64,000 nt of DNA from Arthrobacter sp. KBS0702 (GTDB taxonomy: Bacteria; Actinomycetota; Actinomycetes; Actinomycetales; Micrococcaceae). Where the stretch lies: positions 124,001 to 188,000 of the forward strand of contig NZ_CP042172.1 in NCBI RefSeq assembly GCF_005937985.2, read 5' to 3'. Shown here piece after piece: positions 1-64,000 of this stretch. The notes under the pieces were generated by a model that was not told where the DNA came from, made no database searches, and was given only the letters and a program-made list of their open reading frames with translations. Every line of letters starts with the position of its first letter. Position 1 is the first letter of the stretch. The translations under genes were made by a program, and so were the position numbers.

Positions 1-95
1 TGGCGGCCGTGGACATCACGGTGCACAAACCCCAGGCCCCGATCGAGGTCGACTTCGGCGATGTGTCCGTCAGCGTGCACCGGGACCGGCAATGA
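1..95 (+). CDS. folB: Dihydroneopterin aldolase, C-terminal end (partial)
   Basis: Open from the window edge to a TGA at 93-95. Only about 31 residues are visible, ending in a pattern (DITVHKPQAPIEVDFGDVSV) typical of the last strands of FolB. FolB converts 7,8-dihydroneopterin to 6-hydroxymethyl-dihydropterin, the substrate of the next enzyme FolK. The stop overlaps the folK start as ATGA (92-95), so the two are translationally coupled. The identification rests on this short C-terminal motif plus the folK neighbour. Confidence 0.8.
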   Translation, partial: AAVDITVHKPQAPIEVDFGDVSVSVHRDRQ

Positions 96-646
96 GCGCC
101 CAGGCCGCCGCCTACACGCGGGCCGTGATTGCCCTTGGCAGCAACCTGGGGGCCCGCAACGACACCCTTTCCGCGGCGGTAGCCGACCTTGTCGACCCGC
201 CGGAAGTGCGGCTGTTGGCCATTTCGCCGATCGTGCAAACGAAGGCCGTGGGCGGCCCCGCCAACCAGCCGGATTTCCTGAACATGGTGATCGCCGTGGA
301 GACCTCACTGTCCCCGGAGGAGCTGCTGCGGCACTGCCACGCGGTGGAGCAGAAGCACCTGCGGGTCCGCGAGGTCCGCTGGGGCCCGCGCACCCTCGAC
401 GTTGACATCATCACCTACGGTGACCTGGTGAGCTCCGACCCTGAGCTCACCCTCCCGCACCCGCGGGCCGCGGAACGCGCCTTCGTGCTGTACCCGTGGT
501 CCCTGATCGACCCCGCCGCCGAGCTCAACGGCGAACGCGTGGGCGAGCTGGCCGCCAGGGCTGCCGATTTCCCGGACCTCGTGCCCTTCGACGGCTTCGA
601 AGACCTCAGCGGCGCGACCGGGGCGGGAGCGGTGGAGGCTCCGTGA
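92..646 (+). CDS. folK: 2-amino-4-hydroxy-6-hydroxymethyldihydropteridine pyrophosphokinase
   Basis: This 184-residue cytoplasmic enzyme transfers pyrophosphate from ATP to 6-hydroxymethyl-7,8-dihydropterin in tetrahydrofolate synthesis. The N-terminal ALGSNLGAR and the HPPK signature RWGPRTLDVDIITYGD (about residues 90-105) are present, and the later PHPRAAERAFVLYP segment is also characteristic. Length fits the family, with a short extra C-terminal tail. It overlaps folB by 4 nt (ATGA) and the next gene by 4 nt (GTGA at 643-646), so it sits inside a coupled operon running towards panC. Confidence 0.96.
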   Translation: MSAQAAAYTRAVIALGSNLGARNDTLSAAVADLVDPPEVRLLAISPIVQTKAVGGPANQPDFLNMVIAVETSLSPEELLRHCHAVEQKHLRVREVRWGPRTLDVDIITYGDLVSSDPELTLPHPRAAERAFVLYPWSLIDPAAELNGERVGELAARAADFPDLVPFDGFEDLSGATGAGAVEAP

Positions 647-1167
647 AGCTGACCAACCCCCTCGTGCTGCTCGTGATCGGCGTCGGACTCGCCGCCGCGG
701 GCTGGTTCGCCACCCTGCTGGCCAGCCGCTACAGCCTGGCGACCCCGGTGCTGCCGCTGACCGGCCTGGTCACCATGGGCGTGATCGTGGTCCTCACCCT
801 GGTCCTCGGGATCCGTGTGCTGCGCTGGCGCAACGGCAAGAAGAAGAAAATGCTCAACCCGATCCTCGCCGCCTGGACCCTGGTCCTCGCCCAGGCCTGC
901 GCCTACACCGGCGCCATGCTGCTGGGCTGGCACGCCGGGATCTTCCTGGACCAGTTGCGGCTGTGGAATGTGCGCAGCGGGCAGGCCATTACCTGGCAGA
1001 CGCTCGTCATGGCCGGCGGCGGCCTCGCCATGATTGTGGTGGGCCTGGTGGTGGAGCGGTTCTGCCGTATTCCGCCCGAGGACGGCGACGCCGAGGGGAC
1101 CCCGGGGTTGCAGGGGAAGCGCGGCAAACCGAAGGCGGAAGGCGAGTATGCGTACCGAGGCGATTGA
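643..1167 (+). CDS. DUF3180 family membrane protein
   Basis: The 174-residue protein has four hydrophobic helices (about residues 5-24, 33-54, 73-95 and 113-133) separated by short basic linkers such as RWRNGKKKK, and a charged C-terminal tail. Its position directly after folK and before PH-domain proteins is the known context of the actinobacterial DUF3180 family, whose function is not established. The GTG start at 643 overlaps the folK stop (GTGA). An in-frame start further upstream would run deep into folK and is rejected. It is probably part of a membrane-associated module with the two genes that follow. Confidence 0.85.
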   Translation: MKLTNPLVLLVIGVGLAAAGWFATLLASRYSLATPVLPLTGLVTMGVIVVLTLVLGIRVLRWRNGKKKKMLNPILAAWTLVLAQACAYTGAMLLGWHAGIFLDQLRLWNVRSGQAITWQTLVMAGGGLAMIVVGLVVERFCRIPPEDGDAEGTPGLQGKRGKPKAEGEYAYRGD

Positions 1168-1660
1168 CCCGCCGGGCGTGGCATGGTTGCGGGTCTCACC
1201 GAAGTACGTCACGGTGCGGGTCGTCGGCTGGGCGCTGGCGAACCTCGTCGCCGTCGCGGTGCTGTGCCTGCCGCTTGTGCTGGTCCTGACCGGTGCGTGG
1301 GCGTGGCCGCCGCTGTGGCTCGCCGTAGCCGTCCCCGCCGCAGCCTTCCTGCTGGCCCTCTGGCGCCTGGTGCTGATACCGCGCCAGGTCCGGTCCATCG
1401 GCTACGCCGAACGCGAGGATGACCTGCTGATCCGCCGCGGAATCTTCTTCCAGCGCACCCTCGTGGTGCCTTACGGGCGGATGCAGTACGTCGACATCGG
1501 CGCCGGGCCGGTGGAACGCGGCCTGGGCCTGTGCACCGTCAAGCTCCACACCGCTTCGGCGGGGACCAGCGCGGAGATCCCCGGCCTGCCCGCCGGGGAA
1601 GGAGCGCGGCTGCGCGAACAGCTCTCCGCCCGCGGCGAGGCCCGGCTGGCCGGACTGTGA
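1148..1660 (+). CDS. PH domain-containing membrane protein (bPH_2/DUF304), short form
   Basis: The 170-residue protein has two adjacent transmembrane helices (about residues 25-75) followed by one bacterial pleckstrin-homology-like domain. The pattern LLIRRGIFFQRTLVVPYGRMQYVDIGAGPVERGLGL matches the DUF304 core in spaced motifs (IRRGIF, VPYGRMQ, VDIGAGPVERGLGL). The ATG at 1148 overlaps the DUF3180 gene by 20 nt, and the gene ends by overlapping the next start (GTGA, 1657-1660). Homologues such as YdbS/YdbT pair a short and a long PH protein, as here. The function is unknown but they are thought to act at the membrane. Confidence 0.87.
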   Translation: MRTEAIDPPGVAWLRVSPKYVTVRVVGWALANLVAVAVLCLPLVLVLTGAWAWPPLWLAVAVPAAAFLLALWRLVLIPRQVRSIGYAEREDDLLIRRGIFFQRTLVVPYGRMQYVDIGAGPVERGLGLCTVKLHTASAGTSAEIPGLPAGEGARLREQLSARGEARLAGL

Positions 1661-3198
1661 CCGGCAGCGGGGACGGCTGGCAGCGCGTCCACCCGGCGTC
1701 GCCCTTTGTCCGGGGCTGGGTGGCGTTGGCCGCACTGTTCTTCTTCTTTGGCCGCGACTCCGTCGAACGACTGCTCCAGGGCGCCCCGGTCTTTGACGAG
1801 CGGCTCGCTGGGCGGGCGCCCTGGCTGCTGCTGGGTGGCGGCACGGTGCTGCTGCTGACCGTGCTCGGCTTTGTGCTGAGCTGGTATTTCACCCGCTACC
1901 AGGTGGCGGACGGCTATGTGCGCGTCAACACCGGGTTCCTGTTCAAGCAGCAGCGGCAAGCGAGGCTGGACCGGGTCCAGGCGATCGACGTCGTGCAGCC
2001 CCTGCTCGCCCGGATCTTCGGACTCGCGGAGCTCAGGTTCGAGGTGGCCGACGCCGGGCAGTCGGCGGTGCACCTGGCCTACCTGCGCGCCGACGAGGCC
2101 CGCCGTCTCCGCGCGACCATCCTTGCCAGTGCCTCCGGTGCTGCCGACGTGACCGCGCCACCCGGAACCGGGCAACAGGGTCAGCCCGGTGAGCCGGGCC
2201 GGCCCGCCCAATCCGGGCACGTGCGGCCGGCCGCCGTGGAGGCCCCGGAACATACGGTGCTGACCGTTCCGCCGGGCCGCCTCGCCGGATCCCTGGTACT
2301 GAGCGAACAGAGCGTCGTCATCGTCCTCGGCGCGGTCGCCTCCGTGGTGCTCTCCGCCGTGACCGAGAGCCGCAGTTTCTACTTCTACCTGATCCCCGCC
2401 GGCCTGGGCCTGGTCGCCGCCTACTGGAACTCCTTCAACAAGGGCTACAACTTCACCGCCGCCATCTCCGCGGACGGCATCCGGCTCCACTACGGCCTGC
2501 TCGACACCCAGGCCCAGACCCTGCCGCCGGGACGGATCCAGGCCCTGCGCGTCAGCCAACCGCCGTTGTGGCGCATCTTCGGCTGGTACCGGATGCAGGT
2601 CAACGTGGCCGGCTACGGGACGGCGGGCAGCAACGGCGAGGGTTCCTCCCGGACCACCCTGCTGCCGGTGGGGACGCTCGCGGAGGTGCTCACCATGCTC
2701 TCGCTGGTCCTGCCCGATCCCGGCACCCCGGACCCCGTGCGTATCTTCACCGCCGGACTGCACGGACTCGCGCCGGCCGCCGGCGGTGCGGCAGCCTCGG
2801 ACGACGGCGGCTTCGTCACCACCCCGCGGCGGGCGCGCCTGCTCGCCCCACTGGGCTGGCGGCGCAACGGCTTTGCCGCCACTGACACCGCCCTGCTGAT
2901 CCGCTCCGGCCGCTGGTGGCGCCAGCTCGTGCTGGTCCCGCACCAGCGCACCCAGTCGATGGCGCTGCAGCAGGGCCCGGTGGCCCGGCGCTTCAGGGTC
3001 GCGGACCTGGTCCTGCACACTACCGCCGGTCCGGTGGCGCCGCGGCTGGTCCAGGCCGGCCTGGACGAGGGCCGCGCCCTGCTCGACGCGCAGGCGGCCC
3101 GCGCCCGGACGGCACGGAAACGGCAGACCAGCGAACACTGGCTCGCCCGGACCTCACCCCTCGAACCCGCACCACAGGAAGGGCCGCAGCATGGCTAA
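1657..3198 (+). CDS. PH domain-containing membrane protein (YdbT-like), long form
   Basis: The 513-residue protein contains repeated bPH_2 modules. Each has paired transmembrane helices followed by a VNTGFLFKQQRQARLDRVQ-type or YGLLDTQAQTLPPGRIQALR-type core, and a third copy lies near the C-terminus (LLIRSGRWWRQLVLVPHQRTQ). This three-module architecture is typical of YdbT-like proteins. A Gly/Pro-rich linker (about residues 165-195) separates the first two modules. The GTG at 1657 overlaps the preceding stop, so synthesis is coupled to the short PH protein, and the stop overlaps the next ATG by 8 nt. No enzymatic motif is seen. Confidence 0.87.
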   Translation: MTGSGDGWQRVHPASPFVRGWVALAALFFFFGRDSVERLLQGAPVFDERLAGRAPWLLLGGGTVLLLTVLGFVLSWYFTRYQVADGYVRVNTGFLFKQQRQARLDRVQAIDVVQPLLARIFGLAELRFEVADAGQSAVHLAYLRADEARRLRATILASASGAADVTAPPGTGQQGQPGEPGRPAQSGHVRPAAVEAPEHTVLTVPPGRLAGSLVLSEQSVVIVLGAVASVVLSAVTESRSFYFYLIPAGLGLVAAYWNSFNKGYNFTAAISADGIRLHYGLLDTQAQTLPPGRIQALRVSQPPLWRIFGWYRMQVNVAGYGTAGSNGEGSSRTTLLPVGTLAEVLTMLSLVLPDPGTPDPVRIFTAGLHGLAPAAGGAAASDDGGFVTTPRRARLLAPLGWRRNGFAATDTALLIRSGRWWRQLVLVPHQRTQSMALQQGPVARRFRVADLVLHTTAGPVAPRLVQAGLDEGRALLDAQAARARTARKRQTSEHWLARTSPLEPAPQEGPQHG

Positions 3199-4108
3199 GC
3201 CAGGACGCCTCGGCGTCGGAATCATTGGAGCCGGCAAGGTGGGCGCCGTCCTCGGGGCCGCACTGCGCGCCGCGGAACATGCCGTCGTCGGGGTCTCCGC
3301 CGTGTCGGACGCCAGCCGCGACCGTGCCGAAACACTGCTGCCCGGCGTCCCCATCCTCGAGGTGCAGGACATCGTGGAGCGCGCCGAACTGGTGCTGCTG
3401 GCGGTCCCGGACGACGCCCTCGGCCCCCTCGTGGAGGGACTCGCGAAGCTCGGGGCCTGGCAGCCCGGCCAGCTCGTGGCCCACACCTCGGGGCGTTTCG
3501 GCGTCGGAATCCTGCACCCGGTCCGTGCGGCGGGGGCCATCCCGCTGGCGCTGCACCCCGCCATGACCTTCACCGGCATGAGCCTGGACCTGACCCGGCT
3601 GCTGGACTGCAGTTTCGGCGTGACGGCCGACCCGGCCATGCTGCCGATCGCGCAGGCGCTCGTGGTGGAGATGGGCGCCGAGCCGGTCGCGATCGCCGAG
3701 GGGGACCGCACGCTGTACCACGCCGCCCTGGCCCACGGCTCAAACCACCTCGTCACCCTCGTGGCGCAGGCCTCCGAGCTGCTGCGCGACGTCGGCGTCG
3801 ACGCCCCGGAACGGATGCTGGGTCCCCTGCTGCGCGCCACCCTGGAGAATGCCCTCGCGTCGGGGGAGTCGGCGTTGACCGGGCCTGTGGCGCGCGGGGA
3901 CGTGGGGACCGTCGCCGCGCACACCGAGGCCCTGCGGGAACTCGGCGGCGGCTCGGGCGATATTCTGGACGCCTACCTGGCGATGGCCCGGGCGACGGCC
4001 CGCCGTGCCGGCAGCCGCGGGCTGCTAAGGCCGGAGCAAATCGACGGCATTCGGCAGGCGCTCAAGGGCCCCGGTACCGACGGCCCGCACCCTGAGGAAG
4101 GACCCTGA
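3191..4108 (+). CDS. DUF2520 / Rossmann-fold oxidoreductase-like protein
   Basis: The 305-residue cytoplasmic protein begins with a dinucleotide-binding fold ([17 protein letters not shown], about residues 8-24) and has a C-terminal helical domain of the DUF2520 type. The segment [19 protein letters not shown] is characteristic of this family, which resembles F420-dependent NADP reductases and ketopantoate-reductase-like proteins. Genes of this family commonly sit just upstream of panC in actinobacteria, and here the gap to panC is one base. A pantothenate role (for example as a ketopantoate reductase) is only an inference from this position. Confidence 0.85.
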
Positions 4109-4109
4109 G

Positions 4110-4997
4110 ATGGCCATCCAGCTCGTAACCACGGCTGCCCAGCTCCGCGCCGAAAGCGCGCGCCTGCTCACCGAAAAACGCGGCACCTCGCAGGGGCTGG
4201 TGCCCACGATGGGCGCCCTGCACGAGGGACATGCACGGCTGGCGCGCACCGCCGTCGAGCAGAACGACGTCGTGGTGGCCAGCATCTTCGTCAACCCGCT
4301 GCAGTTCGGCGAGGCCGTGGACCTTGAGCGCTACCCGCGGACCCTGGAGGCGGACCTGGCACTGCTCGACGCCCAAGGGGTGGACCTGGCCTTCGCGCCC
4401 GCGGTCGAGGAGGTGTACCCCGGCGGGGAGCCCATGGTCCGGATCACCTCAGGCGTGCTCGCGGAAAAATGGGAGGGTGCGTCCCGGCCGGGCCATTTCG
4501 ACGGCGCCCTGACAGTGGTCGCGAAGCTGCTGCACTACGGGCTTCCCGGTGCCGGACAGGCCGCCTACCGGGCCTACTTCGGCCAAAAGGACGCCCAGCA
4601 GCTGACCCTGGTCCAGCGGATGGTGGCGGACCTGAACTTCCCGGTGGAGATCGTGCCGGTGCCGATCGTGCGGTCCGCGGACGGACTGGCCCTCTCCAGC
4701 CGGAACCGGTTCCTGTCCGCCGCGGAACGTGAGGCCGCCCTGGTGCTGTCCCGGGCCCTGCGGCTGGTCGAGAAGCGGGCCAACGCCCACGAACCGCTCG
4801 ACCTGGAGTCGGCCCGGGCGCTTGTGGAGTCACAGCCGCTCGTGGAACTGGACTACTTCGACGTCGTGGATCCGCGCACCTTGGAGCCGCTTGCCGAGAA
4901 CTGCCGCGAGACACCGTTCCGGGGCGAGGGCCTGGTGCTGATCGCGGCCAAGGTCGGGCCGGTGCGGCTGATCGATAACGTCCCGCTGAACTCCTAA
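4110..4997 (+). CDS. panC: Pantothenate synthetase (pantoate--beta-alanine ligase)
   Basis: The enzyme joins pantoate and beta-alanine with ATP to give pantothenate, the coenzyme A precursor. The 295-residue sequence has the nucleotidyl-transferase motif [10 protein letters not shown] (HxGH, residues about 31-40), the family signatures IFVNPLQFG and [10 protein letters not shown], and the KMSKS-equivalent LSSRNRFLS (about residues 192-200). The start is supported by GGAAGGA about 7 nt upstream. It is the last gene of the folB-panC operon, and a hairpin followed by TTTT lies just after it. Confidence 0.97.
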
Positions 4998-5002
4998 ACG
5001 GG

Positions 5003-5069
5003 CAACGCGGGGTCACCTGGCGCCCGTCCGGCGCCCCAATATGGGCCCGATCGGACCCCGCGTTGTTTT
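5003..5069 (+). terminator. Rho-independent terminator after panC
   Basis: A 12-bp perfect inverted repeat (CAACGCGGGGTC at 5003-5014 and its complement at 5054-5065) is followed directly by TTTT (5066-5069). The 39-nt loop contains a further GC-rich helix (GGCGCC repeats), so the whole element folds as a branched stem. It separates the panC operon from the transporter that follows. Confidence 0.75.
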
Positions 5070-5163
5070 CCCAAGTCGGGAATTACCGGTGCAAACGGCT
5101 GGTTGGAAACCGTAGTGGCGACGATGCCCGCCGAATCCACTTCGACTCCCTGAGGGAATCCCG

Positions 5164-6663
5164 ATGCCAGCAGATGCCCCTTCCAACGTCCAAGCCAGCC
5201 TGGCCCCGCAGCCCCGGACCGACGACGCCGCCCTGGCGACGGCGCAGCGCGGGGGAACCCCGGCAGCGGGGCCGGAGAAGCTGTCCCGGGAGTCCGTCAC
5301 CGTCATCGCGACGCTGCTGGCGGCCACCTTCGTGGTGATCCTGAACGAAACCATCATGAACGTCGCCCTGCAGCGGCTGATGGTGGACCTGCGGGTCGAC
5401 GCGCCCACCGTGCAGTGGCTCTCGACCGGCTTCATGCTGACCATGGCCGTGGTCATTCCGACCACCGGTTTCATCCTGCAGCGGCTCTCCACCCGGGCCG
5501 TCTTTATGCTGGCGATGGGGCTTTTCTCCGGGGGCACCCTCCTGGCTGCCGTCGCGCCGGGGTTCGCGGTCCTGCTGCTGGCCAGGATCATCCAGGCCGG
5601 CGGCACCGCCATCATGCTGCCGCTCCTGATGACCACCATCCTCACCCTCGTCCCGATTTCCCGCCGCGGCGCCGTGATGGGCAACGTCAGCATCGCGATC
5701 TCCGTGGCGCCGGCGATGGGACCTACAGTGTCCGGGCTGATCCTGCAGAATTTTTCCTGGCGCTTCATGTTCGTCTTCGTCCTGCCGATCGCCCTGCTCG
5801 CGTTCGGCATCGGGGCCAGGTTCCTGCGGAACATCGGCGAAAACGAGAAGACCCGGCTCGACGCGCTCTCCGTTATGCTGACCGTCCCGGCCTTCGGCGG
5901 TGTCGTCTACGGGCTGAGCCAGATCGGCGGCAGCGGCGGGGCGGCCACCCCGGCGGTAGCGGCGCTCGTCGTCGGCGTCGTGGCGCTGCTGGCTTTTGTC
6001 CTGCGCCAGCTCCGGCTGCAGAAGTCCGACGAGCCGCTGCTGGACCTGCGCGCCTTCAACTTCCGGATGTTCACCGTGTCCGTGCTGCTGCTGGTGGTCG
6101 CGATGATTGCGCTGTTCGGCGCCGTGATCCTGCTGCCCCTGTACCTGCAGGAAGTCCGCGGCCTCAAGTCTCTGGAAACCGGGCTCGCGCTGCTGCCGGG
6201 TGGTCTGGCGATGGGACTGCTGGGCCCGGTCATCGGCCGGCTCTTCGACCGGGTGGGACCCCTGCCCCTGACAGTCACCGGATCGGTGCTGATGGTGCTG
6301 GCTCTCTGGCAGTTCTCCGCGCTGGATGCCCAGACGCCGGTGGGCTGGATCATCGCGCTGCACGTGGCCCTGAGCCTTGGCCTGGCGCTACTGTTCACGC
6401 CGGCCTTCACCACGGGGCTGAACCCGCTGCCGCCGCACCTGTATTCCCACGGTTCCGCCATCCTGAGCACGCTGCAGCAGGTCGCGGGTGCGGCCGGTAC
6501 CGCGTTGCTGGTTTCGATCTTCGCCGTCGTGTCGGCCGGCGCCGGAATCGTCGCCGGCATGCACGCGGCGTTCCTGACCGCGGCGGTCATAGCGCTCGCC
6601 GCCGTCGTGCTGTCCATGCTGATGCGCAAAACGGAAGGTGCCGGGGGTCCGGCAGCCCACTGA
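5164..6663 (+). CDS. MFS transporter, DHA2 family (EmrB/QacA-like multidrug/H+ antiporter)
   Basis: The 499-residue polytopic membrane protein appears to have 14 hydrophobic helices, the DHA2 pattern. Motifs include VVILNETIMNVALQRLM in TM1 (motif D1-like), VQWLSTGFMLTMAVVIPTTG, the RIIQAGGTAIMLPLL segment and GPTVSGLILQ in TM5 (antiporter motif C). Proton-driven drug efflux is the family role; the substrate cannot be told. The ATG at 5164 has GAGGGA 6 nt upstream. No adjacent TetR or MarR regulator is seen, which is somewhat unusual for this family. Confidence 0.92.
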   Translation: MPADAPSNVQASLAPQPRTDDAALATAQRGGTPAAGPEKLSRESVTVIATLLAATFVVILNETIMNVALQRLMVDLRVDAPTVQWLSTGFMLTMAVVIPTTGFILQRLSTRAVFMLAMGLFSGGTLLAAVAPGFAVLLLARIIQAGGTAIMLPLLMTTILTLVPISRRGAVMGNVSIAISVAPAMGPTVSGLILQNFSWRFMFVFVLPIALLAFGIGARFLRNIGENEKTRLDALSVMLTVPAFGGVVYGLSQIGGSGGAATPAVAALVVGVVALLAFVLRQLRLQKSDEPLLDLRAFNFRMFTVSVLLLVVAMIALFGAVILLPLYLQEVRGLKSLETGLALLPGGLAMGLLGPVIGRLFDRVGPLPLTVTGSVLMVLALWQFSALDAQTPVGWIIALHVALSLGLALLFTPAFTTGLNPLPPHLYSHGSAILSTLQQVAGAAGTALLVSIFAVVSAGAGIVAGMHAAFLTAAVIALAAVVLSMLMRKTEGAGGPAAH

Positions 6664-6682
6664 CCCGCCCGCTTCTTAGCGC

Positions 6683-6758
6683 GAACGGACACTTGGGGCC
6701 CTCCTTGCGGGCCCCAAGTGTCCGTTCGGGCCCTGCCGCGGGCCCGAAGTGTACGTTC
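6683..6758. terminator. Bidirectional hairpin between convergent genes, with an extra half copy
   Basis: A perfect 19-bp inverted repeat (6683-6701 and 6709-6727, 7-nt loop) lies between the convergent transporter and hydrolase genes. Its right arm is repeated nearly exactly (17 of 19 positions) at 6740-6758, and GGGCCC at 6728-6733 and 6740-6745 can form a second stem. There is no strong U tract. It may act as a bidirectional terminator or be a dispersed intergenic repeat. Confidence 0.6.
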
Positions 6759-6779
6759 GGGCCGGAGGGGACGCTGGAC

Positions 6780-7613
6780 CTAGCCGGCGAAGAACTCGCT
6801 GAGTTCGTCGATGAGCTTGTCCGGCGCCTTGTTGACACCGTCGTGGCCCATGCCCGGGAGGATCGTGTAGCTGGAGCCGGACAGCACGTCGTGGATTTGC
6901 CCGCAGGCCACGCCGAAGTACGCCGGGCTCTTCTCGCCCACGATGATCAACGTCTCGAGCGGCAGCTCCAGGAACGGTTCCGCCGGCATGTCGGCGGCGA
7001 TGATCGCCTTGATTTCACGCACCCCGGTCTGCATGAGCTCGCGCAACTGCTTGCCGACCGGCGTGCCGGCGGTGAGCTTGTTCGCCAGCGTGAGCATGGA
7101 CAGCGGCATCCGGGACAGGGCGCTCCCGGTCTCCAGGCCGCGGACCAGCACTGCGAGGGCGCGGTCGTCGTCGCCCGCCGCCGTCAGCCGCTCGTACTCG
7201 GGGGTCCAGTCCGCCGTGACGCTGTGGTTCACCGAGACGGCCGGGTCGTACACCGCCAGCCGCTCCACCGGCAGGGTGCGTGCGGCATGCAGCGCCACCG
7301 CGCCGCCGAAGCTGTGGCCAAAGACGTCGGTGCTCGCGGTGTGCTTCATCACGGCATCCAGGTCCCGGATGTCCACATCCAGCGTGTAGTCCTCCGGCTG
7401 CGGGGAGGACGAGCCGCGGCCGCGGCGATTGAAGGTGTGGACCGGACGGCCCAGGGCTGCGCTGAGCTTCTGCGCGAAACGGGTGTAGTCGGCGGCCGTC
7501 ACCATCGAGGCGGGCACGACGACGACGCCGGAACCCGCCGCGGCAAGATCCGCGCCCGTGCTGAAAAGCTCGAGGGTTCCGCCGTCGGGGGTTCTGATGT
7601 TCTCGCGGGTCAT
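6780..7613 (-). CDS. Alpha/beta hydrolase (copy 1)
   Basis: The 277-residue cytoplasmic protein has an alpha/beta-hydrolase fold with the nucleophile elbow GHSFGG (Ser about residue 100) and a catalytic-His candidate in LPGMGHDG near the C-terminus. An RRGRGSSSPQPEDY segment is shared with the second hydrolase at 8334-9296. The substrate is unknown; esterase, thioesterase or lactonase are all possible. A TAGGCT box (7620-7625) lies exactly 6 nt before the ATG, so it is probably transcribed as a leaderless mRNA, separately from tdk upstream. Confidence 0.85.
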   Translation of the reverse strand: MTRENIRTPDGGTLELFSTGADLAAAGSGVVVVPASMVTAADYTRFAQKLSAALGRPVHTFNRRGRGSSSPQPEDYTLDVDIRDLDAVMKHTASTDVFGHSFGGAVALHAARTLPVERLAVYDPAVSVNHSVTADWTPEYERLTAAGDDDRALAVLVRGLETGSALSRMPLSMLTLANKLTAGTPVGKQLRELMQTGVREIKAIIAADMPAEPFLELPLETLIIVGEKSPAYFGVACGQIHDVLSGSSYTILPGMGHDGVNKAPDKLIDELSEFFAG

Positions 7614-7619
7614 GCTCCG

Positions 7620-7625
7620 AGCCTA
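7620..7625 (-). promoter_or_regulatory. -10 box of a leaderless hydrolase mRNA
   Basis: TAGGCT on the minus strand fits the actinobacterial TANNNT -10 consensus and is separated from the ATG (7611-7613) by exactly 6 nt. There is no room for a ribosome binding site in the transcript, so translation would start at the 5' end. Confidence 0.6.
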
Positions 7626-7664
7626 GCCGAGGCGCCGGGGTCCGCACAGCAGGGCCGCCTTGGG

Positions 7665-8288
7665 TTAGCCCAGCCGGCCGCCGGAGATTTCGAGATAGCA
7701 GGAGCCGCACAGCGACTCGTACCAGGCGTCCTGCCCGTCGATCGCCACCTGGTCGCCGTCGAACACCACCTCGTCGCCGATCCGGCGGGTGTTGAAGATG
7801 GCCTTGCGGCCGCAGCGGCAGATGGTCTTGAGCTCCTCCAAGGTGTGCGCGATCTCAAGAAGCCGGAGCGATCCGGGGAAGGCACGCGTCCGGAAATCGG
7901 TGCGGATGCCGTAGGCGAGCACGGGGACGTTGTCGAGCACGGCGATGCGGAAGAGGTCGTCCACCTGCTCGGGCTCGAGGAACTGGGCCTCGTCCACCAG
8001 CAGGCAGGCCACGGGAGGTGTGTCCACGTGCTGGAGCAGGGCGTCCGGGTCGTCGCCGTGTGCGTGCGCAGAGAACAGTTTCCGGGCGGAAGCGCCGGCG
8101 GGGATCAGGAAGTCCACCGAGCGCGTCATGCCCAGCCGGGACACGACGTCGGCGTCGCCCTTGGTGTCGATGTCCGGCTTGGCGAGCACAACCCTCTGGC
8201 CGCGCTCCTCGTAGTTGAACGCGGCCTGCAGCAGGCCCGTCGACTTGCCGGAGTTCATCGCGCCGTAACGGAAGTAGAGCTTGGCCAA
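7665..8288 (-). CDS. tdk: Thymidine kinase (type II)
   Basis: The enzyme phosphorylates thymidine with ATP in the dTTP salvage pathway. The 207-residue sequence has the P-loop GAMNSGKST (about residues 9-17), the Walker B/lid segment LLVDEAQFLEPEQVDDLF, and zinc-lasso cysteines CRCGRKA and LCGSCY, all hallmarks of type II kinases. The start is TTG at 8288, with AAAGGA 5 nt upstream and a TAGAAT box at 8318-8323. It lies between two paralogous hydrolases on the same strand. It is slightly longer than many homologues. Confidence 0.95.
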   Translation of the reverse strand: MAKLYFRYGAMNSGKSTGLLQAAFNYEERGQRVVLAKPDIDTKGDADVVSRLGMTRSVDFLIPAGASARKLFSAHAHGDDPDALLQHVDTPPVACLLVDEAQFLEPEQVDDLFRIAVLDNVPVLAYGIRTDFRTRAFPGSLRLLEIAHTLEELKTICRCGRKAIFNTRRIGDEVVFDGDQVAIDGQDAWYESLCGSCYLEISGGRLG

Positions 8289-8317
8289 AGGGTTCCTTTC
8301 GACATACGTCGCCCCCG

Positions 8318-8323
8318 ATTCTA
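8318..8323 (-). promoter_or_regulatory. -10 box of tdk
   Basis: TAGAAT on the minus strand, about 30 nt upstream of the TTG start of tdk, fits the -10 consensus. It is followed by a short leader carrying AAAGGA 5 nt before the start. This suggests tdk has its own promoter in the gap after the upstream hydrolase gene. Confidence 0.5.
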
Positions 8324-8333
8324 GTGCCAGAAG

Positions 8334-9296
8334 TCAGCGTCCCAGCCGCAGCCGCCGCCTGATTCCGGGCCGCGCCTGAGTGCCCGCGCCGAGCAGGAAC
8401 CTGGCCACCATCAGCGCCAGCCGGCGGTTTCCGGGCCGGAGCGGACCCTCGTGCAGCTGGCCGGGCACCACGGCGAACTCGATCGCGGGCACCGCCGCCG
8501 CGAGCTGGCGGCCGGTGTCGGCGAAGTAGTCCGGACTCCAGCCCCCGGTCAGCATCAGCGTCGGCGTCGTGATCGAGGCGAAGTCGGCGAGCTCGGCGTC
8601 GGCGGCCAGCACCGCCCGCATCTCCGCGACGGCGGTGGGCAGCAGCTCACGCATCTCGGCGCCTAGCGTGGTCCGGGCCGAGAGGATGCTGAGCATGCGC
8701 AAGGCCCCGAGCGGCAGCTTTGACACCGGACCCGCGGTCTCCAGCCCCTGGACCAGGTGGGCCCACGCCCTGTCCAGTTCCCCGGCCGCGACCGAACGCT
8801 CCAGCTCGGGCCGCCAGCGGCTGGTGAGGTTCCCGGCGAGGGACACCGCGGCGTCGTAAGTGACGAGGCGCCGGAGCGGCACGCTCCGTGCCGCCTGCAG
8901 CGCCACAAACCCGCCGTAGCTGTGCGCCACCACATCCGTGGACCCGGTCTGCCGCAGCACAGTGGCCAGGTCAGCCACCTCGGTCGCCGCCGAGTAGTCC
9001 GCAGGCTGCGGCGAGGACCCGGCCCGGCCCCGGCGGTTGTAGCAGTGCACCGGGCGGCCCAGCAGCCGGGTCAGGCTCCGGGCGAACGGACGGTACAGGG
9101 CAGCCGTGACCAAGGTCCCATGCACGACGACGACGCCGGTCCCCGCCGCCGGGTCCGGCGTGCCTTCAGCCGGCGCGGACAATGGCCCCGTGGCCGCGGG
9201 GCGCGCCGCCGCCGGAGCTGCTTCGGGTGCGGGGCGGAACGTGTTCAGCTCGAGGTGCCCCTCGCCGTCGTCGGTCCGAATCCTCCACGTCTCCAC
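8334..9296 (-). CDS. Alpha/beta hydrolase (copy 2)
   Basis: The 320-residue alpha/beta-hydrolase is paralogous to the one at 6780-7613: RRGRAGSSPQPADY, the STDVVAHSYGGFVALQAAR elbow region (nucleophile motif AHSYGG) and the ELERSVAAGELDRAW segment align along the whole length. The first residues after the GTG at 9296 (WRIRTDDG) align exactly with the start of copy 1 (ENIRTPDG), which decides this start. A second GTG at 9338 has a GGGAG 6 nt upstream and would add 14 residues, so the start remains open. It has an Ala/Pro-rich insert (about residues 20-50) absent from copy 1. Substrate unknown. Confidence 0.82.
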   Translation of the reverse strand: METWRIRTDDGEGHLELNTFRPAPEAAPAAARPAATGPLSAPAEGTPDPAAGTGVVVVHGTLVTAALYRPFARSLTRLLGRPVHCYNRRGRAGSSPQPADYSAATEVADLATVLRQTGSTDVVAHSYGGFVALQAARSVPLRRLVTYDAAVSLAGNLTSRWRPELERSVAAGELDRAWAHLVQGLETAGPVSKLPLGALRMLSILSARTTLGAEMRELLPTAVAEMRAVLAADAELADFASITTPTLMLTGGWSPDYFADTGRQLAAAVPAIEFAVVPGQLHEGPLRPGNRRLALMVARFLLGAGTQARPGIRRRLRLGR

Positions 9297-9359
9297 AGGC
9301 TTGAGTCTATTCCCGGTCCCTTCCTGCCCCGCCCGCACCGGCCGCTCCCGAAAGCCCGG

Positions 9360-9365
9360 TAAACT
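9360..9365 (+). promoter_or_regulatory. -10 box of lysS
   Basis: TAAACT matches TANNNT and is 8 nt upstream of the GTG at 9374, consistent with a leaderless or near-leaderless lysS transcript. Confidence 0.5.
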
Positions 9366-9373
9366 TGGGGATT

Positions 9374-10897
9374 GTGACTTCCCAAAACACCCCTGCCCCG
9401 CACGAGCACTCCGACGCCAGCGAACAGACCCTGGTCCGCATGGAGAAGCGCGCCAAGCTGATCGAACGCGGCATCGAGGCGTACCCGGTGGGAGTCGAGC
9501 GCACCCATTCGCTGACGGAGATCCGCGAAAAGTACGCCCACCTCGTGGCCGACGAGACCACCGGCGACGTCGTCGGCGTGACCGGCCGCATCGTCTTCAT
9601 CCGCAACACCGGCAAGCTGTGCTTCGCCACCCTCCAGGAGGGCGGGACGGACGGGAAGGCCGTCCGGCTGCAGGTCATGCTCAGCCTGGCCAACATCGGC
9701 GAGGAAGCGCTCGCGGACTGGAAGGCCCTCGTAGACCTAGGCGACCACGTCTTCATCAAGGGCGAGGTGATCTCCTCCCGCCGCGGCGAGCTCTCCGTGA
9801 TGGCCGAGTCCTGGTCGATGGCGTCCAAGGCGCTCCGGCCGCTCCCGGTGCTGCACGCCGAGCTGAACGAGGAAACCCGCGTCCGCCAGCGCTACGTGGA
9901 CCTGATCGTCCGCGACGAGGCCCGCGAAATGGTTTACACCCGCGCCGCGATCACCCGCTCGATCCGCGAAACCCTGCACCGCCAGGGCTACGTCGAGGTG
10001 GAAACCCCCATGCTGCAGCTGGTACACGGCGGCGCCACTGCCCGCCCCTTCGAGACGCACATGAACGCCTTCGACCAGAAGATGACGCTGCGCATCGCCA
10101 CCGAGCTGTACCTCAAGCGCACCGTCGTCGGCGGGATCGACCGCGTCTACGACATGGGCCGCGTCTTCCGCAACGAGGGCGTCGACTCGACGCACAGCCC
10201 CGAATTCACCACCCTGGAGAGCTACGAGGCCTGGGCGGACCAGTTCGTCATGGCGGACCGGATCAAGGAAATCATCCTCGACGCCGCCGACGCCGCCGGT
10301 GTGGGCCGCGTGCTCCAGACCGAGGCCGGCGAAATCAACCTCGACGGCGACTGGGCCTGGATGGCCGTGTACCCCGGCCTCTCCGACTTCGTGGGCCAGG
10401 ACATCACCCCGGAGACCCCCGTCTCGGAGCTGCTGGCCATCGCCGCCAAGCACGAGGTCAAGGTCGACGCCGGCTGGGACGCGGAGAAGCTCGTGGTCGA
10501 GCTCTTCGGCGAGCTGGTCGAACCGACGCTGCTCAACCCCACCTTTGTCTACGACTACCCGCCCTCCGCCCAGCCCTTGGCCCGCCACCACCGCGAGGAC
10601 AACCGGCTGATCGAGGCATGGGACCTGATCATCGGCGGGATGGAGCGCGGCACCGCGTTCTCCGAACTGATCGACCCGGTGATCCAGCGCGAACGGCTCA
10701 CCGAGCAGTCCCGCCGCTCGGCCGCGGGCGACGTCGAAGCCATGCAGCTGGACGAGGACTTCCTCCGCGCCCTCGAGTACGGCGCCCCGCCGATGGGCGG
10801 CATTGGCCTCGGCATCGACCGGCTGGTCATGCTCTTCACCGGCGCCGGCATCAGGGAGACCATTCTCTTCCCGCTGCTCAAGCCCGAGGGTCACTAA
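9374..10897 (+). CDS. lysS: Lysyl-tRNA synthetase, class II
   Basis: The enzyme charges tRNA-Lys with lysine. The 507-residue sequence has the N-terminal OB-fold anticodon-binding domain (about residues 60-160) and class II motifs: motif 1 (AITRSIRETLHRQGYVEVET), motif 2 (RVYDMGRVFRNEGVDSTHSP, cut by residue 20 limits here) and motif 3 (GIGLGIDRLVMLF). The GTG at 9374 is chosen because a -10 box TAAACT lies 8 nt upstream. A tRNA-Lys gene lies elsewhere in the window at 46242. Confidence 0.97.
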   Translation: MTSQNTPAPHEHSDASEQTLVRMEKRAKLIERGIEAYPVGVERTHSLTEIREKYAHLVADETTGDVVGVTGRIVFIRNTGKLCFATLQEGGTDGKAVRLQVMLSLANIGEEALADWKALVDLGDHVFIKGEVISSRRGELSVMAESWSMASKALRPLPVLHAELNEETRVRQRYVDLIVRDEAREMVYTRAAITRSIRETLHRQGYVEVETPMLQLVHGGATARPFETHMNAFDQKMTLRIATELYLKRTVVGGIDRVYDMGRVFRNEGVDSTHSPEFTTLESYEAWADQFVMADRIKEIILDAADAAGVGRVLQTEAGEINLDGDWAWMAVYPGLSDFVGQDITPETPVSELLAIAAKHEVKVDAGWDAEKLVVELFGELVEPTLLNPTFVYDYPPSAQPLARHHREDNRLIEAWDLIIGGMERGTAFSELIDPVIQRERLTEQSRRSAAGDVEAMQLDEDFLRALEYGAPPMGGIGLGIDRLVMLFTGAGIRETILFPLLKPEGH

Positions 10898-10899
10898 TC

Positions 10900-11088
10900 A
10901 TGGAGTACATCGCCGTCCTGCTCCCGTCCGTGGTGGTCGGGCTCCTCTTCTGGTTCGCCATGAAGGCCATCTTCAACGCCGACAAATCCGAGCGCCAGGC
11001 CGAGGCCCGCGCCCAGGCGGAGGCGGCCGCCCGCGGGCCGGAGCAGAATCCCGCCACGGAAAACGGGCATTCCCCCGAACAGCGCTAA
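10900..11088 (+). CDS. Small single-span membrane protein downstream of lysS
   Basis: The 62-residue protein starts 2 nt after the lysS stop. It has one N-terminal membrane helix (IAVLLPSVVVGLLFWFAMKA, about residues 4-23) and a highly charged, Ala/Glu/Gln-rich cytoplasmic tail. It has no catalytic motif. The position between lysS and lsr2 fits small conserved hypothetical proteins seen in Arthrobacter-like genomes. The tight spacing implies co-transcription with lysS, and a terminator-like hairpin follows. Function unknown. Confidence 0.75.
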   Translation: MEYIAVLLPSVVVGLLFWFAMKAIFNADKSERQAEARAQAEAAARGPEQNPATENGHSPEQR

Positions 11089-11099
11089 AAGCAACTATT

Positions 11100-11132
11100 C
11101 CTTCCTGTGGTTTTTCTTTGGAAGGGTTTTTT
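11100..11132 (+). terminator. Terminator after the lysS operon
   Basis: CCTTCC (11100-11105) and GGAAGG (11120-11125) form a 6-bp stem followed one base later by six T residues (11127-11132). The stem is short, but the U tract is unusually clean for this GC-rich genome. Confidence 0.55.
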
Positions 11133-11136
11133 CACT

Positions 11137-11166
11137 TTGACTCGCGGCCATAAAAGGATGGATACT
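11137..11166 (+). promoter_or_regulatory. lsr2 promoter (-35 TTGACT, -10 GATACT)
   Basis: TTGACT (11137-11142) and GATACT (11161-11166) are separated by 18 nt, about 57 nt upstream of the lsr2 ATG. The whole 11090-11222 stretch is markedly AT-rich compared with its surroundings, which could itself be a target for Lsr2 binding and autoregulation. Confidence 0.55.
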
Positions 11167-11222
11167 TTTTACAGATACATCCTGCTTTTCTAAATACTCA
11201 TCCTTTTGAAAAGAGAGTCTTT

Positions 11223-11549
11223 ATGGCACAGAAAGTAAAAATCATCCTCGTTGATGATCTGGATGGGGGATCCGCGGACGAAACTGTCCGGTTTGGCCTG
11301 GACGGCGTCAGTTATGAAATTGACCTGTCGTCCGGCAACGCGTCCGAACTCCGCTCGGCACTCGAGCGGTACGTGGGCCACGCACGCAAGACGTCAAGCG
11401 GCCGGGCAACCCGGACTAAAGTTTCCAGTGGCCGCAATCAGGACTCTGCGCAGATCCGGCAGTGGGCCCGGGACAACGGCTATGCGGTAAACAGCCGCGG
11501 CCGCATCCAGGCTGAAATTCAGGAAGCGTACCAAAAGGCGAATTCCTAG
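11223..11549 (+). CDS. lsr2: Lsr2 family nucleoid-associated protein
   Basis: Lsr2 is the actinobacterial H-NS analogue; it binds AT-rich DNA in the minor groove and silences transferred genes. The 108-residue sequence has the N-terminal dimerisation domain ([20 protein letters not shown]), a basic linker, and the C-terminal DNA-binding domain with the AT-hook-like RGR core (NSRGRIQ, about residues 91-97) after [10 protein letters not shown]. Length is typical. It lies between lysS and clpC as in related genera, behind an AT-rich leader, and ends in a strong terminator. Confidence 0.97.
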
Positions 11550-11595
11550 CCTCGAAGCCGCGTCCCGGACGCGGCCCCGCGGTGCAATTGACAGT

Positions 11596-11629
11596 GAGAA
11601 AGCCCCCGCCTTCGGGCGGGGGCTTTCTC
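11596..11629 (+). terminator. Strong terminator after lsr2
   Basis: A perfect 15-bp inverted repeat (11596-11610 and 11615-11629) encloses a stable TTCG tetraloop. One end is CTTTCTC rather than a pure U tract. It cleanly separates lsr2 from clpC. Confidence 0.85.
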
Positions 11630-11926
11630 GTGTGCGCCGGCCGGTGCTGGCGGCGCCGGTGCGTTGCCGCCCGGTTGCCGGCTGAAAATGCCGCGATAAG
11701 CCGGCGGCGCGCCGTGTCTCCAGGGTACCGGCAGCAGCAACCGGGCGGGAGCGCAGCAGCGTCCACGCACCCGGGCCGGGCCGGTCCGGGCCGCGCCGGG
11801 GCGCTCCGGTGGCGCTCCGGTGGCGCCCCTGACCCGTCCCGGTTTTTCCCCTGTGGCGAACAAGCCACAAATCTCGAACCCGGCCACGTAGCATCAAAGT
11901 ACGTCGTAGCTAGGAGTGTGGCGAAA
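11630..11926 (+). promoter_or_regulatory. clpC upstream region with palindrome and -10 box
   Basis: This gene-free stretch holds an 11-bp tandem duplication GGCGCTCCGGT (11800-11810 and 11811-11821), a palindrome TGTGGC-N6-GCCACA (11852-11869) and a TAGCAT -10 box (11889-11894). The palindrome covers the expected -35 position, so it may be the operator of a clp regulator such as ClgR, though it does not match the published ClgR consensus exactly. AGGAG (11912-11916) precedes the ATG by 10 nt. Confidence 0.45.
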
Positions 11927-14419
<2,493 letters not shown>

Positions 14420-14444
14420 GCGCCCGCCGCGCAGGCTCTACGAC

Positions 14445-14488
14445 AAAGGCCCCGGCCGCTTCCTTCAAGGAGGCGGCCGGGGCCTTTT
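14445..14488 (+). terminator. Terminator after clpC
   Basis: Inverted arms AAAGGCCCCGGCCGC (14445-14459) and its complement (14473-14487) form a long GC-rich stem that runs into TTTT. Inner bases TTCCTT/AAGGAG extend it with one wobble pair. It also faces the convergent Rieske gene. Confidence 0.85.
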
Positions 14489-14513
14489 GCTGCCATCACG
14501 CGGTGGCGGAGCG

Positions 14514-14960
14514 TCAGGCGCTGACGGTGATCCATTCGCCGTCGAGCGCCGCCGTCAGTTTGGCGAGCGGTGACCTGGCCGGGCCGTTGACCACGCTGCC
14601 GTCGGAGCCCTTGAACGAGGAGCCGTGGCAGGGGCAGGCGAAGTCCGCTCCGTCGGGAGCCACCGGGCAGCCGGCATGCGTGCAGGCCGCGTCATAAGCA
14701 AGGACGGTCTTTTCATCCGGCCGGAAAATCACCACCGTCTTACCGTTCACTTTCCCGGTAGCGGTGCCGCCCACCTTGACATCGCTGAGCTTGCCGATCC
14801 TGACGGCGGTGCCGGCCGGCACGGAGGGCTCAGCCGCCGCGGTGGAGGCGGGGGTGCCCGTGCCGGGACCCGCGCAGGCGGACAGGGCAAGCGCGCCGCC
14901 GCCCAGGGCGCCGGCACCGAGCAGAAGGGAGCGTCGGGGGAGGGCTTTTTCAGGATTCAT
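14514..14960 (-). CDS. Rieske [2Fe-2S] protein, Tat-exported lipoprotein
   Basis: The 148-residue protein carries a twin-arginine signal (LPRRSLLLGAG, residues 7-17) ending in a lipobox LSAC with Cys29, so it should be exported folded and lipid-anchored outside the membrane. The Rieske cluster ligands are CTH and CPCH (CTHAGC ... CPCHGSSFKGSDG), with the two extra disulfide cysteines present. An Ala/Thr/Ser linker follows the anchor. Small Rieske proteins like this serve as electron carriers, but the partner is not evident from the neighbours. It is convergent with clpC. Confidence 0.9.
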   Translation of the reverse strand: MNPEKALPRRSLLLGAGALGGGALALSACAGPGTGTPASTAAAEPSVPAGTAVRIGKLSDVKVGGTATGKVNGKTVVIFRPDEKTVLAYDAACTHAGCPVAPDGADFACPCHGSSFKGSDGSVVNGPARSPLAKLTAALDGEWITVSA

Positions 14961-15085
14961 GCACCCATCATGCCAAGTGACCCTGAAAATCCGCCGTGAT
15001 CCCGAGCCACTCCACTCTGAAAGCAGTGTTTCACTCTTAGTGAACGGGGTGTGATCCGGGGCACAAGGGGTGTTGAATCGGGGGC

Positions 15086-17215
15086 ATGGCTTCCACCGAG
15101 ACCCAGGCCCTGGGCGAATATCCCGAGACCCCGTTCCACGACCTGGACCACTACCTCGCCATCCCGAAGGTCAGCGGCCTGGCGCTGAGCCCCGACGGCG
15201 GCCGGCTCGTCACCACCGTGGCCACGCTCAACGACAAGGGCACCGAGTACCGGACCGCGCTCTGGGAGCTGGACCCCGCGGGGAAAAAGCAGGCCCGGCG
15301 CATTACCCGCAGCGCCAAGGGCGAGGCGGGGGCCGTGTTCGCCGCCGACGGGAAGCTGTACTTCACCTCCGCCCGCCCGGACCCGGAAAGCCCGGATGCC
15401 GACCCGGTCAACGCACTATGGGTCCTTCCGGCCGACGGCGGCGAGGCCCGCGTCGCGCTGTCACGCGCCGGCGGGGTCAGCGGCCTCCTGGCAGCGAAGG
15501 CGGCCGATGCCCTGTTCGTGACGGGATCCGTGCTCGCCGGTTCCACGGACGAGGACAACGACGAAGAGCGCCGCAAGGCCCGTCAGGACAACAAGGTGGC
15601 CGCGATCCTGCACAGCGGCTACCCCGTGCGCTACTGGGATGCGGACCTGGGTCCCGCGCAGCCCCGGCTGTTCGCCGTCGAGCCCGGTCCGGAGCCGGAG
15701 CCGGGCAAGCCGGCGACGGTCGACGCCGTCCCGCCGGTCCGCCTCCGCAACCTGACCCCCGACGCCGGCAACGGGCTCCGCGAAGCCGACACCGTCGTCA
15801 GCCCGGACGGCAAGACCCTTTTCAGCAGCTTTACCAAACCGCTGGCCAACGCGGACTCCCGCACCGTCCTGGTGGCGGTCGACGTCGCCACCGGCACCCG
15901 GCGGGTCCTGCTGGACACCGAGGGCATGAGCTACTTCCCCGGCCCGGTCAGCCCCGACGGCCGGACCCTGGTGGTGGTCAGCGAAACCGACACCACCCCG
16001 GAGCAGGCACCCCGGGTCGGACTGCACCTCCTGGACGTCTCGGACGGCGGCGCCGACTCCGACGGCGACGGCCTGACGCCGCTCGCGGCGGGCTGGGACC
16101 GCTGGCCGCGCCCGGCGGCCTGGCTGCCGGACGGATCGGCCCTGCTGGTAACCGCGGACGAGGACGGGGCCTCCCCGGTATTCCGGGTCGGCGTGCCCGG
16201 GATGCCCGCCGGGGACGCGCAGCCGGTCCGGCTGACGGCCGACAGTGCCGCCTACACCGACGTCGCCGTCGCCCCGGACGGCCGCAGCGCCTTCGCGCTG
16301 CGCAGTTCCTACGAATTCCCGGCGGAAGCCGTGCGGATCGACCTGGCCAGCGGCGAGGTCACCCGTCTTCCCGCCCCCGCGGAGCGTCCCGCCTACCGCG
16401 GCGTGCTCGAGCGGGTGGAGGCTGCCTCGCCGGGCGGCGACCGGGTGCCCGGATACCTGGCCCTGCCGGAAGGCGCCTCGGCCGGCAACCCGGCTCCGCT
16501 GCTGCTCTGGATCCACGGCGGGCCGCTGGGCTCCTGGAACGCCTGGACCTGGCGCTGGAACCCGTGGCTGCTCGTCGCCAGGGGCTATGCGGTACTGCTC
16601 CCGGACCCGGCCCTGTCGACCGGTTACGGCCAGGAGCACATCCAGCGCGGCTGGGGCGAATGGGGCAACGCGCCCTTCCTGGACCTGATGGCGATCACGG
16701 ACGCCGTCGTGCGCCGCGCGGACATCGACGAGACCCGCACCGCGGCCATGGGCGGCTCCTTCGGGGGCTACATGGCCAACTGGGTGGCCGGCCACACCGA
16801 CCGGTTCAAGGCAATCGTCACGCACGCCAGCCTGTGGGCCCTGGACCAGTTCGGCCCGACCACGGACGCCGCGCAGTACTGGCTCAAGGAGATGACGGCC
16901 GAGATGGCCGCCGAGAACTCGCCGCACTTGCACGTGGAGAAAATCCGCACGCCCATGCTGGTCATCCACGGTGACAAGGACTACCGCGTGCCGATCGGCG
17001 AGGGGCTGCGGCTCTGGTACGAGCTGCTCTCCAAGTCCCAGCTCGCGGCCGATGAAGACGGTGAGACCGACCACCGCTTCCTCTACTTCCCGGACGAGAA
17101 CCACTGGATCCTGCAGCCGCAGCACGCCAAGGTCTGGTACGGCGTGGTCGAGCACTTCCTCGCCAAGCACCTGCTGGACAAGGACCTTCCCGTGCCGGAC
17201 GAACTCGGCCTCTGA
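15086..17215 (+). CDS. Prolyl oligopeptidase family (S9) peptidase / acylaminoacyl-peptidase
   Basis: The 709-residue enzyme has an N-terminal beta-propeller (about residues 20-430, with repeated SPDGxxL motifs) and a C-terminal alpha/beta-hydrolase domain. The catalytic triad is visible as Ser in GGSFGGYMANW (about 556), Asp in HGDKDYRVP (about 629) and His in DENHWIL (about 671). An oxyanion-hole segment HGGPLGSWNAW is also present. No signal peptide is seen, so it is likely cytosolic and cleaves short peptides. A TTGAAT box 7 nt before the ATG suggests a leaderless message. Confidence 0.94.
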   Translation: MASTETQALGEYPETPFHDLDHYLAIPKVSGLALSPDGGRLVTTVATLNDKGTEYRTALWELDPAGKKQARRITRSAKGEAGAVFAADGKLYFTSARPDPESPDADPVNALWVLPADGGEARVALSRAGGVSGLLAAKAADALFVTGSVLAGSTDEDNDEERRKARQDNKVAAILHSGYPVRYWDADLGPAQPRLFAVEPGPEPEPGKPATVDAVPPVRLRNLTPDAGNGLREADTVVSPDGKTLFSSFTKPLANADSRTVLVAVDVATGTRRVLLDTEGMSYFPGPVSPDGRTLVVVSETDTTPEQAPRVGLHLLDVSDGGADSDGDGLTPLAAGWDRWPRPAAWLPDGSALLVTADEDGASPVFRVGVPGMPAGDAQPVRLTADSAAYTDVAVAPDGRSAFALRSSYEFPAEAVRIDLASGEVTRLPAPAERPAYRGVLERVEAASPGGDRVPGYLALPEGASAGNPAPLLLWIHGGPLGSWNAWTWRWNPWLLVARGYAVLLPDPALSTGYGQEHIQRGWGEWGNAPFLDLMAITDAVVRRADIDETRTAAMGGSFGGYMANWVAGHTDRFKAIVTHASLWALDQFGPTTDAAQYWLKEMTAEMAAENSPHLHVEKIRTPMLVIHGDKDYRVPIGEGLRLWYELLSKSQLAADEDGETDHRFLYFPDENHWILQPQHAKVWYGVVEHFLAKHLLDKDLPVPDELGL

Positions 17216-17235
17216 TCCTGGTCCGGCCCGCCCCG

Positions 17236-17241
17236 TAGGAT
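17236..17241 (+). promoter_or_regulatory. -10 box of the leaderless argA mRNA
   Basis: TAGGAT is separated from the GTG start at 17248 by exactly 6 nt, in the gap after the S9 peptidase gene. Confidence 0.6.
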
Positions 17242-17247
17242 TGGGCT

Positions 17248-17757
17248 GTGACTGAGACGATCCGCATCCGCCCTGCCCGCACCGGCGATGTCGCCGCCAT
17301 CAAGACCCTCGTGGCACCCCTGGCCGATCAGCGGATCCTCATGGCCAAGGAAACCGTGGCGTACTACGAAAGCCTCCAGGAGTTCCGGATCGCCGAAACG
17401 GCCGACGGCGAGGTGATCGGCTGCGGTGCGCTGCATGTGATGTGGGAGGACCTGGCCGAGGTGCGCACGCTGGCCACCTCGGACGCCTGGCGTGGCAAGG
17501 GTGTGGGCCACCTGCTGGTGGAGCGCCTGCTGGACGATGCGAGGGCGCTGGGCATCTCCCGCGTGTTCTGCCTGACCTTCGAGGTGGAGTTCTTCAAGAA
17601 GCATGGTTTCGACGTAATGGCGGACCAAACGGCGGTGGACCCGGTGGTGTATTCGGAGCTCCTGCGCTCGCACGACGAGGGCGTCGCCGAATTCCTGGAC
17701 CTCGCGCGGGTCAAGCCGAATACCCTGGGCAACACCCGGATGATCCGGACCCTGTAG
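17248..17757 (+). CDS. argA: Amino-acid N-acetyltransferase (N-acetylglutamate synthase, actinobacterial short type)
   Basis: The 169-residue GNAT-fold enzyme should acetylate glutamate with acetyl-CoA at the start of arginine synthesis. The acetyl-CoA-binding segment WRGKGVGHLLVERLLDDAR (about residues 84-102) is clear, and FEVEFFKKHGF plus the N-terminal IRIRPARTGDV match the Rv2747-type single-domain ArgA found in actinobacteria. These lack the kinase-like domain of the classical enzyme. A TAGGAT box lies 6 nt before the GTG, indicating a leaderless transcript. No other arg gene is nearby. Confidence 0.88.
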   Translation: MTETIRIRPARTGDVAAIKTLVAPLADQRILMAKETVAYYESLQEFRIAETADGEVIGCGALHVMWEDLAEVRTLATSDAWRGKGVGHLLVERLLDDARALGISRVFCLTFEVEFFKKHGFDVMADQTAVDPVVYSELLRSHDEGVAEFLDLARVKPNTLGNTRMIRTL

Positions 17758-17901
17758 GCTGCCTCTCCTGCCCGGATCTGGGGTCTTCCGCTAAATCAAC
17801 TTGGTGGATAAACTGATCCCGGCCCGATGGGGCGGGCCGCCAGCTTCCGGAGGCAGAAATTGCAGAATCGCGTGATTTTTCCAGATTTCTCCGCATTCCA
17901 A

Positions 17902-18078
17902 ATGACAGTCGACGCAGTGCCGCTGCCGCCGGACCCGTCCGGCGGGGAAAGCGCATCCGGCGGGGAAAGCGCGTCCGGCGGAGCCAGCGGCGGCTCCGCG
18001 CCCAGGCCGCGACGCCACGACGCGCTCGGCGCCGACGCCTGGCCCGGCTTCACGCCCGAGGCGGCACCCCGGCCCTGA
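17902..18078 (+). CDS. Possible small protein of unknown function
   Basis: This is a weak candidate of 58 residues, rich in Pro, Gly, Ser and Ala, between argA and dhaK. Third codon positions are GC-rich as in real genes here, but there is no ribosome binding site. The reading frame contains two 18-bp tandem repeats (17941-17958 and 17959-17976, differing at one base), coding GGESAS twice. The AT-rich 17758-17900 upstream could hold a promoter. It could equally be non-coding. The 417-bp gap holds nothing else convincing apart from the dhaK promoter. Confidence 0.25.
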   Translation: MTVDAVPLPPDPSGGESASGGESASGGASGGSAPRPRRHDALGADAWPGFTPEAAPRP

Positions 18079-18129
18079 GCCTCCGGTTGCGGTTGAATCC
18101 GGAGCCTACCGCTGGCCGGGCCCCGGTAG

Positions 18130-18135
18130 TAGGGT
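18130..18135 (+). promoter_or_regulatory. -10 box of the dhaKLM operon
   Basis: TAGGGT lies about 40 nt before the dhaK ATG (18175), giving a short leader that contains GGGAG as ribosome binding site. No clear -35 hexamer or operator is seen. Confidence 0.4.
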
Positions 18136-18174
18136 CTAAGCAAGCAGCCAGGACACCATCCAGGGAGTGCAGCC

Positions 18175-19172
<998 letters not shown>

Positions 19173-19176
<4 letters not shown>

Positions 19177-19805
19177 ACGTGGGGCTGGACGTCAACTGGG
19201 CCGTGCGGTGGCTGACGCTGTCCGCGGAGGCCATGGCCGAGCACCGGGTGGAACTCATCGAGCTGGACCGGCCCATCGGGGACTCCGACCACGGCGAGAA
19301 CATGGACCGCGGCTTTAAGGCCGTGATGGACAAGCTCGCCGAAACACCGCCGGAAACGGCGGGCGCGGCCCTGAAACTGACCGCCATGACGCTGATGTCG
19401 AAGGTCGGCGGCGCGGCAGGGCCGCTGTACGGTACGGCCTTCCTGCGCGCCGCCACCGCGCTCGGGGACGCCGCCGACATCGACGCCGGCATGCTGGCCG
19501 CCGCCCTGCAGGCGGCCCGTGACGGCATCGTGGCCCGCGGCAAGGCCGAGTCCGGGGACAAAACCATGGTGGATGCCTGGACCCCGGCCGTCGACGCGTC
19601 CGCCGCCGCCGCCGGTGAGGGCGACGTGCACAAGGTGCTGGCCGCCGCGGCCGAGGCGGCCGAAGCCGGGGCCGTATCCACCGACCCGATGCTGGCCCGC
19701 AAGGGCCGCGCCAGCTACCTGGGGGAGCGCAGCATCGGCCACCGCGACCCCGGGGCGGTATCCAGTGCCCTGATCCTGCGCGCCGCGTCGGGAGCCGCCG
19801 GATGA
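19173..19805 (+). CDS. dhaL: Dihydroxyacetone kinase subunit DhaL
   Basis: DhaL carries a permanently bound ADP that is rephosphorylated by DhaM and passes phosphate to dihydroxyacetone on DhaK. The 210-residue sequence has the Mg/ADP-binding aspartates and histidine in [13 protein letters not shown] (about residues 34-46) and the conserved GGAAGPLYG and [10 protein letters not shown] segments. The start may be TTG at 19173 (overlapping the dhaK stop) or GTG at 19179, where no strong ribosome site helps to decide. It overlaps dhaM by 4 nt. Confidence 0.96.
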
Positions 19806-20476
19806 CCGTCCGGCTCGTCGTCGTCTCGCACAGCGGAAAGATCGCCGACGGCGCCGTCGAACTCGCCGCGCAAATGGCGCCGGACGTCCTGATCATCGCC
19901 GCGGGCGGCACCGACGACGGCCGGATCGGAACCAGCCTGGACAAGGTCATGGCCGCGCTGGAACAGGCGGCGGGGGGAGACGGCGTCGTGGTGTTGACCG
20001 ACCTTGGATCCGCCGTTATGACGGCCGAATCGGCGGCGGAATTCGCCGCCGAACCGGAGTCCATCCACCTCGCCGACGCCCCGCTCATCGAAGGGCTCGT
20101 CGCCGCCGCGGTTTCGGCCCAGGCGGGGGCCGACGCCGAGACCGTGAAAGAGGCGGCCGAAGCCGTCTACCGCCCGCCGGCGCACCCGCACGGTCCCGAG
20201 CACGAACACCAGCAGCCGCCGGACGCCCAGGGCGACTTCGAACTGGTCAACCAGGCCGGGATGCACGCCCGGCCGGCTGCGAAAATCGCCGGTGGCCTGG
20301 CCGGGATGGACGCCGATGTCACGGTCAACGGGGTTGACGGCGCGTCCATGACCGAACTGATGATGCTCGGCGCCCCCAAGGGGACGCTGCTGCACGTCGA
20401 AGCCAGCGGCCCTGACGCCGGCAAGGCGGTGGACTACCTGGGCGGCCTGATCCGGGCCGGCTTCGGGGAGCCCTGA
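19802..20476 (+). CDS. dhaM: DhaM phosphotransferase: EIIA-man-like domain fused to HPr
   Basis: DhaM relays phosphate from the PEP:sugar phosphotransferase system to DhaL. The 224-residue protein has an N-terminal EIIA-mannose-like domain with the phospho-histidine in VSHSGKIADG (His10), a His/Pro-rich linker (about residues 120-140), and a C-terminal HPr domain with the phospho-histidine in GMHARPAAK (about residue 155). The E. coli protein has a further enzyme I-like domain, absent here. It overlaps dhaL (ATGA). Confidence 0.95.
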   Translation: MTVRLVVVSHSGKIADGAVELAAQMAPDVLIIAAGGTDDGRIGTSLDKVMAALEQAAGGDGVVVLTDLGSAVMTAESAAEFAAEPESIHLADAPLIEGLVAAAVSAQAGADAETVKEAAEAVYRPPAHPHGPEHEHQQPPDAQGDFELVNQAGMHARPAAKIAGGLAGMDADVTVNGVDGASMTELMMLGAPKGTLLHVEASGPDAGKAVDYLGGLIRAGFGEP

Positions 20477-20491
20477 CCCAGCCCGGACGGC

Positions 20492-21379
20492 TCAGCCCGG
20501 AAGCCGCAGGCCGCCGGCGTGCAGCTCGGCCAGGCCGTCGCTGAGCAGTCCGGAGACCGCGCGTTCCAGCTGCTCCGGCGCCGAGTTCAGCCGGTGCAGC
20601 GCCGCGAGCGGAACGCCGATCCCGCCGGCTTCGAAGCCCAGGTCCACCGGCGCGCGCTCCAGCAGTTCGCGGGGCACCGGCAGCTCGGCCACACGCAGGA
20701 CGGCGAGCACGGCGCCGCGCACCTGCCGGTCCGTCCCGTGCCAGGCCTGCCCCTTGGGTGTGTAGGTGGGCGGAGGTTCACCGGCGGCGAGCCACGCGCA
20801 GGCGCCGCGCACGGGGCACTCACCGCACTTGGGGGCCCGCGCGGTGCAGACCAGCGCCCCCAGTTCCATCACGGCGGCGTTCCAGCGCACGGAGGCGGCG
20901 CCGTCGTCGGGCAGCAGTTGTGCGGCGAGCCGCATTTCTCCGGCCGTCAGGGCCGGCGCCGGCAGCGCGGCACCGGTGACGAGCCGGGCGTGGACCCGGC
21001 GGATGTTGGTGTCCACCACCGTCTCCCTCTTGCCGAAGGCAAACGCTGCGACGGCAGCCGCCGTGTAGCTGCCGACGCCGGGGAGCTCGAGCAGCTCCGG
21101 GTAGCCGCCCGGCACCTGGCCGCCGTGGTTGTCCACGATCGCGACGGCGGCCGCGTGCAGCCGCAGGGCCCGCCGCGGATACCCCAGCCGGCCCCAGGAC
21201 CGGACCGCCTCGCCGGCGGCCTCGCGGGCCAGATCGGCCGGGGCGGGCCAGCGCCGGAGCCATTCTTCCCAGACCGGCAGCACCCGGACCACGGGGGTCT
21301 GCTGAAGCATGATTTCGCTGACCAGCACACCCCAGGCGGAGCAGTCCTGCGCCCGCCACGGAAGGTCCCGGGCCGTCAC
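20492..21379 (-). CDS. mutY: A/G-specific adenine DNA glycosylase
   Basis: MutY removes adenine mispaired with 8-oxoguanine. Visible are the helix-hairpin-helix LPGVGSYTAAAV, the catalytic Asp in VDTNIRRVHARL, and the [4Fe-4S] ligands CTARAPKCGECPVRGAC (C-x6-C-x2-C-x5-C). The GTG at 21379 is the only conventional start, yet the conserved N-terminal helix (LTQLHAALDGWFDVTARDLPWR) continues upstream in frame to 21469, where only an ATC is available before an in-frame stop. The true gene is therefore probably 20492-21469. The C-terminal NUDIX-like domain is shorter than in E. coli. Confidence 0.93.
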   Translation of the reverse strand: MTARDLPWRAQDCSAWGVLVSEIMLQQTPVVRVLPVWEEWLRRWPAPADLAREAAGEAVRSWGRLGYPRRALRLHAAAVAIVDNHGGQVPGGYPELLELPGVGSYTAAAVAAFAFGKRETVVDTNIRRVHARLVTGAALPAPALTAGEMRLAAQLLPDDGAASVRWNAAVMELGALVCTARAPKCGECPVRGACAWLAAGEPPPTYTPKGQAWHGTDRQVRGAVLAVLRVAELPVPRELLERAPVDLGFEAGGIGVPLAALHRLNSAPEQLERAVSGLLSDGLAELHAGGLRLPG

Positions 21380-21475
21380 GTCGAACCAGCCGTCGAGGGC
21401 AGCATGCAGTTGGGTGAGCGGAACCGCCGGGGCGGCCGGGAGGGCGGGGGAATCGGCTAGGGCTTTGATCGATCC

Positions 21476-21481
21476 AGCTTA
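21476..21481 (-). promoter_or_regulatory. -10 box of mutY
   Basis: TAAGCT on the minus strand fits TANNNT and is exactly 6 nt upstream of the in-frame ATC at 21467-21469. This is the same spacing as at the leaderless genes in this window, and it supports translation of mutY from the non-standard codon. Confidence 0.45.
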
Positions 21482-21544
21482 ATAGAGATGCGGACCATAG
21501 TCCGGCCAGCGGCGTGGTTTGCCGGCATAACCCGCCGCGTTCTC

Positions 21545-21550
21545 TAGCCT
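21545..21550 (+). promoter_or_regulatory. -10 box of the anchored secreted protein gene
   Basis: TAGCCT lies 6 nt before the ATG at 21557, predicting a leaderless transcript that is divergent from mutY. Confidence 0.55.
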
Positions 21551-21556
21551 AGAAGG

Positions 21557-22246
21557 ATGGTCAGGCAAGGCAACTCAGGTACGCGCGGTTCGGGACCGAA
21601 GGCGTCCGCCAGGGCAAAGACCAGCGGAAACCCGGCCCGGAAGCCGGTCAGTCCCGTGTACCGCCGCCGCCGGCTCTTCGTCGGGGCCATTCTGCTGCTG
21701 GTGCTGTCCCTCGCCGTCGGCGGTTTCGTGGCGATCTCCACCGCCATCAACGGTGCGGACCCGGCGGCAACGGCCAGCGAATCCCCCCAGCAGGAAAAGC
21801 CCGGGAGCACCCCGCCTCCCAGCACGCAGGAATCCGCCGCGGCCACGCCCAGCCCGAGCTCGGGCTGCGACCAGAAGCTCGTCACCGTCACCGCGGCCAC
21901 GGACAAGGCAGCCTATCCGGCGGGGGAGAATCCGCTGCTGACCCTGAAGGTCACCAACGGCAACAGCGTCCCGTGCGAGGTCAACATCGGCACGTCGCAG
22001 ATGGAGTATCTGGTCACCAGCGGCTCGGACCGGATCTTCTCCTCCAGGGACTGCCAGGCGGAAAGCAGCGACCTGGTCAAGACGATTGCCCCGGGCAAGA
22101 GCGAGACGGCAAACTTCCCGTGGGCCCGCAACCGTTCGGTGGAGGGCTGCGCCGCCGTCGCGGCCCAGCCTGCCGGAGGAACCTACGTGTTCACCGCCCG
22201 GCTCGGCAACAAGACCAGCCCGAAAGCCATCTTCCAGCTCGGCTGA
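21557..22246 (+). CDS. Membrane-anchored extracellular protein of unknown function
   Basis: The 229-residue protein has a basic cytoplasmic N-terminus (about residues 1-38), one transmembrane helix (about 39-59), a Pro/Ser/Glu linker (about 68-100) and an extracellular domain with four cysteines that could form two disulfides (near 102, 139, 163 and 196). The domain looks beta-rich (VTVTAATDKAAYPAGENP; SVPCEVNIG), resembling small immunoglobulin-like domains. It is convergent with disA and divergent from mutY. I do not recognise the family. Confidence 0.75.
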   Translation: MVRQGNSGTRGSGPKASARAKTSGNPARKPVSPVYRRRRLFVGAILLLVLSLAVGGFVAISTAINGADPAATASESPQQEKPGSTPPPSTQESAAATPSPSSGCDQKLVTVTAATDKAAYPAGENPLLTLKVTNGNSVPCEVNIGTSQMEYLVTSGSDRIFSSRDCQAESSDLVKTIAPGKSETANFPWARNRSVEGCAAVAAQPAGGTYVFTARLGNKTSPKAIFQLG

Positions 22247-22323
22247 GCTCATCGATTGCCCCGTAGCGGCCCCCTCGCAGGCCAAAAAGGGCCGTTAAGG
22301 AACAGTCGACGGGAATCAGGGGC

Positions 22324-23400
22324 CTAGAGGAACCGGTCCAGCAGGCTCGCCTCGGCCATCCGGCTCAGGCCCTCGCGGACGGTCCGGGCACGCTGGTCGC
22401 CGATGCCGTCCACGGTCATGAGGTCGTCGATGGTGGCGGCCATCAGGAACTGCAGCCCGCCAAAGTGGTCCACCAGGCGGTCGGCGACGGCCTTGGGCAC
22501 GGCCTTCAGTCCGGACAGCAGGCGGTAGCCGCGCGGCTGCACGACGGCGTCGAGGTTCGCCTCGCCGCCGGCGAATCCGACGATCCCGGCGATCTTGCCG
22601 AGGTCGATGAGCTCGGTGGGCCCCAGGTTCACGAGCGCCTTGACGGCTTTCTCGATGTCCTCGGCCGAGGCGTGCGGGCCCGAGTAGTCCCGGATGATCA
22701 CGTCGCTGCCGGGTCCGCGGCCCACCGTCAGTTCGTCCAGCTGGAGCGAGAGCAGCCGGCCGTCCTCGCCGAGTTCCAGCACGTACTGGGAAATCTCCTC
22801 GGAGATGCGCCGCACCATTTCCTGGCGCTGCAGGGTCACGGCGACGTCGCGGACCGTCACCATGGCCTCGATTTCCAGGGCGGACAGCGAGCTGGTCACC
22901 TGGTCCAGGCGTGAACGGTAGCGCTCCAGGGTTGCCAGGGCCTGGTTGGCGCGGGCCAGGACCTTCTCGGAGCCTTCCAGGACGTGGCGCAGGCCGTTGA
23001 CGTAAAGCGCGATGATCTGCATCGACTGGCTCACCGAGATGACCGGGACGCCGGTCTGGATGGCAACACGCTCCGCGGTCCGGTGCCGGGTGCCGGATTC
23101 CTGGGTTTCGATGCTGGAGTCCGGGACCAGCTGGACCGCCGCGCGCAGGATGTTGCTCGCGTCCTTGTCGCAGACGATCGCGCCGTCCATTTTGGCCAGT
23201 TCACGCAGCCGGGTGGGGGAGAAGTCGATCCCGATTTCGAAACCGCCGGAACAGATGGATTCGATGGTCCGGTCGATGCCCAGCACGATCAGGGCGCCGG
23301 TGCGCCCGCGGAGGATGCGTTCCAGCCCGTCCCGCAGGGCCGTCCCCGGTGCCACCCTGGCCAGAGTCGCCTTGAGTGCATCTTCGGGGCTCCGAGCCAT
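22324..23400 (-). CDS. disA: Diadenylate cyclase / DNA integrity scanning protein DisA
   Basis: DisA makes c-di-AMP from two ATP and pauses at branched DNA. The 358-residue sequence has the cyclase motifs DGA (KMDGAIVCDKD, about residue 75) and RHRTAER (about residues 108-114), a helical middle region, and a C-terminal helix-hairpin-helix domain (TIDDLMTVDGIGDQRARTV). The ATG at 23400 is chosen because AAGGG lies 7 nt upstream; a TTG five codons earlier lacks support. Length is typical. It often neighbours radA, which here lies 12 kb away. Confidence 0.97.
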   Translation of the reverse strand: MARSPEDALKATLARVAPGTALRDGLERILRGRTGALIVLGIDRTIESICSGGFEIGIDFSPTRLRELAKMDGAIVCDKDASNILRAAVQLVPDSSIETQESGTRHRTAERVAIQTGVPVISVSQSMQIIALYVNGLRHVLEGSEKVLARANQALATLERYRSRLDQVTSSLSALEIEAMVTVRDVAVTLQRQEMVRRISEEISQYVLELGEDGRLLSLQLDELTVGRGPGSDVIIRDYSGPHASAEDIEKAVKALVNLGPTELIDLGKIAGIVGFAGGEANLDAVVQPRGYRLLSGLKAVPKAVADRLVDHFGGLQFLMAATIDDLMTVDGIGDQRARTVREGLSRMAEASLLDRFL

Positions 23401-23656
23401 AGGTTTTCCCTTCAAAGGTGCGGTCAGCTGCCCGCAAGTACGCCGTTATTACCGGTTTTCAACCGTTTGCCGGCTAGAACAAAATGCCCGGTTTCCCGTA
23501 TGCACCATCATAGGGGTACCGGAGGGCTGTTTCCGCACGGTCAAGCCTCAAAGTGGCCCATTTCGGCCCGGACCCAGGTGCCCCGCGGATGGCCGCTGAC
23601 TCCTCCGTGGCAAGCGCATTTTTCCCCCTCGGCCCGGGGTCTGACGCTGCCTGCGA

Positions 23657-23662
23657 TAAACT
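23657..23662 (+). promoter_or_regulatory. -10 box of prfC
   Basis: TAAACT about 70 nt upstream of the prfC GTG suggests a leader of about 60 nt. The rest of the 330-bp divergent gap to disA holds no other element I can name. A minus-strand TTGAAA with a downstream TAATAA may serve disA. Confidence 0.35.
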
Positions 23663-23730
23663 TGGATCCTTGGGTGTACCGCGGGCTCTCCGCGCCGTGA
23701 CCCGTCCACAGCCGCAGCGAAAGTAGCACC

Positions 23731-25344
23731 GTGTCTCAAGAAGTCCACAGCCCCGCCCGAGTCCAGGAGATTCACAAGCAGGCAGCCCGGCGCCGGACCT
23801 TCGCAGTCATTTCGCACCCCGACGCCGGTAAGTCCACGCTGACCGAGGCGCTCGCCCTGCACGCGAAGGTGATCGGTACCGCCGGTGCGTCCAGCGGCAA
23901 GGCCAACCGCAAGGAAACCGTCTCCGACTGGATGCAGATGGAGAAGGACCGCGGCATCTCCATCAGTTCCGCGGCGCTGCAGTTCGCCTACCGCGACACC
24001 GTCATCAACCTGCTGGACACCCCCGGCCACGCGGACTTCTCCGAGGACACCTACCGGGTGCTCGCCGCCGTCGACTGCGCGGTGATGCTCGTGGACGCCG
24101 CCAAGGGCCTGGAAACGCAGACCATGAAGCTTTTCGAGGTCTGCAAGCAGCGCAACCTGCCGATCATCACCGTGATCAACAAGTGGGACCGGCCGGGCCT
24201 GGATGCCCTGGCCCTGATGGATGAGATCACCGAACGCACCGGCCTGCAGCCGATGCCGCTGACCTGGGCGGTGGGGATTTCCGGTGACTTCCGCGGCGTC
24301 TGGGACCTGCGCAACGACCGTTTCGCCCGGTTCCAGCGCAACAACGCCGGCGCCAACATTGCCCTGACCGAGTACTTCACCCCGGAGCAGGCCGCCGCCA
24401 GCCAGGGCGGGGACTGGTCCAACGCCGTCGACGAGGCCGGCCTCGTGATCGAATCCAACCTCGCGTTCGACGTCGATGCCTTCCACGCCGGCAAGGCGAC
24501 GCCGATCCTGTTCAGTTCCGCCGCGCTGAACTTCGGCGTCAAGGAAATCCTCGACGCCCTGGTGGACTTCGCGCCGCCCGCTGCCCCCAGGCCCGACGTC
24601 GACGGCGACCCGCGGCCGGTCGACGCGCCGTTCGCCGGGTTCGTCTTCAAGGTCCAGGCCGGCATGAACAAGGCCCACCGCGACCACGTCGCGTTCATCC
24701 GGGTCTGCTCGGGCATCTTCGAACGCGGCATGGTGGTCACGCAGGGCCGGACCGGGAAGTCCTTCGCCACCAAGTACGCCCAGCAGGTCTTCGGCCGCGA
24801 ACGCGAAGTGATCGACGAAGCCTTCCCGGGCGACGTCGTTGGCCTCGTGAACGCCTCCTCCCTGCGCGTGGGGGACAGCCTGTTCCTGGAGCAGCCGGTG
24901 GAGTTCCCCGCCATCCCGCTGTTCGCCCCGGAGCACTTCCAGGTGGCGCGCTCGAAGGACCCCAGCCGCTTCAAGCAGTTCCGCCGCGGCATCGAGCAGC
25001 TCGAACACGAGGGTGTCATCCAGGTGCTCCGCTCCGACATCCGCGGCGACCAGGCCCCGGTGCTGGCGGCTGTTGGCCCGATGCAGTTCGAGGTGGTCGA
25101 GGACCGGATGGCGCACGACTTCAGTGCCCCGATGCGGCTGGAGCGGCTTCCTTACTCGCTGGCCCGGATCACGACGGCGGACGCCATGCCGGCGCTGGCC
25201 AACGTGCCGGGCGCAGAGGTGCTGCTGCGCTCCGACGGAGAATACCTGGCTCTGTTCAACGACGTCTGGGCCCTGCGCCGGATCGAGAAGAACCACCCGG
25301 ACCTGACGCTCCTGCCGATCGGCACGCACAACCCCGCAAAGTAG
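23731..25344 (+). CDS. prfC: Peptide chain release factor 3
   Basis: RF3 is a GTPase that recycles RF1/RF2 from the ribosome after peptide release. The 537-residue sequence has G1 SHPDAGKST (about residues 29-37), G2/G3 with DTPGHADFSEDTYR, G4 NKWDR, and the RF3-specific C-terminal domain (FQVARSKDPSRFKQF, VLAAVGPMQFEVV). The start is GTG at 23731. The gene is monocistronic, divergent from disA, with a GC-rich hairpin after it. Confidence 0.96.
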   Translation: MSQEVHSPARVQEIHKQAARRRTFAVISHPDAGKSTLTEALALHAKVIGTAGASSGKANRKETVSDWMQMEKDRGISISSAALQFAYRDTVINLLDTPGHADFSEDTYRVLAAVDCAVMLVDAAKGLETQTMKLFEVCKQRNLPIITVINKWDRPGLDALALMDEITERTGLQPMPLTWAVGISGDFRGVWDLRNDRFARFQRNNAGANIALTEYFTPEQAAASQGGDWSNAVDEAGLVIESNLAFDVDAFHAGKATPILFSSAALNFGVKEILDALVDFAPPAAPRPDVDGDPRPVDAPFAGFVFKVQAGMNKAHRDHVAFIRVCSGIFERGMVVTQGRTGKSFATKYAQQVFGREREVIDEAFPGDVVGLVNASSLRVGDSLFLEQPVEFPAIPLFAPEHFQVARSKDPSRFKQFRRGIEQLEHEGVIQVLRSDIRGDQAPVLAAVGPMQFEVVEDRMAHDFSAPMRLERLPYSLARITTADAMPALANVPGAEVLLRSDGEYLALFNDVWALRRIEKNHPDLTLLPIGTHNPAK

Positions 25345-25370
25345 CCTCCGGGCCGCGGTCCGGAGCACCG

Positions 25371-25395
25371 CCGGGCGGGCCGCCGGCCCGCCCGG
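25371..25395 (+). terminator. GC-rich hairpin after prfC
   Basis: CCGGGCGGGC (25371-25380) and GCCCGCCCGG (25386-25395) pair perfectly around a 5-nt loop. It is followed by AATAA rather than a T run, so termination would depend mainly on the stem. Confidence 0.5.
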
Positions 25396-25556
25396 AATAA
25401 CCCGCCGCAGGGTCTTCCTGAATCCGCTTTTCGCGGTATCATAAGTAACCTTGCTAATAGCGCGGGCGCTGGCCGACTGGCCGGCTTTAGGACTGATCCG
25501 CCCGATTCCCCGTGCGGACCCGTATCGAGGGAACAAGAACCCCGTTGACAATAACT

Positions 25557-26912
25557 ATGGAATCCGGCTTTCTGCTGAGCGGACGGTACCGGATTGAAGC
25601 CCTCATTGGCAGGGGAAGCCAATCGACCGTCTACCGCGCGAACGATGAGCTGCTGCGGCGCGAGGTGGCGGTCAAGCTCTTCCGCAACGACGGGGACGAC
25701 CTCGAGCACACGCGCCGGCAGGGGCAGGAAGTCCGGATTCTCGCGGGGATGAGCCACCACGCCCTGGTCACCCTGTTCGACGCCGGCGCCGACCTGAGCG
25801 ATCCGGACTCCCGGCTGACCTACCTGGTGATGGAACTCGTGCCCGGTCACGACCTGCGCCAGCGGTCCCTGCAGGGCCCGCTTTCCGCCGCGCACATGGC
25901 CCACATCGGCTATGACCTGGCGGACGGGCTGTCGTACATCCACCACCACGGGATCGTCCACCGGGACATCAAGCCGGCGAACATCCTGCTGGTCAACTAC
26001 AGCAGCGACGACCGCCGGCCCCGGGCCAAACTGACCGACTTCGGCGTTGCGGCCATCCTCGGGCAAAACCGCGTGGACGACGACGGCGGCACCTCCGGGA
26101 CCCCCGCCTACCTGAGCCCCGAGCAGGCCGCCGGCGACCCGTCCGGGCCGGCCAGCGACATCTATTCGCTGGGACTCGTGCTGCTCGAAGGACTCACCGG
26201 GAAGATGGCCTACCCCGGCGCGCCGATCCAGTCCGCCGTCGCCCGGCTGCTGCAGGATCCCCAGATTCCGGAGGAGCTCGCCCCCATGTGGGTGGCGCTG
26301 CTGTCCTCCATGCTGTCCCGGGACCCGGCCGCCCGGCCGCCCGCCCGGGAGGTCTCCCTCGCCCTGCGCCAGGAAGTCATCAACGGCGCCGGCCGGCACC
26401 GGCAGCTCGAGGCCACCACGAACGACGAGGACGGCCGGATGCGCGCCGTCGAGCGGTACCAGATCCTTGATACCCCCGAGGACGGTTCCTTCGACCGGAT
26501 CGCAGCGCTCGCAGCCCGGGTGTTTTCGGTACCTGTGGCGATCGTGAGCGTCGTGGACCACGACCGGATCTGGTTCAAGGCCCACCACGGCACCGATGTC
26601 ACGCAGATCGGCAGGGATCCCGGGCTGTGCGCCTCGGCGATCCTGCAGGACGGCCCCTGGGTTGTCGAGGACGCCGTAAAGGACCCGCGGACGCTTTCCA
26701 ACCCGCTCGTGGCCGGGGAATTCGGGCTGCAGTTCTATGCAGGGGTCCCGCTGCGCACTCCGGACGGCTTCAACCTCGGCACGTTCTGCATCCTGGACCG
26801 GGAACCGCGGGAGTTCTCCGCGGAGGACACCCGCACGCTCGAGGACCTCGCGGCGATTGTCATGAACGACCTGGAGATGCGGCTGCAGAGCCGCGGGGCC
26901 ATCGCCGGCTAG
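25557..26912 (+). CDS. Serine/threonine protein kinase with C-terminal GAF domain
   Basis: The 451-residue protein has an N-terminal Hanks-type kinase domain (about residues 8-280): P-loop IGRGSQSTVY, Lys40 in VAVKLF, catalytic HRDIKPANILL, DFGVA, and SPEQAA. A GAF sensor domain follows (about 295-445), beginning RYQILDTPEDGSFDRIA and including GVPLRTPDGFNLGTFCILD. No transmembrane helix or PASTA repeats are present, so it is a soluble kinase that may respond to a small ligand or redox state. Start choice is open: ATG 25557, TTG 25545 or GTG 25512. Confidence 0.9.
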   Translation: MESGFLLSGRYRIEALIGRGSQSTVYRANDELLRREVAVKLFRNDGDDLEHTRRQGQEVRILAGMSHHALVTLFDAGADLSDPDSRLTYLVMELVPGHDLRQRSLQGPLSAAHMAHIGYDLADGLSYIHHHGIVHRDIKPANILLVNYSSDDRRPRAKLTDFGVAAILGQNRVDDDGGTSGTPAYLSPEQAAGDPSGPASDIYSLGLVLLEGLTGKMAYPGAPIQSAVARLLQDPQIPEELAPMWVALLSSMLSRDPAARPPAREVSLALRQEVINGAGRHRQLEATTNDEDGRMRAVERYQILDTPEDGSFDRIAALAARVFSVPVAIVSVVDHDRIWFKAHHGTDVTQIGRDPGLCASAILQDGPWVVEDAVKDPRTLSNPLVAGEFGLQFYAGVPLRTPDGFNLGTFCILDREPREFSAEDTRTLEDLAAIVMNDLEMRLQSRGAIAG

Positions 26913-26924
26913 CGCCGGCGCTGT

Positions 26925-28127
26925 CTAACGCTTACCGGCGTGGAGCGCGAGTTCCAGCTCAAACCGTGCCGCCGGGTCCTCCAGCGCGTCGCCGAACAGC
27001 TCGCGCAGCTGGGCCGCCCGGTAGCCCACGGTCTGCGGGTGGATGCCCAGCTCGGCGGCCACCGGCCCGCGCTGGCCCCAGTGGCGCAGCCAGGAGAGCA
27101 GCGTTTCGGCGAGGCGCTCGCGCTGCGCCGGCCGGAGCCCCTCCAGCGGCGCCAGGCTCCGGTTAGCCAGCTCGGTGATCGCGGAAGGCTCGGCGCCCAG
27201 GATTACCGCCGCAAGATGTTCGTCCGCCCAGATGGGCGGGTCATCGGGGCCGTCCCGGTGCGGCAGGACGGACGCCGCCAGCACGGCCAGCCGCAGGGAT
27301 TCGGGAACCTTCTCCCAGCCGCCGGCCGGGCCCACGGAGGCGCCGCGGCCCCGGAGCACCGCCTCAAGGTCGCTCCGCGCGGACTTGGACTTGCGCGCTG
27401 GAACCAGCGCCACGGCGTCGGTCTCGCGTTCGATCACCAGCGTTCCCGGCCCCAGCCGCAGCCGCAGCCCGGCGGCCCGGTCCACCGGCAGCGTCACCAC
27501 CACCATGCGCACGGGCAGCGACCAGTCCGCCATGGCCGCCGTCTGGCGCAGCGCCGCCTCGTCCGCCTGGCCCAGCAGCAGCAGGTCCAGCAGTTCGGTG
27601 CGCCGCCGGTCCACCGCTCCCGCGCGTTCGGACTGCTCAAAGGCGTAGGCCTCGGCGCTGACCGCGGAAAGTTCGTCGATGTAGGCCAGGATCGACTCGC
27701 CCAGGTCCACCACCACGTTCTGGCCCAGATGGTGTTCCACCGAGACCTTCGACATCTCGCGGAACGTTACGCGGGCACCCATCCGGTAGGCGCTCAGCAG
27801 CGCGTCCATGCTCCTGCCCTGCCGGAATTCGCCGCTGCCCAGTCCCGCCACCAGCTGCCGGCTTTCCTCGGAAAGGGCTGGCAGCGTGGTGCCGGGCAGC
27901 TGCAGGAAGCGGTCCAGCGCCGTGGCCACGCCGCGCCGCAGGCCACGCCCGAAGCGGCCCTCGATCGGCCGGGCGTAGGCGGGAACCAGTTGCGGAACGG
28001 CCTCGATGATGGCCTCCACGATGCCGGGCATCCTGGGCCGGAGCATGTCCGAGACCTCCTTCGGCAAGGCAAGCCAGGGCGGGTCGTAGGCGGGATAGCC
28101 GGGGTGCCCGGCGGGCGAAGCATCCAT
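26925..28127 (-). CDS. PucR family transcriptional regulator
   Basis: The 400-residue protein ends in the PucR-type helix-turn-helix (HWGQRGPVAAELGIHPQTVGYRAAQLRELFGDAL), preceded by a GGDEF-like middle region and an N-terminal RsbR-like helical domain (MRPGIV... EFRQGRSMDALLSAYRMGARV). It sits divergently from the ferredoxin reductase and desaturase, which it probably controls, as local regulators of desaturases do in actinobacteria. The ATG at 28127 is used; a TTG four codons upstream is possible. Inducer unknown. Confidence 0.85.
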   Translation of the reverse strand: MDASPAGHPGYPAYDPPWLALPKEVSDMLRPRMPGIVEAIIEAVPQLVPAYARPIEGRFGRGLRRGVATALDRFLQLPGTTLPALSEESRQLVAGLGSGEFRQGRSMDALLSAYRMGARVTFREMSKVSVEHHLGQNVVVDLGESILAYIDELSAVSAEAYAFEQSERAGAVDRRRTELLDLLLLGQADEAALRQTAAMADWSLPVRMVVVTLPVDRAAGLRLRLGPGTLVIERETDAVALVPARKSKSARSDLEAVLRGRGASVGPAGGWEKVPESLRLAVLAASVLPHRDGPDDPPIWADEHLAAVILGAEPSAITELANRSLAPLEGLRPAQRERLAETLLSWLRHWGQRGPVAAELGIHPQTVGYRAAQLRELFGDALEDPAARFELELALHAGKR

Positions 28128-28214
28128 AGCGCGTTCCAATAAAGTTGTTGTGTGGAGATAGTTTCTTCAGGTAGATCGTATGCCTTGGGTGAAGAATTAT
28201 GACGCAGGCTGACA

Positions 28215-28220
28215 TAGGCT
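28215..28220 (+). promoter_or_regulatory. -10 box of the leaderless ferredoxin reductase mRNA
   Basis: TAGGCT is 6 nt upstream of the ATG at 28227. The 99-bp divergent gap to the PucR gene is comparatively AT-rich and probably contains its operator, though no clear palindrome stands out. Confidence 0.6.
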
Positions 28221-28226
28221 TAGTAG

Positions 28227-29297
28227 ATGATCCGGCTCCGTAAGCTGGCGCGCGCCGCATCTCTACTGACCACCCCCCTAGCTCCAGAAGATATTCTGTC
28301 GCTGTTCAATCCCGTGTTTTCCGCCCGCCAGTTGCGCGGCGTGGTCACCCGGGTGGTTCCAGAAACGGCCGATTCCGCCACCATTTTCTTCCGTCCCGGC
28401 CGAGGCTGGCAAGCGCACCGAGCAGGCCAGTGGGCCCGCATCGGCGTCGAACTCAACGGCGTGCGCCACTGGCGCTCCTATTCGCTCAGCGCACCCGCCG
28501 GCGAGGACCCCGCCATCACCGTCACGGACATGGGTGCCGTTTCCGGAGCCCTGGTCCGCACCACGAAGCCCGGCGACGTCCTTTTCCTGGCGCCGCCGCA
28601 GGGCGACTTCGTCCTGCCGGAGCATCCGCGTCCGCTGCTGATGCTCACTGCCGGCAGCGGCATCACTCCGGTGATGTCGATGATCCGGACGCTGGTCCCG
28701 CGCCGCCCCGACGCCGACGTCGTCCTGATCCACACGGCCCGCACGGCGGCCGACGCCATTTTCCGCGAGGAACTGGCCGAACTGGCCGACCAATTCCCCA
28801 ATTTCAAGGTCATCCACTGGTTCAGCGGCGAGCAGGGACGGCTGGACTTTGGCACGGCGGCAGCGCTCGACCGGCTGTGCCCCGACTGGCGCGGACGCGC
28901 CGCCTACGCCTGCGGCCCCGAAGGTTTCCTCGACGACACCGAGGCCCTTTGGGAGGCAGAAGCCGTCGGCACCGAACCCTCTGAAGCCAGCCTCACCATC
29001 GAACGCTTCAGTACCAAACTCGCCGGCGGGGAAGGGCGCGACGGCGGACTGGTCACCTTCGAGGCATCCGACCGTGAAGTCGAGGCCGACGGTGACACCC
29101 CGCTGCTCGACGTCGGCGAGGACGCCGGCGTGCTGATGCCCAGCGGCTGCCGGATGGGCATCTGCCACAGCTGCCTTATCCCCCTCCGGGCCGGACAGGT
29201 CCGTGACCTGCGCACGGACGAAGTCCATGGCGAGCCCGGCCAACTAATCCAGACGTGTGTTTCGGCAGCCGCCGGACCCGTTAACCTCGACCTCTGA
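28227..29297 (+). CDS. Ferredoxin reductase with C-terminal [2Fe-2S] domain (desaturase electron donor)
   Basis: The 356-residue protein has an FAD-binding domain with RSYSLS (about residues 86-91), an NAD(P)-binding domain with TAGSGITPVMSMIR, and a plant-type ferredoxin domain with cluster ligands in SGCRMGICHSC and QTCVS. This arrangement matches Rv3230c of M. tuberculosis, which supplies electrons to the DesA3 stearoyl-CoA desaturase. The desaturase follows after 13 nt. The TAGGCT box 6 nt before the ATG predicts a leaderless mRNA. Confidence 0.92.
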   Translation: MIRLRKLARAASLLTTPLAPEDILSLFNPVFSARQLRGVVTRVVPETADSATIFFRPGRGWQAHRAGQWARIGVELNGVRHWRSYSLSAPAGEDPAITVTDMGAVSGALVRTTKPGDVLFLAPPQGDFVLPEHPRPLLMLTAGSGITPVMSMIRTLVPRRPDADVVLIHTARTAADAIFREELAELADQFPNFKVIHWFSGEQGRLDFGTAAALDRLCPDWRGRAAYACGPEGFLDDTEALWEAEAVGTEPSEASLTIERFSTKLAGGEGRDGGLVTFEASDREVEADGDTPLLDVGEDAGVLMPSGCRMGICHSCLIPLRAGQVRDLRTDEVHGEPGQLIQTCVSAAAGPVNLDL

Positions 29298-29310
29298 GGA
29301 GAACCACCGC

Positions 29311-30522
29311 ATGACGATTGTTTCCGACAAGCCCGATGTTTCCGAGGGCGCTCCCCAGGGCGCCGCCGCCGGCGCTGACGCCGCCAAGGCTCCCGCCGCC
29401 GTAAAGAAGCGGCCCGGGGCGCTCGCCGAGACCGGCAGCCCGCTGCTGCGGCCGCCCGCCGCCGCGCACCTCTCCGACGAGCAGGTCGCAGAGCTCGGCC
29501 GCGAGCTGGACGCCATCAAGGACGACATCCTCGCCAAGCGCGGTTCCTCCGACGCCGCCTACATCCGCCGCATGATCAAGATCCAGCGCGCCCTGGAGAT
29601 CTCCGGCCGCGCCGCGCTGCTGGTCAGCAAGAACAAGGCCGCCTGGGTCACCGGCACCACGCTGCTGAGCTTCGCCAAGATCCTGGAAAACATGGAGCTG
29701 GGACACAACATCCTGCACGGCCAGTGGGACTGGATGCGCGACCCGGACATCCACTCCACCACCTGGGAGTGGGACTTCGTCACCCCGGCGCGTTCCTGGC
29801 AGCACACCCACAACGACTTGCACCACCGCTGGACCAACGTCGTCGGCAAGGACAACGACATCGGGTACAACCTGCTGCGGATGGACCCGCAGCAGGAGTG
29901 GAAGCCCTTCAACCTGGGCAACCCGCTCTACAACGCGTTGCTGGCCCCGGTCTTCGAGTGGGGCATCGCGATCTACGACCTCGAGCTCGTGGATTACAAG
30001 GAGGGCAACAAGTCCAAGGAAGCCCTCACCAAGGACCTCAAGGCGCTCGGACGCAAGGCGCTGAAGCAGTTCACCAAGGATTACGCCGCCACGCCCGCCG
30101 TCGCCATGCTCACCGGCTCCGGCAAGCGGGCCCTCTACGGCACACTGACCGCGAACGCGGTCCGCAACGTCTGGGCGCACGCGGTGATCTTCTGCGGGCA
30201 CTTCCCCGACGGGACGGACACCTTCACCGAGGAAATGGTCGACGGCGAGACCCGCGGCGACTGGTACGTGCGCCAGATGATCGGCTCGGCCAACATCTCC
30301 GGCTCCAAGTTCATGCACCTCATGACCGGCAACCTGTCGCACCAGATCGAGCACCACCTCTTCCCGGACCTGCCGTCCAACCGCTACGCGGAGGTGGCGC
30401 CCAAGGTGCAGGAGATCTGCAGGCGCTACGGACTGCCGTACACCACCGGCCCGATCTGGAAGCAGGTCGGCTCCACCTGGGCCAAGATCTTCAAGCTCGC
30501 CCTGCCGCCCAAAAAGGCATAA
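29311..30522 (+). CDS. Membrane fatty acid (acyl-CoA) desaturase
   Basis: The 403-residue di-iron desaturase has the three histidine boxes GHNILHGQWDW, HTHNDLHHRW and HQIEHHLFPDLP, spaced as in DesA3-like delta-9 desaturases. It introduces a cis double bond into long-chain acyl-CoA and adjusts membrane fluidity. The ATG at 29311 has GAGGAGA 6 nt upstream. The N-terminal 45 residues are Ala/Pro-rich. It forms an operon with the reductase and is closed by a hairpin terminator. Hydrophobic segments lie near residues 115-130 and 205-225. Confidence 0.94.
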   Translation: MTIVSDKPDVSEGAPQGAAAGADAAKAPAAVKKRPGALAETGSPLLRPPAAAHLSDEQVAELGRELDAIKDDILAKRGSSDAAYIRRMIKIQRALEISGRAALLVSKNKAAWVTGTTLLSFAKILENMELGHNILHGQWDWMRDPDIHSTTWEWDFVTPARSWQHTHNDLHHRWTNVVGKDNDIGYNLLRMDPQQEWKPFNLGNPLYNALLAPVFEWGIAIYDLELVDYKEGNKSKEALTKDLKALGRKALKQFTKDYAATPAVAMLTGSGKRALYGTLTANAVRNVWAHAVIFCGHFPDGTDTFTEEMVDGETRGDWYVRQMIGSANISGSKFMHLMTGNLSHQIEHHLFPDLPSNRYAEVAPKVQEICRRYGLPYTTGPIWKQVGSTWAKIFKLALPPKKA

Positions 30523-30538
30523 GCACCCGAGCCTGCCG

Positions 30539-30573
30539 GAAAGGACGCCTGCCATCGCGGCTGGCGTCCTTTC
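30539..30573 (+). terminator. Terminator after the desaturase
   Basis: GAAAGGACGCC (30539-30549) and GGCGTCCTTTC (30563-30573) form an 11-bp perfect stem with a 13-nt loop, followed by TTTG. Confidence 0.75.
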
Positions 30574-30576
30574 TTT

Positions 30577-30604
30577 GTCCTGTGCTCTTGGTCCTGTGCT
30601 CTTG
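30577..30604. repeat. 14-bp tandem duplication
   Basis: GTCCTGTGCTCTTG occurs twice in direct succession (30577-30590 and 30591-30604), followed by the start of a third copy (GTCCTT). It is non-coding and lies between the desaturase terminator and the 3' end of the methyltransferase gene. Confidence 0.8.
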
Positions 30605-30653
30605 GTCCTTCGCCCAGCGCGGTTCCCCGGGCCGGGAGGCCGCCTTGGCGGCT

Positions 30654-31286
30654 CTAGACCTTGACGGCCACCCCGAGGACGTGGGCTAGCGGCGGGTTGC
30701 CAGGCAGGGCCGCGAAGCCGAAGCGGTCCAGGGATTGAACCGCCAGGCCCGCGCGGACAATCAGCGCGGCGGTGTCCCGGTTCGGGTGGCAGCCGCCTGC
30801 CAGCCGGCTCCAGAGCGGGGTGAGCAGGTCCTCCGCCGCCGCCAGCAACCGGTGCGCGGAGCGGACATGCTCATAGAACAGCAACTGGCCGCCCGGCTTG
30901 AGGACCCGGCGGGCCTCGGCCAGGACGTCTGCCGGCTCGGCCACGCTGCACAGCACCAGGCTGGAGACGACGACGTCCACCGAGGCATCCGCGGCCGGCA
31001 GCGACTCCGCGACCCCGTTGAGCACCGTGACCGGGACGGGCGCCGTGGCCGCGGCGTCCCGCGCCAGGGCACGCAGCGTGGGGTCCGGTTCGATCGCCAG
31101 CACCTGTGAAACCGCGGGCGGGTAGAACGGGAAGGTCGCACCATAGCCTGCCCCGATTTCGACGACGGCACCGTGCGCGGCCTCCACCAAACGGCGGCGG
31201 TGGGCCGCCGCCCCGCGGGCGTCCATCCGCGGACCGACGCGGGCGTAGGAGCGGCCGAAGGAAGGGGCGTTTGAACCGGCGTCCAT
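30654..31286 (-). CDS. Class I SAM-dependent methyltransferase
   Basis: The 210-residue protein has the SAM-binding motif I VVEIGAGYG (about residues 40-48), an acidic IEPDP motif II, and a Methyltransf_11 pattern (ADVLAEARRVLKPGGQLLFYEHV). The arrangement resembles METTL7/thiol methyltransferase-like proteins, but the substrate cannot be told. It starts 11 nt after the stop of the copper-type ATPase on the same strand, so the two are co-transcribed. GTG at 31295 is an alternative start. Confidence 0.82.
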   Translation of the reverse strand: MDAGSNAPSFGRSYARVGPRMDARGAAAHRRRLVEAAHGAVVEIGAGYGATFPFYPPAVSQVLAIEPDPTLRALARDAAATAPVPVTVLNGVAESLPAADASVDVVVSSLVLCSVAEPADVLAEARRVLKPGGQLLFYEHVRSAHRLLAAAEDLLTPLWSRLAGGCHPNRDTAALIVRAGLAVQSLDRFGFAALPGNPPLAHVLGVAVKV

Positions 31287-31297
31287 GGGCGTCACGC

Positions 31298-33412
31298 TCA
31301 GCGGACCTGGGCCGGGTTGAGCTTCAGGCGCCGCAGCAGCTGGGCATTCAGCGCGACCACAATTGTCGAAGCGGACATCAGCACGGCACCGGCAGCGGGG
31401 GAGAGGATGATCCCGGCGAAGGCCAGAACCCCGGCGGCCAGCGGCACGGCGACGATGTTGTAGCCGGTGGCCCAGACCAGGTTCTGCCACATCTTCCGGT
31501 AGCTGGCCCGGGAAAGGTCCACCATGGAGAGCACCGCCCGGGGGTCGTTGCCGGCCAGGACCACGCCGGCGGACTCGACGGCCACATCCGTCCCGCCGCC
31601 GATGGCGATTCCCACCTCGGCCCGGGCCAGCGCGGGGGAGTCGTTGACGCCGTCGCCCACCATGGCCACCTTCAGGCCGCGGGCCTGCAGCGCGGCCACC
31701 TTCTTGTCCTTGTCCGCCGGCAGGACCTCGGCGAAGACCTCGTCAATGTCGAGTTCCGCCGCGACGGCGCGGGCCACCTGCCGGGCGTCGCCGGTGATCA
31801 TGGCGACCTTGATGCCGCGGTGCTGCAGCGCCGCGACGGCCTGGCGGGATTCCGGGCGCACCGCATCCTCCAGGCTGACGGCGCCGAGCACGCGGTCTCC
31901 CTCGATCAGGTGCAGCACCGCGGCGCCGCGCTCGATCCAGGCGGCGGTGGCGGCGGCGAGCTCCGGGGGTTCCGCGGCGCCCAGTTCCCGCAGCAGGGCC
32001 GGCCCGCCCACGTGCAGCTGCCTGCTGCCGATGCTGGCGCGGACTCCGCGGCCGGTCAGCGAGGTGAAGTCCGTTGCCATCGGAACGTCCAGACCGCGCT
32101 CGCGGGCGGCGCTGACGATCGCGCGGGCCACGGGGTGCTCGCTGTCCGACTCCACCGCGGCGGCCAGGGCCAGGACCTCGTCCTGGCCGGCGCCCTCCGC
32201 GGCGGCCACGGCGCGGACCTCCGGGGTTCCCTTGGTGAGGGTACCGGTCTTGTCGAAGAGCACGACGTCGACGGTGCGCATCCGTTCCAGTGCCATCCGG
32301 TTCTTAATCAGTACCCCCGCCCGCGCGGCCCGCTCGGTGGAAATGGCAATCACCAGCGGGATGGCGAGGCCCAGGGCGTGCGGGCAGGCGATGACCAGCA
32401 CCGTAACGGTGCGCTCGACGGCGTCGGCCACGCTTCCCAGCAGGGTCCAGGCGATGAAGGTCAGGATGCCGGCCCCGGCGGCAAAGTAGAACAGGAAGGC
32501 CGCCGCCCTGTCCGCGAGGGCCTGGGCCCGCGAGGAGGACGCCTGGGCCTCGGCCACGAGGCGCTGGATTCCGGCCAGGGCGGTGTCCTCCCCGATCGCT
32601 GAGACCCGCACGCGGACGCTGTTGTCCGTCGCGATGGTCCCGGCGACCACCGGATCGCCGGGGGAGCGAAGGACCGTCTTGGATTCACCGGTGATCATTG
32701 ACTCGTCGAACTCCGCCTGGCCCTCGGTGACGGTGCCGTCCGCCGGCATCCGGCCACCCGGGCGGACCAGGATCGCGTCGCCGATGGCGAGGTCTGCGAC
32801 GCTTACCGTTTCAGTCCCGCCGTCCGTGATGCGCTCCGCTTCATCGGGCAGCAGCGCCGCCAAAGCGTCCAGCGCGCCCTGGGCCGAACCGAGGGCCCGC
32901 ATCTCGATCCAGTGCCCCAGCAGCATGATCGCCACCAGGAGCGCCAGTTCCCACCAGAAATCCAGGTCAAAGCCGCCGATTCCCAGGCTGGTCGCCCAGG
33001 ATGCGAGAAAAGCGACCGTGATGGCCATGGCGATCAGGAGCATCATTCCCGGCGTGCGCGCCTTCAGCTCGGAGAGGCCGCCCTTGAGGAAAGGCTGGCC
33101 GCCGTAGAGGAACACCACCGTGCCCAGGACCGGCGGAATCCACGCGGAGCCGGGGAACTCAGGCGGCTGGTAGCCGAGCAGGGCCCCGAACATCGGGCTG
33201 AACAGCACTACCGGGAGCGCCAGCGCGAGCGTCAGCCAGAACCTGTTCTTGAACATCGCGACGCTGTGCCCGGCGTGCTGGCCGTGACTGTGCACCAGAT
33301 GCTCATCGTCACGGGCGGGTTGGCGGCCGGGATGCTCACCGGGGTGGTGCGTGTGTCCGGTGGCATCACCGGCCCGCAATTGCTCCGTGCTGCCACTGTG
33401 CTGGTGTTCCAT
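31298..33412 (-). CDS. Heavy-metal P1B-type ATPase, CopB-like
   Basis: The 704-residue membrane pump has a His-rich N-terminus (MEHQHSGS..., HTHHPGEHPG, HSHGQHAGHS) and the metal motif CPH (VIACPHALGLAIP), which marks the CopB class (Cu2+/Ag+) rather than the CPC class. TGES, phosphorylated DKTGT, and GDGVNDSPAL are intact. The ATG at 33412 is preferred because a promoter at 33459-33487 would start transcription near 33452, downstream of an alternative GTG at 33454. A CsoR-like operator lies between the -35 and -10 boxes. Confidence 0.93.
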   Translation of the reverse strand: MEHQHSGSTEQLRAGDATGHTHHPGEHPGRQPARDDEHLVHSHGQHAGHSVAMFKNRFWLTLALALPVVLFSPMFGALLGYQPPEFPGSAWIPPVLGTVVFLYGGQPFLKGGLSELKARTPGMMLLIAMAITVAFLASWATSLGIGGFDLDFWWELALLVAIMLLGHWIEMRALGSAQGALDALAALLPDEAERITDGGTETVSVADLAIGDAILVRPGGRMPADGTVTEGQAEFDESMITGESKTVLRSPGDPVVAGTIATDNSVRVRVSAIGEDTALAGIQRLVAEAQASSSRAQALADRAAAFLFYFAAGAGILTFIAWTLLGSVADAVERTVTVLVIACPHALGLAIPLVIAISTERAARAGVLIKNRMALERMRTVDVVLFDKTGTLTKGTPEVRAVAAAEGAGQDEVLALAAAVESDSEHPVARAIVSAARERGLDVPMATDFTSLTGRGVRASIGSRQLHVGGPALLRELGAAEPPELAAATAAWIERGAAVLHLIEGDRVLGAVSLEDAVRPESRQAVAALQHRGIKVAMITGDARQVARAVAAELDIDEVFAEVLPADKDKKVAALQARGLKVAMVGDGVNDSPALARAEVGIAIGGGTDVAVESAGVVLAGNDPRAVLSMVDLSRASYRKMWQNLVWATGYNIVAVPLAAGVLAFAGIILSPAAGAVLMSASTIVVALNAQLLRRLKLNPAQVR

Positions 33413-33458
33413 GATTCCTGCTTTCTGCGAAGTCTCATTGGCGTCCGGTTTCACCTAC

Positions 33459-33487
33459 AACATACCCCCGGGGGGTATGCTTGGCAA
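33459..33487 (-). promoter_or_regulatory. Promoter and CsoR-like operator of the CopB ATPase operon
   Basis: On the minus strand TTGCCA (33482-33487) and TATGTT (33459-33464) are spaced by 17 nt. The palindrome CATACCCCC-G-GGGGGTATG (33461-33479) fills the spacer and overlaps the -10 box. The sequence has the TACC...GGTA arms of CsoR-family operators, so a bound repressor would block RNA polymerase directly. Confidence 0.75.
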
Positions 33488-33537
33488 GCGTTTCGGGGCG
33501 GCCGGGGAAGGCTGCCGCGCCACTCAGCAGAGCGGCG

Positions 33538-35012
33538 TCAACGCACCTCGATCACGCCCATCATGCCGAGGTCCTCATGGTCCAGGATGTGGCAGTGGTA
33601 GACCGAGCGGCCGGAAAAATCCCGGAACGCGATCCGCACCGTGGCCCGGCCGTTGGCCGGCACGTTGACCACGTCCCGCAGGCCGGCGGGTTCCACGGGC
33701 CGGCCGTTTTCCGCGATCAGCTGCATCGGCCACACGTGCAGGTGGAACGGGTGGTCCATCGGGCTTCGGTTGACCAGGGTCCACTCCTCGACGGTCCCGG
33801 CGGCCACGGCGGTGTCCGTCCTGTTCTCGTCGAATGTCCGCCCGTTGATGCTGAAGCCCATCGGGCCCATGCCCCCACCCATCCCCATGGGGGTGGCGAG
33901 GACCAGTTGCCGGCGGGCGGCCACGACGGCGGAGCCGAGTTCGGGCGGTGCCGGCCCGGCGGGAACGGCGGCGGCTGGGGACGCGGGGTCGCCGGCGACC
34001 AGCAGAGTCGCCAAGGCGGTGCCGGCAGGATCCGCTGGTGCGCCCTCCGGCTGTCCGAGACCCATGCCGCGGCCGGCCATCCCGGGCATGTTTCCCCGGT
34101 TGTAGGGCAGTGCCCGCAGCACGGATTCCCCGGCGGCGGCCGTGACGAGCAGTTCCGCCCGGCTCCCCGGCGCCAGCAGCACCTCGTGCACGTCCGACGG
34201 CGACTTGAACCGCCCGGAGTCCATTCCCAGCAGCTGCAACTCTTGCCCGTCCAGCCGCAACCGCAGGTACCGCGCCACGCAGCAGTTGACGATCCGCCAG
34301 CGCTCCCGTTCCCCGGGACGCGCCGCCAGGCGGGGATTGGCCTGTCCGTTGACCAGCAGGAGGGCGCCCTCCCGCCCGGCCATCCGCTCCGGCTCGGTGG
34401 CCTCGGCCACGTTGCCCCCGGCGTCGAGGCTGGTATCGGAGACCATCAGGATGCGTTCAGCGCTCGCCGGCACGGGCTCCGGATCCTCGACGACGATGGC
34501 GCCGAAAAGCCCGGCGAAGATCTGGTCCGCCACCATTCCGTGATGGTGCGGGTGGTACCAGTACAGGCCCGGCGGATGCCCGGCCGGGAGCTGGTATTCG
34601 TAGTCGAAGCTGCTGCCCGGTTCCACGGTCACGAAAGGGTTGTCTCCGTTGCCCTCGGGAGATACGTGGAGCCCGTGCAGGTGCAGGTTGCTGGGTTCGG
34701 CGAGTTTGTTCAAGAGCCGGAGCCTGAGCACCTCGCCGGCCCGGAGCCGCAGGGTGGGCCCGGGGTGCCGCCGTTGTAGCCCAACGCACCGGCCAGCCGC
34801 CCGGCCAGCTGCAGCCGTCCCGGGGCCGCCTCAAGGGTCGCGGCGAGGACGCCGCCCGAGCTGCGGAGCGCACCGGGCTGGGCCAGGTCCTGCCCGGTGA
34901 CCGGCGCAGGCCCGGAGTTGAGGGAAAGCCACAGTCCGGTACCGCCGGCAATGGTCCCGGCGGCTCCGAGGCCGCCCAGCAGCAGGGCGTTCCGGCGGCT
35001 GATCGGCGGCAC
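33538..35012 (-). pseudogene. Multicopper oxidase, interrupted by a single-base frameshift
   Basis: Two reading frames together encode a Tat-exported multicopper oxidase of about 491 residues. The N-terminal part (GTG at 35012, ISRRNALLLGG signal) reads to ...YNGGTPGP. The remainder continues in another frame as TLRLRAGEVLRLRLLNKL and carries the copper ligands HLHGLH, WYHPHHHG, HPFHLHVWP and HCHILDHEDLGMM. One missing base near 34752-34766, in a run of G/C, explains the break. This could be a true mutation or a sequencing error. The enzyme would oxidise Cu(I) outside the cell, fitting the adjacent ATPase. Confidence 0.85.
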
Positions 35013-35305
35013 TACGTGCCCTCGCCGAGTTCCTTCACATGCTCGCGGTACTGCTCCGCCGTCAGCTCGCCCCTTGCGAAGCGCTCGTCGAGGATCAGCC
35101 GGGCCTGGCTTCGGCCCCCCGGGGTTCCGGGGCTCCGGCCGGGCGGCGCGCCATAGGGCCCGGGCTGCCCGTGCCCGGGCAGGCCGCCGCGGCCGGGGCC
35201 GCCGAAGACCCGGATCGCGAGCAGCACAAGCACTGCGATTCCGACCAGGAGCAGCATGCCCCAGAGCCACATCCACCCCAGGTTCTGCCCGTACCCCCAC
35301 ATCAT
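35012..35305 (-). CDS. Small SHOCT-domain membrane protein
   Basis: The 97-residue protein has one membrane helix (about residues 10-30), a Gly/Pro-rich linker, and a C-terminal SHOCT motif (ARLILDERFARGELTAEQYREHVKEL). The start ATG at 35305 has GAAGGGA 6 nt upstream. Its TAG stop overlaps the multicopper oxidase GTG by one base, so the two are coupled. SHOCT proteins often accompany copper-resistance genes in these genera. Function unknown. Confidence 0.82.
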   Translation of the reverse strand: MMWGYGQNLGWMWLWGMLLLVGIAVLVLLAIRVFGGPGRGGLPGHGQPGPYGAPPGRSPGTPGGRSQARLILDERFARGELTAEQYREHVKELGEGT

Positions 35306-35407
35306 GACCGGTCCCTTCGCCGCTGGAAGCTCCTGTTCCAATCGTGCGCCCGAAGGAACCTGAGTGCTAGGGTCCTAAGTCGCCTCCGGGGCGCCCGGCG
35401 CCGGCCG

Positions 35408-36781
35408 TCAGCTGATCAGCAGGCCCAGGGCCTCGGCCAGGTGGCTGACCTCCCGGACCGAGAAGCCTGCCGGGACCGGGCCGGGGCCGTTGGGGCTGGC
35501 GGGGACCACCGCATGGGTGAACCCCAGCCGGTGGGCCTCCTGGATCCGCTGGTTGATCCCGGGCACCGGCCGGACCTCGCCGGCAAGGCCCACTTCGCCG
35601 AAGGCGATGAGCCGCTGCGGGAGCGGTTTCCTGGCCTTTGCGGAGGCGACGGCCAGGGCCACGGCGAGATCCGTGGCCGGCTCGCTGAGTTTCACCCCGC
35701 CCACGGTCGCCACGTAGGAGTCGTCCTTGTGCAGCAGGCAACCGGCACGCTGCTGCAGGACGGCCAGCAGCATCGCCACCCGCGAGCTGTCCAGCCCGCT
35801 GGTGGCCCGCCGCGGCTGCGCATTGGCGCTCTCGGCCAGCAGGGACTGGACCTCGGCCAGCAGCGGGCGGCGGCCCTCCAGGGTCACCGTGATGCAGGTG
35901 CCGGAGACCGGATCCTTGGTCCGGGAAACAAACAGGCCGCTCGGGTCGGCCAGGCCCACAATGCCGTCCTCGTTCAGGTCGAAGCAGCCGACGTCGTCGG
36001 TAGGGCCGTAGCGGTTCTTCACCGCGCGCAGCAGCCGCAGCCGGGAGTGCCGCTCGCCCTCGAACTGGCAGACCACGTCCACCAGATGCTCGAGCAGCCG
36101 GGGTCCGGCAATGGAGCCGTCCTTGGTCACGTGCCCCACCAGCAGGGTGGTCATGTTGCGGCGCTTGGCCGCGGCGATCAGGGACGCCGCGACTTCGCGG
36201 ACCTGGGAAACGCCGCCGGCGCTGCCTTCGACGTCGGCGCTGCTCAGGGTTTGGACCGAATCCACCACCAGCAGCCTCGGCTCAAGTTTTTCCACCTGGC
36301 CCAGTGCCTGGCCGAGGTCCGTTTCGGCGGACAGGTACAGCGATTCGGCGACGGCGTCGATCCGGTCCGCGCGCAGCTTCACCTGGGCGGCCGACTCCTC
36401 GCCGGTGACGTAGAGGACGTCCTGGGCGGTGCGGGCAAACTTGGCCGCGACGTCCAGCAGCAGCGTGGATTTGCCCACGCCCGGCTCGCCCGCCAGCAGG
36501 ATCACCGCGCCGGGGACCAAGCCGCCGCCCAGCACCCGGTCCAGCTCGTCCACCCCGGTGGGGAGGAACGCGGCCGTTGTGGCATCGACGTCGGCGATCC
36601 GGCGGGCGGGTTCCAGAACGGTGGCCGCCGCCGTCGTCCGCGCCACAGCGGTGCCGGTCTCCTCCACGGTGCCCCACGCCTGGCATTCGCCGCAGCGGCC
36701 CACCCACTTGGCCGTGGTCCAGCCGCATTCCGCGCACTTATAGCCCGGCGCCTTGGCGGCTCGGGTTGTCTTTGTTGCCAT
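35408..36781 (-). CDS. radA: DNA repair protein RadA
   Basis: RadA (Sms) is a RecA-like helicase that promotes branch migration during recombination. The 457-residue sequence has the four-cysteine zinc motif CAECGW...CGEC (Cys16, 19, 30, 33), Walker A GEPGVGKST (about residues 98-106), the family motif KNRYGPTD (KNRFG-like), and a Lon-like C-terminal domain. The ATG at 36781 is preceded by TAGGGT with a 6-nt gap, so it should be leaderless. It is functionally linked to DisA encoded 12 kb upstream. Confidence 0.97.
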   Translation of the reverse strand: MATKTTRAAKAPGYKCAECGWTTAKWVGRCGECQAWGTVEETGTAVARTTAAATVLEPARRIADVDATTAAFLPTGVDELDRVLGGGLVPGAVILLAGEPGVGKSTLLLDVAAKFARTAQDVLYVTGEESAAQVKLRADRIDAVAESLYLSAETDLGQALGQVEKLEPRLLVVDSVQTLSSADVEGSAGGVSQVREVAASLIAAAKRRNMTTLLVGHVTKDGSIAGPRLLEHLVDVVCQFEGERHSRLRLLRAVKNRYGPTDDVGCFDLNEDGIVGLADPSGLFVSRTKDPVSGTCITVTLEGRRPLLAEVQSLLAESANAQPRRATSGLDSSRVAMLLAVLQQRAGCLLHKDDSYVATVGGVKLSEPATDLAVALAVASAKARKPLPQRLIAFGEVGLAGEVRPVPGINQRIQEAHRLGFTHAVVPASPNGPGPVPAGFSVREVSHLAEALGLLIS

Positions 36782-36787
36782 TGCTCA

Positions 36788-36793
36788 ACCCTA
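36788..36793 (-). promoter_or_regulatory. -10 box of leaderless radA mRNA
   Basis: TAGGGT on the minus strand is 6 nt before the radA ATG at 36779-36781. Confidence 0.6.
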
Positions 36794-36929
36794 ACCGGGG
36801 GCGCCGACATCCGTCCCGGAGCCCCGCCTGGGGGCGGCCGGCGTCCGTTGCGGGGGAGCCTTGACGGTGCACGCCTCGACCGCCCATGCTGGGTTCCTGC
36901 CGTGCCAAGGCACTAACGGAAGGCCGACC

Positions 36930-37739
36930 ATGTCTACTCCTAACCCAGCTGTTTCCCGGTGGCATTTCCGGGTGGTCCTGGCCGCAGCCGCAGCAGCGGT
37001 GCTGGCGTTTGCCGCGCTGCCCGCCGAGGCGGCCACGGCACCCGGTCCCGGCAACGACGTCTCGTGGCCGCAGTGCGGCAAGGCATTGCCGAAAGGCCAG
37101 ACCTTCGGCATCGTCGGCGTCAACAACGGCCTGGCCAACACCACAAACCCGTGCCTCGGCACGCAGCTGACCTGGGCCGGCACCTCGAAGGGCGGAACCG
37201 GCCAGCCGCTGGTGGCCTTGTACGTCAACACCGCGAATCCCGGGGCGTCCGGGTCGTGGTGGCCCAGCAGCAACACCTATGGCGGGACCACCGTGGCCAA
37301 CCCTTACGGGGAGTGCACCGGGCAATCCTATGGAGCCGCCTGCTCGTACATGTACGGTTACGCGAAGGCCTATGACGACGCCACCATCCGGGGCGTCAGC
37401 AACCCGGCGTCGTACATGTGGTGGCTTGACGTCGAGACCGGCAACAGCTGGTCCCAGGAAACCCTGGCGAACCGGGCGGACCTGGAGGGCATGGCGGCGT
37501 ACTTCGCCAGCATCGGAGCGCGCACGGGGCTTTACTCCAGCCGAAGCCAGTGGGACCAGATTGTCGGCACTGTGCCCTCCGCCAGCAACCTCTACACACT
37601 GCCGAGCTGGCTCGCCGGGGCCAGGTCACTCGCCCTGGCAAAACGCGGCTGCGCCGACCCCGCGCTGACCGGCGGCGGCAAGGTCAGCCTCGTCCAGTAT
37701 GTTTCCGGCGGGTTCGACTACGACCACTCCTGCATCTAG
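36930..37739 (+). CDS. Secreted protein, possible GH25-like (DUF1906-type) glycoside hydrolase domain
   Basis: The 269-residue protein has a Sec signal peptide (hydrophobic about residues 14-32, likely cleavage after AEA-35). The mature part has conserved VSWPQCGKALP, GVNNGLANTTNPC and WWLDVETGNSW segments. An Asp-x-Glu pair in the middle of a barrel-like fold resembles GH25-type lysozymes, so a cell-wall role is plausible but unproven. Five to six cysteines could form disulfides. The ATG at 36930 has GGAAGG upstream. It is divergent from radA. Confidence 0.7.
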   Translation: MSTPNPAVSRWHFRVVLAAAAAAVLAFAALPAEAATAPGPGNDVSWPQCGKALPKGQTFGIVGVNNGLANTTNPCLGTQLTWAGTSKGGTGQPLVALYVNTANPGASGSWWPSSNTYGGTTVANPYGECTGQSYGAACSYMYGYAKAYDDATIRGVSNPASYMWWLDVETGNSWSQETLANRADLEGMAAYFASIGARTGLYSSRSQWDQIVGTVPSASNLYTLPSWLAGARSLALAKRGCADPALTGGGKVSLVQYVSGGFDYDHSCI

Positions 37740-37797
37740 CACTTCCGGGCACCGCCGCAACCGGGGAGTCCGCCCCGCGGGGAAGCGCGCGCCGGCC

Positions 37798-38925
37798 TTA
37801 AAGGGCGGGCAGGATGTCGCGGGCCTCGTCCGGATCCATGCCGGCGGCCTCGAGAAGGTCCACCATCAGCGGGCGGAAGAGCATCACGACGGTTTCGCCT
37901 TCAAGCCGTTGCACGTCCAGCAGCCGCGGGTGCAGCCGGCCGGCCGTCTCGCTCAGCTCCACCCGGGCGGTGCGCAGGTGGGCGCGCCGCGCGCCGTCCT
38001 GCACCTCCGCCAGACCCAGCCCCAGTTCGTCGATCGCGGCCGCGGTCTCCTGCAGGACCTCCGCGATGTTCTCGGTCGCCTCGTCCGAGAGGGCGGCATG
38101 GTTGATCGCGCTGGTGAGCCGGCGCGCGAACACGCGGCTGTTGCGCAGAGCGAGGTCAATGAAGTCCACCGACTGCGCCAGCCGGTCCAGCTCCTCCCGG
38201 TGCCGCCGGTAGGCGGGCGCCAGGGCGGCGACCTCACCGGAGGCGCGCAGCGTCTGGCGCATCGCGTCGACCAAGGGCTGGCAGTTGCGGCCGCGGATCA
38301 GCGCGTGCCAGGCCTGGGTGGAGTCGCTGTGGGTCAGGGCCGAGGCGCATTCGCGCAGCACCTCGGCCAGTTCATGCAGCAGTTTCTTGACGTCGTTGCG
38401 GGGTTCGCGCCGCGGATCCTTGGGAATCAGGAAGGTCACCAGCAGGGCGAACACACCACCGACCACCGCGTCGATGCTCCGGGTGAACGGCCCTCCCGCA
38501 GGTGCCGGCAGCAGCACCACCAGCAGGGACTGCAAGCCCAGTTGCGTGGTGAAAATAGTTCCGCTGTCCAGGAACCGCGCCAGTAGAATCGAGAAAAGGA
38601 GCACGACGGCGGCCTGCCAGAGCCCCGCGCCCAGCCAGTGCAGCAGCAGGTCGCCCACCACAATGCCGATGGTGCAGCCCAGGCCCACCTCCACCACCCG
38701 TCGCAGTCGCGGGTCGCGGGAGAAGCCCAGGGCGATCAGGGAGGAGGTGGCGGCGAACAGCGGCCCGGTATGGCCCAGAACCTTATCGGCGAAGGCATAG
38801 GCCCCGACGGCGCAGGCTGTCATTTGGATCGCCGGCAGGAGCGACTTGCGGCTCCGGACAAATCCGGTGCGGACCCGCCCGCGCAGGAATCGTGCGCTTG
38901 CGGTAAGTCCAGTAGCGGGGGCCAT
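37798..38925 (-). CDS. FUSC family membrane protein (aromatic acid exporter-like)
   Basis: The 375-residue protein has a hydrophobic N-terminal half with about six helices (residues 30-170), characteristic of the FUSC/ArAE fold, including FAATSSLIALGFSRDPRLRRVVEVGLGC and a GIVVGDLLL segment. The C-terminal half is a soluble helical domain (about residues 175-375). Such proteins export aromatic or related acids; the substrate is unknown. TAGACT lies 7 nt before the ATG, predicting a leaderless mRNA. Confidence 0.86.
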   Translation of the reverse strand: MAPATGLTASARFLRGRVRTGFVRSRKSLLPAIQMTACAVGAYAFADKVLGHTGPLFAATSSLIALGFSRDPRLRRVVEVGLGCTIGIVVGDLLLHWLGAGLWQAAVVLLFSILLARFLDSGTIFTTQLGLQSLLVVLLPAPAGGPFTRSIDAVVGGVFALLVTFLIPKDPRREPRNDVKKLLHELAEVLRECASALTHSDSTQAWHALIRGRNCQPLVDAMRQTLRASGEVAALAPAYRRHREELDRLAQSVDFIDLALRNSRVFARRLTSAINHAALSDEATENIAEVLQETAAAIDELGLGLAEVQDGARRAHLRTARVELSETAGRLHPRLLDVQRLEGETVVMLFRPLMVDLLEAAGMDPDEARDILPAL

Positions 38926-38932
38926 GCCTACC

Positions 38933-38938
38933 AGTCTA
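38933..38938 (-). promoter_or_regulatory. -10 box of the FUSC gene
   Basis: TAGACT on the minus strand, 7 nt from the ATG at 38923-38925, predicts a leaderless transcript. Confidence 0.55.
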
Positions 38939-39039
38939 TTTGCAGTCCGCGGCGCCCGGACCGCAGGCCGCGGCCCCTACGACTGTGACGCACACAACGC
39001 AACCGCAACCCGTCAGATGTCAACGAATGGCCGGGAGTC

Positions 39040-39094
39040 GTTCACCCGCCGTTCACTTTGGACCGCAATTCTCTTCACTTGGGGCACCTAACTT
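39040..39094 (+). promoter_or_regulatory. PHO box and -10 of pstS (PhoP-dependent promoter)
   Basis: 11-nt units run in register from 39040: GTTCACCCGCC, GTTCACTTTGG, a degenerate unit ACCGCAATTCT, then CTTCACTTGGG (to 39083). These match the GTTCACC direct repeats bound by the response regulator PhoP in Streptomyces. TAACTT (39089-39094) is a fitting -10 box. Phosphate starvation control is the expected behaviour. Confidence 0.75.
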
Positions 39095-39184
39095 CGGTAG
39101 AGGTACAAACCGTATCCACCGTCTTTTTGTTCGGACGTCTCCGGTCCGGCACGCATCTGAATAACCCTGGAAGGGGTACATCTA

Positions 39185-40303
39185 GTGAAGGCATCACGCT
39201 TCGGCCGCAACGCGGCCATCGCTGTCATCGCAGCCGGCGCTCTCGCGCTCACCGCTTGCGGTTCCGACAACGCAACCAACACCGCTGCGGGCACCCAGGC
39301 CGCCTCCGGCCCGAAGGTCACCGGTACGCTGACCGGCATCGGTTCCTCCGCGCAGGGTGCAGCCATGGACGTGTGGAAGACCAACTTCGCCTCCGCCAAC
39401 CAGGGTGCCAACGTCCAGTACTCCCCGGACGGTTCCGGCGCCGGCCGCAAGGCGATCATCGACGGCTCGGCCCAGTTCGCCGGCTCCGACGCCTACCTCA
39501 AGGACGAGGAAGTCGCCGCCTCCAAGGCCAAGTGCGGCCCCGACGGCGCGCTGAACATCCCGGTCTACATCTCCCCGATCGCGGTGGCCTTCAACCTGCC
39601 CGACCTCAAGGAGCTCAAGCTCGACGCGCCCACCGTCGCCAAGATCTTCCGCGGCCAGATCGCCAAGTGGAACGACCCGGCCATCGCCGCGCTGAACCCC
39701 GACGCCAAGCTGCCGGACCTCAAGGTCACCCCGGTCAACCGCTCGGATGACTCCGGCACCACGCAGAACTTCACGGACTACCTGGCAGCCGCCGCGTCCG
39801 ACGTCTGGACCGACAAGGCATCCGGCATCTGGCCTGCGTCCCTGAAGGGCGAGAACGCCAAGGGCACCTCCGGCGTCGTCAAAACCGTCACCGACACCCC
39901 CGGCGCCGTCACCTACGCCGATGACTCCGCCGTCAGCGGCAAGCTCGGCGTCGCCCAGATCAAGGTCGGCGGTTCCTTCACCAAGATCTCCGCCGAGGCA
40001 GCCGCTAAGGCCGTCGACGCCGGCAAGCCGGTCGAGGGCCGCAGCGCCAACGACCTCTCCATCAAGCTGGACCGCAAGACCACCATCGAAGGCGCCTACC
40101 CGATCGTGCTGGTTTCCTTCCACGTCGTCTGCGGCACCTACGACACCAAGGCAACCGCGGACCTGGTCAAGGCCTTCGAAAGCTACGTAGTCTCCGACGC
40201 CGGCCAGAAGGCCGCCGCCGACGCCGCCAAGTCCGCGCCGCTGTCCAAGGCGCTGCAGGACAAGGCGCTCAAGTCCATCGAATCCATCAAGGCCAAGTCC
40301 TAG
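39185..40303 (+). CDS. pstS: Phosphate ABC transporter substrate-binding lipoprotein
   Basis: PstS captures phosphate outside the membrane for the PstCAB importer. The 372-residue sequence has a signal peptide with lipobox LTAC (Cys25) and phosphate-binding patterns TGIGSSAQGAAMDVWK, YSPDGSGAGRKAI and NRSDDSGTTQNFTDYL. The GTG start at 39185 has GGAAGGGG upstream. A PHO box at 39040-39083 lies before it. It is separated from pstC by a large hairpin, consistent with PstS being made in excess. Confidence 0.96.
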   Translation: MKASRFGRNAAIAVIAAGALALTACGSDNATNTAAGTQAASGPKVTGTLTGIGSSAQGAAMDVWKTNFASANQGANVQYSPDGSGAGRKAIIDGSAQFAGSDAYLKDEEVAASKAKCGPDGALNIPVYISPIAVAFNLPDLKELKLDAPTVAKIFRGQIAKWNDPAIAALNPDAKLPDLKVTPVNRSDDSGTTQNFTDYLAAAASDVWTDKASGIWPASLKGENAKGTSGVVKTVTDTPGAVTYADDSAVSGKLGVAQIKVGGSFTKISAEAAAKAVDAGKPVEGRSANDLSIKLDRKTTIEGAYPIVLVSFHVVCGTYDTKATADLVKAFESYVVSDAGQKAAADAAKSAPLSKALQDKALKSIESIKAKS

Positions 40304-40349
40304 GGTTCTCTTGCGCCGCAAGGCATAGTGGAAACACCAGCCTGACCAA

Positions 40350-40402
40350 GGTTCCCTGTTCCGAAAAGGCGGTTATTGACCGCCCGCCCGGGACAGGGAA
40401 CC
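40350..40402 (+). terminator. Intercistronic hairpin between pstS and pstC
   Basis: Outer arms GGTTCCCTGTTCC (40350-40362) and GGGACAGGGAACC (40390-40402) pair over 13 bp with one wobble. An inner stem GGCGGT/ACCGCC (40368-40373 and 40379-40384) adds stability. No T run follows. It probably acts as a partial terminator or mRNA stabiliser that keeps pstS expression above pstCAB. Confidence 0.65.
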
Positions 40403-40493
40403 TAGGCGTTTGTCCGAAGTACCCAAAGATCCGCCGCCGGCCCGGAGAGATCCGTGCGGCCGCCGGTTCGGATCGAAGCTGAAGGATCGTGAA

Positions 40494-41426
40494 GTGACCA
40501 CCACCTCCCTGACCACGTCCCGGGGCGCAGGCCGCGCCGGAGACAAAGTCTTTTCCGCAGCCACCTTGGCCGCAGGGTGCCTGATCCTTGCCGTGCTCTT
40601 CGGCGTGGCACTCTTCCTCGTCATCCAGGCAATCCCGGCCCTCGTGGCGTCCCCGGACAAGATCCAGGGCGGCGAAGGCTTCTTCGCCTACATCTGGCCG
40701 ATCGTCATCGGCACCCTCATCGCCGCCGTGATCGCCCTCGTGATCGCGACCCCGGTCGCGATCGGCGTCGCGCTCTTCATCTCGCACTTCGCCCCTCGCG
40801 GACTGGCATCCGGCCTCGGCTACGTGATCGACCTGCTCGCCGCCATCCCGTCCGTGGTCTACGGCGCCTGGGGTGCCGCGTTCCTGGCCAGGGAAATCTC
40901 CCCGGCCTACACCTGGCTGGCTGGCAACCTGGGCTGGCTGCCGATCTTCCAGGGCCCGGCCTCGGCCACGGGCAAGACCATCCTCACCGCGGGCATCGTG
41001 CTGGCGGTGATGGTCCTGCCGATCATCACCTCGCTCTCCCGCGAAATCTTCCTGCAGACCCCCAAGCTGCACGAGGAGGCCGCGCTCGCCCTCGGCGCCA
41101 CCCGCTGGGAAATGATCCGGATGGCCGTGCTGCCGTTCGGCCGCCCCGGAATCGTCAGCGCCGTGATGCTGGGCCTGGGCCGCGCCCTCGGCGAGACCAT
41201 GGCCGTCGCCCTCGTCCTGTCCTCGGGCGCCCTCACGGCGAGCCTGATCCAGTCCGGCAACCAGACCATTGCCGCCGAAATCGCCCTGAACTTCCCCGAG
41301 GCCAGCGGCCTGAAGGTCAGCACGCTGATCGCCGCCGGTCTGGTGCTGTTCGTCATCACACTGGGCGTGAACATGATTGCCCGGTGGATCATCACCCGGC
41401 ACAAAGAATTCTCGGGAGCCAACTAA
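40494..41426 (+). CDS. pstC: Phosphate ABC transporter permease PstC
   Basis: PstC is one of the two membrane subunits of the high-affinity phosphate importer. The 310-residue sequence has six hydrophobic helices and the EAALALGATRWEMIRMAVLPFG coupling helix (EAA motif) for contact with PstB. The GTG at 40494 has AAGGA about 10 nt upstream; a TTG at 40410 would begin inside the hairpin region and is less likely. It directly abuts pstA. Confidence 0.95.
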   Translation: MTTTSLTTSRGAGRAGDKVFSAATLAAGCLILAVLFGVALFLVIQAIPALVASPDKIQGGEGFFAYIWPIVIGTLIAAVIALVIATPVAIGVALFISHFAPRGLASGLGYVIDLLAAIPSVVYGAWGAAFLAREISPAYTWLAGNLGWLPIFQGPASATGKTILTAGIVLAVMVLPIITSLSREIFLQTPKLHEEAALALGATRWEMIRMAVLPFGRPGIVSAVMLGLGRALGETMAVALVLSSGALTASLIQSGNQTIAAEIALNFPEASGLKVSTLIAAGLVLFVITLGVNMIARWIITRHKEFSGAN

Positions 41427-42536
41427 ATGACCTCCACCCTGACCCCGGTCCGCAAACGCTCGGCCCTGACTAAAGGGCAGCTGCCCAAGGCGGCGCCGTA
41501 CATCGTGCTGGTCCTGGCCCTCGTCATCGGTGCGGCCGTTCTGGCCCTGATCGGCTTCAACGCCTTCGGCTGGGGCGTCGTCTCGGCCATCCTGTTCACT
41601 GCCGGGCTCGTCGGCTGGAGCGCCGTCGTGGAAGGCTCCCGCAAGGCCAAGGACAAACTCGCCACCTGCCTCGTGGTCGGCGCCTTCCTGGTTGCCCTGC
41701 TGCCGCTGATCTCGGTGATCTGGACGGTGCTGGTCAAGGGCCTCCCCGGCCTGCTGGACCCCGGCTTCCTGGGCACCTCGATGAACGGCGTCACCGGCGC
41801 GTTCGACAACAAGAGCGTCGACGAAGGCGCCCCCGTGATGGGCGGCATCTACCACGCGCTGGTAGGCACCGTGCAGATCACTCTGCTCGCCACCGTGATC
41901 TCCGTCCCGGTGGGCCTGCTCACCGCGATCTACCTGGTCGAGTACGGCGAGGACCGGGCGCTGGCCCGTGCCATCACGTTCTTCGTCGACGTGATGACCG
42001 GCATCCCCTCGATCGTGGCTGGCCTGTTCGCCGCGGCATTCTTCTTCGCCGTCGTCGGCCCCGGCACCAAGACCGGCGCGGTCGCCGCCGTCGCGCTGTC
42101 CGTCCTGATGATCCCGGTGGTGGTCCGCTCAAGCGAGGAAATGCTCAAGATCGTTCCGAACGAACTCCGCGAAGCCGCGTACGCCCTCGGCGTCCGCAAG
42201 TGGCGGACCATCCTCAAGGTAGTCATCCCGACGGCGATTTCCGGCATCGCCTCCGGCGTCACCCTCGCGATCGCCCGCGTGATCGGTGAGACCGCCCCGA
42301 TCCTGGTCACGGCCGGCTTCGCCACGTCCATCAACAACAACGTGTTTGGCGGCTGGATGGCGTCGCTGCCCACCTTCATCTACACGCAGATCCTCAACCC
42401 GACCTCCCCGTCCAACCCGGGTCCCTCCGACCAGCGCGCCTGGGGCGCGGCCCTGGTCCTCATCATCCTGGTGATGCTGCTCAACCTGGGCGCCCGCCTG
42501 GTGGCACGCATCTTCGCCCCGAAGACCGGCCGCTAG
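41427..42536 (+). CDS. pstA: Phosphate ABC transporter permease PstA
   Basis: PstA pairs with PstC to form the phosphate channel. At 369 residues it is longer than the E. coli protein because two extra hydrophobic segments precede the core domain (about residues 20-65), as in other actinobacteria. The permease core has PVGLLTAIYLVEYGEDR, DVMTGIPSIVAGLFAAAF and the EAAYALGVRKWRTILKVVIP coupling helix. The ATG follows immediately on the pstC stop, so both are co-translated. Confidence 0.95.
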   Translation: MTSTLTPVRKRSALTKGQLPKAAPYIVLVLALVIGAAVLALIGFNAFGWGVVSAILFTAGLVGWSAVVEGSRKAKDKLATCLVVGAFLVALLPLISVIWTVLVKGLPGLLDPGFLGTSMNGVTGAFDNKSVDEGAPVMGGIYHALVGTVQITLLATVISVPVGLLTAIYLVEYGEDRALARAITFFVDVMTGIPSIVAGLFAAAFFFAVVGPGTKTGAVAAVALSVLMIPVVVRSSEEMLKIVPNELREAAYALGVRKWRTILKVVIPTAISGIASGVTLAIARVIGETAPILVTAGFATSINNNVFGGWMASLPTFIYTQILNPTSPSNPGPSDQRAWGAALVLIILVMLLNLGARLVARIFAPKTGR

Positions 42537-42582
42537 GCCATCGCCGGCACCCGGTCCCTACCTCCACAAGTGAAGGAACAGC

Positions 42583-43362
42583 ATGTCTAAGCGCATCGAC
42601 GTCAAAGACCTCAACGTCTACTACAGCAAATTCCTGGCCGTCGAGGACGTCAACATCAGCATCGACGCCAAGTCCGTGACCGCCTTCATCGGCCCCTCCG
42701 GCTGCGGCAAGTCCACGTTCCTGCGCACCCTGAACCGGATGCACGAAGTCATCCCCGGCGCCCGGGTGGAGGGTGAGGTGCTGCTCGACGGCGACAACCT
42801 CTACGGCCCCGGCGTGGACCCGGTGACGGTGCGTTCGCAGATCGGCATGGTCTTCCAGCGGCCCAACCCGTTCCCGACCATGTCCATCCGGGACAACGTG
42901 CTGGCCGGCGTGAAGCTGAACAACCAGAAGATCTCCAAGGGCGAGGCGGACTCCCTCGTGGAGCGCTCGCTGCGCGGCGCCAACCTCTGGAACGAGGTCA
43001 AGGACCGCCTGGCCAAGCCCGGCTCGGGACTTTCCGGCGGCCAGCAGCAGCGCCTCTGCATCGCTCGCGCCATCGCCGTGGAGCCCCAGGTGATCCTGAT
43101 GGATGAGCCCTGCTCCGCGCTGGACCCCATCTCCACGCTCGCCATTGAGGACCTCATCAACGAGCTCAAGGACGAATACACCGTGGTGATCGTGACCCAC
43201 AACATGCAGCAGGCCGCCCGCGTCTCGGACAAGACGGCGTTCTTCAACATCGCGGGCACCGGCAAGCCCGGCAAGCTGATCGAATACGGCGACACGCACA
43301 CCATCTTCAGCAACCCCACCGTCAAGGCCACCGAGGATTACGTCTCCGGCCGCTTCGGATAA
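42583..43362 (+). CDS. pstB: Phosphate ABC transporter ATP-binding protein PstB
   Basis: PstB hydrolyses ATP to power phosphate import. The 259-residue sequence has Walker [10 protein letters not shown] (about residues 36-44), Q-loop [13 protein letters not shown] signature LSGGQQQRL, Walker [14 protein letters not shown] and the switch [22 protein letters not shown] precedes the ATG. It ends the pstSCAB operon, converging with the PiT gene after only 17 nt, with no strong terminator visible. Confidence 0.97.
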
Positions 43363-43379
43363 CCGGCAGCCGCCGGGTG

Positions 43380-44396
43380 CTAGAGCCTGGTGAGGGGCGA
43401 CAGGGCGAGTTCCAGCACAAAGGCGGCCGCCGCGGTCACCAGCGGGGTCAGGGCCCAGAAGGCCAGGACCTGTAGCACCAGCCGCCGGTCGGTCCCCGTA
43501 TAACGCTGGTTCGCGCCCGCCCCCAGCACGGCCGAAGTCACCGTGTGGGTGGTGGAAACCGGCCAGTGCAGTCCGATCGCGCCCACCAGCAGGATGACGC
43601 TGCTGTAGAGCTGGGCGACGAACCCGCGCAGCGGGTCAACCCTGACCAGCCGATAGCCGATCGTGTAGGAGATCCGCCAGCCGCCCGCGAGGGTGCCTGC
43701 GGTCAGCATCGCGGCGGTCAGGAGTGCCACCCACGCGGGCGTGGAGCCGCCGTCGGGCAGTCCCGCGGCCAGCATCGCCAGGATCAGCACGGCGCTCGTG
43801 CGCTGGCCGTCCTGCAGGCCGTGGCCGAAGGCCACCGCGCCAGCGGCGACGGCCTGTGCCCGCCGGGACCTGCTGTTCACCACGCTCGGCGGGGTGTAGC
43901 GGGCCGCCCAGGAAGCGGGCCAGACCAGCAGGTAGGCGCCCACAAAGGCGATGACCGGGGAGATCAGCAGGGGCAGCACCACTTGGAAGAGCAGCGACTG
44001 GTCCGCGCCCACCACCGAGTTTCCGCCCACCGCCACGCTGGCGACGCCGGCCCCGGCCAGGCCACCCACAAGCGCGTGGGTCGAGGAGGAGGGAATGCCG
44101 CGCCACCAGTTGTAGATGCCCCACAGGACCGCGCTGAGCAGCCCGGCAACAAGGATGGTGAGCCCGTTCGCCCCCGGCGGGAGGATGACCCAGGTCCGGC
44201 TGACCGCCAGCGCCAGCGCCGCGCTGAGGGCGGCGCCGACGAAGTTGAACAACCCGGCCAGCAGCACCGCGACCGTGGGGGTCAGGGCCCGGGTCCGGAC
44301 CGCGAGGGCAACCGAGGAGGAAACGTCCCGGAAACCGTTGAGGAAGGCGAACGCCCCGGCGAAGAGAACCACCAGGGCAAAGAGGGCGAGGGACAC
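43380..44396 (-). CDS. Inorganic phosphate transporter, PiT family
   Basis: The 338-residue polytopic protein is a low-affinity, ion-coupled phosphate importer. The PiT signatures FLNGFRDVSSSVALAV (near the N-terminus, GFxDxxN-like but with Ser in place of the usual Asn) and the second half GLHWPVSTTHTVTSAVLGAG and IPSSSTHALVGGLAGAG are present. GTG start, 1 nt after the stop of the DUF47 gene (TGAgGTG), so it is translationally coupled to it. It supplies a second phosphate route next to pst. Confidence 0.9.
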   Translation of the reverse strand: MSLALFALVVLFAGAFAFLNGFRDVSSSVALAVRTRALTPTVAVLLAGLFNFVGAALSAALALAVSRTWVILPPGANGLTILVAGLLSAVLWGIYNWWRGIPSSSTHALVGGLAGAGVASVAVGGNSVVGADQSLLFQVVLPLLISPVIAFVGAYLLVWPASWAARYTPPSVVNSRSRRAQAVAAGAVAFGHGLQDGQRTSAVLILAMLAAGLPDGGSTPAWVALLTAAMLTAGTLAGGWRISYTIGYRLVRVDPLRGFVAQLYSSVILLVGAIGLHWPVSTTHTVTSAVLGAGANQRYTGTDRRLVLQVLAFWALTPLVTAAAAFVLELALSPLTRL

Positions 44397-44397
44397 C

Positions 44398-45015
44398 TCA
44401 GGATTCCTTGACGATGATGCTGCCCACCTGCGTGGCGATCCGCCGCATGTCCTTGGTGACTTCCACGAGCTGGTCCGCGATGTCGCGGTTGCGGGCGTAC
44501 TGGGCCGACTTCATGTCCTTGAGCATGTCAGCCACCCAGACCCGGTGGGTGCGTTCCGCCCGCTTGGTGAGCCGGAGGACCTCGATCCAGTAATCCTCAA
44601 GGTCATCCAGATTGTTCAGCTGTCGCATGGCGTCGACCGTGAGTTCGGCCTGCCGGCTGATGATTTCCAGCTGGTCGGCCGCGCGTTTGGGCAGCCGCTC
44701 CAGCTTGTAGAGGAAAACGAGGTCCGCGGCGGCGTCCAGCTTTTCCATCGCCTCGTTGAGGTAGCGGGAAAGCGCGTACATGTCCTCGCGGGGGAGCGGG
44801 TTCAGGAAACTGGTGCGCATGTGTGTCAGGAGGGCAAAATGCAGTTCCGCGGACTTGGCTTCGTGGTCGTGCATGTCCTCCACGAGCCGCGAATGCTCGC
44901 TGGCGGGGGCGCCCAGGATCTCCGAAAGGGTTCCCGTGGCGAGGGCTATCTGGTGGGCCATCTGGGAGAGCAGGTTCAGCCCTGCGGGCTCCTGGGGAAA
45001 AAGGCGCAGCTTCAC
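44398..45015 (-). CDS. DUF47 / PhoU-like Pit accessory protein
   Basis: The 205-residue, all-helical cytoplasmic protein belongs to the DUF47 family that is encoded with PiT transporters and regulates them. Visible features are LVEDMHDHEAKSAELHFALLTHM and a second LDDLEDYWIEVLRLTKRAERTH pattern with conserved acidic residues that bind metal in PhoU-like bundles. GTG start at 45015. It precedes and is coupled with the PiT gene. A TAAAGT -10-like box lies about 85 nt upstream. Confidence 0.9.
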   Translation of the reverse strand: MKLRLFPQEPAGLNLLSQMAHQIALATGTLSEILGAPASEHSRLVEDMHDHEAKSAELHFALLTHMRTSFLNPLPREDMYALSRYLNEAMEKLDAAADLVFLYKLERLPKRAADQLEIISRQAELTVDAMRQLNNLDDLEDYWIEVLRLTKRAERTHRVWVADMLKDMKSAQYARNRDIADQLVEVTKDMRRIATQVGSIIVKES

Positions 45016-45381
45016 GTGGGGTTACCGGTCTCCGGACGAGGCGTACACGGGCGTTGTCTGCCGGCCCTGGAACGTGACGATGACCCGCGCATGGGGACTA
45101 CTTTACCGCCCGGAATTTGAAGGCGGGAATCCGCCGGTCCCGGCAGCGGGCATGAAAATGGTGCCGAACCGGATACGCCTCTCGGCGGTAGGCCGCTCTA
45201 GGCGGCTAATTGTTGAAGCCCGGGGGTTTCGCGGTTCGACACCGCCTTTAGTTTTCTACGTCGTCAGGCCCAAGTCAACATTGACAGCGGGGGCCCGGCG
45301 TGCGTATTGACAGTGCCGCGAAAGGGGTCTAAATGGTCCTATTCCGGCGTCGCGCGGCGCCCGCGGACGGCGCCGGGTGAG
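45016..45381. other. 366-bp intergenic region with tandem TTGACA boxes
   Basis: No gene is supported here. It holds a palindrome GTCAACATTGAC (45274-45285), a TTGACA at 45281-45286 and a second TTGACA at 45307-45312. The second is followed after 17 nt by TAAATG (45330-45335). A plus-strand transcript from there would run antisense to the gene at 45382-46038. On the minus strand it contains the probable promoter of the DUF47-PiT operon (TAAAGT near 45100). Confidence 0.4.
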
Positions 45382-46038
45382 TCAGTCCAGCTCGCCCAGC
45401 CGCCAGGCGTTGGCCGCGTGTTCGAGGTCCTCTGCGGTCTTGACCAGGAGATGCGAGTTCCGGGTGAGCTTGCTCGCATGGTTCGCGTTGCTGTGGTCGA
45501 CGCCGTCGGCGAGCGTGGCTTGGCCCAGCGCCACCACCCGGCAGAACGCGGCCGAGCGTTCCAGCGCGACGTCGAACTCGCCGTCGAACGCGCCCGAGAG
45601 GATGGCGTCCGCCATCGACTTCATTTCCTCGGCGCCCGGAGGCTCGGCCGCCCCTGCCACCACGTGCGATACCTGCGCGGTGTCCTTGCCGGCCTTGAAG
45701 TAGACCGAAATCCGTTCGGGATCGCGGATCGTGGCGGCACGCAGGGCGTAGAGCCGCCAGAGGGCGCCCGGGAGGGAGCGTGCCGGGCTCTCCGCCCACA
45801 TTTCGGCGATCGCATCCAGGCCCTGTTCGTCGGCGAGTTTGACCAGCCGCTTGGTGATCTTGGGGTCGTCGCTGTCCCGTCCGCGGCGCACGAGCGCCTG
45901 TGCTGCGAGGTGGGCTGCCTCGGAGACGCGGGCGGGATCCGCACCACCGGCGAACGGTTCGAAGTCGATCGGTGCGAAGGGCTTCGGCTTGTGGTGACGG
46001 TGCGGTCCGGGGCTGCTGGCTCCTGCTTGCTCGCTCAT
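45382..46038 (-). CDS. Conserved actinobacterial protein of unknown function
   Basis: The 218-residue soluble protein has no membrane helix or signal peptide. It starts with a Pro/His-rich tail, followed by an all-helical domain (AAHLAAQALVRRGRDSDDPKITKRLVKLADEQGLDAIAEMWAESP and ALWRLYALRAATIRDPERI). I recognise it only as a conserved hypothetical family in high-GC Gram-positives. TAGCGT (46045-46050) is exactly 6 nt before the ATG, so the mRNA is probably leaderless. It is upstream of, and divergent from, tRNA-Lys. Confidence 0.78.
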   Translation of the reverse strand: MSEQAGASSPGPHRHHKPKPFAPIDFEPFAGGADPARVSEAAHLAAQALVRRGRDSDDPKITKRLVKLADEQGLDAIAEMWAESPARSLPGALWRLYALRAATIRDPERISVYFKAGKDTAQVSHVVAGAAEPPGAEEMKSMADAILSGAFDGEFDVALERSAAFCRVVALGQATLADGVDHSNANHASKLTRNSHLLVKTAEDLEHAANAWRLGELD

Positions 46039-46044
46039 GCCCCC

Positions 46045-46050
46045 ACGCTA
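46045..46050 (-). promoter_or_regulatory. -10 box of the leaderless conserved hypothetical gene
   Basis: TAGCGT on the minus strand is 6 nt before the ATG at 46036-46038. Confidence 0.55.
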
Positions 46051-46241
46051 CTCCTGTGCATTCCGGGAATCGAGCATGGATCTCCGCTGCGCGACGTCGG
46101 CGCAGCAGCCATGTGACGGCGGCGTGTCGGCCCGTGTGACAAAGGGCGCCTGCGTCTGGGGTACAGTGTTAACGTCCAGAAATGGAATGGGCCGACGTGT
46201 CTGTCAAGGGCGGATTTTTCGCTGTTGGTAGCTGTCGGCTG

Positions 46242-46314
46242 GGGCCTTTAGCTCAGTTGGTAGAGCATCGGACTTTTAATCCGTGGGTCGTGGGTTCGAT
46301 CCCCACAGGGCCCA
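46242..46314 (+). tRNA. tRNA-Lys (anticodon TTT)
   Basis: The 73-nt sequence folds as a complete cloverleaf: acceptor GGGCCTT paired with AGGGCCC (one T-G wobble), D arm GCTC/GAGC, anticodon stem TCGGA/TCCG(T) with loop CTTTTAA, and T arm GTGGG-TTCGATC-CCCAC. The anticodon TTT reads lysine AAA/AAG. CCA is not encoded; the discriminator is A. The terminator follows after 19 nt. Confidence 0.97.
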
Positions 46315-46333
46315 CTCTTTTAGCGAAGAGTGG

Positions 46334-46375
46334 AAAAACCCCCGGCCTCCTGGCGACAGGAAGCCGGGGGTTTTT
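46334..46375 (+). terminator. Terminator after tRNA-Lys
   Basis: 19-nt arms (46334-46352 and 46357-46375) pair with a single mismatch around a 4-nt loop, ending in TTTTT on the plus strand and AAAAA on the other side. It can therefore stop transcription from both directions, including the operon converging from the right. Confidence 0.9.
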
Positions 46376-46402
46376 GTGCGTCCCGGACCGGAGCGGGGGA
46401 CG

Positions 46403-47257
46403 CTAATGTTCGACGGCCTTGGGGGTCTGCCCGTAGATGTCGGGACTGACCTCGTAGCCGTGGCGGTCCTGCGCCTTCGCCCGGTCGTTGACGCGGGCCA
46501 GGTCCCCCGCGTCCAGCTTGACCGTCTTGTCAAGGTTCAGGACTTCCTGGCTGTCCCCGCCGGAGGCGGTTACTTTGTAGCTTCCGACGCCGGAACGGTA
46601 GTACTTCTGCTGGTGGCCGGCAGCCGCGCCGTCGAGCGGGTTGAACTCGTCGATCTTCACCGTTGAACCTTTGCGCTCCACCACCTGCGCGCAATCGAGG
46701 AAGTCAATCGAGGGTGCCGACGCCTGCGTGTAGGCGTCCGTTCCTTCCCGGGGATGGGCCTGCATCGCGATGCCGCCGTGCGCGTCGTCCAGGCCCGAGA
46801 TGAAGGTGTTGGGGGCGCCGGTGAACTTGCCGGCGTCGAACTCCTCCGGATACTCACCGAGCAGCCAGACGTCGCCGTGCCGGTTCTGGGCGAAGAATGC
46901 CAGCTCCGACTCCGCGAGGACCCCGTCGGAGTAATCCCTGTCCCACAGGACCACGGTCCGCACGCCGTCGATCTTCTTGGTCAGCCCGGTCACGATGGAC
47001 ACCACGCGGTGTTCGTGGGTCTCCGGCGTTCCGGAGCTGAGGTCTGTGACGGTGCCGGAGAATTCGGACCTCGTACCCGGTTCCATGGGTAGCCATTTGT
47101 TGTCGATCTCGGGGTGCGAGGGAAAGTCCGCGGCCTTGACATCGGGCATCGAGCCCGGCCCGCAGTCGGCCGTTCCGGCCACGGCGGGGCTCCCGGTCAG
47201 AAACGACATCGGGAGGGCGATGAGGCACGCTAATGCGGCGCGTTGCTTACTAAACAT
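46403..47257 (-). CDS. Secreted protein of unknown function, last gene of the RND operon
   Basis: The 284-residue protein has a Sec signal peptide (hydrophobic about residues 7-27, likely cleaved near VAG-28). Mature segments such as WLPMEPGTRSEFSGTV, VVLWDRDYSDGVLAESELAFFAQN and GDVWLLGEYPEEFD suggest a beta-rich soluble domain. Two cysteines occur in the mature part. I do not recognise the family. The ATG at 47257 has GAGGA 9 nt upstream, and the gene begins 44 nt after the RND pump gene, so it is co-transcribed and may act with it extracellularly. Confidence 0.75.
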   Translation of the reverse strand: MFSKQRAALACLIALPMSFLTGSPAVAGTADCGPGSMPDVKAADFPSHPEIDNKWLPMEPGTRSEFSGTVTDLSSGTPETHEHRVVSIVTGLTKKIDGVRTVVLWDRDYSDGVLAESELAFFAQNRHGDVWLLGEYPEEFDAGKFTGAPNTFISGLDDAHGGIAMQAHPREGTDAYTQASAPSIDFLDCAQVVERKGSTVKIDEFNPLDGAAAGHQQKYYRSGVGSYKVTASGGDSQEVLNLDKTVKLDAGDLARVNDRAKAQDRHGYEVSPDIYGQTPKAVEH

Positions 47258-47301
47258 CGATCTGTCCTCTTCTTTGTGGGGAATCGCCGGGGGGTCGGGT
47301 A

Positions 47302-50300
47302 CTAAGCGGCGGCCTCTGGCATGGCGGCCAGACGTTCCTTCTTCGATTTGGCGAAACGGAGATAGAGCGACGGCACAATAAACAGGTTGAGCAGGGTTGA
47401 AGTGACCAGGCCGCCGAGGATGACGACGGCCATGGGGTGTTCGATTTCGTGGCCCGGAACGGCTCCCATCACCACGAGCGGCACCAGGGCCAGCCCGGTG
47501 GCCAGTGTGGTCATGAGGATGGGCGAGAGCCGTTCCCCGGCTCCGCGGAGCACAAGGGCACGGCCGAAAGCCTGGCCCTCGTTCTTTTCCAGGTGTTGGC
47601 AGTGGTTGATGAGCAGGATGCCGTTCCGCGCCGCGATCCCCATCACCGTCAGGAACCCGACCACCGATCCCAGCGACAGGACCCCGCCCGAGATGTAGGC
47701 GGCCATCACCCCGCCGACCAGGGCGATCGGCAGCGTCAACAGCGAGAGGAATGCCAGCCGCCAACTGCGGAAGGAGGTCTGCAGCAGCAGCAGGATCAGG
47801 GCAAGGGCCGCCAGCGCAAAGATCATGAGGCGGTTCGTCGCGGCCTCGCGCTCGGTGAACTCACCCAGCAACTGGACGCTGTAGCCGGGCGGCAGCTCCA
47901 GGGCGGCCAGCCGGTCCTGCAATTGGCCAACCACCACCCCCATGTCTGCGCCCTTGTCGAGGAACGATCCCACTTCCACCCGGCGGGATCCGTTGGTGCG
48001 GTCGATCTGGTTCGGCGTCGCCTGGAGTTTGACGGCTGCGACGTCGGCCAGCCGGACCCGCTGTCCGCCGGGGGTATCGATCGGCAGGTCCTCGATGCTG
48101 GTCACGCTGGAGCGGGTCGCCGGGGTGCTCCAGACCTGGACGTCGTAGGCCCGACCGTCCCGGAAGACGTCCCCGACCTCTTCGCCGGCCACCAGTGTCG
48201 CCGCTGCCCGCCGCACATCCCCGGGCTTGAGCCCGTACTTCTGCGCGGCGGCCAGATCCACCGTGACGGTAATCTGCGGGACCTCCACCTCGAGGGACAC
48301 GTGGGCTTCATCGGTGCCCGGAATGTCATCCAGGACCTTCTTGACCCGCTGCGCCTGTTCCCGCAGCACAGTGAGGTCGTCACCGAACACGCGGACCAGG
48401 ATCGGCTCGCTGGCCCCGGTCAGGACCTCCTCGATCCGCTCCTTCAGGTAGGTCTGGACGTCGCGGTGAAGCCCCGGGTAGCCGTCCACGACTTCCTGGA
48501 CGGCAGCCAGCGTCTCGTCGTAGTTGGCATGGCGGTCGATGCTGATCCAATGCTCGCCGGCGTTGACGCCCACGATCTCGTCGGCCGCGAACGCCTGCCC
48601 GATATGCGTGCCGCAGTTCAGGACGCCGGGCACTTTGAGGAACTCCGCACACCCGCGCTGCGAGATCCGGTATTCCTCCTCCGCCGACGTTCCCGGCTGC
48701 GAGATCCAGTGCATCAGGAAGTCCCGCTCCTTAAACGTCGGGAACAGCGACGAGCCCATCAGCGGGGTAATCGCCAAGCCCACGGCGGCGAGGGCGGCGA
48801 AGCCGGCATAGCCATAGCGGGGACGGTTCATGACCCGGGACAGCACGGCGTGGTAGCCGCGCTTCAACACCCGGACCAGCGGGGGGTCCCGCTCTTCCAA
48901 CTTTGCGTTCCCCAGCAGGATGAGGGCCAAAGCCGGCGTCACGGTCAGGGCCACCAGCATGGAGGCGAGGACGGCCAGGGTGTAGGTGATGGCCAGCGGC
49001 CGGAAGAAGACGCCGGTCAGCCCGTCCAGGAAGAAGATCGGCACGGCGGCGACCACAATGATCAGCGTCGCGTACACGATCGGACTTCGCATCTCGAGGG
49101 AAGCCTTCAGGACCACGGAAGCGGCCGACGCGTCGCTGCCCCGGGCGCGGTGCTGCCGCAGCCTGCGCATGATGTTTTCGACGTCGATGATCGCGTCGTC
49201 CACCACCACGCCGACGGCAATGACCAGCCCGGCCAGGACCATGGTGTTGATCGAACTGGCGGTGAAATAGAGGACCAGGGCCGCCGTGAGCAGCGAGAGC
49301 GGTATGGCAATCAGGCTGATCAGGGCGGTACGCCATTGGAAGAGGAAGGCGCCGAGAATCAGGACGACGAGCAGGCAGCCCAACAGCAGGGCGGTGCTGA
49401 GGTTGGAGATGGACTCCTCGACAAAGCTCGCCGGACGGAAGATGGTGGTGTCAAAGCTGATCCCGCTCATCCCGGGCTGGAGCTCCTTCAGGGCTTCCTC
49501 CACGCCCTTGGTCACGTCCAGGGTGTTGCCCCACGGCAGCTTCTCGACGATCAGCATGAGCCCGTGGCCGTTATTGATGACGGCATCCCCAATCAGCGGC
49601 TGGTGGTCCTCGACCACCTGGGCGACGTCGCCCAGATGCAGTGCCACACCGTCCTTCTCCCGGATGGTGACCTGGGCCAGGTCGGCAGGCGTCTGGATCG
49701 GCTGGACGTGGCGGACCCCCATTCTCTGGGTCGGGCTGTCGATGAAGCCGCCCGTACCGATGAACCGTCCCGGGGAATACTTCAGCAGCCCGGCGTCGAG
49801 GGCTCCTGCCGTGACCTCCATGACCTGGTTGAGTGAGACGTTTTGAGCCTTGAGCTTGTCCGGTTCCACCTGCACCTGCAGCATCTGGAGGCGTTCGCCC
49901 CAGATGGCTACATTGGCCACCCCCGGAACCCGGAGCAGCCGTGCCCGGATGGTCCAGTAGGACAGCATCGACATCTCGATCAGGGACCGGTCCGCGGAGG
50001 TCATGCCGATCTTCATCACCCGGCTCGTGGCAGACAGCGGCTGCAGCATCACCGGCGGGGCCGCCCAGGTGGGCAGCGCCGCCGTCACGGCAGCCATCCG
50101 CTCCGACACCAGCTGGCGGGCGTTGAGCAGTTCCGTTCCCTGGTGGAAGATCAGCACGATCGAGGACAGCTGCGGCACCGACTTGGACCGCAGCTCATCC
50201 AGGCCCGGCATGCCGCCCACCGCCGCCTCGATCGGGACGCTGACCAGCTGCTCGACTTCCTCCGCGGTCAATCCCAGGCAGGCGGTCTGGATTTCCACCC

Positions 50301-50433
50301 GGGGAGGGGCGAATTCGGGGAAGACATCCACTGATGCGGAGCCCAGCTGCAGCGAGCCGAGCAACATGACCGCGCAGGCCAAGGCCACGACGATGGTTCT
50401 GAACCTCAGGCTGATGCCGATGAGCCAGCGCAT
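47302..50433 (-). CDS. RND efflux pump, CusA/CzcA-like (pump 1)
   Basis: The 1043-residue inner-membrane protein has the full RND layout: a first helix, a large periplasm-type loop (about residues 35-330), six helices, a second loop and six helices. VDVFPEFAPPRVEIQT in the N-terminal region and VVVDDAIIDVENIMRR in TM4 (with the Asp-Asp pair of the proton relay) mark a metal/solute-efflux type. The ATG at 50433 lies 1 nt after the stop of the adaptor-like lipoprotein. Proton-driven export is inferred; the substrate is unknown. Confidence 0.9.
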   Translation of the reverse strand: MRWLIGISLRFRTIVVALACAVMLLGSLQLGSASVDVFPEFAPPRVEIQTACLGLTAEEVEQLVSVPIEAAVGGMPGLDELRSKSVPQLSSIVLIFHQGTELLNARQLVSERMAAVTAALPTWAAPPVMLQPLSATSRVMKIGMTSADRSLIEMSMLSYWTIRARLLRVPGVANVAIWGERLQMLQVQVEPDKLKAQNVSLNQVMEVTAGALDAGLLKYSPGRFIGTGGFIDSPTQRMGVRHVQPIQTPADLAQVTIREKDGVALHLGDVAQVVEDHQPLIGDAVINNGHGLMLIVEKLPWGNTLDVTKGVEEALKELQPGMSGISFDTTIFRPASFVEESISNLSTALLLGCLLVVLILGAFLFQWRTALISLIAIPLSLLTAALVLYFTASSINTMVLAGLVIAVGVVVDDAIIDVENIMRRLRQHRARGSDASAASVVLKASLEMRSPIVYATLIIVVAAVPIFFLDGLTGVFFRPLAITYTLAVLASMLVALTVTPALALILLGNAKLEERDPPLVRVLKRGYHAVLSRVMNRPRYGYAGFAALAAVGLAITPLMGSSLFPTFKERDFLMHWISQPGTSAEEEYRISQRGCAEFLKVPGVLNCGTHIGQAFAADEIVGVNAGEHWISIDRHANYDETLAAVQEVVDGYPGLHRDVQTYLKERIEEVLTGASEPILVRVFGDDLTVLREQAQRVKKVLDDIPGTDEAHVSLEVEVPQITVTVDLAAAQKYGLKPGDVRRAAATLVAGEEVGDVFRDGRAYDVQVWSTPATRSSVTSIEDLPIDTPGGQRVRLADVAAVKLQATPNQIDRTNGSRRVEVGSFLDKGADMGVVVGQLQDRLAALELPPGYSVQLLGEFTEREAATNRLMIFALAALALILLLLQTSFRSWRLAFLSLLTLPIALVGGVMAAYISGGVLSLGSVVGFLTVMGIAARNGILLINHCQHLEKNEGQAFGRALVLRGAGERLSPILMTTLATGLALVPLVVMGAVPGHEIEHPMAVVILGGLVTSTLLNLFIVPSLYLRFAKSKKERLAAMPEAAA

Positions 50434-50434
50434 G

Positions 50435-50890
50435 TCAGTGCGCCGTATCGAATTCTGCGCCGTACAGTTCCTCGGCTCCCGTGGTGACCACCACGGTGCC
50501 GGCGGCAGGACCGTCACTCAGCAGCGCGACGGCGCCGTTGATCCGCTCGACGGTGACGGCCTGGCGGACGTAGACCCGGGCCTCGGGGTTCGTGTAGACC
50601 CAGGTCTTGCCGGTGCTGTCGTACAGGATGGCCCAGTAGGAGACGCTCAGTTTCCCGGTCTGCGGATCCGTGGCTGTGGCATCCGTTTTGAGGCCGACCC
50701 GCTCGACGGCGCGCTCGGTCAGGGTGATGCGGTGCAGATCCGTTCCCGGAACCTCCGCGAGGACGGCGGGGTCGCCGTTGGCCGGGGCGGCCTCCTCGAT
50801 CTGGGCGCAGCCTGCGGCACCAAGGGCCAGGACGGCGGCAATGACCAGGCCGGCCAGCGTGCGGCGCCGTGGCGAAGGGATCGGGTTCAT
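50435..50890 (-). CDS. Mini periplasmic-adaptor-like lipoprotein of the RND operon
   Basis: The 151-residue protein has a signal peptide with lipobox-like AAGC (about residue 26). The mature part matches only the C-terminal end of RND membrane-fusion proteins (CusB/CzcB type): TWVYTNPEARVYVRQAVTVER and GPAAGTVVVTTGAEELYGAEF. The coiled-coil hairpin and lipoyl domains needed to reach an outer-membrane channel are absent. Its ATG overlaps the stop of pump 2 (ATGA) and its stop is 1 nt before pump 1, so the three are coupled. Confidence 0.8.
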   Translation of the reverse strand: MNPIPSPRRRTLAGLVIAAVLALGAAGCAQIEEAAPANGDPAVLAEVPGTDLHRITLTERAVERVGLKTDATATDPQTGKLSVSYWAILYDSTGKTWVYTNPEARVYVRQAVTVERINGAVALLSDGPAAGTVVVTTGAEELYGAEFDTAH

Positions 50891-53800
50891 GACGCATCCT
50901 GACTTTCGGTCCGGCCAAGGGAACCGCTGCCGGCGAGGGGGCTCAGTGCTTCTTTCGGCTGGAACCGGAGCAGGACGGCGGGCATAACGAACAGCATGAA
51001 GAGGGTCGTCGTCAGCAACCCGCCCCAGATGATCACGGCGAGCGGCAGGATGATCTCCGTGCCGGTCACACCGCCGAAGAAGACCAGCGGCAGCAGGACC
51101 ACGGCGGTCATCACGGACGTCATGAGGGTGGGTCCCAGCCGTTCCCGTGCGCCCCGAAGCACCAGATCCGGCCACGACGCCGTGCTGTCCTCGGCCCGCA
51201 GGCTCCGGACCAGGCCCAGCAGCAGCAAGGCGCCGCGGGCGGCGATGCCCAGGACGGCCGCGAAGGCGACAAGCGAAATCAGCGAATTGACGGAGCCTGT
51301 GGCCTGGGCGGCCAGCACTCCGCCGGACAGGGACAGGATCAGGCCCAGGAAGATCATGGCGGCGAGCTTCCAGCCTCCGGCTGCCGTCTGCAGCAGCACC
51401 AGCACGCCGGCCGCCGCAATGGCGGCCAGGAGCCACAGCCACTGATAGTTGCCCTGCAGCTGCGCGTACTGGGCCAGGACCTCGGCGTGGTAGGCGAGCG
51501 GGAACTGCATCTGCTGCAGGCTCTTGTTGACGTCCTGCTGCACATCGCTGACGGAACGGCCCTGGATGTCCGCCTTCACGTCGATGCGCCGTGAGGTGTC
51601 GTCATGCAGGATGGCGGCTTCATTGCCCACCATCGTGACTTGGGCAACGTCGCCGAGGCGGACGTGGCCGCCGTTGGGGGTGTCGATGATCAGGTCACGG
51701 ACGCTGTCGAGGCTGTTCCGCGTGGACGCCGCCCCCTTCACGATCACCGAGAAGACCTTCTGCTGCTCGTAGAGGTTTCCGACTTCGATGCCCTGCAGCA
51801 GCGCCGCTGCCGCGCGTCGGACATCGCCGGGAACGATGCTGGCTTTCTGCGCTGCGGCGAGGTCCACCTTGACCTCTGCGATCGGCTGTTCCACCGGGGC
51901 ATCCACGTGGGGGTTCACGACGCCCGCGGTGTGCTCCAGGATCCGTTGCACCTCTGCCGCCTTCTGCCGCAGGACCGCAGTGTCGAGGCCGTAGACCCGA
52001 ACCCCGAAGCCGCTGTCGCCGGCCTCGCGGATCTGGTCGATGCGCTCCTGCGGGTAGGTCGATACCTTGCTGGTCAGGCCGGGGTACCCGGCAACGACCT
52101 GCCCGATGGCGGCCGCAGTGTCGGCGTAGGACGCGTCCGGGGCAACGGTGACCCACAGCTCACCGGAACTGACGTCGCCGACCTGGTCCGAGGTGACCGC
52201 GCGGCCGACGTGTCCGCCCACGTTGGCGACCCCCGGGAGGGCGCGCAGTTCGCCGGCGGCGGCTTCCGTGATCCGGCTCATTTCCTGGTCCGAGGTTCCG
52301 GCCATCGCGCTCCAGTGCACGACGAGGGTCTTGTCGGCCAGGACGGGCACCACGGGACGTGACCCGGCCAGCTGGGGTGCCAGGGCAAGGCCGGCCAGCG
52401 CCACCACAGCGGCGGCGGCGAAGACCCACCGGCTCTTTGCGGTCACGCGGGACACGAGACCGTCGTAACCGCCCTCAAACCGGGCCAGGGCGCGGCGTTC
52501 CGGGCGGGGCGCGGACCCTGCGGGCAGGTAGTAGGCCAGCGCTGTCGTGACCGTGAGCGCCACGACCATGGCGATGACCAGGGCCAAGAGATAGTTCAGG
52601 ACAAGCGGGCCGAACAGCGCCCCGTTTTCGCCGGCCACAAAGAACGCCGGAATGACGGCCAGCGCCATGATCATCAGCGAGTAGAGCATCGGCGTGCGTA
52701 CCGACCGCATGGCCTCAGGGATCAGGGCTTCCCTCCACTCTCTGCCCCGGGGGCCGGGGCCGGCGGGAATCCTGTTGGCCCTGGCGAGGCCGTTGAGGTC
52801 CTCGGCGACGTCGCCCACGATGACGGCCAGGGCCAGGACCATCCCGGCGAGGACCATCGTGTTCATTCCGGCGCCGCGCACGTAGAGCAGCAGGGCAGCC
52901 GCGGACAGCGACACCGGAATGGTGATCAGGCTGATGACGGCGGTGCGCCACGAGCGGAAGAACGCACCGAAGATGGCCACGATCAGCACGAGGGTGATCA
53001 GCAGGGCGATGCCGAGGGTACCGACTTCCTCCTGGATGAAGGACGCCTGCCGGTAGACGGTGCTATCGATCTTGACGCCCGGCAAGCCGGGCTGGAGGGC
53101 TTTGAGGGCCTCATCGACGCCCTTCGTCACGGCCATCGTGTTGGTCTCGGGGAACTTCTCGATGACCAGCAGCAGCTCGGCTTCCTTGCTCAGGAGGGCA
53201 TCGCCGATCAGCGGCTGGTGGTCGGTTTCGACCGTGGCGACGTCCTTCAGGAGGAGCTTGCCGTTGGGCCCCTCGATGGGAATCTGGCCCAGGTCCTGGG
53301 GGGAGGCGATCGGCAGGACGTGCTGGACGCCGATCCGCTGGTGCCCGGTTTCGAAGAAGCCGCCCGTGCCGGGGGTGGAGGCCTCGAGGTAGCTCAGGGG
53401 CGATACCCAGACGGAATTGCCGGTGGTCTTGATGACTTCGTCCAGCGTCACACCCTTGGCTGCCAGCTGTGCCGGGTCAACCAGGACCTGCAGCTGCTGG
53501 TCGCGCTGGCCCCAGATGGCCACGTTGGCGACGCCGGGCACGGAAAGCAGCCCGGGCTTCATGGTCCAGCGGGCCAGCACCGACATGTCGATGGCCGACA
53601 TGTCGGTGGAGGTCAGCCGGATCATCATGACCCGGCTGGTCGATGAGAGCGGCTGCATGAGCACGGGTGCTGCCGACACGTTTGGAAGCGCGCGGGCCTG
53701 GGTCAGCCGCTCCGAGACCAGCTGGCGCGCGCGGAACAGGTCCGTGCCGGGCTTGAAGACCATCTGGATCGAGGACAGGCCCGGGACGGACTTGGAGCGG

Positions 53801-54048
53801 ATTGCCTCCACCCACGCCACGCCGTTGAGCAGGTCGGCCTCCATCGGCGAGGTGATCAGCTGTTCGACTTCCGCCGCCGACAGGCCGAGGGCCTCGGTCT
53901 GGATCTCCACCTGGGGCGGGGCGAATTCGGGGAATGCGTCCACTGCCATGCCCGGCAGGGTCGTGAGTCCAAAAGCGAGGATCCCGGCGGCCACGGCCAG
54001 CACCAGCAACCGGAACTGCAGAACCAGGCGCAGCATCGCGGCCATCAT
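50887..54048 (-). CDS. RND efflux pump-like protein (pump 2, degenerate proton-relay motif)
   Basis: The 1053-residue RND protein is paralogous to pump 1: VDAFPEFAPPQVEIQTEALGL aligns with the same N-terminal segment there, and both loops and 12 helices are present. In TM4 the motif reads VIVGDVAEDLNG, where pump 1 has VVVDDAIIDVEN, so one Asp is Gly and the Glu is Asn. This suggests it may not conduct protons alone and might pair with pump 1. The ATG at 54048 has GAGG upstream. It is the first gene of the operon. Confidence 0.88.
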   Translation of the reverse strand: MMAAMLRLVLQFRLLVLAVAAGILAFGLTTLPGMAVDAFPEFAPPQVEIQTEALGLSAAEVEQLITSPMEADLLNGVAWVEAIRSKSVPGLSSIQMVFKPGTDLFRARQLVSERLTQARALPNVSAAPVLMQPLSSTSRVMMIRLTSTDMSAIDMSVLARWTMKPGLLSVPGVANVAIWGQRDQQLQVLVDPAQLAAKGVTLDEVIKTTGNSVWVSPLSYLEASTPGTGGFFETGHQRIGVQHVLPIASPQDLGQIPIEGPNGKLLLKDVATVETDHQPLIGDALLSKEAELLLVIEKFPETNTMAVTKGVDEALKALQPGLPGVKIDSTVYRQASFIQEEVGTLGIALLITLVLIVAIFGAFFRSWRTAVISLITIPVSLSAAALLLYVRGAGMNTMVLAGMVLALAVIVGDVAEDLNGLARANRIPAGPGPRGREWREALIPEAMRSVRTPMLYSLMIMALAVIPAFFVAGENGALFGPLVLNYLLALVIAMVVALTVTTALAYYLPAGSAPRPERRALARFEGGYDGLVSRVTAKSRWVFAAAAVVALAGLALAPQLAGSRPVVPVLADKTLVVHWSAMAGTSDQEMSRITEAAAGELRALPGVANVGGHVGRAVTSDQVGDVSSGELWVTVAPDASYADTAAAIGQVVAGYPGLTSKVSTYPQERIDQIREAGDSGFGVRVYGLDTAVLRQKAAEVQRILEHTAGVVNPHVDAPVEQPIAEVKVDLAAAQKASIVPGDVRRAAAALLQGIEVGNLYEQQKVFSVIVKGAASTRNSLDSVRDLIIDTPNGGHVRLGDVAQVTMVGNEAAILHDDTSRRIDVKADIQGRSVSDVQQDVNKSLQQMQFPLAYHAEVLAQYAQLQGNYQWLWLLAAIAAAGVLVLLQTAAGGWKLAAMIFLGLILSLSGGVLAAQATGSVNSLISLVAFAAVLGIAARGALLLLGLVRSLRAEDSTASWPDLVLRGARERLGPTLMTSVMTAVVLLPLVFFGGVTGTEIILPLAVIIWGGLLTTTLFMLFVMPAVLLRFQPKEALSPLAGSGSLGRTESQDAS

Positions 54049-54241
54049 GGCCGGGACCTCACTGCGGTGTTGTCGCTGCGGGGACCTGCGTCGGGATCGA
54101 CTCCCGGAAAGGGCCCCTCAAATGAACTTTCGAACGGTTGCCTGTCCACGGCGCGGCTCCTAGTGCCACAGCGCCCCAGCGTCGTCTAGGCAAAATGATG
54201 GCCCTAGGGGAGACCACCGTCAATGGCCTTAGACAACTTTC

Positions 54242-54269
54242 CAATTGATGGAGTCAATGCCATCCATTG
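54242..54269. promoter_or_regulatory. Candidate MarR operator between the RND operon and marR
   Basis: CAATTGATGG (54242-54251) and CCATCCATTG (54260-54269) form a 10-bp inverted repeat with one mismatch and an 8-nt spacer. It lies in the divergent gap and overlaps a TTGACT on the minus strand. This is the expected place for a repressor site controlling both directions. Confidence 0.5.
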
Positions 54270-54295
54270 CAAGTTCGTCTAGTAATAAGTCAGGC

Positions 54296-54301
54296 TAGGA
54301 T
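54296..54301 (+). promoter_or_regulatory. -10 box of the leaderless marR mRNA
   Basis: TAGGAT is exactly 6 nt before the ATG at 54308. Confidence 0.6.
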
Positions 54302-54307
54302 TGACGG

Positions 54308-54811
54308 ATGAACTCCGACAGCGCCTCCAGCTCAGGGTACTGGTACGGTCCCGACGAGCGCCTAGATGCCCCGGCGGCCGTGCTGCACGCCTTGAGGAGC
54401 TACCGGGCCGCCGAGGTGGCCACCCGCCGTTCCACCCGGGACTCCATGGGCATGGGCGAGACGGACCTGCTGGCATTGCGGTACCTGCTGCGTGCCCAGG
54501 CCACGGGGGAGCGGGTCGGGCCGAAAGACCTCAGCCGCACCCTGGGCATCACCACGGCCTCCACCACCTCCCTGATTGACCGGCTCGTCGGGAGCGGCCA
54601 CGTCCGCCGCGAGCCGCACCCCACGGACCGGCGCTCCCTAGTGATCGTCCCGACCGCCGTCACCGACTCCGAGGTCCGCGCCACCCTTGGTGAAATGCAC
54701 CGCCGGATGCTGGCCGTTGCCGAGTTGTTGAGCGCCGAGGAAAGCCGCATCATCGTGGGCTTCCTCCGCCGCATGACCGAAGCCCTCGACGGGCAGTCGG
54801 AACACCCCTGA
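54308..54811 (+). CDS. MarR family transcriptional regulator
   Basis: The 167-residue protein has a winged helix-turn-helix (GPKDLSRTLGITTASTTSLIDRLVGSGHVRREPHPTDRRS, about residues 80-120) with the typical wing ending DRRSLVI, flanked by dimerisation helices. It is divergent from the RND operon, which it probably represses. Two candidate regulatory features lie between: the 10-bp inverted repeat and a TAGGAT -10 box that gives a leaderless transcript. The ligand is unknown. Confidence 0.9.
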   Translation: MNSDSASSSGYWYGPDERLDAPAAVLHALRSYRAAEVATRRSTRDSMGMGETDLLALRYLLRAQATGERVGPKDLSRTLGITTASTTSLIDRLVGSGHVRREPHPTDRRSLVIVPTAVTDSEVRATLGEMHRRMLAVAELLSAEESRIIVGFLRRMTEALDGQSEHP

Positions 54812-54921
54812 GCCCGCCGCGCAGGACGGTGCACAAGTATCTAGCCTCGACAACTAGCTAGTCCGGCTAGTGATATGTATGCTTACTACTTGTGTCAGAT
54901 AATCGTGTGCGTGGAGGAGTC

Positions 54922-55224
54922 GTGACTGAGTTGTTGACGATCACCGGAACCCCGGGAGCCGGTGCGGCCCCCTTGGCTGCGCCCCGGTCACCCGCAGAGC
55001 CGGGCGCCGTCGCGCCCGCGCTGCCCCTGAATACGGCGAGCCCTGCGCCCAGCCATTGCGGTACGCCGATGGAGTGGACGGCGCCGGTGCGGGACGCCAT
55101 GTCCGTTTATTCGTTCGACGCCGGCAACGGCTCCGCCGACCTTCCGCCCGTGTGGCGCTGCTCCTGCGGATTCCAGCTCGATGGCATCGTCCATACCTCC
55201 AACGCGCTGCTCGCACTTTCGTGA
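54922..55224 (+). CDS. Small protein with a zinc-ribbon-like motif, coupled to a kinase
   Basis: The 100-residue protein has an Ala/Pro-rich N-terminal half and a C-terminal half with HCGTPMEW and WRCSCGFQLDG, where two Cys-x-Cys/Gly knuckles could hold zinc. GTG start at 54922 with GGAGGAG 5 nt upstream. Its TGA stop overlaps the kinase GTG start (GTGA at 55221-55224), so the two proteins are made together. It may be a partner or substrate of the kinase. Family not recognised. Confidence 0.7.
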   Translation: MTELLTITGTPGAGAAPLAAPRSPAEPGAVAPALPLNTASPAPSHCGTPMEWTAPVRDAMSVYSFDAGNGSADLPPVWRCSCGFQLDGIVHTSNALLALS

Positions 55225-56144
55225 GTGCGGCTCCAGCCGCGGCGGTGGCACTTCCCTCCGCCGTCCCGGCCGCCGCTGTCCCCGCCGCGGCCGGCCTCGA
55301 CGCCAAGATCCTGCCGCTGCCGGACGCCCCGGAGGGGCGTTTCCTGGTCCACGAACTCCTGGGCCGCGGCGCAACCGCCACCGTCTTCCGGGGCACTGAC
55401 CTTTCCAATGACCGCCCGGTAGCCATCAAGGTGGCCGAGGGGCCGGCCGAGAAGGACGCCAGCCGGATCCGTGCCGAGGCACGCATGCTCGCCTCGCTGG
55501 ACCACCCCGCCGTCGTCCGTTTCATCGCCGCGGGCACTGTCCCCGGCGGAGACCAGTGGGCGGGACGTCCGTTCCTGGTTGAAGAATTTGCCTACGGCGG
55601 AAGCCTGGCCGAGCGGATCCGCGGCGGCGCCTGCGCCCCGGAGGATGTCGCCGGCTGGGCTGCCGCCGCGCTGTCCGGGCTCGGGCACGTGCACGGCCGC
55701 GGGCTGGTCCACCGAGACATCAAGCCGGCGAACATCCTGCTCAGTGAGCTGCGGCGGTGCTCCGTGCGGCTCGCCGACTTCGGCATTGCCACGGCGGCCG
55801 GCGCGCAGCCGGAACCCGGCGATTCTTCGGGAACCGTGCACTACATGAGCCCGGAGCAGGCGGCCGGGCAGCCCGTCCTGGCTGCCAGCGACATCTACGC
55901 GCTGGGGCTGGTGCTGCTGGAGTGCCTCACCGGCGTGAAGGCCTATCCCGGGACGCCGGTCGAGTCGCTGGTGGCCCGCACGCTGCGGGGCCCTGCTATC
56001 CCAAGCGAACTCGGCACGGGCTGGGTGTCCCTGCTGACGGCCATGACCGCGATGGATCCCGCGGCCCGGCCCTCGGCTGCCGCGGCCGAGAAGCTGGCCA
56101 CCAAGCTTTCCCGGCCCGTCCCGCCGCTCCGGCTGGTCGGCTAG
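55221..56144 (+). CDS. Serine/threonine protein kinase
   Basis: The 307-residue soluble kinase has a low-complexity Ala/Pro N-terminus (about residues 1-35) and a complete Hanks-type domain: P-loop LGRGATATVF (about 47-56), Lys70 in VAIKVAEG, catalytic HRDIKPANILL, DFGIA and MSPEQAAG. There is no membrane helix or sensor domain, so it resembles the catalytic part of the kinase at 25557 (both have the motif YPGTP/YPGAP then SxVAR). The start is GTG at 55221, overlapping the upstream gene. Confidence 0.9.
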   Translation: MSAAPAAAVALPSAVPAAAVPAAAGLDAKILPLPDAPEGRFLVHELLGRGATATVFRGTDLSNDRPVAIKVAEGPAEKDASRIRAEARMLASLDHPAVVRFIAAGTVPGGDQWAGRPFLVEEFAYGGSLAERIRGGACAPEDVAGWAAAALSGLGHVHGRGLVHRDIKPANILLSELRRCSVRLADFGIATAAGAQPEPGDSSGTVHYMSPEQAAGQPVLAASDIYALGLVLLECLTGVKAYPGTPVESLVARTLRGPAIPSELGTGWVSLLTAMTAMDPAARPSAAAAEKLATKLSRPVPPLRLVG

Positions 56145-56159
56145 GAATCCGAAACCGCG

Positions 56160-56209
56160 AACGCGGAGGGCAGGCAGGCACGGATTCGTGCCTGCCTGCC
56201 CTCCGCGTT
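56160..56209 (+). terminator. Very long perfect hairpin after the kinase gene
   Basis: A 23-bp perfect inverted repeat (56160-56182 and 56187-56209) closes on a 4-nt loop GATT and ends in TTT. Its arms contain AGGCAGGCAGG. It ends the kinase operon. Confidence 0.85.
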
Positions 56210-56356
56210 TCCTCCGGCTGCCGCCGGCACCCCGCCCGAGCCAGCGCTTGCACATCGATTTTCCAGCACAATCGCAGGGGTGTCTGGGCGCGGCTTGGAT
56301 AGCATGGGGCTTCCAGGACCTGCTGCCGGCACGCGCGGCGGAAAGGGAGTCATTTC

Positions 56357-57181
56357 ATGCAGACAATCCCCACGCAGCGCCCCGACGTCGTCGGCCGGCT
56401 CCGCGCCGCCGGCTGCGTGTTCGCCGAGGATGAGGCTGCCCTGCTGGTCGCCGCCGCGGCCACCGCCGAGGAGCTGGAGTCGCTGGTCCGGCGGCGGGTG
56501 TCGGGGCTGCCGCTGGAGCACGTGCTGGGGTGGGCGGAGTTTTGTGGCCTCCGCATCGAGGTCGACCCCGCGGTGTTTGTCCCACGCCGTCGCACCGAGT
56601 ACCTTGTCCGGCTGGCAGCCCGGCTCCTGCAGGCGCGTGGGGCGGCCGGGACGCCTGTTGTGGTGGACCTGTGTTGCGGTTCGGGGGCCGTGGGGGCCGC
56701 GCTGTCCGCAACGGCCGGGCCGCTGGAGTTGCACGCCGCCGACGTCGACCCCGCTGCGGCGGCTTGTGCGCGGCGCAACCTGCAGCCGCTGGGCGCCGCA
56801 GTCCACGAAGGCGATCTGTACGGCCCGCTGCCGGAACGGCTCCGCGGGCGCGTGGATATCCTGGCCGTGAATGCGCCCTATGTCCCGTCGGGAATGATCG
56901 GAACCATGCCGCCAGAGGCGCGGTTGCACGAACCGCGTGTTGCCCTGGATGGAGGCCCGGACGGGCTGGAGTTGCAACGGCGAGTGGCCGCCGCGGCGCC
57001 GGAATGGCTGGCGCCGGGCGGCCACCTGCTGATCGAGACGAGCCGGCGGCAAGCGCCGCAGACTGTCGGGATCCTTGCCGGGAACGGGCTCTCCGGACGT
57101 GTTTTCAGCTCACGGAAACTGGATGCCACCGTGGTGCTTGGCAGCGTCCTGGCCGGCCCCGCGGCCGGAACTCCGCGCTGA
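56357..57181 (+). CDS. HemK/PrmC-like protein-(glutamine-N5) methyltransferase, unknown substrate
   Basis: The 274-residue protein matches the actinobacterial PrmC-related family: an N-terminal helical domain with GLPLEHVLGWAEFCGLRIEV, the PRRRTEYLV segment, motif I VVDLCCGSGAVGAAL (about residues 101-115) and VNAPYVPS, which replaces the classic NPPY with NAPY. It should methylate a glutamine side chain, but a change in the NPPY motif makes the target uncertain; the true PrmC lies elsewhere. ATG at 56357; a TAGCAT box lies about 55 nt upstream. Confidence 0.85.
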   Translation: MQTIPTQRPDVVGRLRAAGCVFAEDEAALLVAAAATAEELESLVRRRVSGLPLEHVLGWAEFCGLRIEVDPAVFVPRRRTEYLVRLAARLLQARGAAGTPVVVDLCCGSGAVGAALSATAGPLELHAADVDPAAAACARRNLQPLGAAVHEGDLYGPLPERLRGRVDILAVNAPYVPSGMIGTMPPEARLHEPRVALDGGPDGLELQRRVAAAAPEWLAPGGHLLIETSRRQAPQTVGILAGNGLSGRVFSSRKLDATVVLGSVLAGPAAGTPR

Positions 57182-57202
57182 GGGTTCCGATGCCCGGATC
57201 CG

Positions 57203-57625
57203 TCAGTGCTTCTCCGGGTCCACGTTGGTGGCCGGCCCGGCGGGCGTAGCGCCGCCTTCATCGGACCAGTCCTGACCGGTCGTGTCGTTCAGGGCCGGAT
57301 CCGAGGCGACATCCGCGGGGGCGTCCGCCGCCGCTGTCGCAGCCGCGTGGGCGCCGCCGGACGTTCCGGATGCCGCGTCGTCCCGGCGGACAGCGGAGCT
57401 GATCACAGTGCCTGCGCGGCGTGCGGCCTCGGTCAGCTGGCTGGAAACCTCGGGGGCCTTTTCCTTGACCGCCTCAGCCGCGGCGGCCACCTTGTCTTGG
57501 ACCGGCTGGCTTTCCCAGAGGCCTGCTGCCCTGGCCTTGAGTTTTTCGTAGGCGGCCCGCCCCGAGCGGGACCCAAGGACGTAACCTGCTGCGAGTCCGG
57601 TGCCGAAAAGAAGTTTGGCTTTCAT
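57203..57625 (-). CDS. Small YtxH-like membrane-associated protein
   Basis: The 140-residue protein has an N-terminal hydrophobic stretch (KLLFGTGLAAGYVLGSRSGR) with the GSRSGRAAYEKLK pattern typical of YtxH-like general stress proteins, followed by a long Ala/Glu/Lys-rich helical region and an acidic disordered tail. The ATG at 57625 has AGGAG 8 nt upstream. It lies after the GlsB-like gene but is cut off from it by a terminator, so it has its own promoter near the palindrome GTATTCGAATAC (57658-57669). Confidence 0.75.
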   Translation of the reverse strand: MKAKLLFGTGLAAGYVLGSRSGRAAYEKLKARAAGLWESQPVQDKVAAAAEAVKEKAPEVSSQLTEAARRAGTVISSAVRRDDAASGTSGGAHAAATAAADAPADVASDPALNDTTGQDWSDEGGATPAGPATNVDPEKH

Positions 57626-57682
57626 GCTGTACTCCTGCTCTTGGTGCTCTGGAAGTCGTATTCGAATACTGTCCGGTGCCAA

Positions 57683-57719
57683 AAAACCGGCCCCGGGAAA
57701 TAATCCCGGGGCCGGTTTT
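57683..57719 (-). terminator. Terminator after the GlsB-like gene
   Basis: AAAACCGGCCCCGGG (57683-57697) and its 15-nt complement (57705-57719) form a perfect stem with a 7-nt loop. TTTT on either strand gives a U tract in both directions. Confidence 0.88.
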
Positions 57720-57733
57720 CCGGTCGCTCCGTT

Positions 57734-57997
57734 TTAGCGGTGCGAGCGCTTGGTGATCATGCCGTAGACCAGCAGTACGATGATCGCACCGCCGATCGCC
57801 AGCAGCCACGTCGTCAGCGAGAAGAATTCCTGCAGTCCGGTGCCGAAAAGTGCGCTACCGATGAGGCCGCCCAGCAGGGCGCCCACGACGCCGAGGATCA
57901 GCGTGATGACCCAGCCACCGCCCTGACGGCCCGGCAGGATAGCCTTAGCGATTGCGCCGGCAATAAGACCCAGAATCAGAAATGCGAAAAAACCCAT
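57734..57997 (-). CDS. GlsB/YeaQ/YmgE family small membrane protein
   Basis: The 87-residue protein has three hydrophobic helices (about residues 2-20, 28-50 and 60-80) with the family hallmark LIAGAIAKAILPGRQGGGW and ILGVVGALLGGLIGSALFG. Members are small stress-induced membrane proteins of unclear role. The ATG at 57997 has AAGGG 10 nt upstream; an in-frame start farther upstream is unlikely. It ends in a strong terminator. Confidence 0.9.
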   Translation of the reverse strand: MGFFAFLILGLIAGAIAKAILPGRQGGGWVITLILGVVGALLGGLIGSALFGTGLQEFFSLTTWLLAIGGAIIVLLVYGMITKRSHR

Positions 57998-58203
57998 TTT
58001 TATCGGCCCTTCTCTTTCGTTGAGGAGACACCCGGGTTGCCGGGTGCGCTTCATCCTTCTGCCTAAATACTAATCATGCTTACTATCAAAACGCCACTCG
58101 GCGCGCCGATAATTTTCGCAAATCCTTGAATTGGCGGGGGAATTTAGCCCATTCCGCGTCCGGAGAACGTACCAACATGGCCCGGGGCAGGCCGAGTCAG
58201 GGC

Positions 58204-59175
58204 CTACCAGGCGTAGTCCTCGGGGGCGGTCCGGTGGCCGGGGAAGATTGAATCCAGTCGCGTCAGGGCCGCCGCGTCGAGCTTCAGCGCAAGGGCCGCG
58301 AGAGCGGCGCCCAGCTGCTCCGGCGTGCGCGGGCCGACGATGGGCGCCGTCACGGCGGGCTGGTGCAACAGCCAGGCCAGTGCCAGCACCCCGGGCTCCT
58401 GGCCGAGCTCGTCCGCGAAGTCCTCATAGCGGCGGATCTGGTTCCGGTGCTTCTTGAGGGCCTCCAATGCGCGGCCCTGGGTGCGACGGACGCCGTCGTC
58501 CTCCTTTTTGAGCACCCCGCCCAGCAGGCCGCCGTGCAGTGGGGACCACGGCAGGATGCCCAGGCCGTAGTGTTGCGCGGCCGGAACCACCTCGCGTTCC
58601 GCGTCACGGGTCAGCAGGTTGTAGATGGATTGCTCGCTGACCAGGCCGTAGGAGTTCCGGCGGGCCGCGGCCTCCTGCGCCTGGGCCAGGTGCCAGCCGG
58701 CGAAGTTGCTGCTGCCCGCATACACGATTTTGCCCTGCTGCACCGCGACATCCACGGCCTGCCAGATCTCTTCCCACGGGGTGTTCCGGTCCACGTGGTG
58801 GAACTGGTAGAGGTCGATGTGGTCGGTCGCGAGGCGCTTCAGGCTCGCATCGAGGGCGCGGCGGATGTGCAGGGCGGAAAGCCTGGATTCGTTGGGCCGG
58901 TCCTCCATGGTGCCGTAAACCTTGGTGGCGAGCACCGTCCGCTCCCGGCGCTCGCCGCCCTTGGCGAACCAGCGGCCCAGAATTTCCTCGGTCCAGCCCC
59001 GGTGCTTGGAGCCGCCGTAGACGTTGGCCGTGTCAAAGAAATTGATGCCCGCGTCCAGCGCGGCATCCATGATCGCGTGGGCGGCCGACTCCTCTGTTTG
59101 CGGCCCAAAATTCATGGTGCCCAGGCAGAGGCGGGAAACCTTCAGGCCCGAGCGGCCCAATTGGCTGTACTGCAT
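58204..59175 (-). CDS. Aldo/keto reductase
   Basis: The 323-residue NADPH-dependent TIM-barrel enzyme has the catalytic tetrad: Asp and Tyr in FFDTANVYGGSKHRG, Lys in VLATKVYG and His in YQFHHVDRN. The C-terminal nucleotide-binding part has PIVGPRTPEQLGAAL. It resembles the YajO/YhdN-like aldo/keto reductase subfamily; the substrate is unknown. It lies 18 nt downstream of dodecin on the same strand, so the two may be co-transcribed. Confidence 0.92.
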   Translation of the reverse strand: MQYSQLGRSGLKVSRLCLGTMNFGPQTEESAAHAIMDAALDAGINFFDTANVYGGSKHRGWTEEILGRWFAKGGERRERTVLATKVYGTMEDRPNESRLSALHIRRALDASLKRLATDHIDLYQFHHVDRNTPWEEIWQAVDVAVQQGKIVYAGSSNFAGWHLAQAQEAAARRNSYGLVSEQSIYNLLTRDAEREVVPAAQHYGLGILPWSPLHGGLLGGVLKKEDDGVRRTQGRALEALKKHRNQIRRYEDFADELGQEPGVLALAWLLHQPAVTAPIVGPRTPEQLGAALAALALKLDAAALTRLDSIFPGHRTAPEDYAW

Positions 59176-59193
59176 GGGCGGTCCTTCCGGACG

Positions 59194-59403
59194 TTAACGC
59201 TCCAGCCGGAACCCGAGTTTGATCGTCACCTGCCAGTCGGCTACCTGGCCGTTCTCGAGGTGCCCGCGGATCTCCTTGACCTCGAACCAGTCCAGGTTCC
59301 GCAGGGTTTTTGAGGCCTCCGCGATGCCGTTGCGGACGGCGGCGTCGACGCCTTCATTCGAGGTTCCGACAATTTCAGAAATGCTGTAGGTGTGATTAGA
59401 CAA
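59194..59403 (-). CDS. Dodecin (flavin-binding/storage protein)
   Basis: The 69-residue protein matches the dodecin family, which forms hollow dodecamers that store flavins: EIVGTSNEGVDAAVRNGIAEASKTLRNLDWFEV with the flavin-stacking Trp (about residue 39) and a C-terminal GHLENGQVADWQVTIKLGFRLE. Its start is TTG at 59403, 5 nt after GAGGAG. It is followed by the aldo/keto reductase, and dodecin may sequester flavin or support redox enzymes. Confidence 0.93.
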   Translation of the reverse strand: MSNHTYSISEIVGTSNEGVDAAVRNGIAEASKTLRNLDWFEVKEIRGHLENGQVADWQVTIKLGFRLER

Positions 59404-59484
59404 CTTCGCTCCTCGTGATCGTCATCGGTCTGCAGTCTCCGGCCGGGGCCGTCCCTGCAGAGTAGCCGACAGATCGCGGGCGGA

Positions 59485-60336
59485 CTAGGGGCGGCCCGCA
59501 TTGCCCGGCCAGCCGAAGACCGGGCCCGGCTCGGGCCGTTTCGGGGCGGGCGGACCGTTGCCGGCGCGCGGCCGGACACGCTGCATCATCCAGGGCAGCA
59601 GGTAGTGCGTGGCCCAGGCGAGGTCGTCCGCCCGGGTCGCGCGCCAGTTGCCGGCCGGCAGTGGCTTGGGTTGCAGCGGCTCCAGGGTGTGCGGAACGTG
59701 CAGCGTGTCCAGCACCATTCCGGCGATCGTATGGTGGCCGAGCGGGGAGAAATGCAGGCGGTCCGGGTCCCACATCCTGGGGTCGCTCAGCTGCCGCAGG
59801 GTCCACAAGTCGGCGATGACGCCGTGGTGCCGGGCGGCGATGGTCCGGATGTTCTCGTTGAAGACCGCCACCTTGCCGCGGATGTGGCCGAAGACCGGGG
59901 TATCCCCCCAGTCCGGCCCGGTGAACAGCACGACGGTCGCCCCCGTGGCGGAGAGCGCCGCCACGGCGTCATCGAGGCTGGCAGCCAGCCGGTCCGGATC
60001 GCGGCGGTGGAAGACCAGGTCGTTGCCGCCGGCGGAGAGTGTGACGAGGTCCGGTTTCAGGGTGATCGCCGGGCCGAGTTGCTGGTCCACGATCTGCTGC
60101 AGCACGAGGCCGCTGATGGCCAGGTTGGCATAGGCAAAATCGTTTCGCGCTGCACTGAATTCCTCGGCGATCCGGTCGGCCCAGCCCCTCATCCCGCCGG
60201 GGTTCAGGGGCTCGGGATCGCCGAGGCCGGCGGTGAAGGAGTCTCCCAGGGCGACGTAGCGTTTCCAGGGCCCGGAGCCGGTGGTGGTGGCACCTTTTCG
60301 AGCGTCTGCCGGATTGATGAAGCTGGCCGCGTTCAC
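59485..60336 (-). CDS. SGNH/GDSL hydrolase
   Basis: The 283-residue cytoplasmic esterase/lipase-type enzyme has the four SGNH blocks: GDSFTAG (catalytic Ser, about residue 32), a Gly-containing block with ISGLVLQQ, GGND (Asn) and DRLHFSPLGH (Asp and His). The GTG start at 60336 is the only good start before the N-terminal KRYVALGDS. A TAATGC box 7 nt upstream hints at a near-leaderless transcript. The tail is Pro-rich. Substrate unknown. Confidence 0.9.
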   Translation of the reverse strand: MNAASFINPADARKGATTTGSGPWKRYVALGDSFTAGLGDPEPLNPGGMRGWADRIAEEFSAARNDFAYANLAISGLVLQQIVDQQLGPAITLKPDLVTLSAGGNDLVFHRRDPDRLAASLDDAVAALSATGATVVLFTGPDWGDTPVFGHIRGKVAVFNENIRTIAARHHGVIADLWTLRQLSDPRMWDPDRLHFSPLGHHTIAGMVLDTLHVPHTLEPLQPKPLPAGNWRATRADDLAWATHYLLPWMMQRVRPRAGNGPPAPKRPEPGPVFGWPGNAGRP

Positions 60337-60373
60337 ATCCCCAGCATTACGCCGGAATCCACGCCCCCGCTAG

Positions 60374-60757
<384 letters not shown>

Positions 60758-60782
60758 TTCCTGCAGGCTGTGACCCGGCCGG

Positions 60783-61493
60783 TCAGGCCCGGGGTTCTGC
60801 CAGGACGTAGGCCTTGAGGTCGTCCAGGGTCTGCCGCATGTGGGCGTCCATCGCGTCCCGTGCCCGGTGCGGATCTCGCGTCGACAGTGCCTCTACGATC
60901 TTGCGGTGATGCCCGATCGCGTGCGCCTGGATTTCGCGCACCTCGGAGGTCTGGGTCCGCCGCTTTTCCAGCACCCGATGCAGCGGCGCGAACAAGACAG
61001 CCACAAAAACGTTCTCCGACGCGCGCAGGATCAGGTCGTGGAAGGCCAGGTCCGCCGCAACGAACGCCGCGACGTCGTGCTTCTCATGTGCCTCGCGCAT
61101 CGATTCCACCTGCCCGCGCAGGGTTGTGAGGTCGGCCTCGCCGATCCGGCCGGCTGCCAGCTCGCAGGCGCCCGTTTCCAGCATCCGGCGCAGTTCGATC
61201 AGCTGGACGGCTGCCGCGGCGTCATTCTCGCCCTCGGAGGCCGCCCGGAGCACGGCTTCCAGTGAGGCCCAGCGGCTCAGCGGGTTCACAAACGTTCCCC
61301 GGCCACGCTCCACGCTCAGGATCTGCTGGGCTTCCAGGGTCTTCATCGCCTCGCGGACCGTCATCCGGCTCACGTCGTGGCGGGCGCTCAGCTCCAGCTC
61401 GCCGGGGACGGACGCCCCGGGCGGAAATTCGCCGGCAATGATGCGGTCCAGCAGTTCATCTGCCACGACGCCGACCAACGATTTCCTAGCCAA
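60783..61493 (-). CDS. GntR family regulator, FCD (FadR) subfamily
   Basis: The 236-residue protein has an N-terminal winged helix (SRMTVREAMKTLEAQQILSVERGRGTFV) and an all-helical FCD ligand domain (ELRRMLETGACELAAGR; metal-binding His patterns FHDLIL and GHHRKIVEAL). TTG start at 61493. It is divergent from the four-carbon acid sugar kinase gene and probably controls it in response to the sugar acid. A 15-bp palindrome lies in the gap. Confidence 0.9.
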   Translation of the reverse strand: MARKSLVGVVADELLDRIIAGEFPPGASVPGELELSARHDVSRMTVREAMKTLEAQQILSVERGRGTFVNPLSRWASLEAVLRAASEGENDAAAAVQLIELRRMLETGACELAAGRIGEADLTTLRGQVESMREAHEKHDVAAFVAADLAFHDLILRASENVFVAVLFAPLHRVLEKRRTQTSEVREIQAHAIGHHRKIVEALSTRDPHRARDAMDAHMRQTLDDLKAYVLAEPRA

Positions 61494-61581
61494 TTTTCCC
61501 CATCCGCCGTCACCGAGTTACCTGACTGACCAGTCTACTTGCGCGCCTCTGTGCCGTGTGCCACACTAGCAGTCAAATGTT

Positions 61582-61596
61582 AGATGTCAGACATCT
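61582..61596. promoter_or_regulatory. Palindromic FCD-GntR operator
   Basis: AGATGTC-A-GACATCT is a perfect 15-bp palindrome in the gap between the GntR gene and the kinase gene. It carries the TGTC/GACA arms usual for FadR-like sites. It covers a -10-like TTAGAT (61580-61585), so binding would block the sugar-acid operon. Confidence 0.7.
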
Positions 61597-61640
61597 TACA
61601 AATCATCACATCGCCGCAGAGTTCCCACAATGGAGTGCAA

Positions 61641-63224
61641 GTGCCCTTTGAAGCAGAGCCTTTTGAAGCAGAGCCTTTTGAAGCCGACGTGCTGGCCGCC
61701 TTCCCGGCGGAGGTCCGGATTCCCGCGCGGACCGTCGCTGGCGCCCTCGCCGCCGCGTCCGGGGCGTCACCCCGCATCCTGGTGGTCCTCGACGACGACC
61801 CGACCGGCACCCAGTCCGTCGCGAACCTGCCGGTCCTTACCCGCTGGGATATCGAAGACTTCAGCTGGGCGTTCACGCACCGGATCGATGGCCGCCGCCC
61901 GGACGCCGTCTACGTGTTGACCAACACCCGCAGCCTGGACCCCGCCGAGGCGGCCGTCCGCAATGAGGAAGTGGTCCGTAACGCCCTGGCGGCGGCCGAG
62001 CTCCTGGCCGACGGTGTCAGTTCCAGTGGTGCCGGTTCACCCGGTGTCAGTTCCAAGCTGCGCCTTGGGTTCGTCAGCCGCAGCGACTCCACGCTCCGCG
62101 GCCACTACCCGCTCGAGCCGGACACGATTGCGGCCACCATCGCAGCAGCCAGCGGCGAGGCGACGGACGGCGTGGTGATCGTGCCCGCGTTCCCCGACGC
62201 GGGGCGCGTGACGATCGGCGGCGTGCACTTCATGCGCGGCACCGGCACGAACGAAGGCCGGCTTACCCCCGTGGCGGACACGGAGTTCGCCAGGGACGCG
62301 AGCTTCGGCTTCGCGAACTCCGAACTGGCCAAGTATGTCGAAGAGAAGTCCGGGGGCCGCTTCCCTGCGAAGTCGGTGATCGTACTGACCCTCGACGTCA
62401 TCCGCGCCGCCGGTCCGGACGGTGACCCCGAGGTTTCGGCCAAGGCGATCGCCGACGCCATCGACGCGGCCACGCACTCCACCCCGATCGTCGCCGACAT
62501 TGTCACCGAAAACGATTTCCGTGCCCTCGCCCTGGGCCTCGAGGAAGCCGAGCGCCGCGGCAAGAAGCTGCTCTACCGTGTGGGGCCGCCCTTCGTGCGC
62601 GGCCGCATCGGCCAGGACATCCGTCCCGAGCTCAGCGGCGAGGAGGCCTACGCGGGCAACACCCCCTCAGACGCCGGCGGCCTGATCGTCGTCGGTTCGC
62701 ACGTGGGCGTGACCACCCGCCAGCTCAAGGCACTCGTCGAGCAGCATGGCGCCGCCCGCATCGTCGAAATCGACGTGGAGAAGCTCCTGGGCGGCTCGTC
62801 CGAGGACTACCTGGACGGCATCGTCCGCACCGTCGTGGAGTCCCTGCACAGCGCCGACGTCATCCTGCACACCAGCCGGCTGCTCATCAAAACGGACGAC
62901 GCCGCGGAGAGCCTGCGGATTGCCCGCACGGTGTCCGCCGCCGTCGTCGCCGTGGTGAACCGAACCCTCAAGACCTACCCGCCGCGCTTTGTCATCGCCA
63001 AGGGCGGCATCACCTCCTCGGACGTGGCCGCCCTGGGCCTGGAAATCCGCCACGCGATCGTCCGCGGCCCCATGCTGCCGGGCATCGTCAGCCTGTGGGA
63101 GCCGGTGGACGGTCCGGCCAAGGGCATCCCCTACGTCGTCTTCGCCGGAAACGTGGGCGACGACGAATCCCTCGCCCAGGTCACCCGCAAGCTCAGCAAC
63201 ACCTTCTCCCCAGCTGCCCCTTAA
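61641..63224 (+). CDS. Four-carbon acid sugar kinase (DUF1537; threonate/erythronate kinase type)
   Basis: The 527-residue enzyme has an N-terminal domain with VVLDDDPTGTQSVANLPVL and SRSDSTLRGHYPLE, and a C-terminal nucleotide-binding domain (LIVVGSHVGVTTRQLKAL; FVIAKGGITSSDVA). Family members phosphorylate threonate, erythronate or related acids. GTG at 61641 is used because GGAG lies 5 nt upstream. An ATG at 61584 lies within the operator palindrome and is unlikely. Near the N-terminus, a 15-nt repeat (61650-61679) codes EAEPF twice. It starts an operon with a dehydrogenase. Confidence 0.9.
   Translation: MPFEAEPFEAEPFEADVLAAFPAEVRIPARTVAGALAAASGASPRILVVLDDDPTGTQSVANLPVLTRWDIEDFSWAFTHRIDGRRPDAVYVLTNTRSLDPAEAAVRNEEVVRNALAAAELLADGVSSSGAGSPGVSSKLRLGFVSRSDSTLRGHYPLEPDTIAATIAAASGEATDGVVIVPAFPDAGRVTIGGVHFMRGTGTNEGRLTPVADTEFARDASFGFANSELAKYVEEKSGGRFPAKSVIVLTLDVIRAAGPDGDPEVSAKAIADAIDAATHSTPIVADIVTENDFRALALGLEEAERRGKKLLYRVGPPFVRGRIGQDIRPELSGEEAYAGNTPSDAGGLIVVGSHVGVTTRQLKALVEQHGAARIVEIDVEKLLGGSSEDYLDGIVRTVVESLHSADVILHTSRLLIKTDDAAESLRIARTVSAAVVAVVNRTLKTYPPRFVIAKGGITSSDVAALGLEIRHAIVRGPMLPGIVSLWEPVDGPAKGIPYVVFAGNVGDDESLAQVTRKLSNTFSPAAP
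61650..61679 (+). repeat. 15-nt in-frame tandem repeat in the kinase N-terminus
   Basis: GAAGCAGAGCCTTTT occurs twice in tandem (61650-61664, 61665-61679) and continues with GAAGC. It codes for a five-residue repeat and uses codons (TTT, GAA, GCA) that are rare elsewhere in the window. Confidence 0.85.
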
Positions 63225-63253
63225 CCCAACAACACCCTTTCAACGGAGAAACC

Positions 63254-64000
63254 ATGAACTACCAAGTCACCGTCCTCGGTCTGGGCGCCATGGGACTGCC
63301 CATGGCCACCCGCCTGGCCTCCCAGCTGACCGTCCACGGCTTCGACATCGCCGAGCCGCGCCTGCGCCTCGCCGAAGACGCCGGGGTCCGGACCTTCGCC
63401 TCCGCCCGTGCGGCAGCGGAGGGGGCCGACGCGCTGCTCCTGGCGGTGCGCAACGGCGAGCAGCTCGACGACGTCCTCTTCGGCGACAACGGGGTCGCCC
63501 CGGTGCTCAAGCCTGGCGCCGTCGTCATCCTCGGCAGCACCGTCGGCACCGACGCCATCCCCGCCACCGTTGCCCGGCTCGCCGAATACGGCGTCTCCCT
63601 CGTTGACGCGCCCCTCTCGGGCGGACCCCAGCGTGCCGGCGAAGGCGATCTGCTGATCGTCGTCGGTGCCGAGCCGCAGGCGCTGGAAGCGGCCCGGCCC
63701 GTTCTGGAACTGCTCGCCTCCACCCTGACCATCGTGGGGGACAAACCCGGTGACGGCCAGGCGCTCAAGACCGTCAACCAGCTGCTCTGCGGGATCCACA
63801 TCGCCGCCGCGGCCGAGGCGATGGCGCTCGCGGACGCCCTCGGCCTGGACCAGGCCAAGACGCTGGCGGCCCTGGAAGCCGGCGCCGCCGGGTCCTTTAT
63901 GCTTTCGAACCGCGGTCCCCGCATCCTTCAGGCCTACGCGGAAAGCGGCGCTGAAGTCCTCAGCCGCCTTGACATCTTCGTCAAGGACATGGGAATCGTC
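63254..64000 (+). CDS. NAD(P)-dependent 3-hydroxyisobutyrate-dehydrogenase-like oxidoreductase (partial)
   Basis: The first 249 codons are visible; the gene runs past the window end. The N-terminal NAD-binding motif is LGLGAMGLPMATRLA (about residues 8-22), followed by the family signatures LVDAPLSGGPQRAGEG and KTVNQLLCGIHIAAAAEAM (with the catalytic Lys). LtnD/DenD-type dehydrogenases of this family oxidise threonate or erythronate and are encoded beside the four-carbon acid kinase, as here. GGAG lies 7 nt before the ATG. Confidence 0.92.
   Translation, partial: MNYQVTVLGLGAMGLPMATRLASQLTVHGFDIAEPRLRLAEDAGVRTFASARAAAEGADALLLAVRNGEQLDDVLFGDNGVAPVLKPGAVVILGSTVGTDAIPATVARLAEYGVSLVDAPLSGGPQRAGEGDLLIVVGAEPQALEAARPVLELLASTLTIVGDKPGDGQALKTVNQLLCGIHIAAAAEAMALADALGLDQAKTLAALEAGAAGSFMLSNRGPRILQAYAESGAEVLSRLDIFVKDMGIV

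Follow-up and report, generated by a model that had tools for sequence, protein, structure and literature searches.

Does a bacterium whose lineage lacks an outer membrane build one exporter or two from adjacent genes for two RND pumps, a stunted adaptor and a secreted protein? The question is raised by a cluster in the soil actinobacterium Arthrobacter sp. KBS0702, contained in the window, by which we mean the whole 64,000-nucleotide stretch of DNA analysed here. An earlier note on this DNA had claimed the order pump 2, mini adaptor, pump 1, secreted protein, with the first three genes joined by an overlap or a 1-nt gap. The features are as follows.

50887..54048, − strand: pump 2, RND permease, 1053 aa (Pfam ACR_tran E 1.6e-151)
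50435..50890, − strand: mini adaptor, 151 aa, carrying a lipobox and the membrane-proximal domain of RND membrane fusion proteins
47302..50433, − strand: pump 1, RND permease with full proton relay, 1043 aa (ACR_tran E ~8.5e-216)
46403..47257, − strand: secreted protein with signal-like N-terminus, 284 aa
46334..46375, − strand: terminator-like hairpin 3′ of the secreted-protein gene, CCCCCGGC ... GCCGGGGG then T5, read from the sequence; inner stem scored on the + strand
54308..54811, + strand: MarR-family regulator, divergent, candidate local regulator

Gene order and its conservation

The claimed order is borne out as one tight minus-strand cluster with end points 46403 and 54048, as the note had given them. 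Pump 2 and the adaptor gene overlap by 4 nt (ATGA), the adaptor stop is separated from pump 1 by 1 nt, and 44 nt lie between pump 1 and the secreted-protein gene. When a script picks the start codons, the 4-nt overlap recurs at the first junction in 35/50 loci and the 1-nt gap at the second in 34/50. Both large proteins match ACR_tran over its full length (719 and 507 bits; cut-off 28) and are RND permeases. A MarR-family gene is found upstream of pump 2 at locus L009 too; the flanking proteins that we scanned (10 + 10) include regulators of several kinds and gave no pointer to the substrate.

We consider the arrangement to be more than chance, because a second complete four-gene copy is present elsewhere in the KBS0702 genome and ten other families share the order pump 2–adaptor–pump 1; L034 represents an eleventh, at a locus cut by a contig end. 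When genomes were drawn across the phylum Actinomycetota, 14/296 had matches, with the pair on one contig in 12 and cut by contig ends in 2. Within the genus (150 genomes), pump 1 lies 466–559 nt downstream of a full-length pump 2 in 57 of 58 cases, and in the remaining one (G428) contigs end less than 600 nt from each pump. Contig ends excepted, the genus search revealed no full-length pump 2 without pump 1. In this count a sequence was assigned to pump 2, not pump 1, if it had at least 51% identity to the window's pump 2, and 13 short or split pieces in eight genomes were excluded. Six pump-1 entries had no adjoining full-length pump-2 entry (G350, G355, G395, G428, G425 and G434). G350 and G355 do possess a full-length pump 2 (L057, L058); in G395 (L059) pump 2 is split over two frames next to an intact pump 1, and in G425 (L060) and G434 (L094) both pumps have decayed together. 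The correlation of 0.96 between pump 1 and pump 2 distances speaks of co-inheritance, which is not the same as contact.

Conservation of the full four-gene order, which the earlier note had proposed to look for in other actinobacteria, held for the three-gene core in the ten other families. The fourth gene fared less well, as the secreted-protein family is present at 25/52 pump-1 loci and missing from the fetched stretch of the other 27; its members are also located elsewhere in genomes. We conclude that the core of pump 2, mini adaptor and pump 1 forms an old module of actinobacteria and is more general than the four-gene order. Removed from the sequence sets were L054 and L069 (duplicates of L015 and L016), L008 (a solo pump) and any protein that fell short of the length limits, among them the L060–L065 pumps and an incomplete pump 1 from L033.

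One duplication and two unequal pumps

In the tree, a single duplication lies behind both pumps, with SH-aLRT values of 99 for the pump 1 clade and 100 for the pump 2 clade. The single pumps of Gram-negative bacteria fall outside both clades. So do MdtB and MdtC, which group with AcrB and share only 0.19–0.23 identity with the window pumps. The module therefore has tandem homologous permeases from a single duplication, as in MdtBC, but does not belong to the MdtB/MdtC branch.

The two pumps are unequal, a feature that the earlier note had overlooked: in pump 2 the proton relay is changed and the membrane domain relaxed. Pump 1 keeps D407, D408, E414, N415, R940, N941 and R971 in 52/52 sequences, whereas all seven are kept in 0/51 pump 2 sequences. 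In the window's pump 2 the D407 equivalent is G, and the equivalents of E414, N415 and N941 are lost, while D408, R940 and R971 are kept. Across the pump 2 family, D407 survives in 13/51, E414 in 3/51 and N941 in 15/51; in L022 and L025, E414 and N941 are present as well, leaving N415 as the sole difference among the seven. D408 (51/51), R940 (50/51) and R971 (50/51) are retained, so pump 2 may still move protons, and for the same reason we stepped back from the idea that it is proton-dead. Among pump 2 sequences with G407, 29/35 have E411 one turn away, which may possibly represent a relocated proton site.

Conservation of the membrane domain follows the same asymmetry. Mean column identity for pump 1 and pump 2 is 0.680 and 0.625 in the periplasm, and 0.728 and 0.456 in the membrane, giving an excess of membrane relaxation in pump 2 of 0.216 (95% 0.180–0.254), or 0.154 outside the Arthrobacter group. 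TM1 shows no such drop (0.515 and 0.523). The dN/dS of pump 2 is 0.05–0.09 for the periplasm and 0.15–0.27 for the membrane; in pump 1 we found no consistent split between the two. The porter and docking regions of pump 2, including the DN hairpin, are conserved in the alignment. As a control we used ten MdtBC-like pairs, in which both subunits keep the nine relay positions tested, against 0/51 for the seven residues in pump 2. Their membrane excess was 0.019 (−0.014 to 0.053), and was the same without the single Acidobacteriota pair. For pump 1, as for both MdtBC-like subunits, the membrane domain is more conserved than the periplasm.

The mini adaptor and the secreted protein

The adaptor had been described as truncated, lipid-anchored and devoid of a hairpin, which stands, and as retaining the distal domain of such proteins, which does not: of an RND membrane fusion protein it keeps the membrane-proximal domain, with both ends retained and ∼260 residues gone. 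Its profile matches residues 46–72 and 334–408 of a 409-residue adaptor, and has no counterpart to residues 73–333 of that homologue. The C-terminal part is assigned to the membrane-proximal domain with hhalign probabilities of 98.9 and 98.6. The N-terminal strand gave domain E-values of 3.6e-6 and 4.5e-4, better than any of 1000 shuffles; in the same test CusB did not rise above the 1000 shuffles, and MdtA was not among the matches listed. The profile also touches CusB weakly, at 319–381. Barrel, lipoyl and hairpin domains are absent from the adaptor, which measures 141–161 aa in 54/54 cases. Its dN/dS of 0.10–0.47 indicates weaker constraint, and its predicted structure, from a shallow alignment of 12 sequences, had a mean pLDDT of 37. 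Actinobacteria of this lineage have no outer membrane, and the proposal that a hairpin-less adaptor is maintained there as a unit with two RND pumps is supported.

Members of the secreted-protein family outside the genus carry a lipobox in 12 cases. The window's protein has no Pfam match, and neither has any of 20 relatives; nothing credible came from NCBIfam, against which three members were scanned, or from the PDB. Structure prediction from 3 sequences gave a mean pLDDT of 34.

A possible mixed trimer and its relatives

RND pumps are taken to work by a rotation in which three subunits are coupled and every one has a motor of its own. The motor of pump 2 has seemingly decayed while its substrate-handling part is kept, and pump 2 may therefore be powered by pump 1. 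On balance we favour, by a little, a dedicated two-permease export module in which the pumps would form a mixed trimer, pump 1 serving as the motor and pump 2 mainly as porter and docking subunit. In such a scheme, the duplication seen in the tree would have copied an ancestral pump gene of the kind whose product, in the Gram-negative relatives opened, serves as sole permease beside TolC and an adaptor of greater length; the adaptor would have lost its barrel, lipoyl and hairpin parts, so that a lipid anchor now carries just the membrane-proximal domain. Pump 1, with its full relay, would drive the cycle; pump 2 would provide surfaces for porter function and docking, and might have a part in substrate choice, its proton site reduced or relocated and its movement imposed by its neighbours. 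The mini adaptor may sit at the membrane on the clefts of the porter, stimulating or stabilizing these with no outer-membrane channel to recruit, and the secreted protein could be an optional accessory outside the membrane. That the proton motor of one subunit type decayed over the history of the module and that its neighbour drives it, with the adaptor reduced to a single pump-touching domain, which would make this a natural separation of motor, porter and adaptor in a cell lacking an outer membrane, is a more tentative proposal, to which we give slightly less than even weight. Were one subunit type indeed short of a motor, the pump would offer a way to study the number of motors that a trimer requires and the transmission of force from one subunit to the next.

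Strong pairing also fits two homotrimers with a common adaptor, and pump 2 might be an independent homotrimer that uses a one-aspartate relay (D408 and R940, sometimes E411) on another substrate. The near-invariance of D408, R940 and R971, the frequency of E411 in G407 sequences and a dN/dS well below 1 accord with this, and E. coli MdtB has been observed as a homotrimer, described as inactive (PMC12802153). We nevertheless think it rather unlikely, since the membrane domain of pump 2 is the more relaxed one, the reverse of pump 1 and both MdtBC-like subunits, and since a full-length pump 2 without pump 1 was absent from the genus search, contig ends excepted. An altered relay beside conserved periplasmic surfaces would also suit a pump 2 that does not transport but acts, outside the pump-1 trimer, as a scaffold or inhibitor holding either the adaptor or the secreted protein; a mere binder would presumably not need the porter and docking regions including the DN hairpin, and we regard this as improbable.

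We rate lowest an ordinary Cus/Czc-type heavy-metal exporter duplicated by happenstance. It is true that the best PDB matches of the pumps are ZneA and CusA, that CusA/CzcA is their top NCBIfam model, that a MerR-type regulator and DUF411/DUF305 genes are found close to one Gram-negative relative, and that the adaptor of another is annotated 'metal transporter'. However, TIGR00914 scores are 580 (pump 1) and 381 bits (pump 2) against a cut-off of 701, and CusA 573, 623 and 672, which we take to be the copper/silver methionines, are replaced by H/A/E in pump 1 and H/S/Q in pump 2. No metal genes were recognized among the 20 flanking proteins scanned (10 + 10) at actinobacterial loci, and the duplication is old and asymmetric.

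Of known systems near to this one, MdtABC/MuxABC (HAE-1 clade B) likewise have adjacent homologous permeases from one old duplication and an adaptor in the same operon. Unlike here, both permeases of MdtBC-like systems keep the nine relay positions (10/10 pairs) without excess membrane relaxation, the adaptor is full and comes first in the operon instead of between the pumps, an outer-membrane channel mostly accompanies it, and the RND branch is another. Passages of a survey that left out Actinobacteria report tandem RND permeases only in this clade (PMC10872679). Our full-text literature searches found no tandem pair outside it, in keeping with the view that the arrangement is not a standard one.

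CusBA and ZneA (HME) are the nearest solved permeases, with the weak adaptor match to CusB; here the HME cut-off is not reached and the copper ligands are absent. The closest homologues found outside Actinomycetota are the plasmid TolC–MFP–RND operons of Methylomonas, Hymenobacter and Sphingomonas, whose permease is ∼50–55% identical to pump 1 and whose adaptor has a homologous C-terminus with the same end point, but which have one permease, TolC, two-component regulators and a longer adaptor (two were read, of 314 and 409 aa). Lipid-phosphatase neighbours occur in three of the five Gram-negative relative loci opened, a lead only.

BesA of Borrelia and Gram-positive adaptors such as YknX provide parallels in reduced adaptors or in cells without an outer-membrane channel. 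As excerpted, a 2015 review recounts that hairpin-less adaptors were expected in Gram-positives and that this proved otherwise, describing BesA without a hairpin and Gram-positive adaptors with hairpins (PMC4446572); here only the membrane-proximal domain is left. Another 2015 review calls the role of adaptors in Gram-positive cells a knowledge gap (PMC4338810), and it is on adaptor function in such cells that the mini adaptor bears.

Layout and distribution of the cluster

The cluster is made up of four genes on one strand:

54048–50887, minus strand: pump 2, with a full-length Pfam ACR_tran match
50890–50435, minus strand: mini adaptor, in ATGA overlap with pump 2
50433–47302, minus strand: pump 1, with a full-length Pfam ACR_tran match
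47257–46403, minus strand: secreted protein, beginning 44 nt after pump 1

One base separates the adaptor stop from the pump-1 start, so that the joining of the first three genes by overlap or a 1-nt gap, described in the earlier note, was recovered. A purine-rich stretch lies 5′ of the secreted-gene ATG, and a hairpin with a T run 3′ of the gene, followed by tRNA-Lys on the opposite strand; a MarR-family gene with a divergent start lies upstream of the cluster. Promoter and terminator scans of the cluster returned consensus matches and nothing beyond. Past the tRNA-Lys, 43380-45015 encodes a phosphate transporter of the PHO4 type together with a protein resembling PhoU (the latter below the Pfam cut-off), which probably serve ordinary phosphate uptake. 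An ORF (55056-56144) lying 3′ of the MarR gene has a translation that, with an HRDIKPANIL motif, we take to resemble a Ser/Thr protein kinase.

Six ACR_tran matches occur in the 3.65-Mb host genome, five of them full-length genes and one partial. A second pump pair at 1.905–1.912 Mb also has the fourth gene behind it. Matches to the mini adaptor and to the secreted family number two each in this genome (E up to 0.001), all within the two clusters; the fifth full-length gene is a solo pump of another branch. Pump-2 matches were found in 52 of 150 genomes of the genus, where 57 of 58 full-length pump-2 genes were followed at 466–559 nt by a pump 1 in the same orientation; for the 58th, both contigs end within 600 nt. 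A phylum draw gave matches in 14 of 296 genomes, own genome counted in, with the pair on one contig in 12 and cut by contig ends in two. The pump-1 query matched 6/394 class genomes, 3/149 family genomes and, for three further families, 4/39, 4/17 and 2/3. The weak single matches in these last families (31% in genome G065, 26% in G028) appear to be other RND pumps. In all, 11 families had the pair, and a twelfth (locus L034) has pump 1 at a contig end. Among genomes of Actinomycetota, the module is sparse yet widely spread. Decaying clusters were also seen: L059 has pump 2 in two frames adjoining an intact pump 1, both pumps are broken in L060, and L094 has a large internal gap in pump 2 and a pump 1 lacking its start. 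L061, L062 and L063 hold remnants of pump 2, with no pump-1 match.

The mini adaptor and the secreted protein

With starts chosen, the adaptors are 141–161 residues long (n=54), and all except that of L041 have the lipobox-column Cys (53/54; strict pattern in 35). The adaptor profile aligned with residues 334–408 of a 409-residue Hymenobacter adaptor (hhalign 98.9), residues 228–313 of a 314-residue Methylomonas adaptor (98.6) and, weakly (14), the C-terminal part of CusB. The first half of the adaptor matched Hymenobacter residues 46–72 and the start of the Methylomonas adaptor above 1000 shuffles; its match to CusB did not exceed the 1000 shuffles. Because an adaptor chain runs out and then back (excerpts of PMC4338810), the two matched pieces are the two parts of the membrane-proximal domain, with ∼260 intervening residues gone. 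The adaptor is thus truncated, as previously proposed, and the domain kept, which had been taken to be the distal one, is instead the membrane-proximal one. At L025:12946-13428, a second mini adaptor lies upstream of pump 2, placing an adaptor gene on each side of it.

Secreted-family members (226–330 residues among 30 taken) carry a strict lipobox in 14/30, 12 of the 14 outside the genus. Of 52 pump-1 loci, 25 have a family member within the stretch fetched, with two copies at L028 and L031 and an upstream position at L050. In 24 genomes, picked because a cluster looked at lacks the family, a member was found somewhere in 19, some beside another cluster copy. The secreted protein is an associated but optional part: the four-gene unit of the earlier note holds for the pairing of pump 2 with pump 1 (57/58) and is looser for the fourth gene.

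Unequal proton relays in the two pumps

A quick-method tree of 110 permeases, with long branches flagged, included 52 pump 1 and 51 pump 2 sequences, each forming one clade (SH-aLRT 99 and 100 respectively), and the two clades were sisters (95). Single permeases of Methylomonas and Hymenobacter branch just outside; they share 55% and 50% identity with pump 1 of the window, and 42% and 40% with pump 2, and the two pumps of one locus share 43% on average. Most likely, therefore, the pair arose when a permease that elsewhere functions singly was duplicated once, long ago. The five loci opened among the Gram-negative plasmid relatives had one permease each; one Burkholderia record held a further match outside these five.

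Relay positions were read from an alignment to AcrB, CusA, MdtB and MdtC. Pump 1 kept D407, D408, E414, N415, R (for K940), N941 and R971 in 52/52 sequences; pump 2 had all seven together in 0/51. Of the pump 2 sequences, 35 have G at the D407 position, 13 have D, 2 have T and 1 has N; E414 survives in 3/51 and N941 in 15/51, and in the L022 and L025 sequences N415 is the sole difference. Glu is found at 411 in 29 of the 35 G407 sequences. Among the aligned relay positions, CusA carries an Asp solely at that of D407, and this is the Asp missing from pump 2 in the Arthrobacter group. In AcrB, substituting D407, D408, K940 or R971 abolished extrusion (excerpts of PMC8277102). These losses, with D408 kept in 51/51 and R940 and R971 in 50/51 each, argue that the pump-2 relay is reduced or rewired, not simply erased. 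The solo RND permease of the host genome, from another branch and outside any pair (L008, G000:C1:2290521-2293571), has T at the K940 position.

Across 50 paired loci, column identity was 0.680 for pump 1 and 0.625 for pump 2 in the periplasmic part, and 0.728 and 0.456 respectively in the membrane, an excess membrane loss for pump 2 of 0.216 (95% 0.180–0.254; 0.227 in 37 Arthrobacter-group loci, 0.154 in 13 others). PN1 and DN were even more conserved in pump 2 than in pump 1, and TM1 alone (19 columns) showed no drop. In eight dN/dS comparisons, of which three were drawn from a single set of three sequences, pump 2 gave 0.10–0.15 overall (periplasm 0.05–0.09, membrane 0.15–0.27), pump 1 no consistent split between these regions, and the adaptor 0.10–0.47. 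Region identities and dN/dS together show that pump 2 is under selection, chiefly on its porter and docking parts. In ten control MdtB/MdtC-like pairs, nine tested relay positions were kept in both subunits and the membrane excess was 0.019 (−0.014 to 0.053), or 0.020 (−0.015 to 0.053) without the Acidobacteriota pair; in 10/10 the first gene was nearer E. coli MdtB and the second nearer MdtC. Judged from this control, an unequal motor is not a general trait of two-permease systems.

A possible mechanism and known systems

These comparisons are best read as pointing to a putative mixed trimer: pump 1 would provide the drive and take pump 2 with it, and the mini adaptor would act at the porter clefts. 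MdtB2C, as described in literature excerpts, is a precedent for unequal subunit roles. A one-domain adaptor is reasonable in a setting without an outer-membrane channel to reach, because adaptor C-terminal domains are critical for transporter stimulation (PMC4338810) and membrane-proximal domains accompany transporters with large periplasmic domains (PMC4446572), as excerpts of both papers state.

Copper ligands were not seen in the pumps on alignment to CusA, and the pumps scored below the HME cut-off of the curated CusA/CzcA model. L018 comes from Arthrobacter sp. H-02-3, for which a CzcA homologue is tabulated (excerpt of PMC6978705). Three Gram-negative pump relatives (L036, L079, L080) adjoin genes for PAP2 phosphatase, DedA or undecaprenyl-diphosphate phosphatase, and two-component regulators; these neighbours may point to a substrate that is lipid-linked or belongs to the envelope.

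Titles and abstract beginnings among the literature matches listed named no actinobacterial tandem RND pair, and no motor-poor RND subunit or membrane-proximal-only adaptor in actinobacteria. According to excerpts of a survey of 920 Gram-negative proteomes, which left out Actinobacteria, all 203 tandem permease repeats belonged to the MdtBC clade (PMC10872679). Tandem permeases are already known from that clade, and here the pair is found in Actinomycetota. In the ten MdtB/MdtC-like pairs the nine relay positions are intact in both subunits, whereas here the relay is intact in pump 1 and altered in pump 2.
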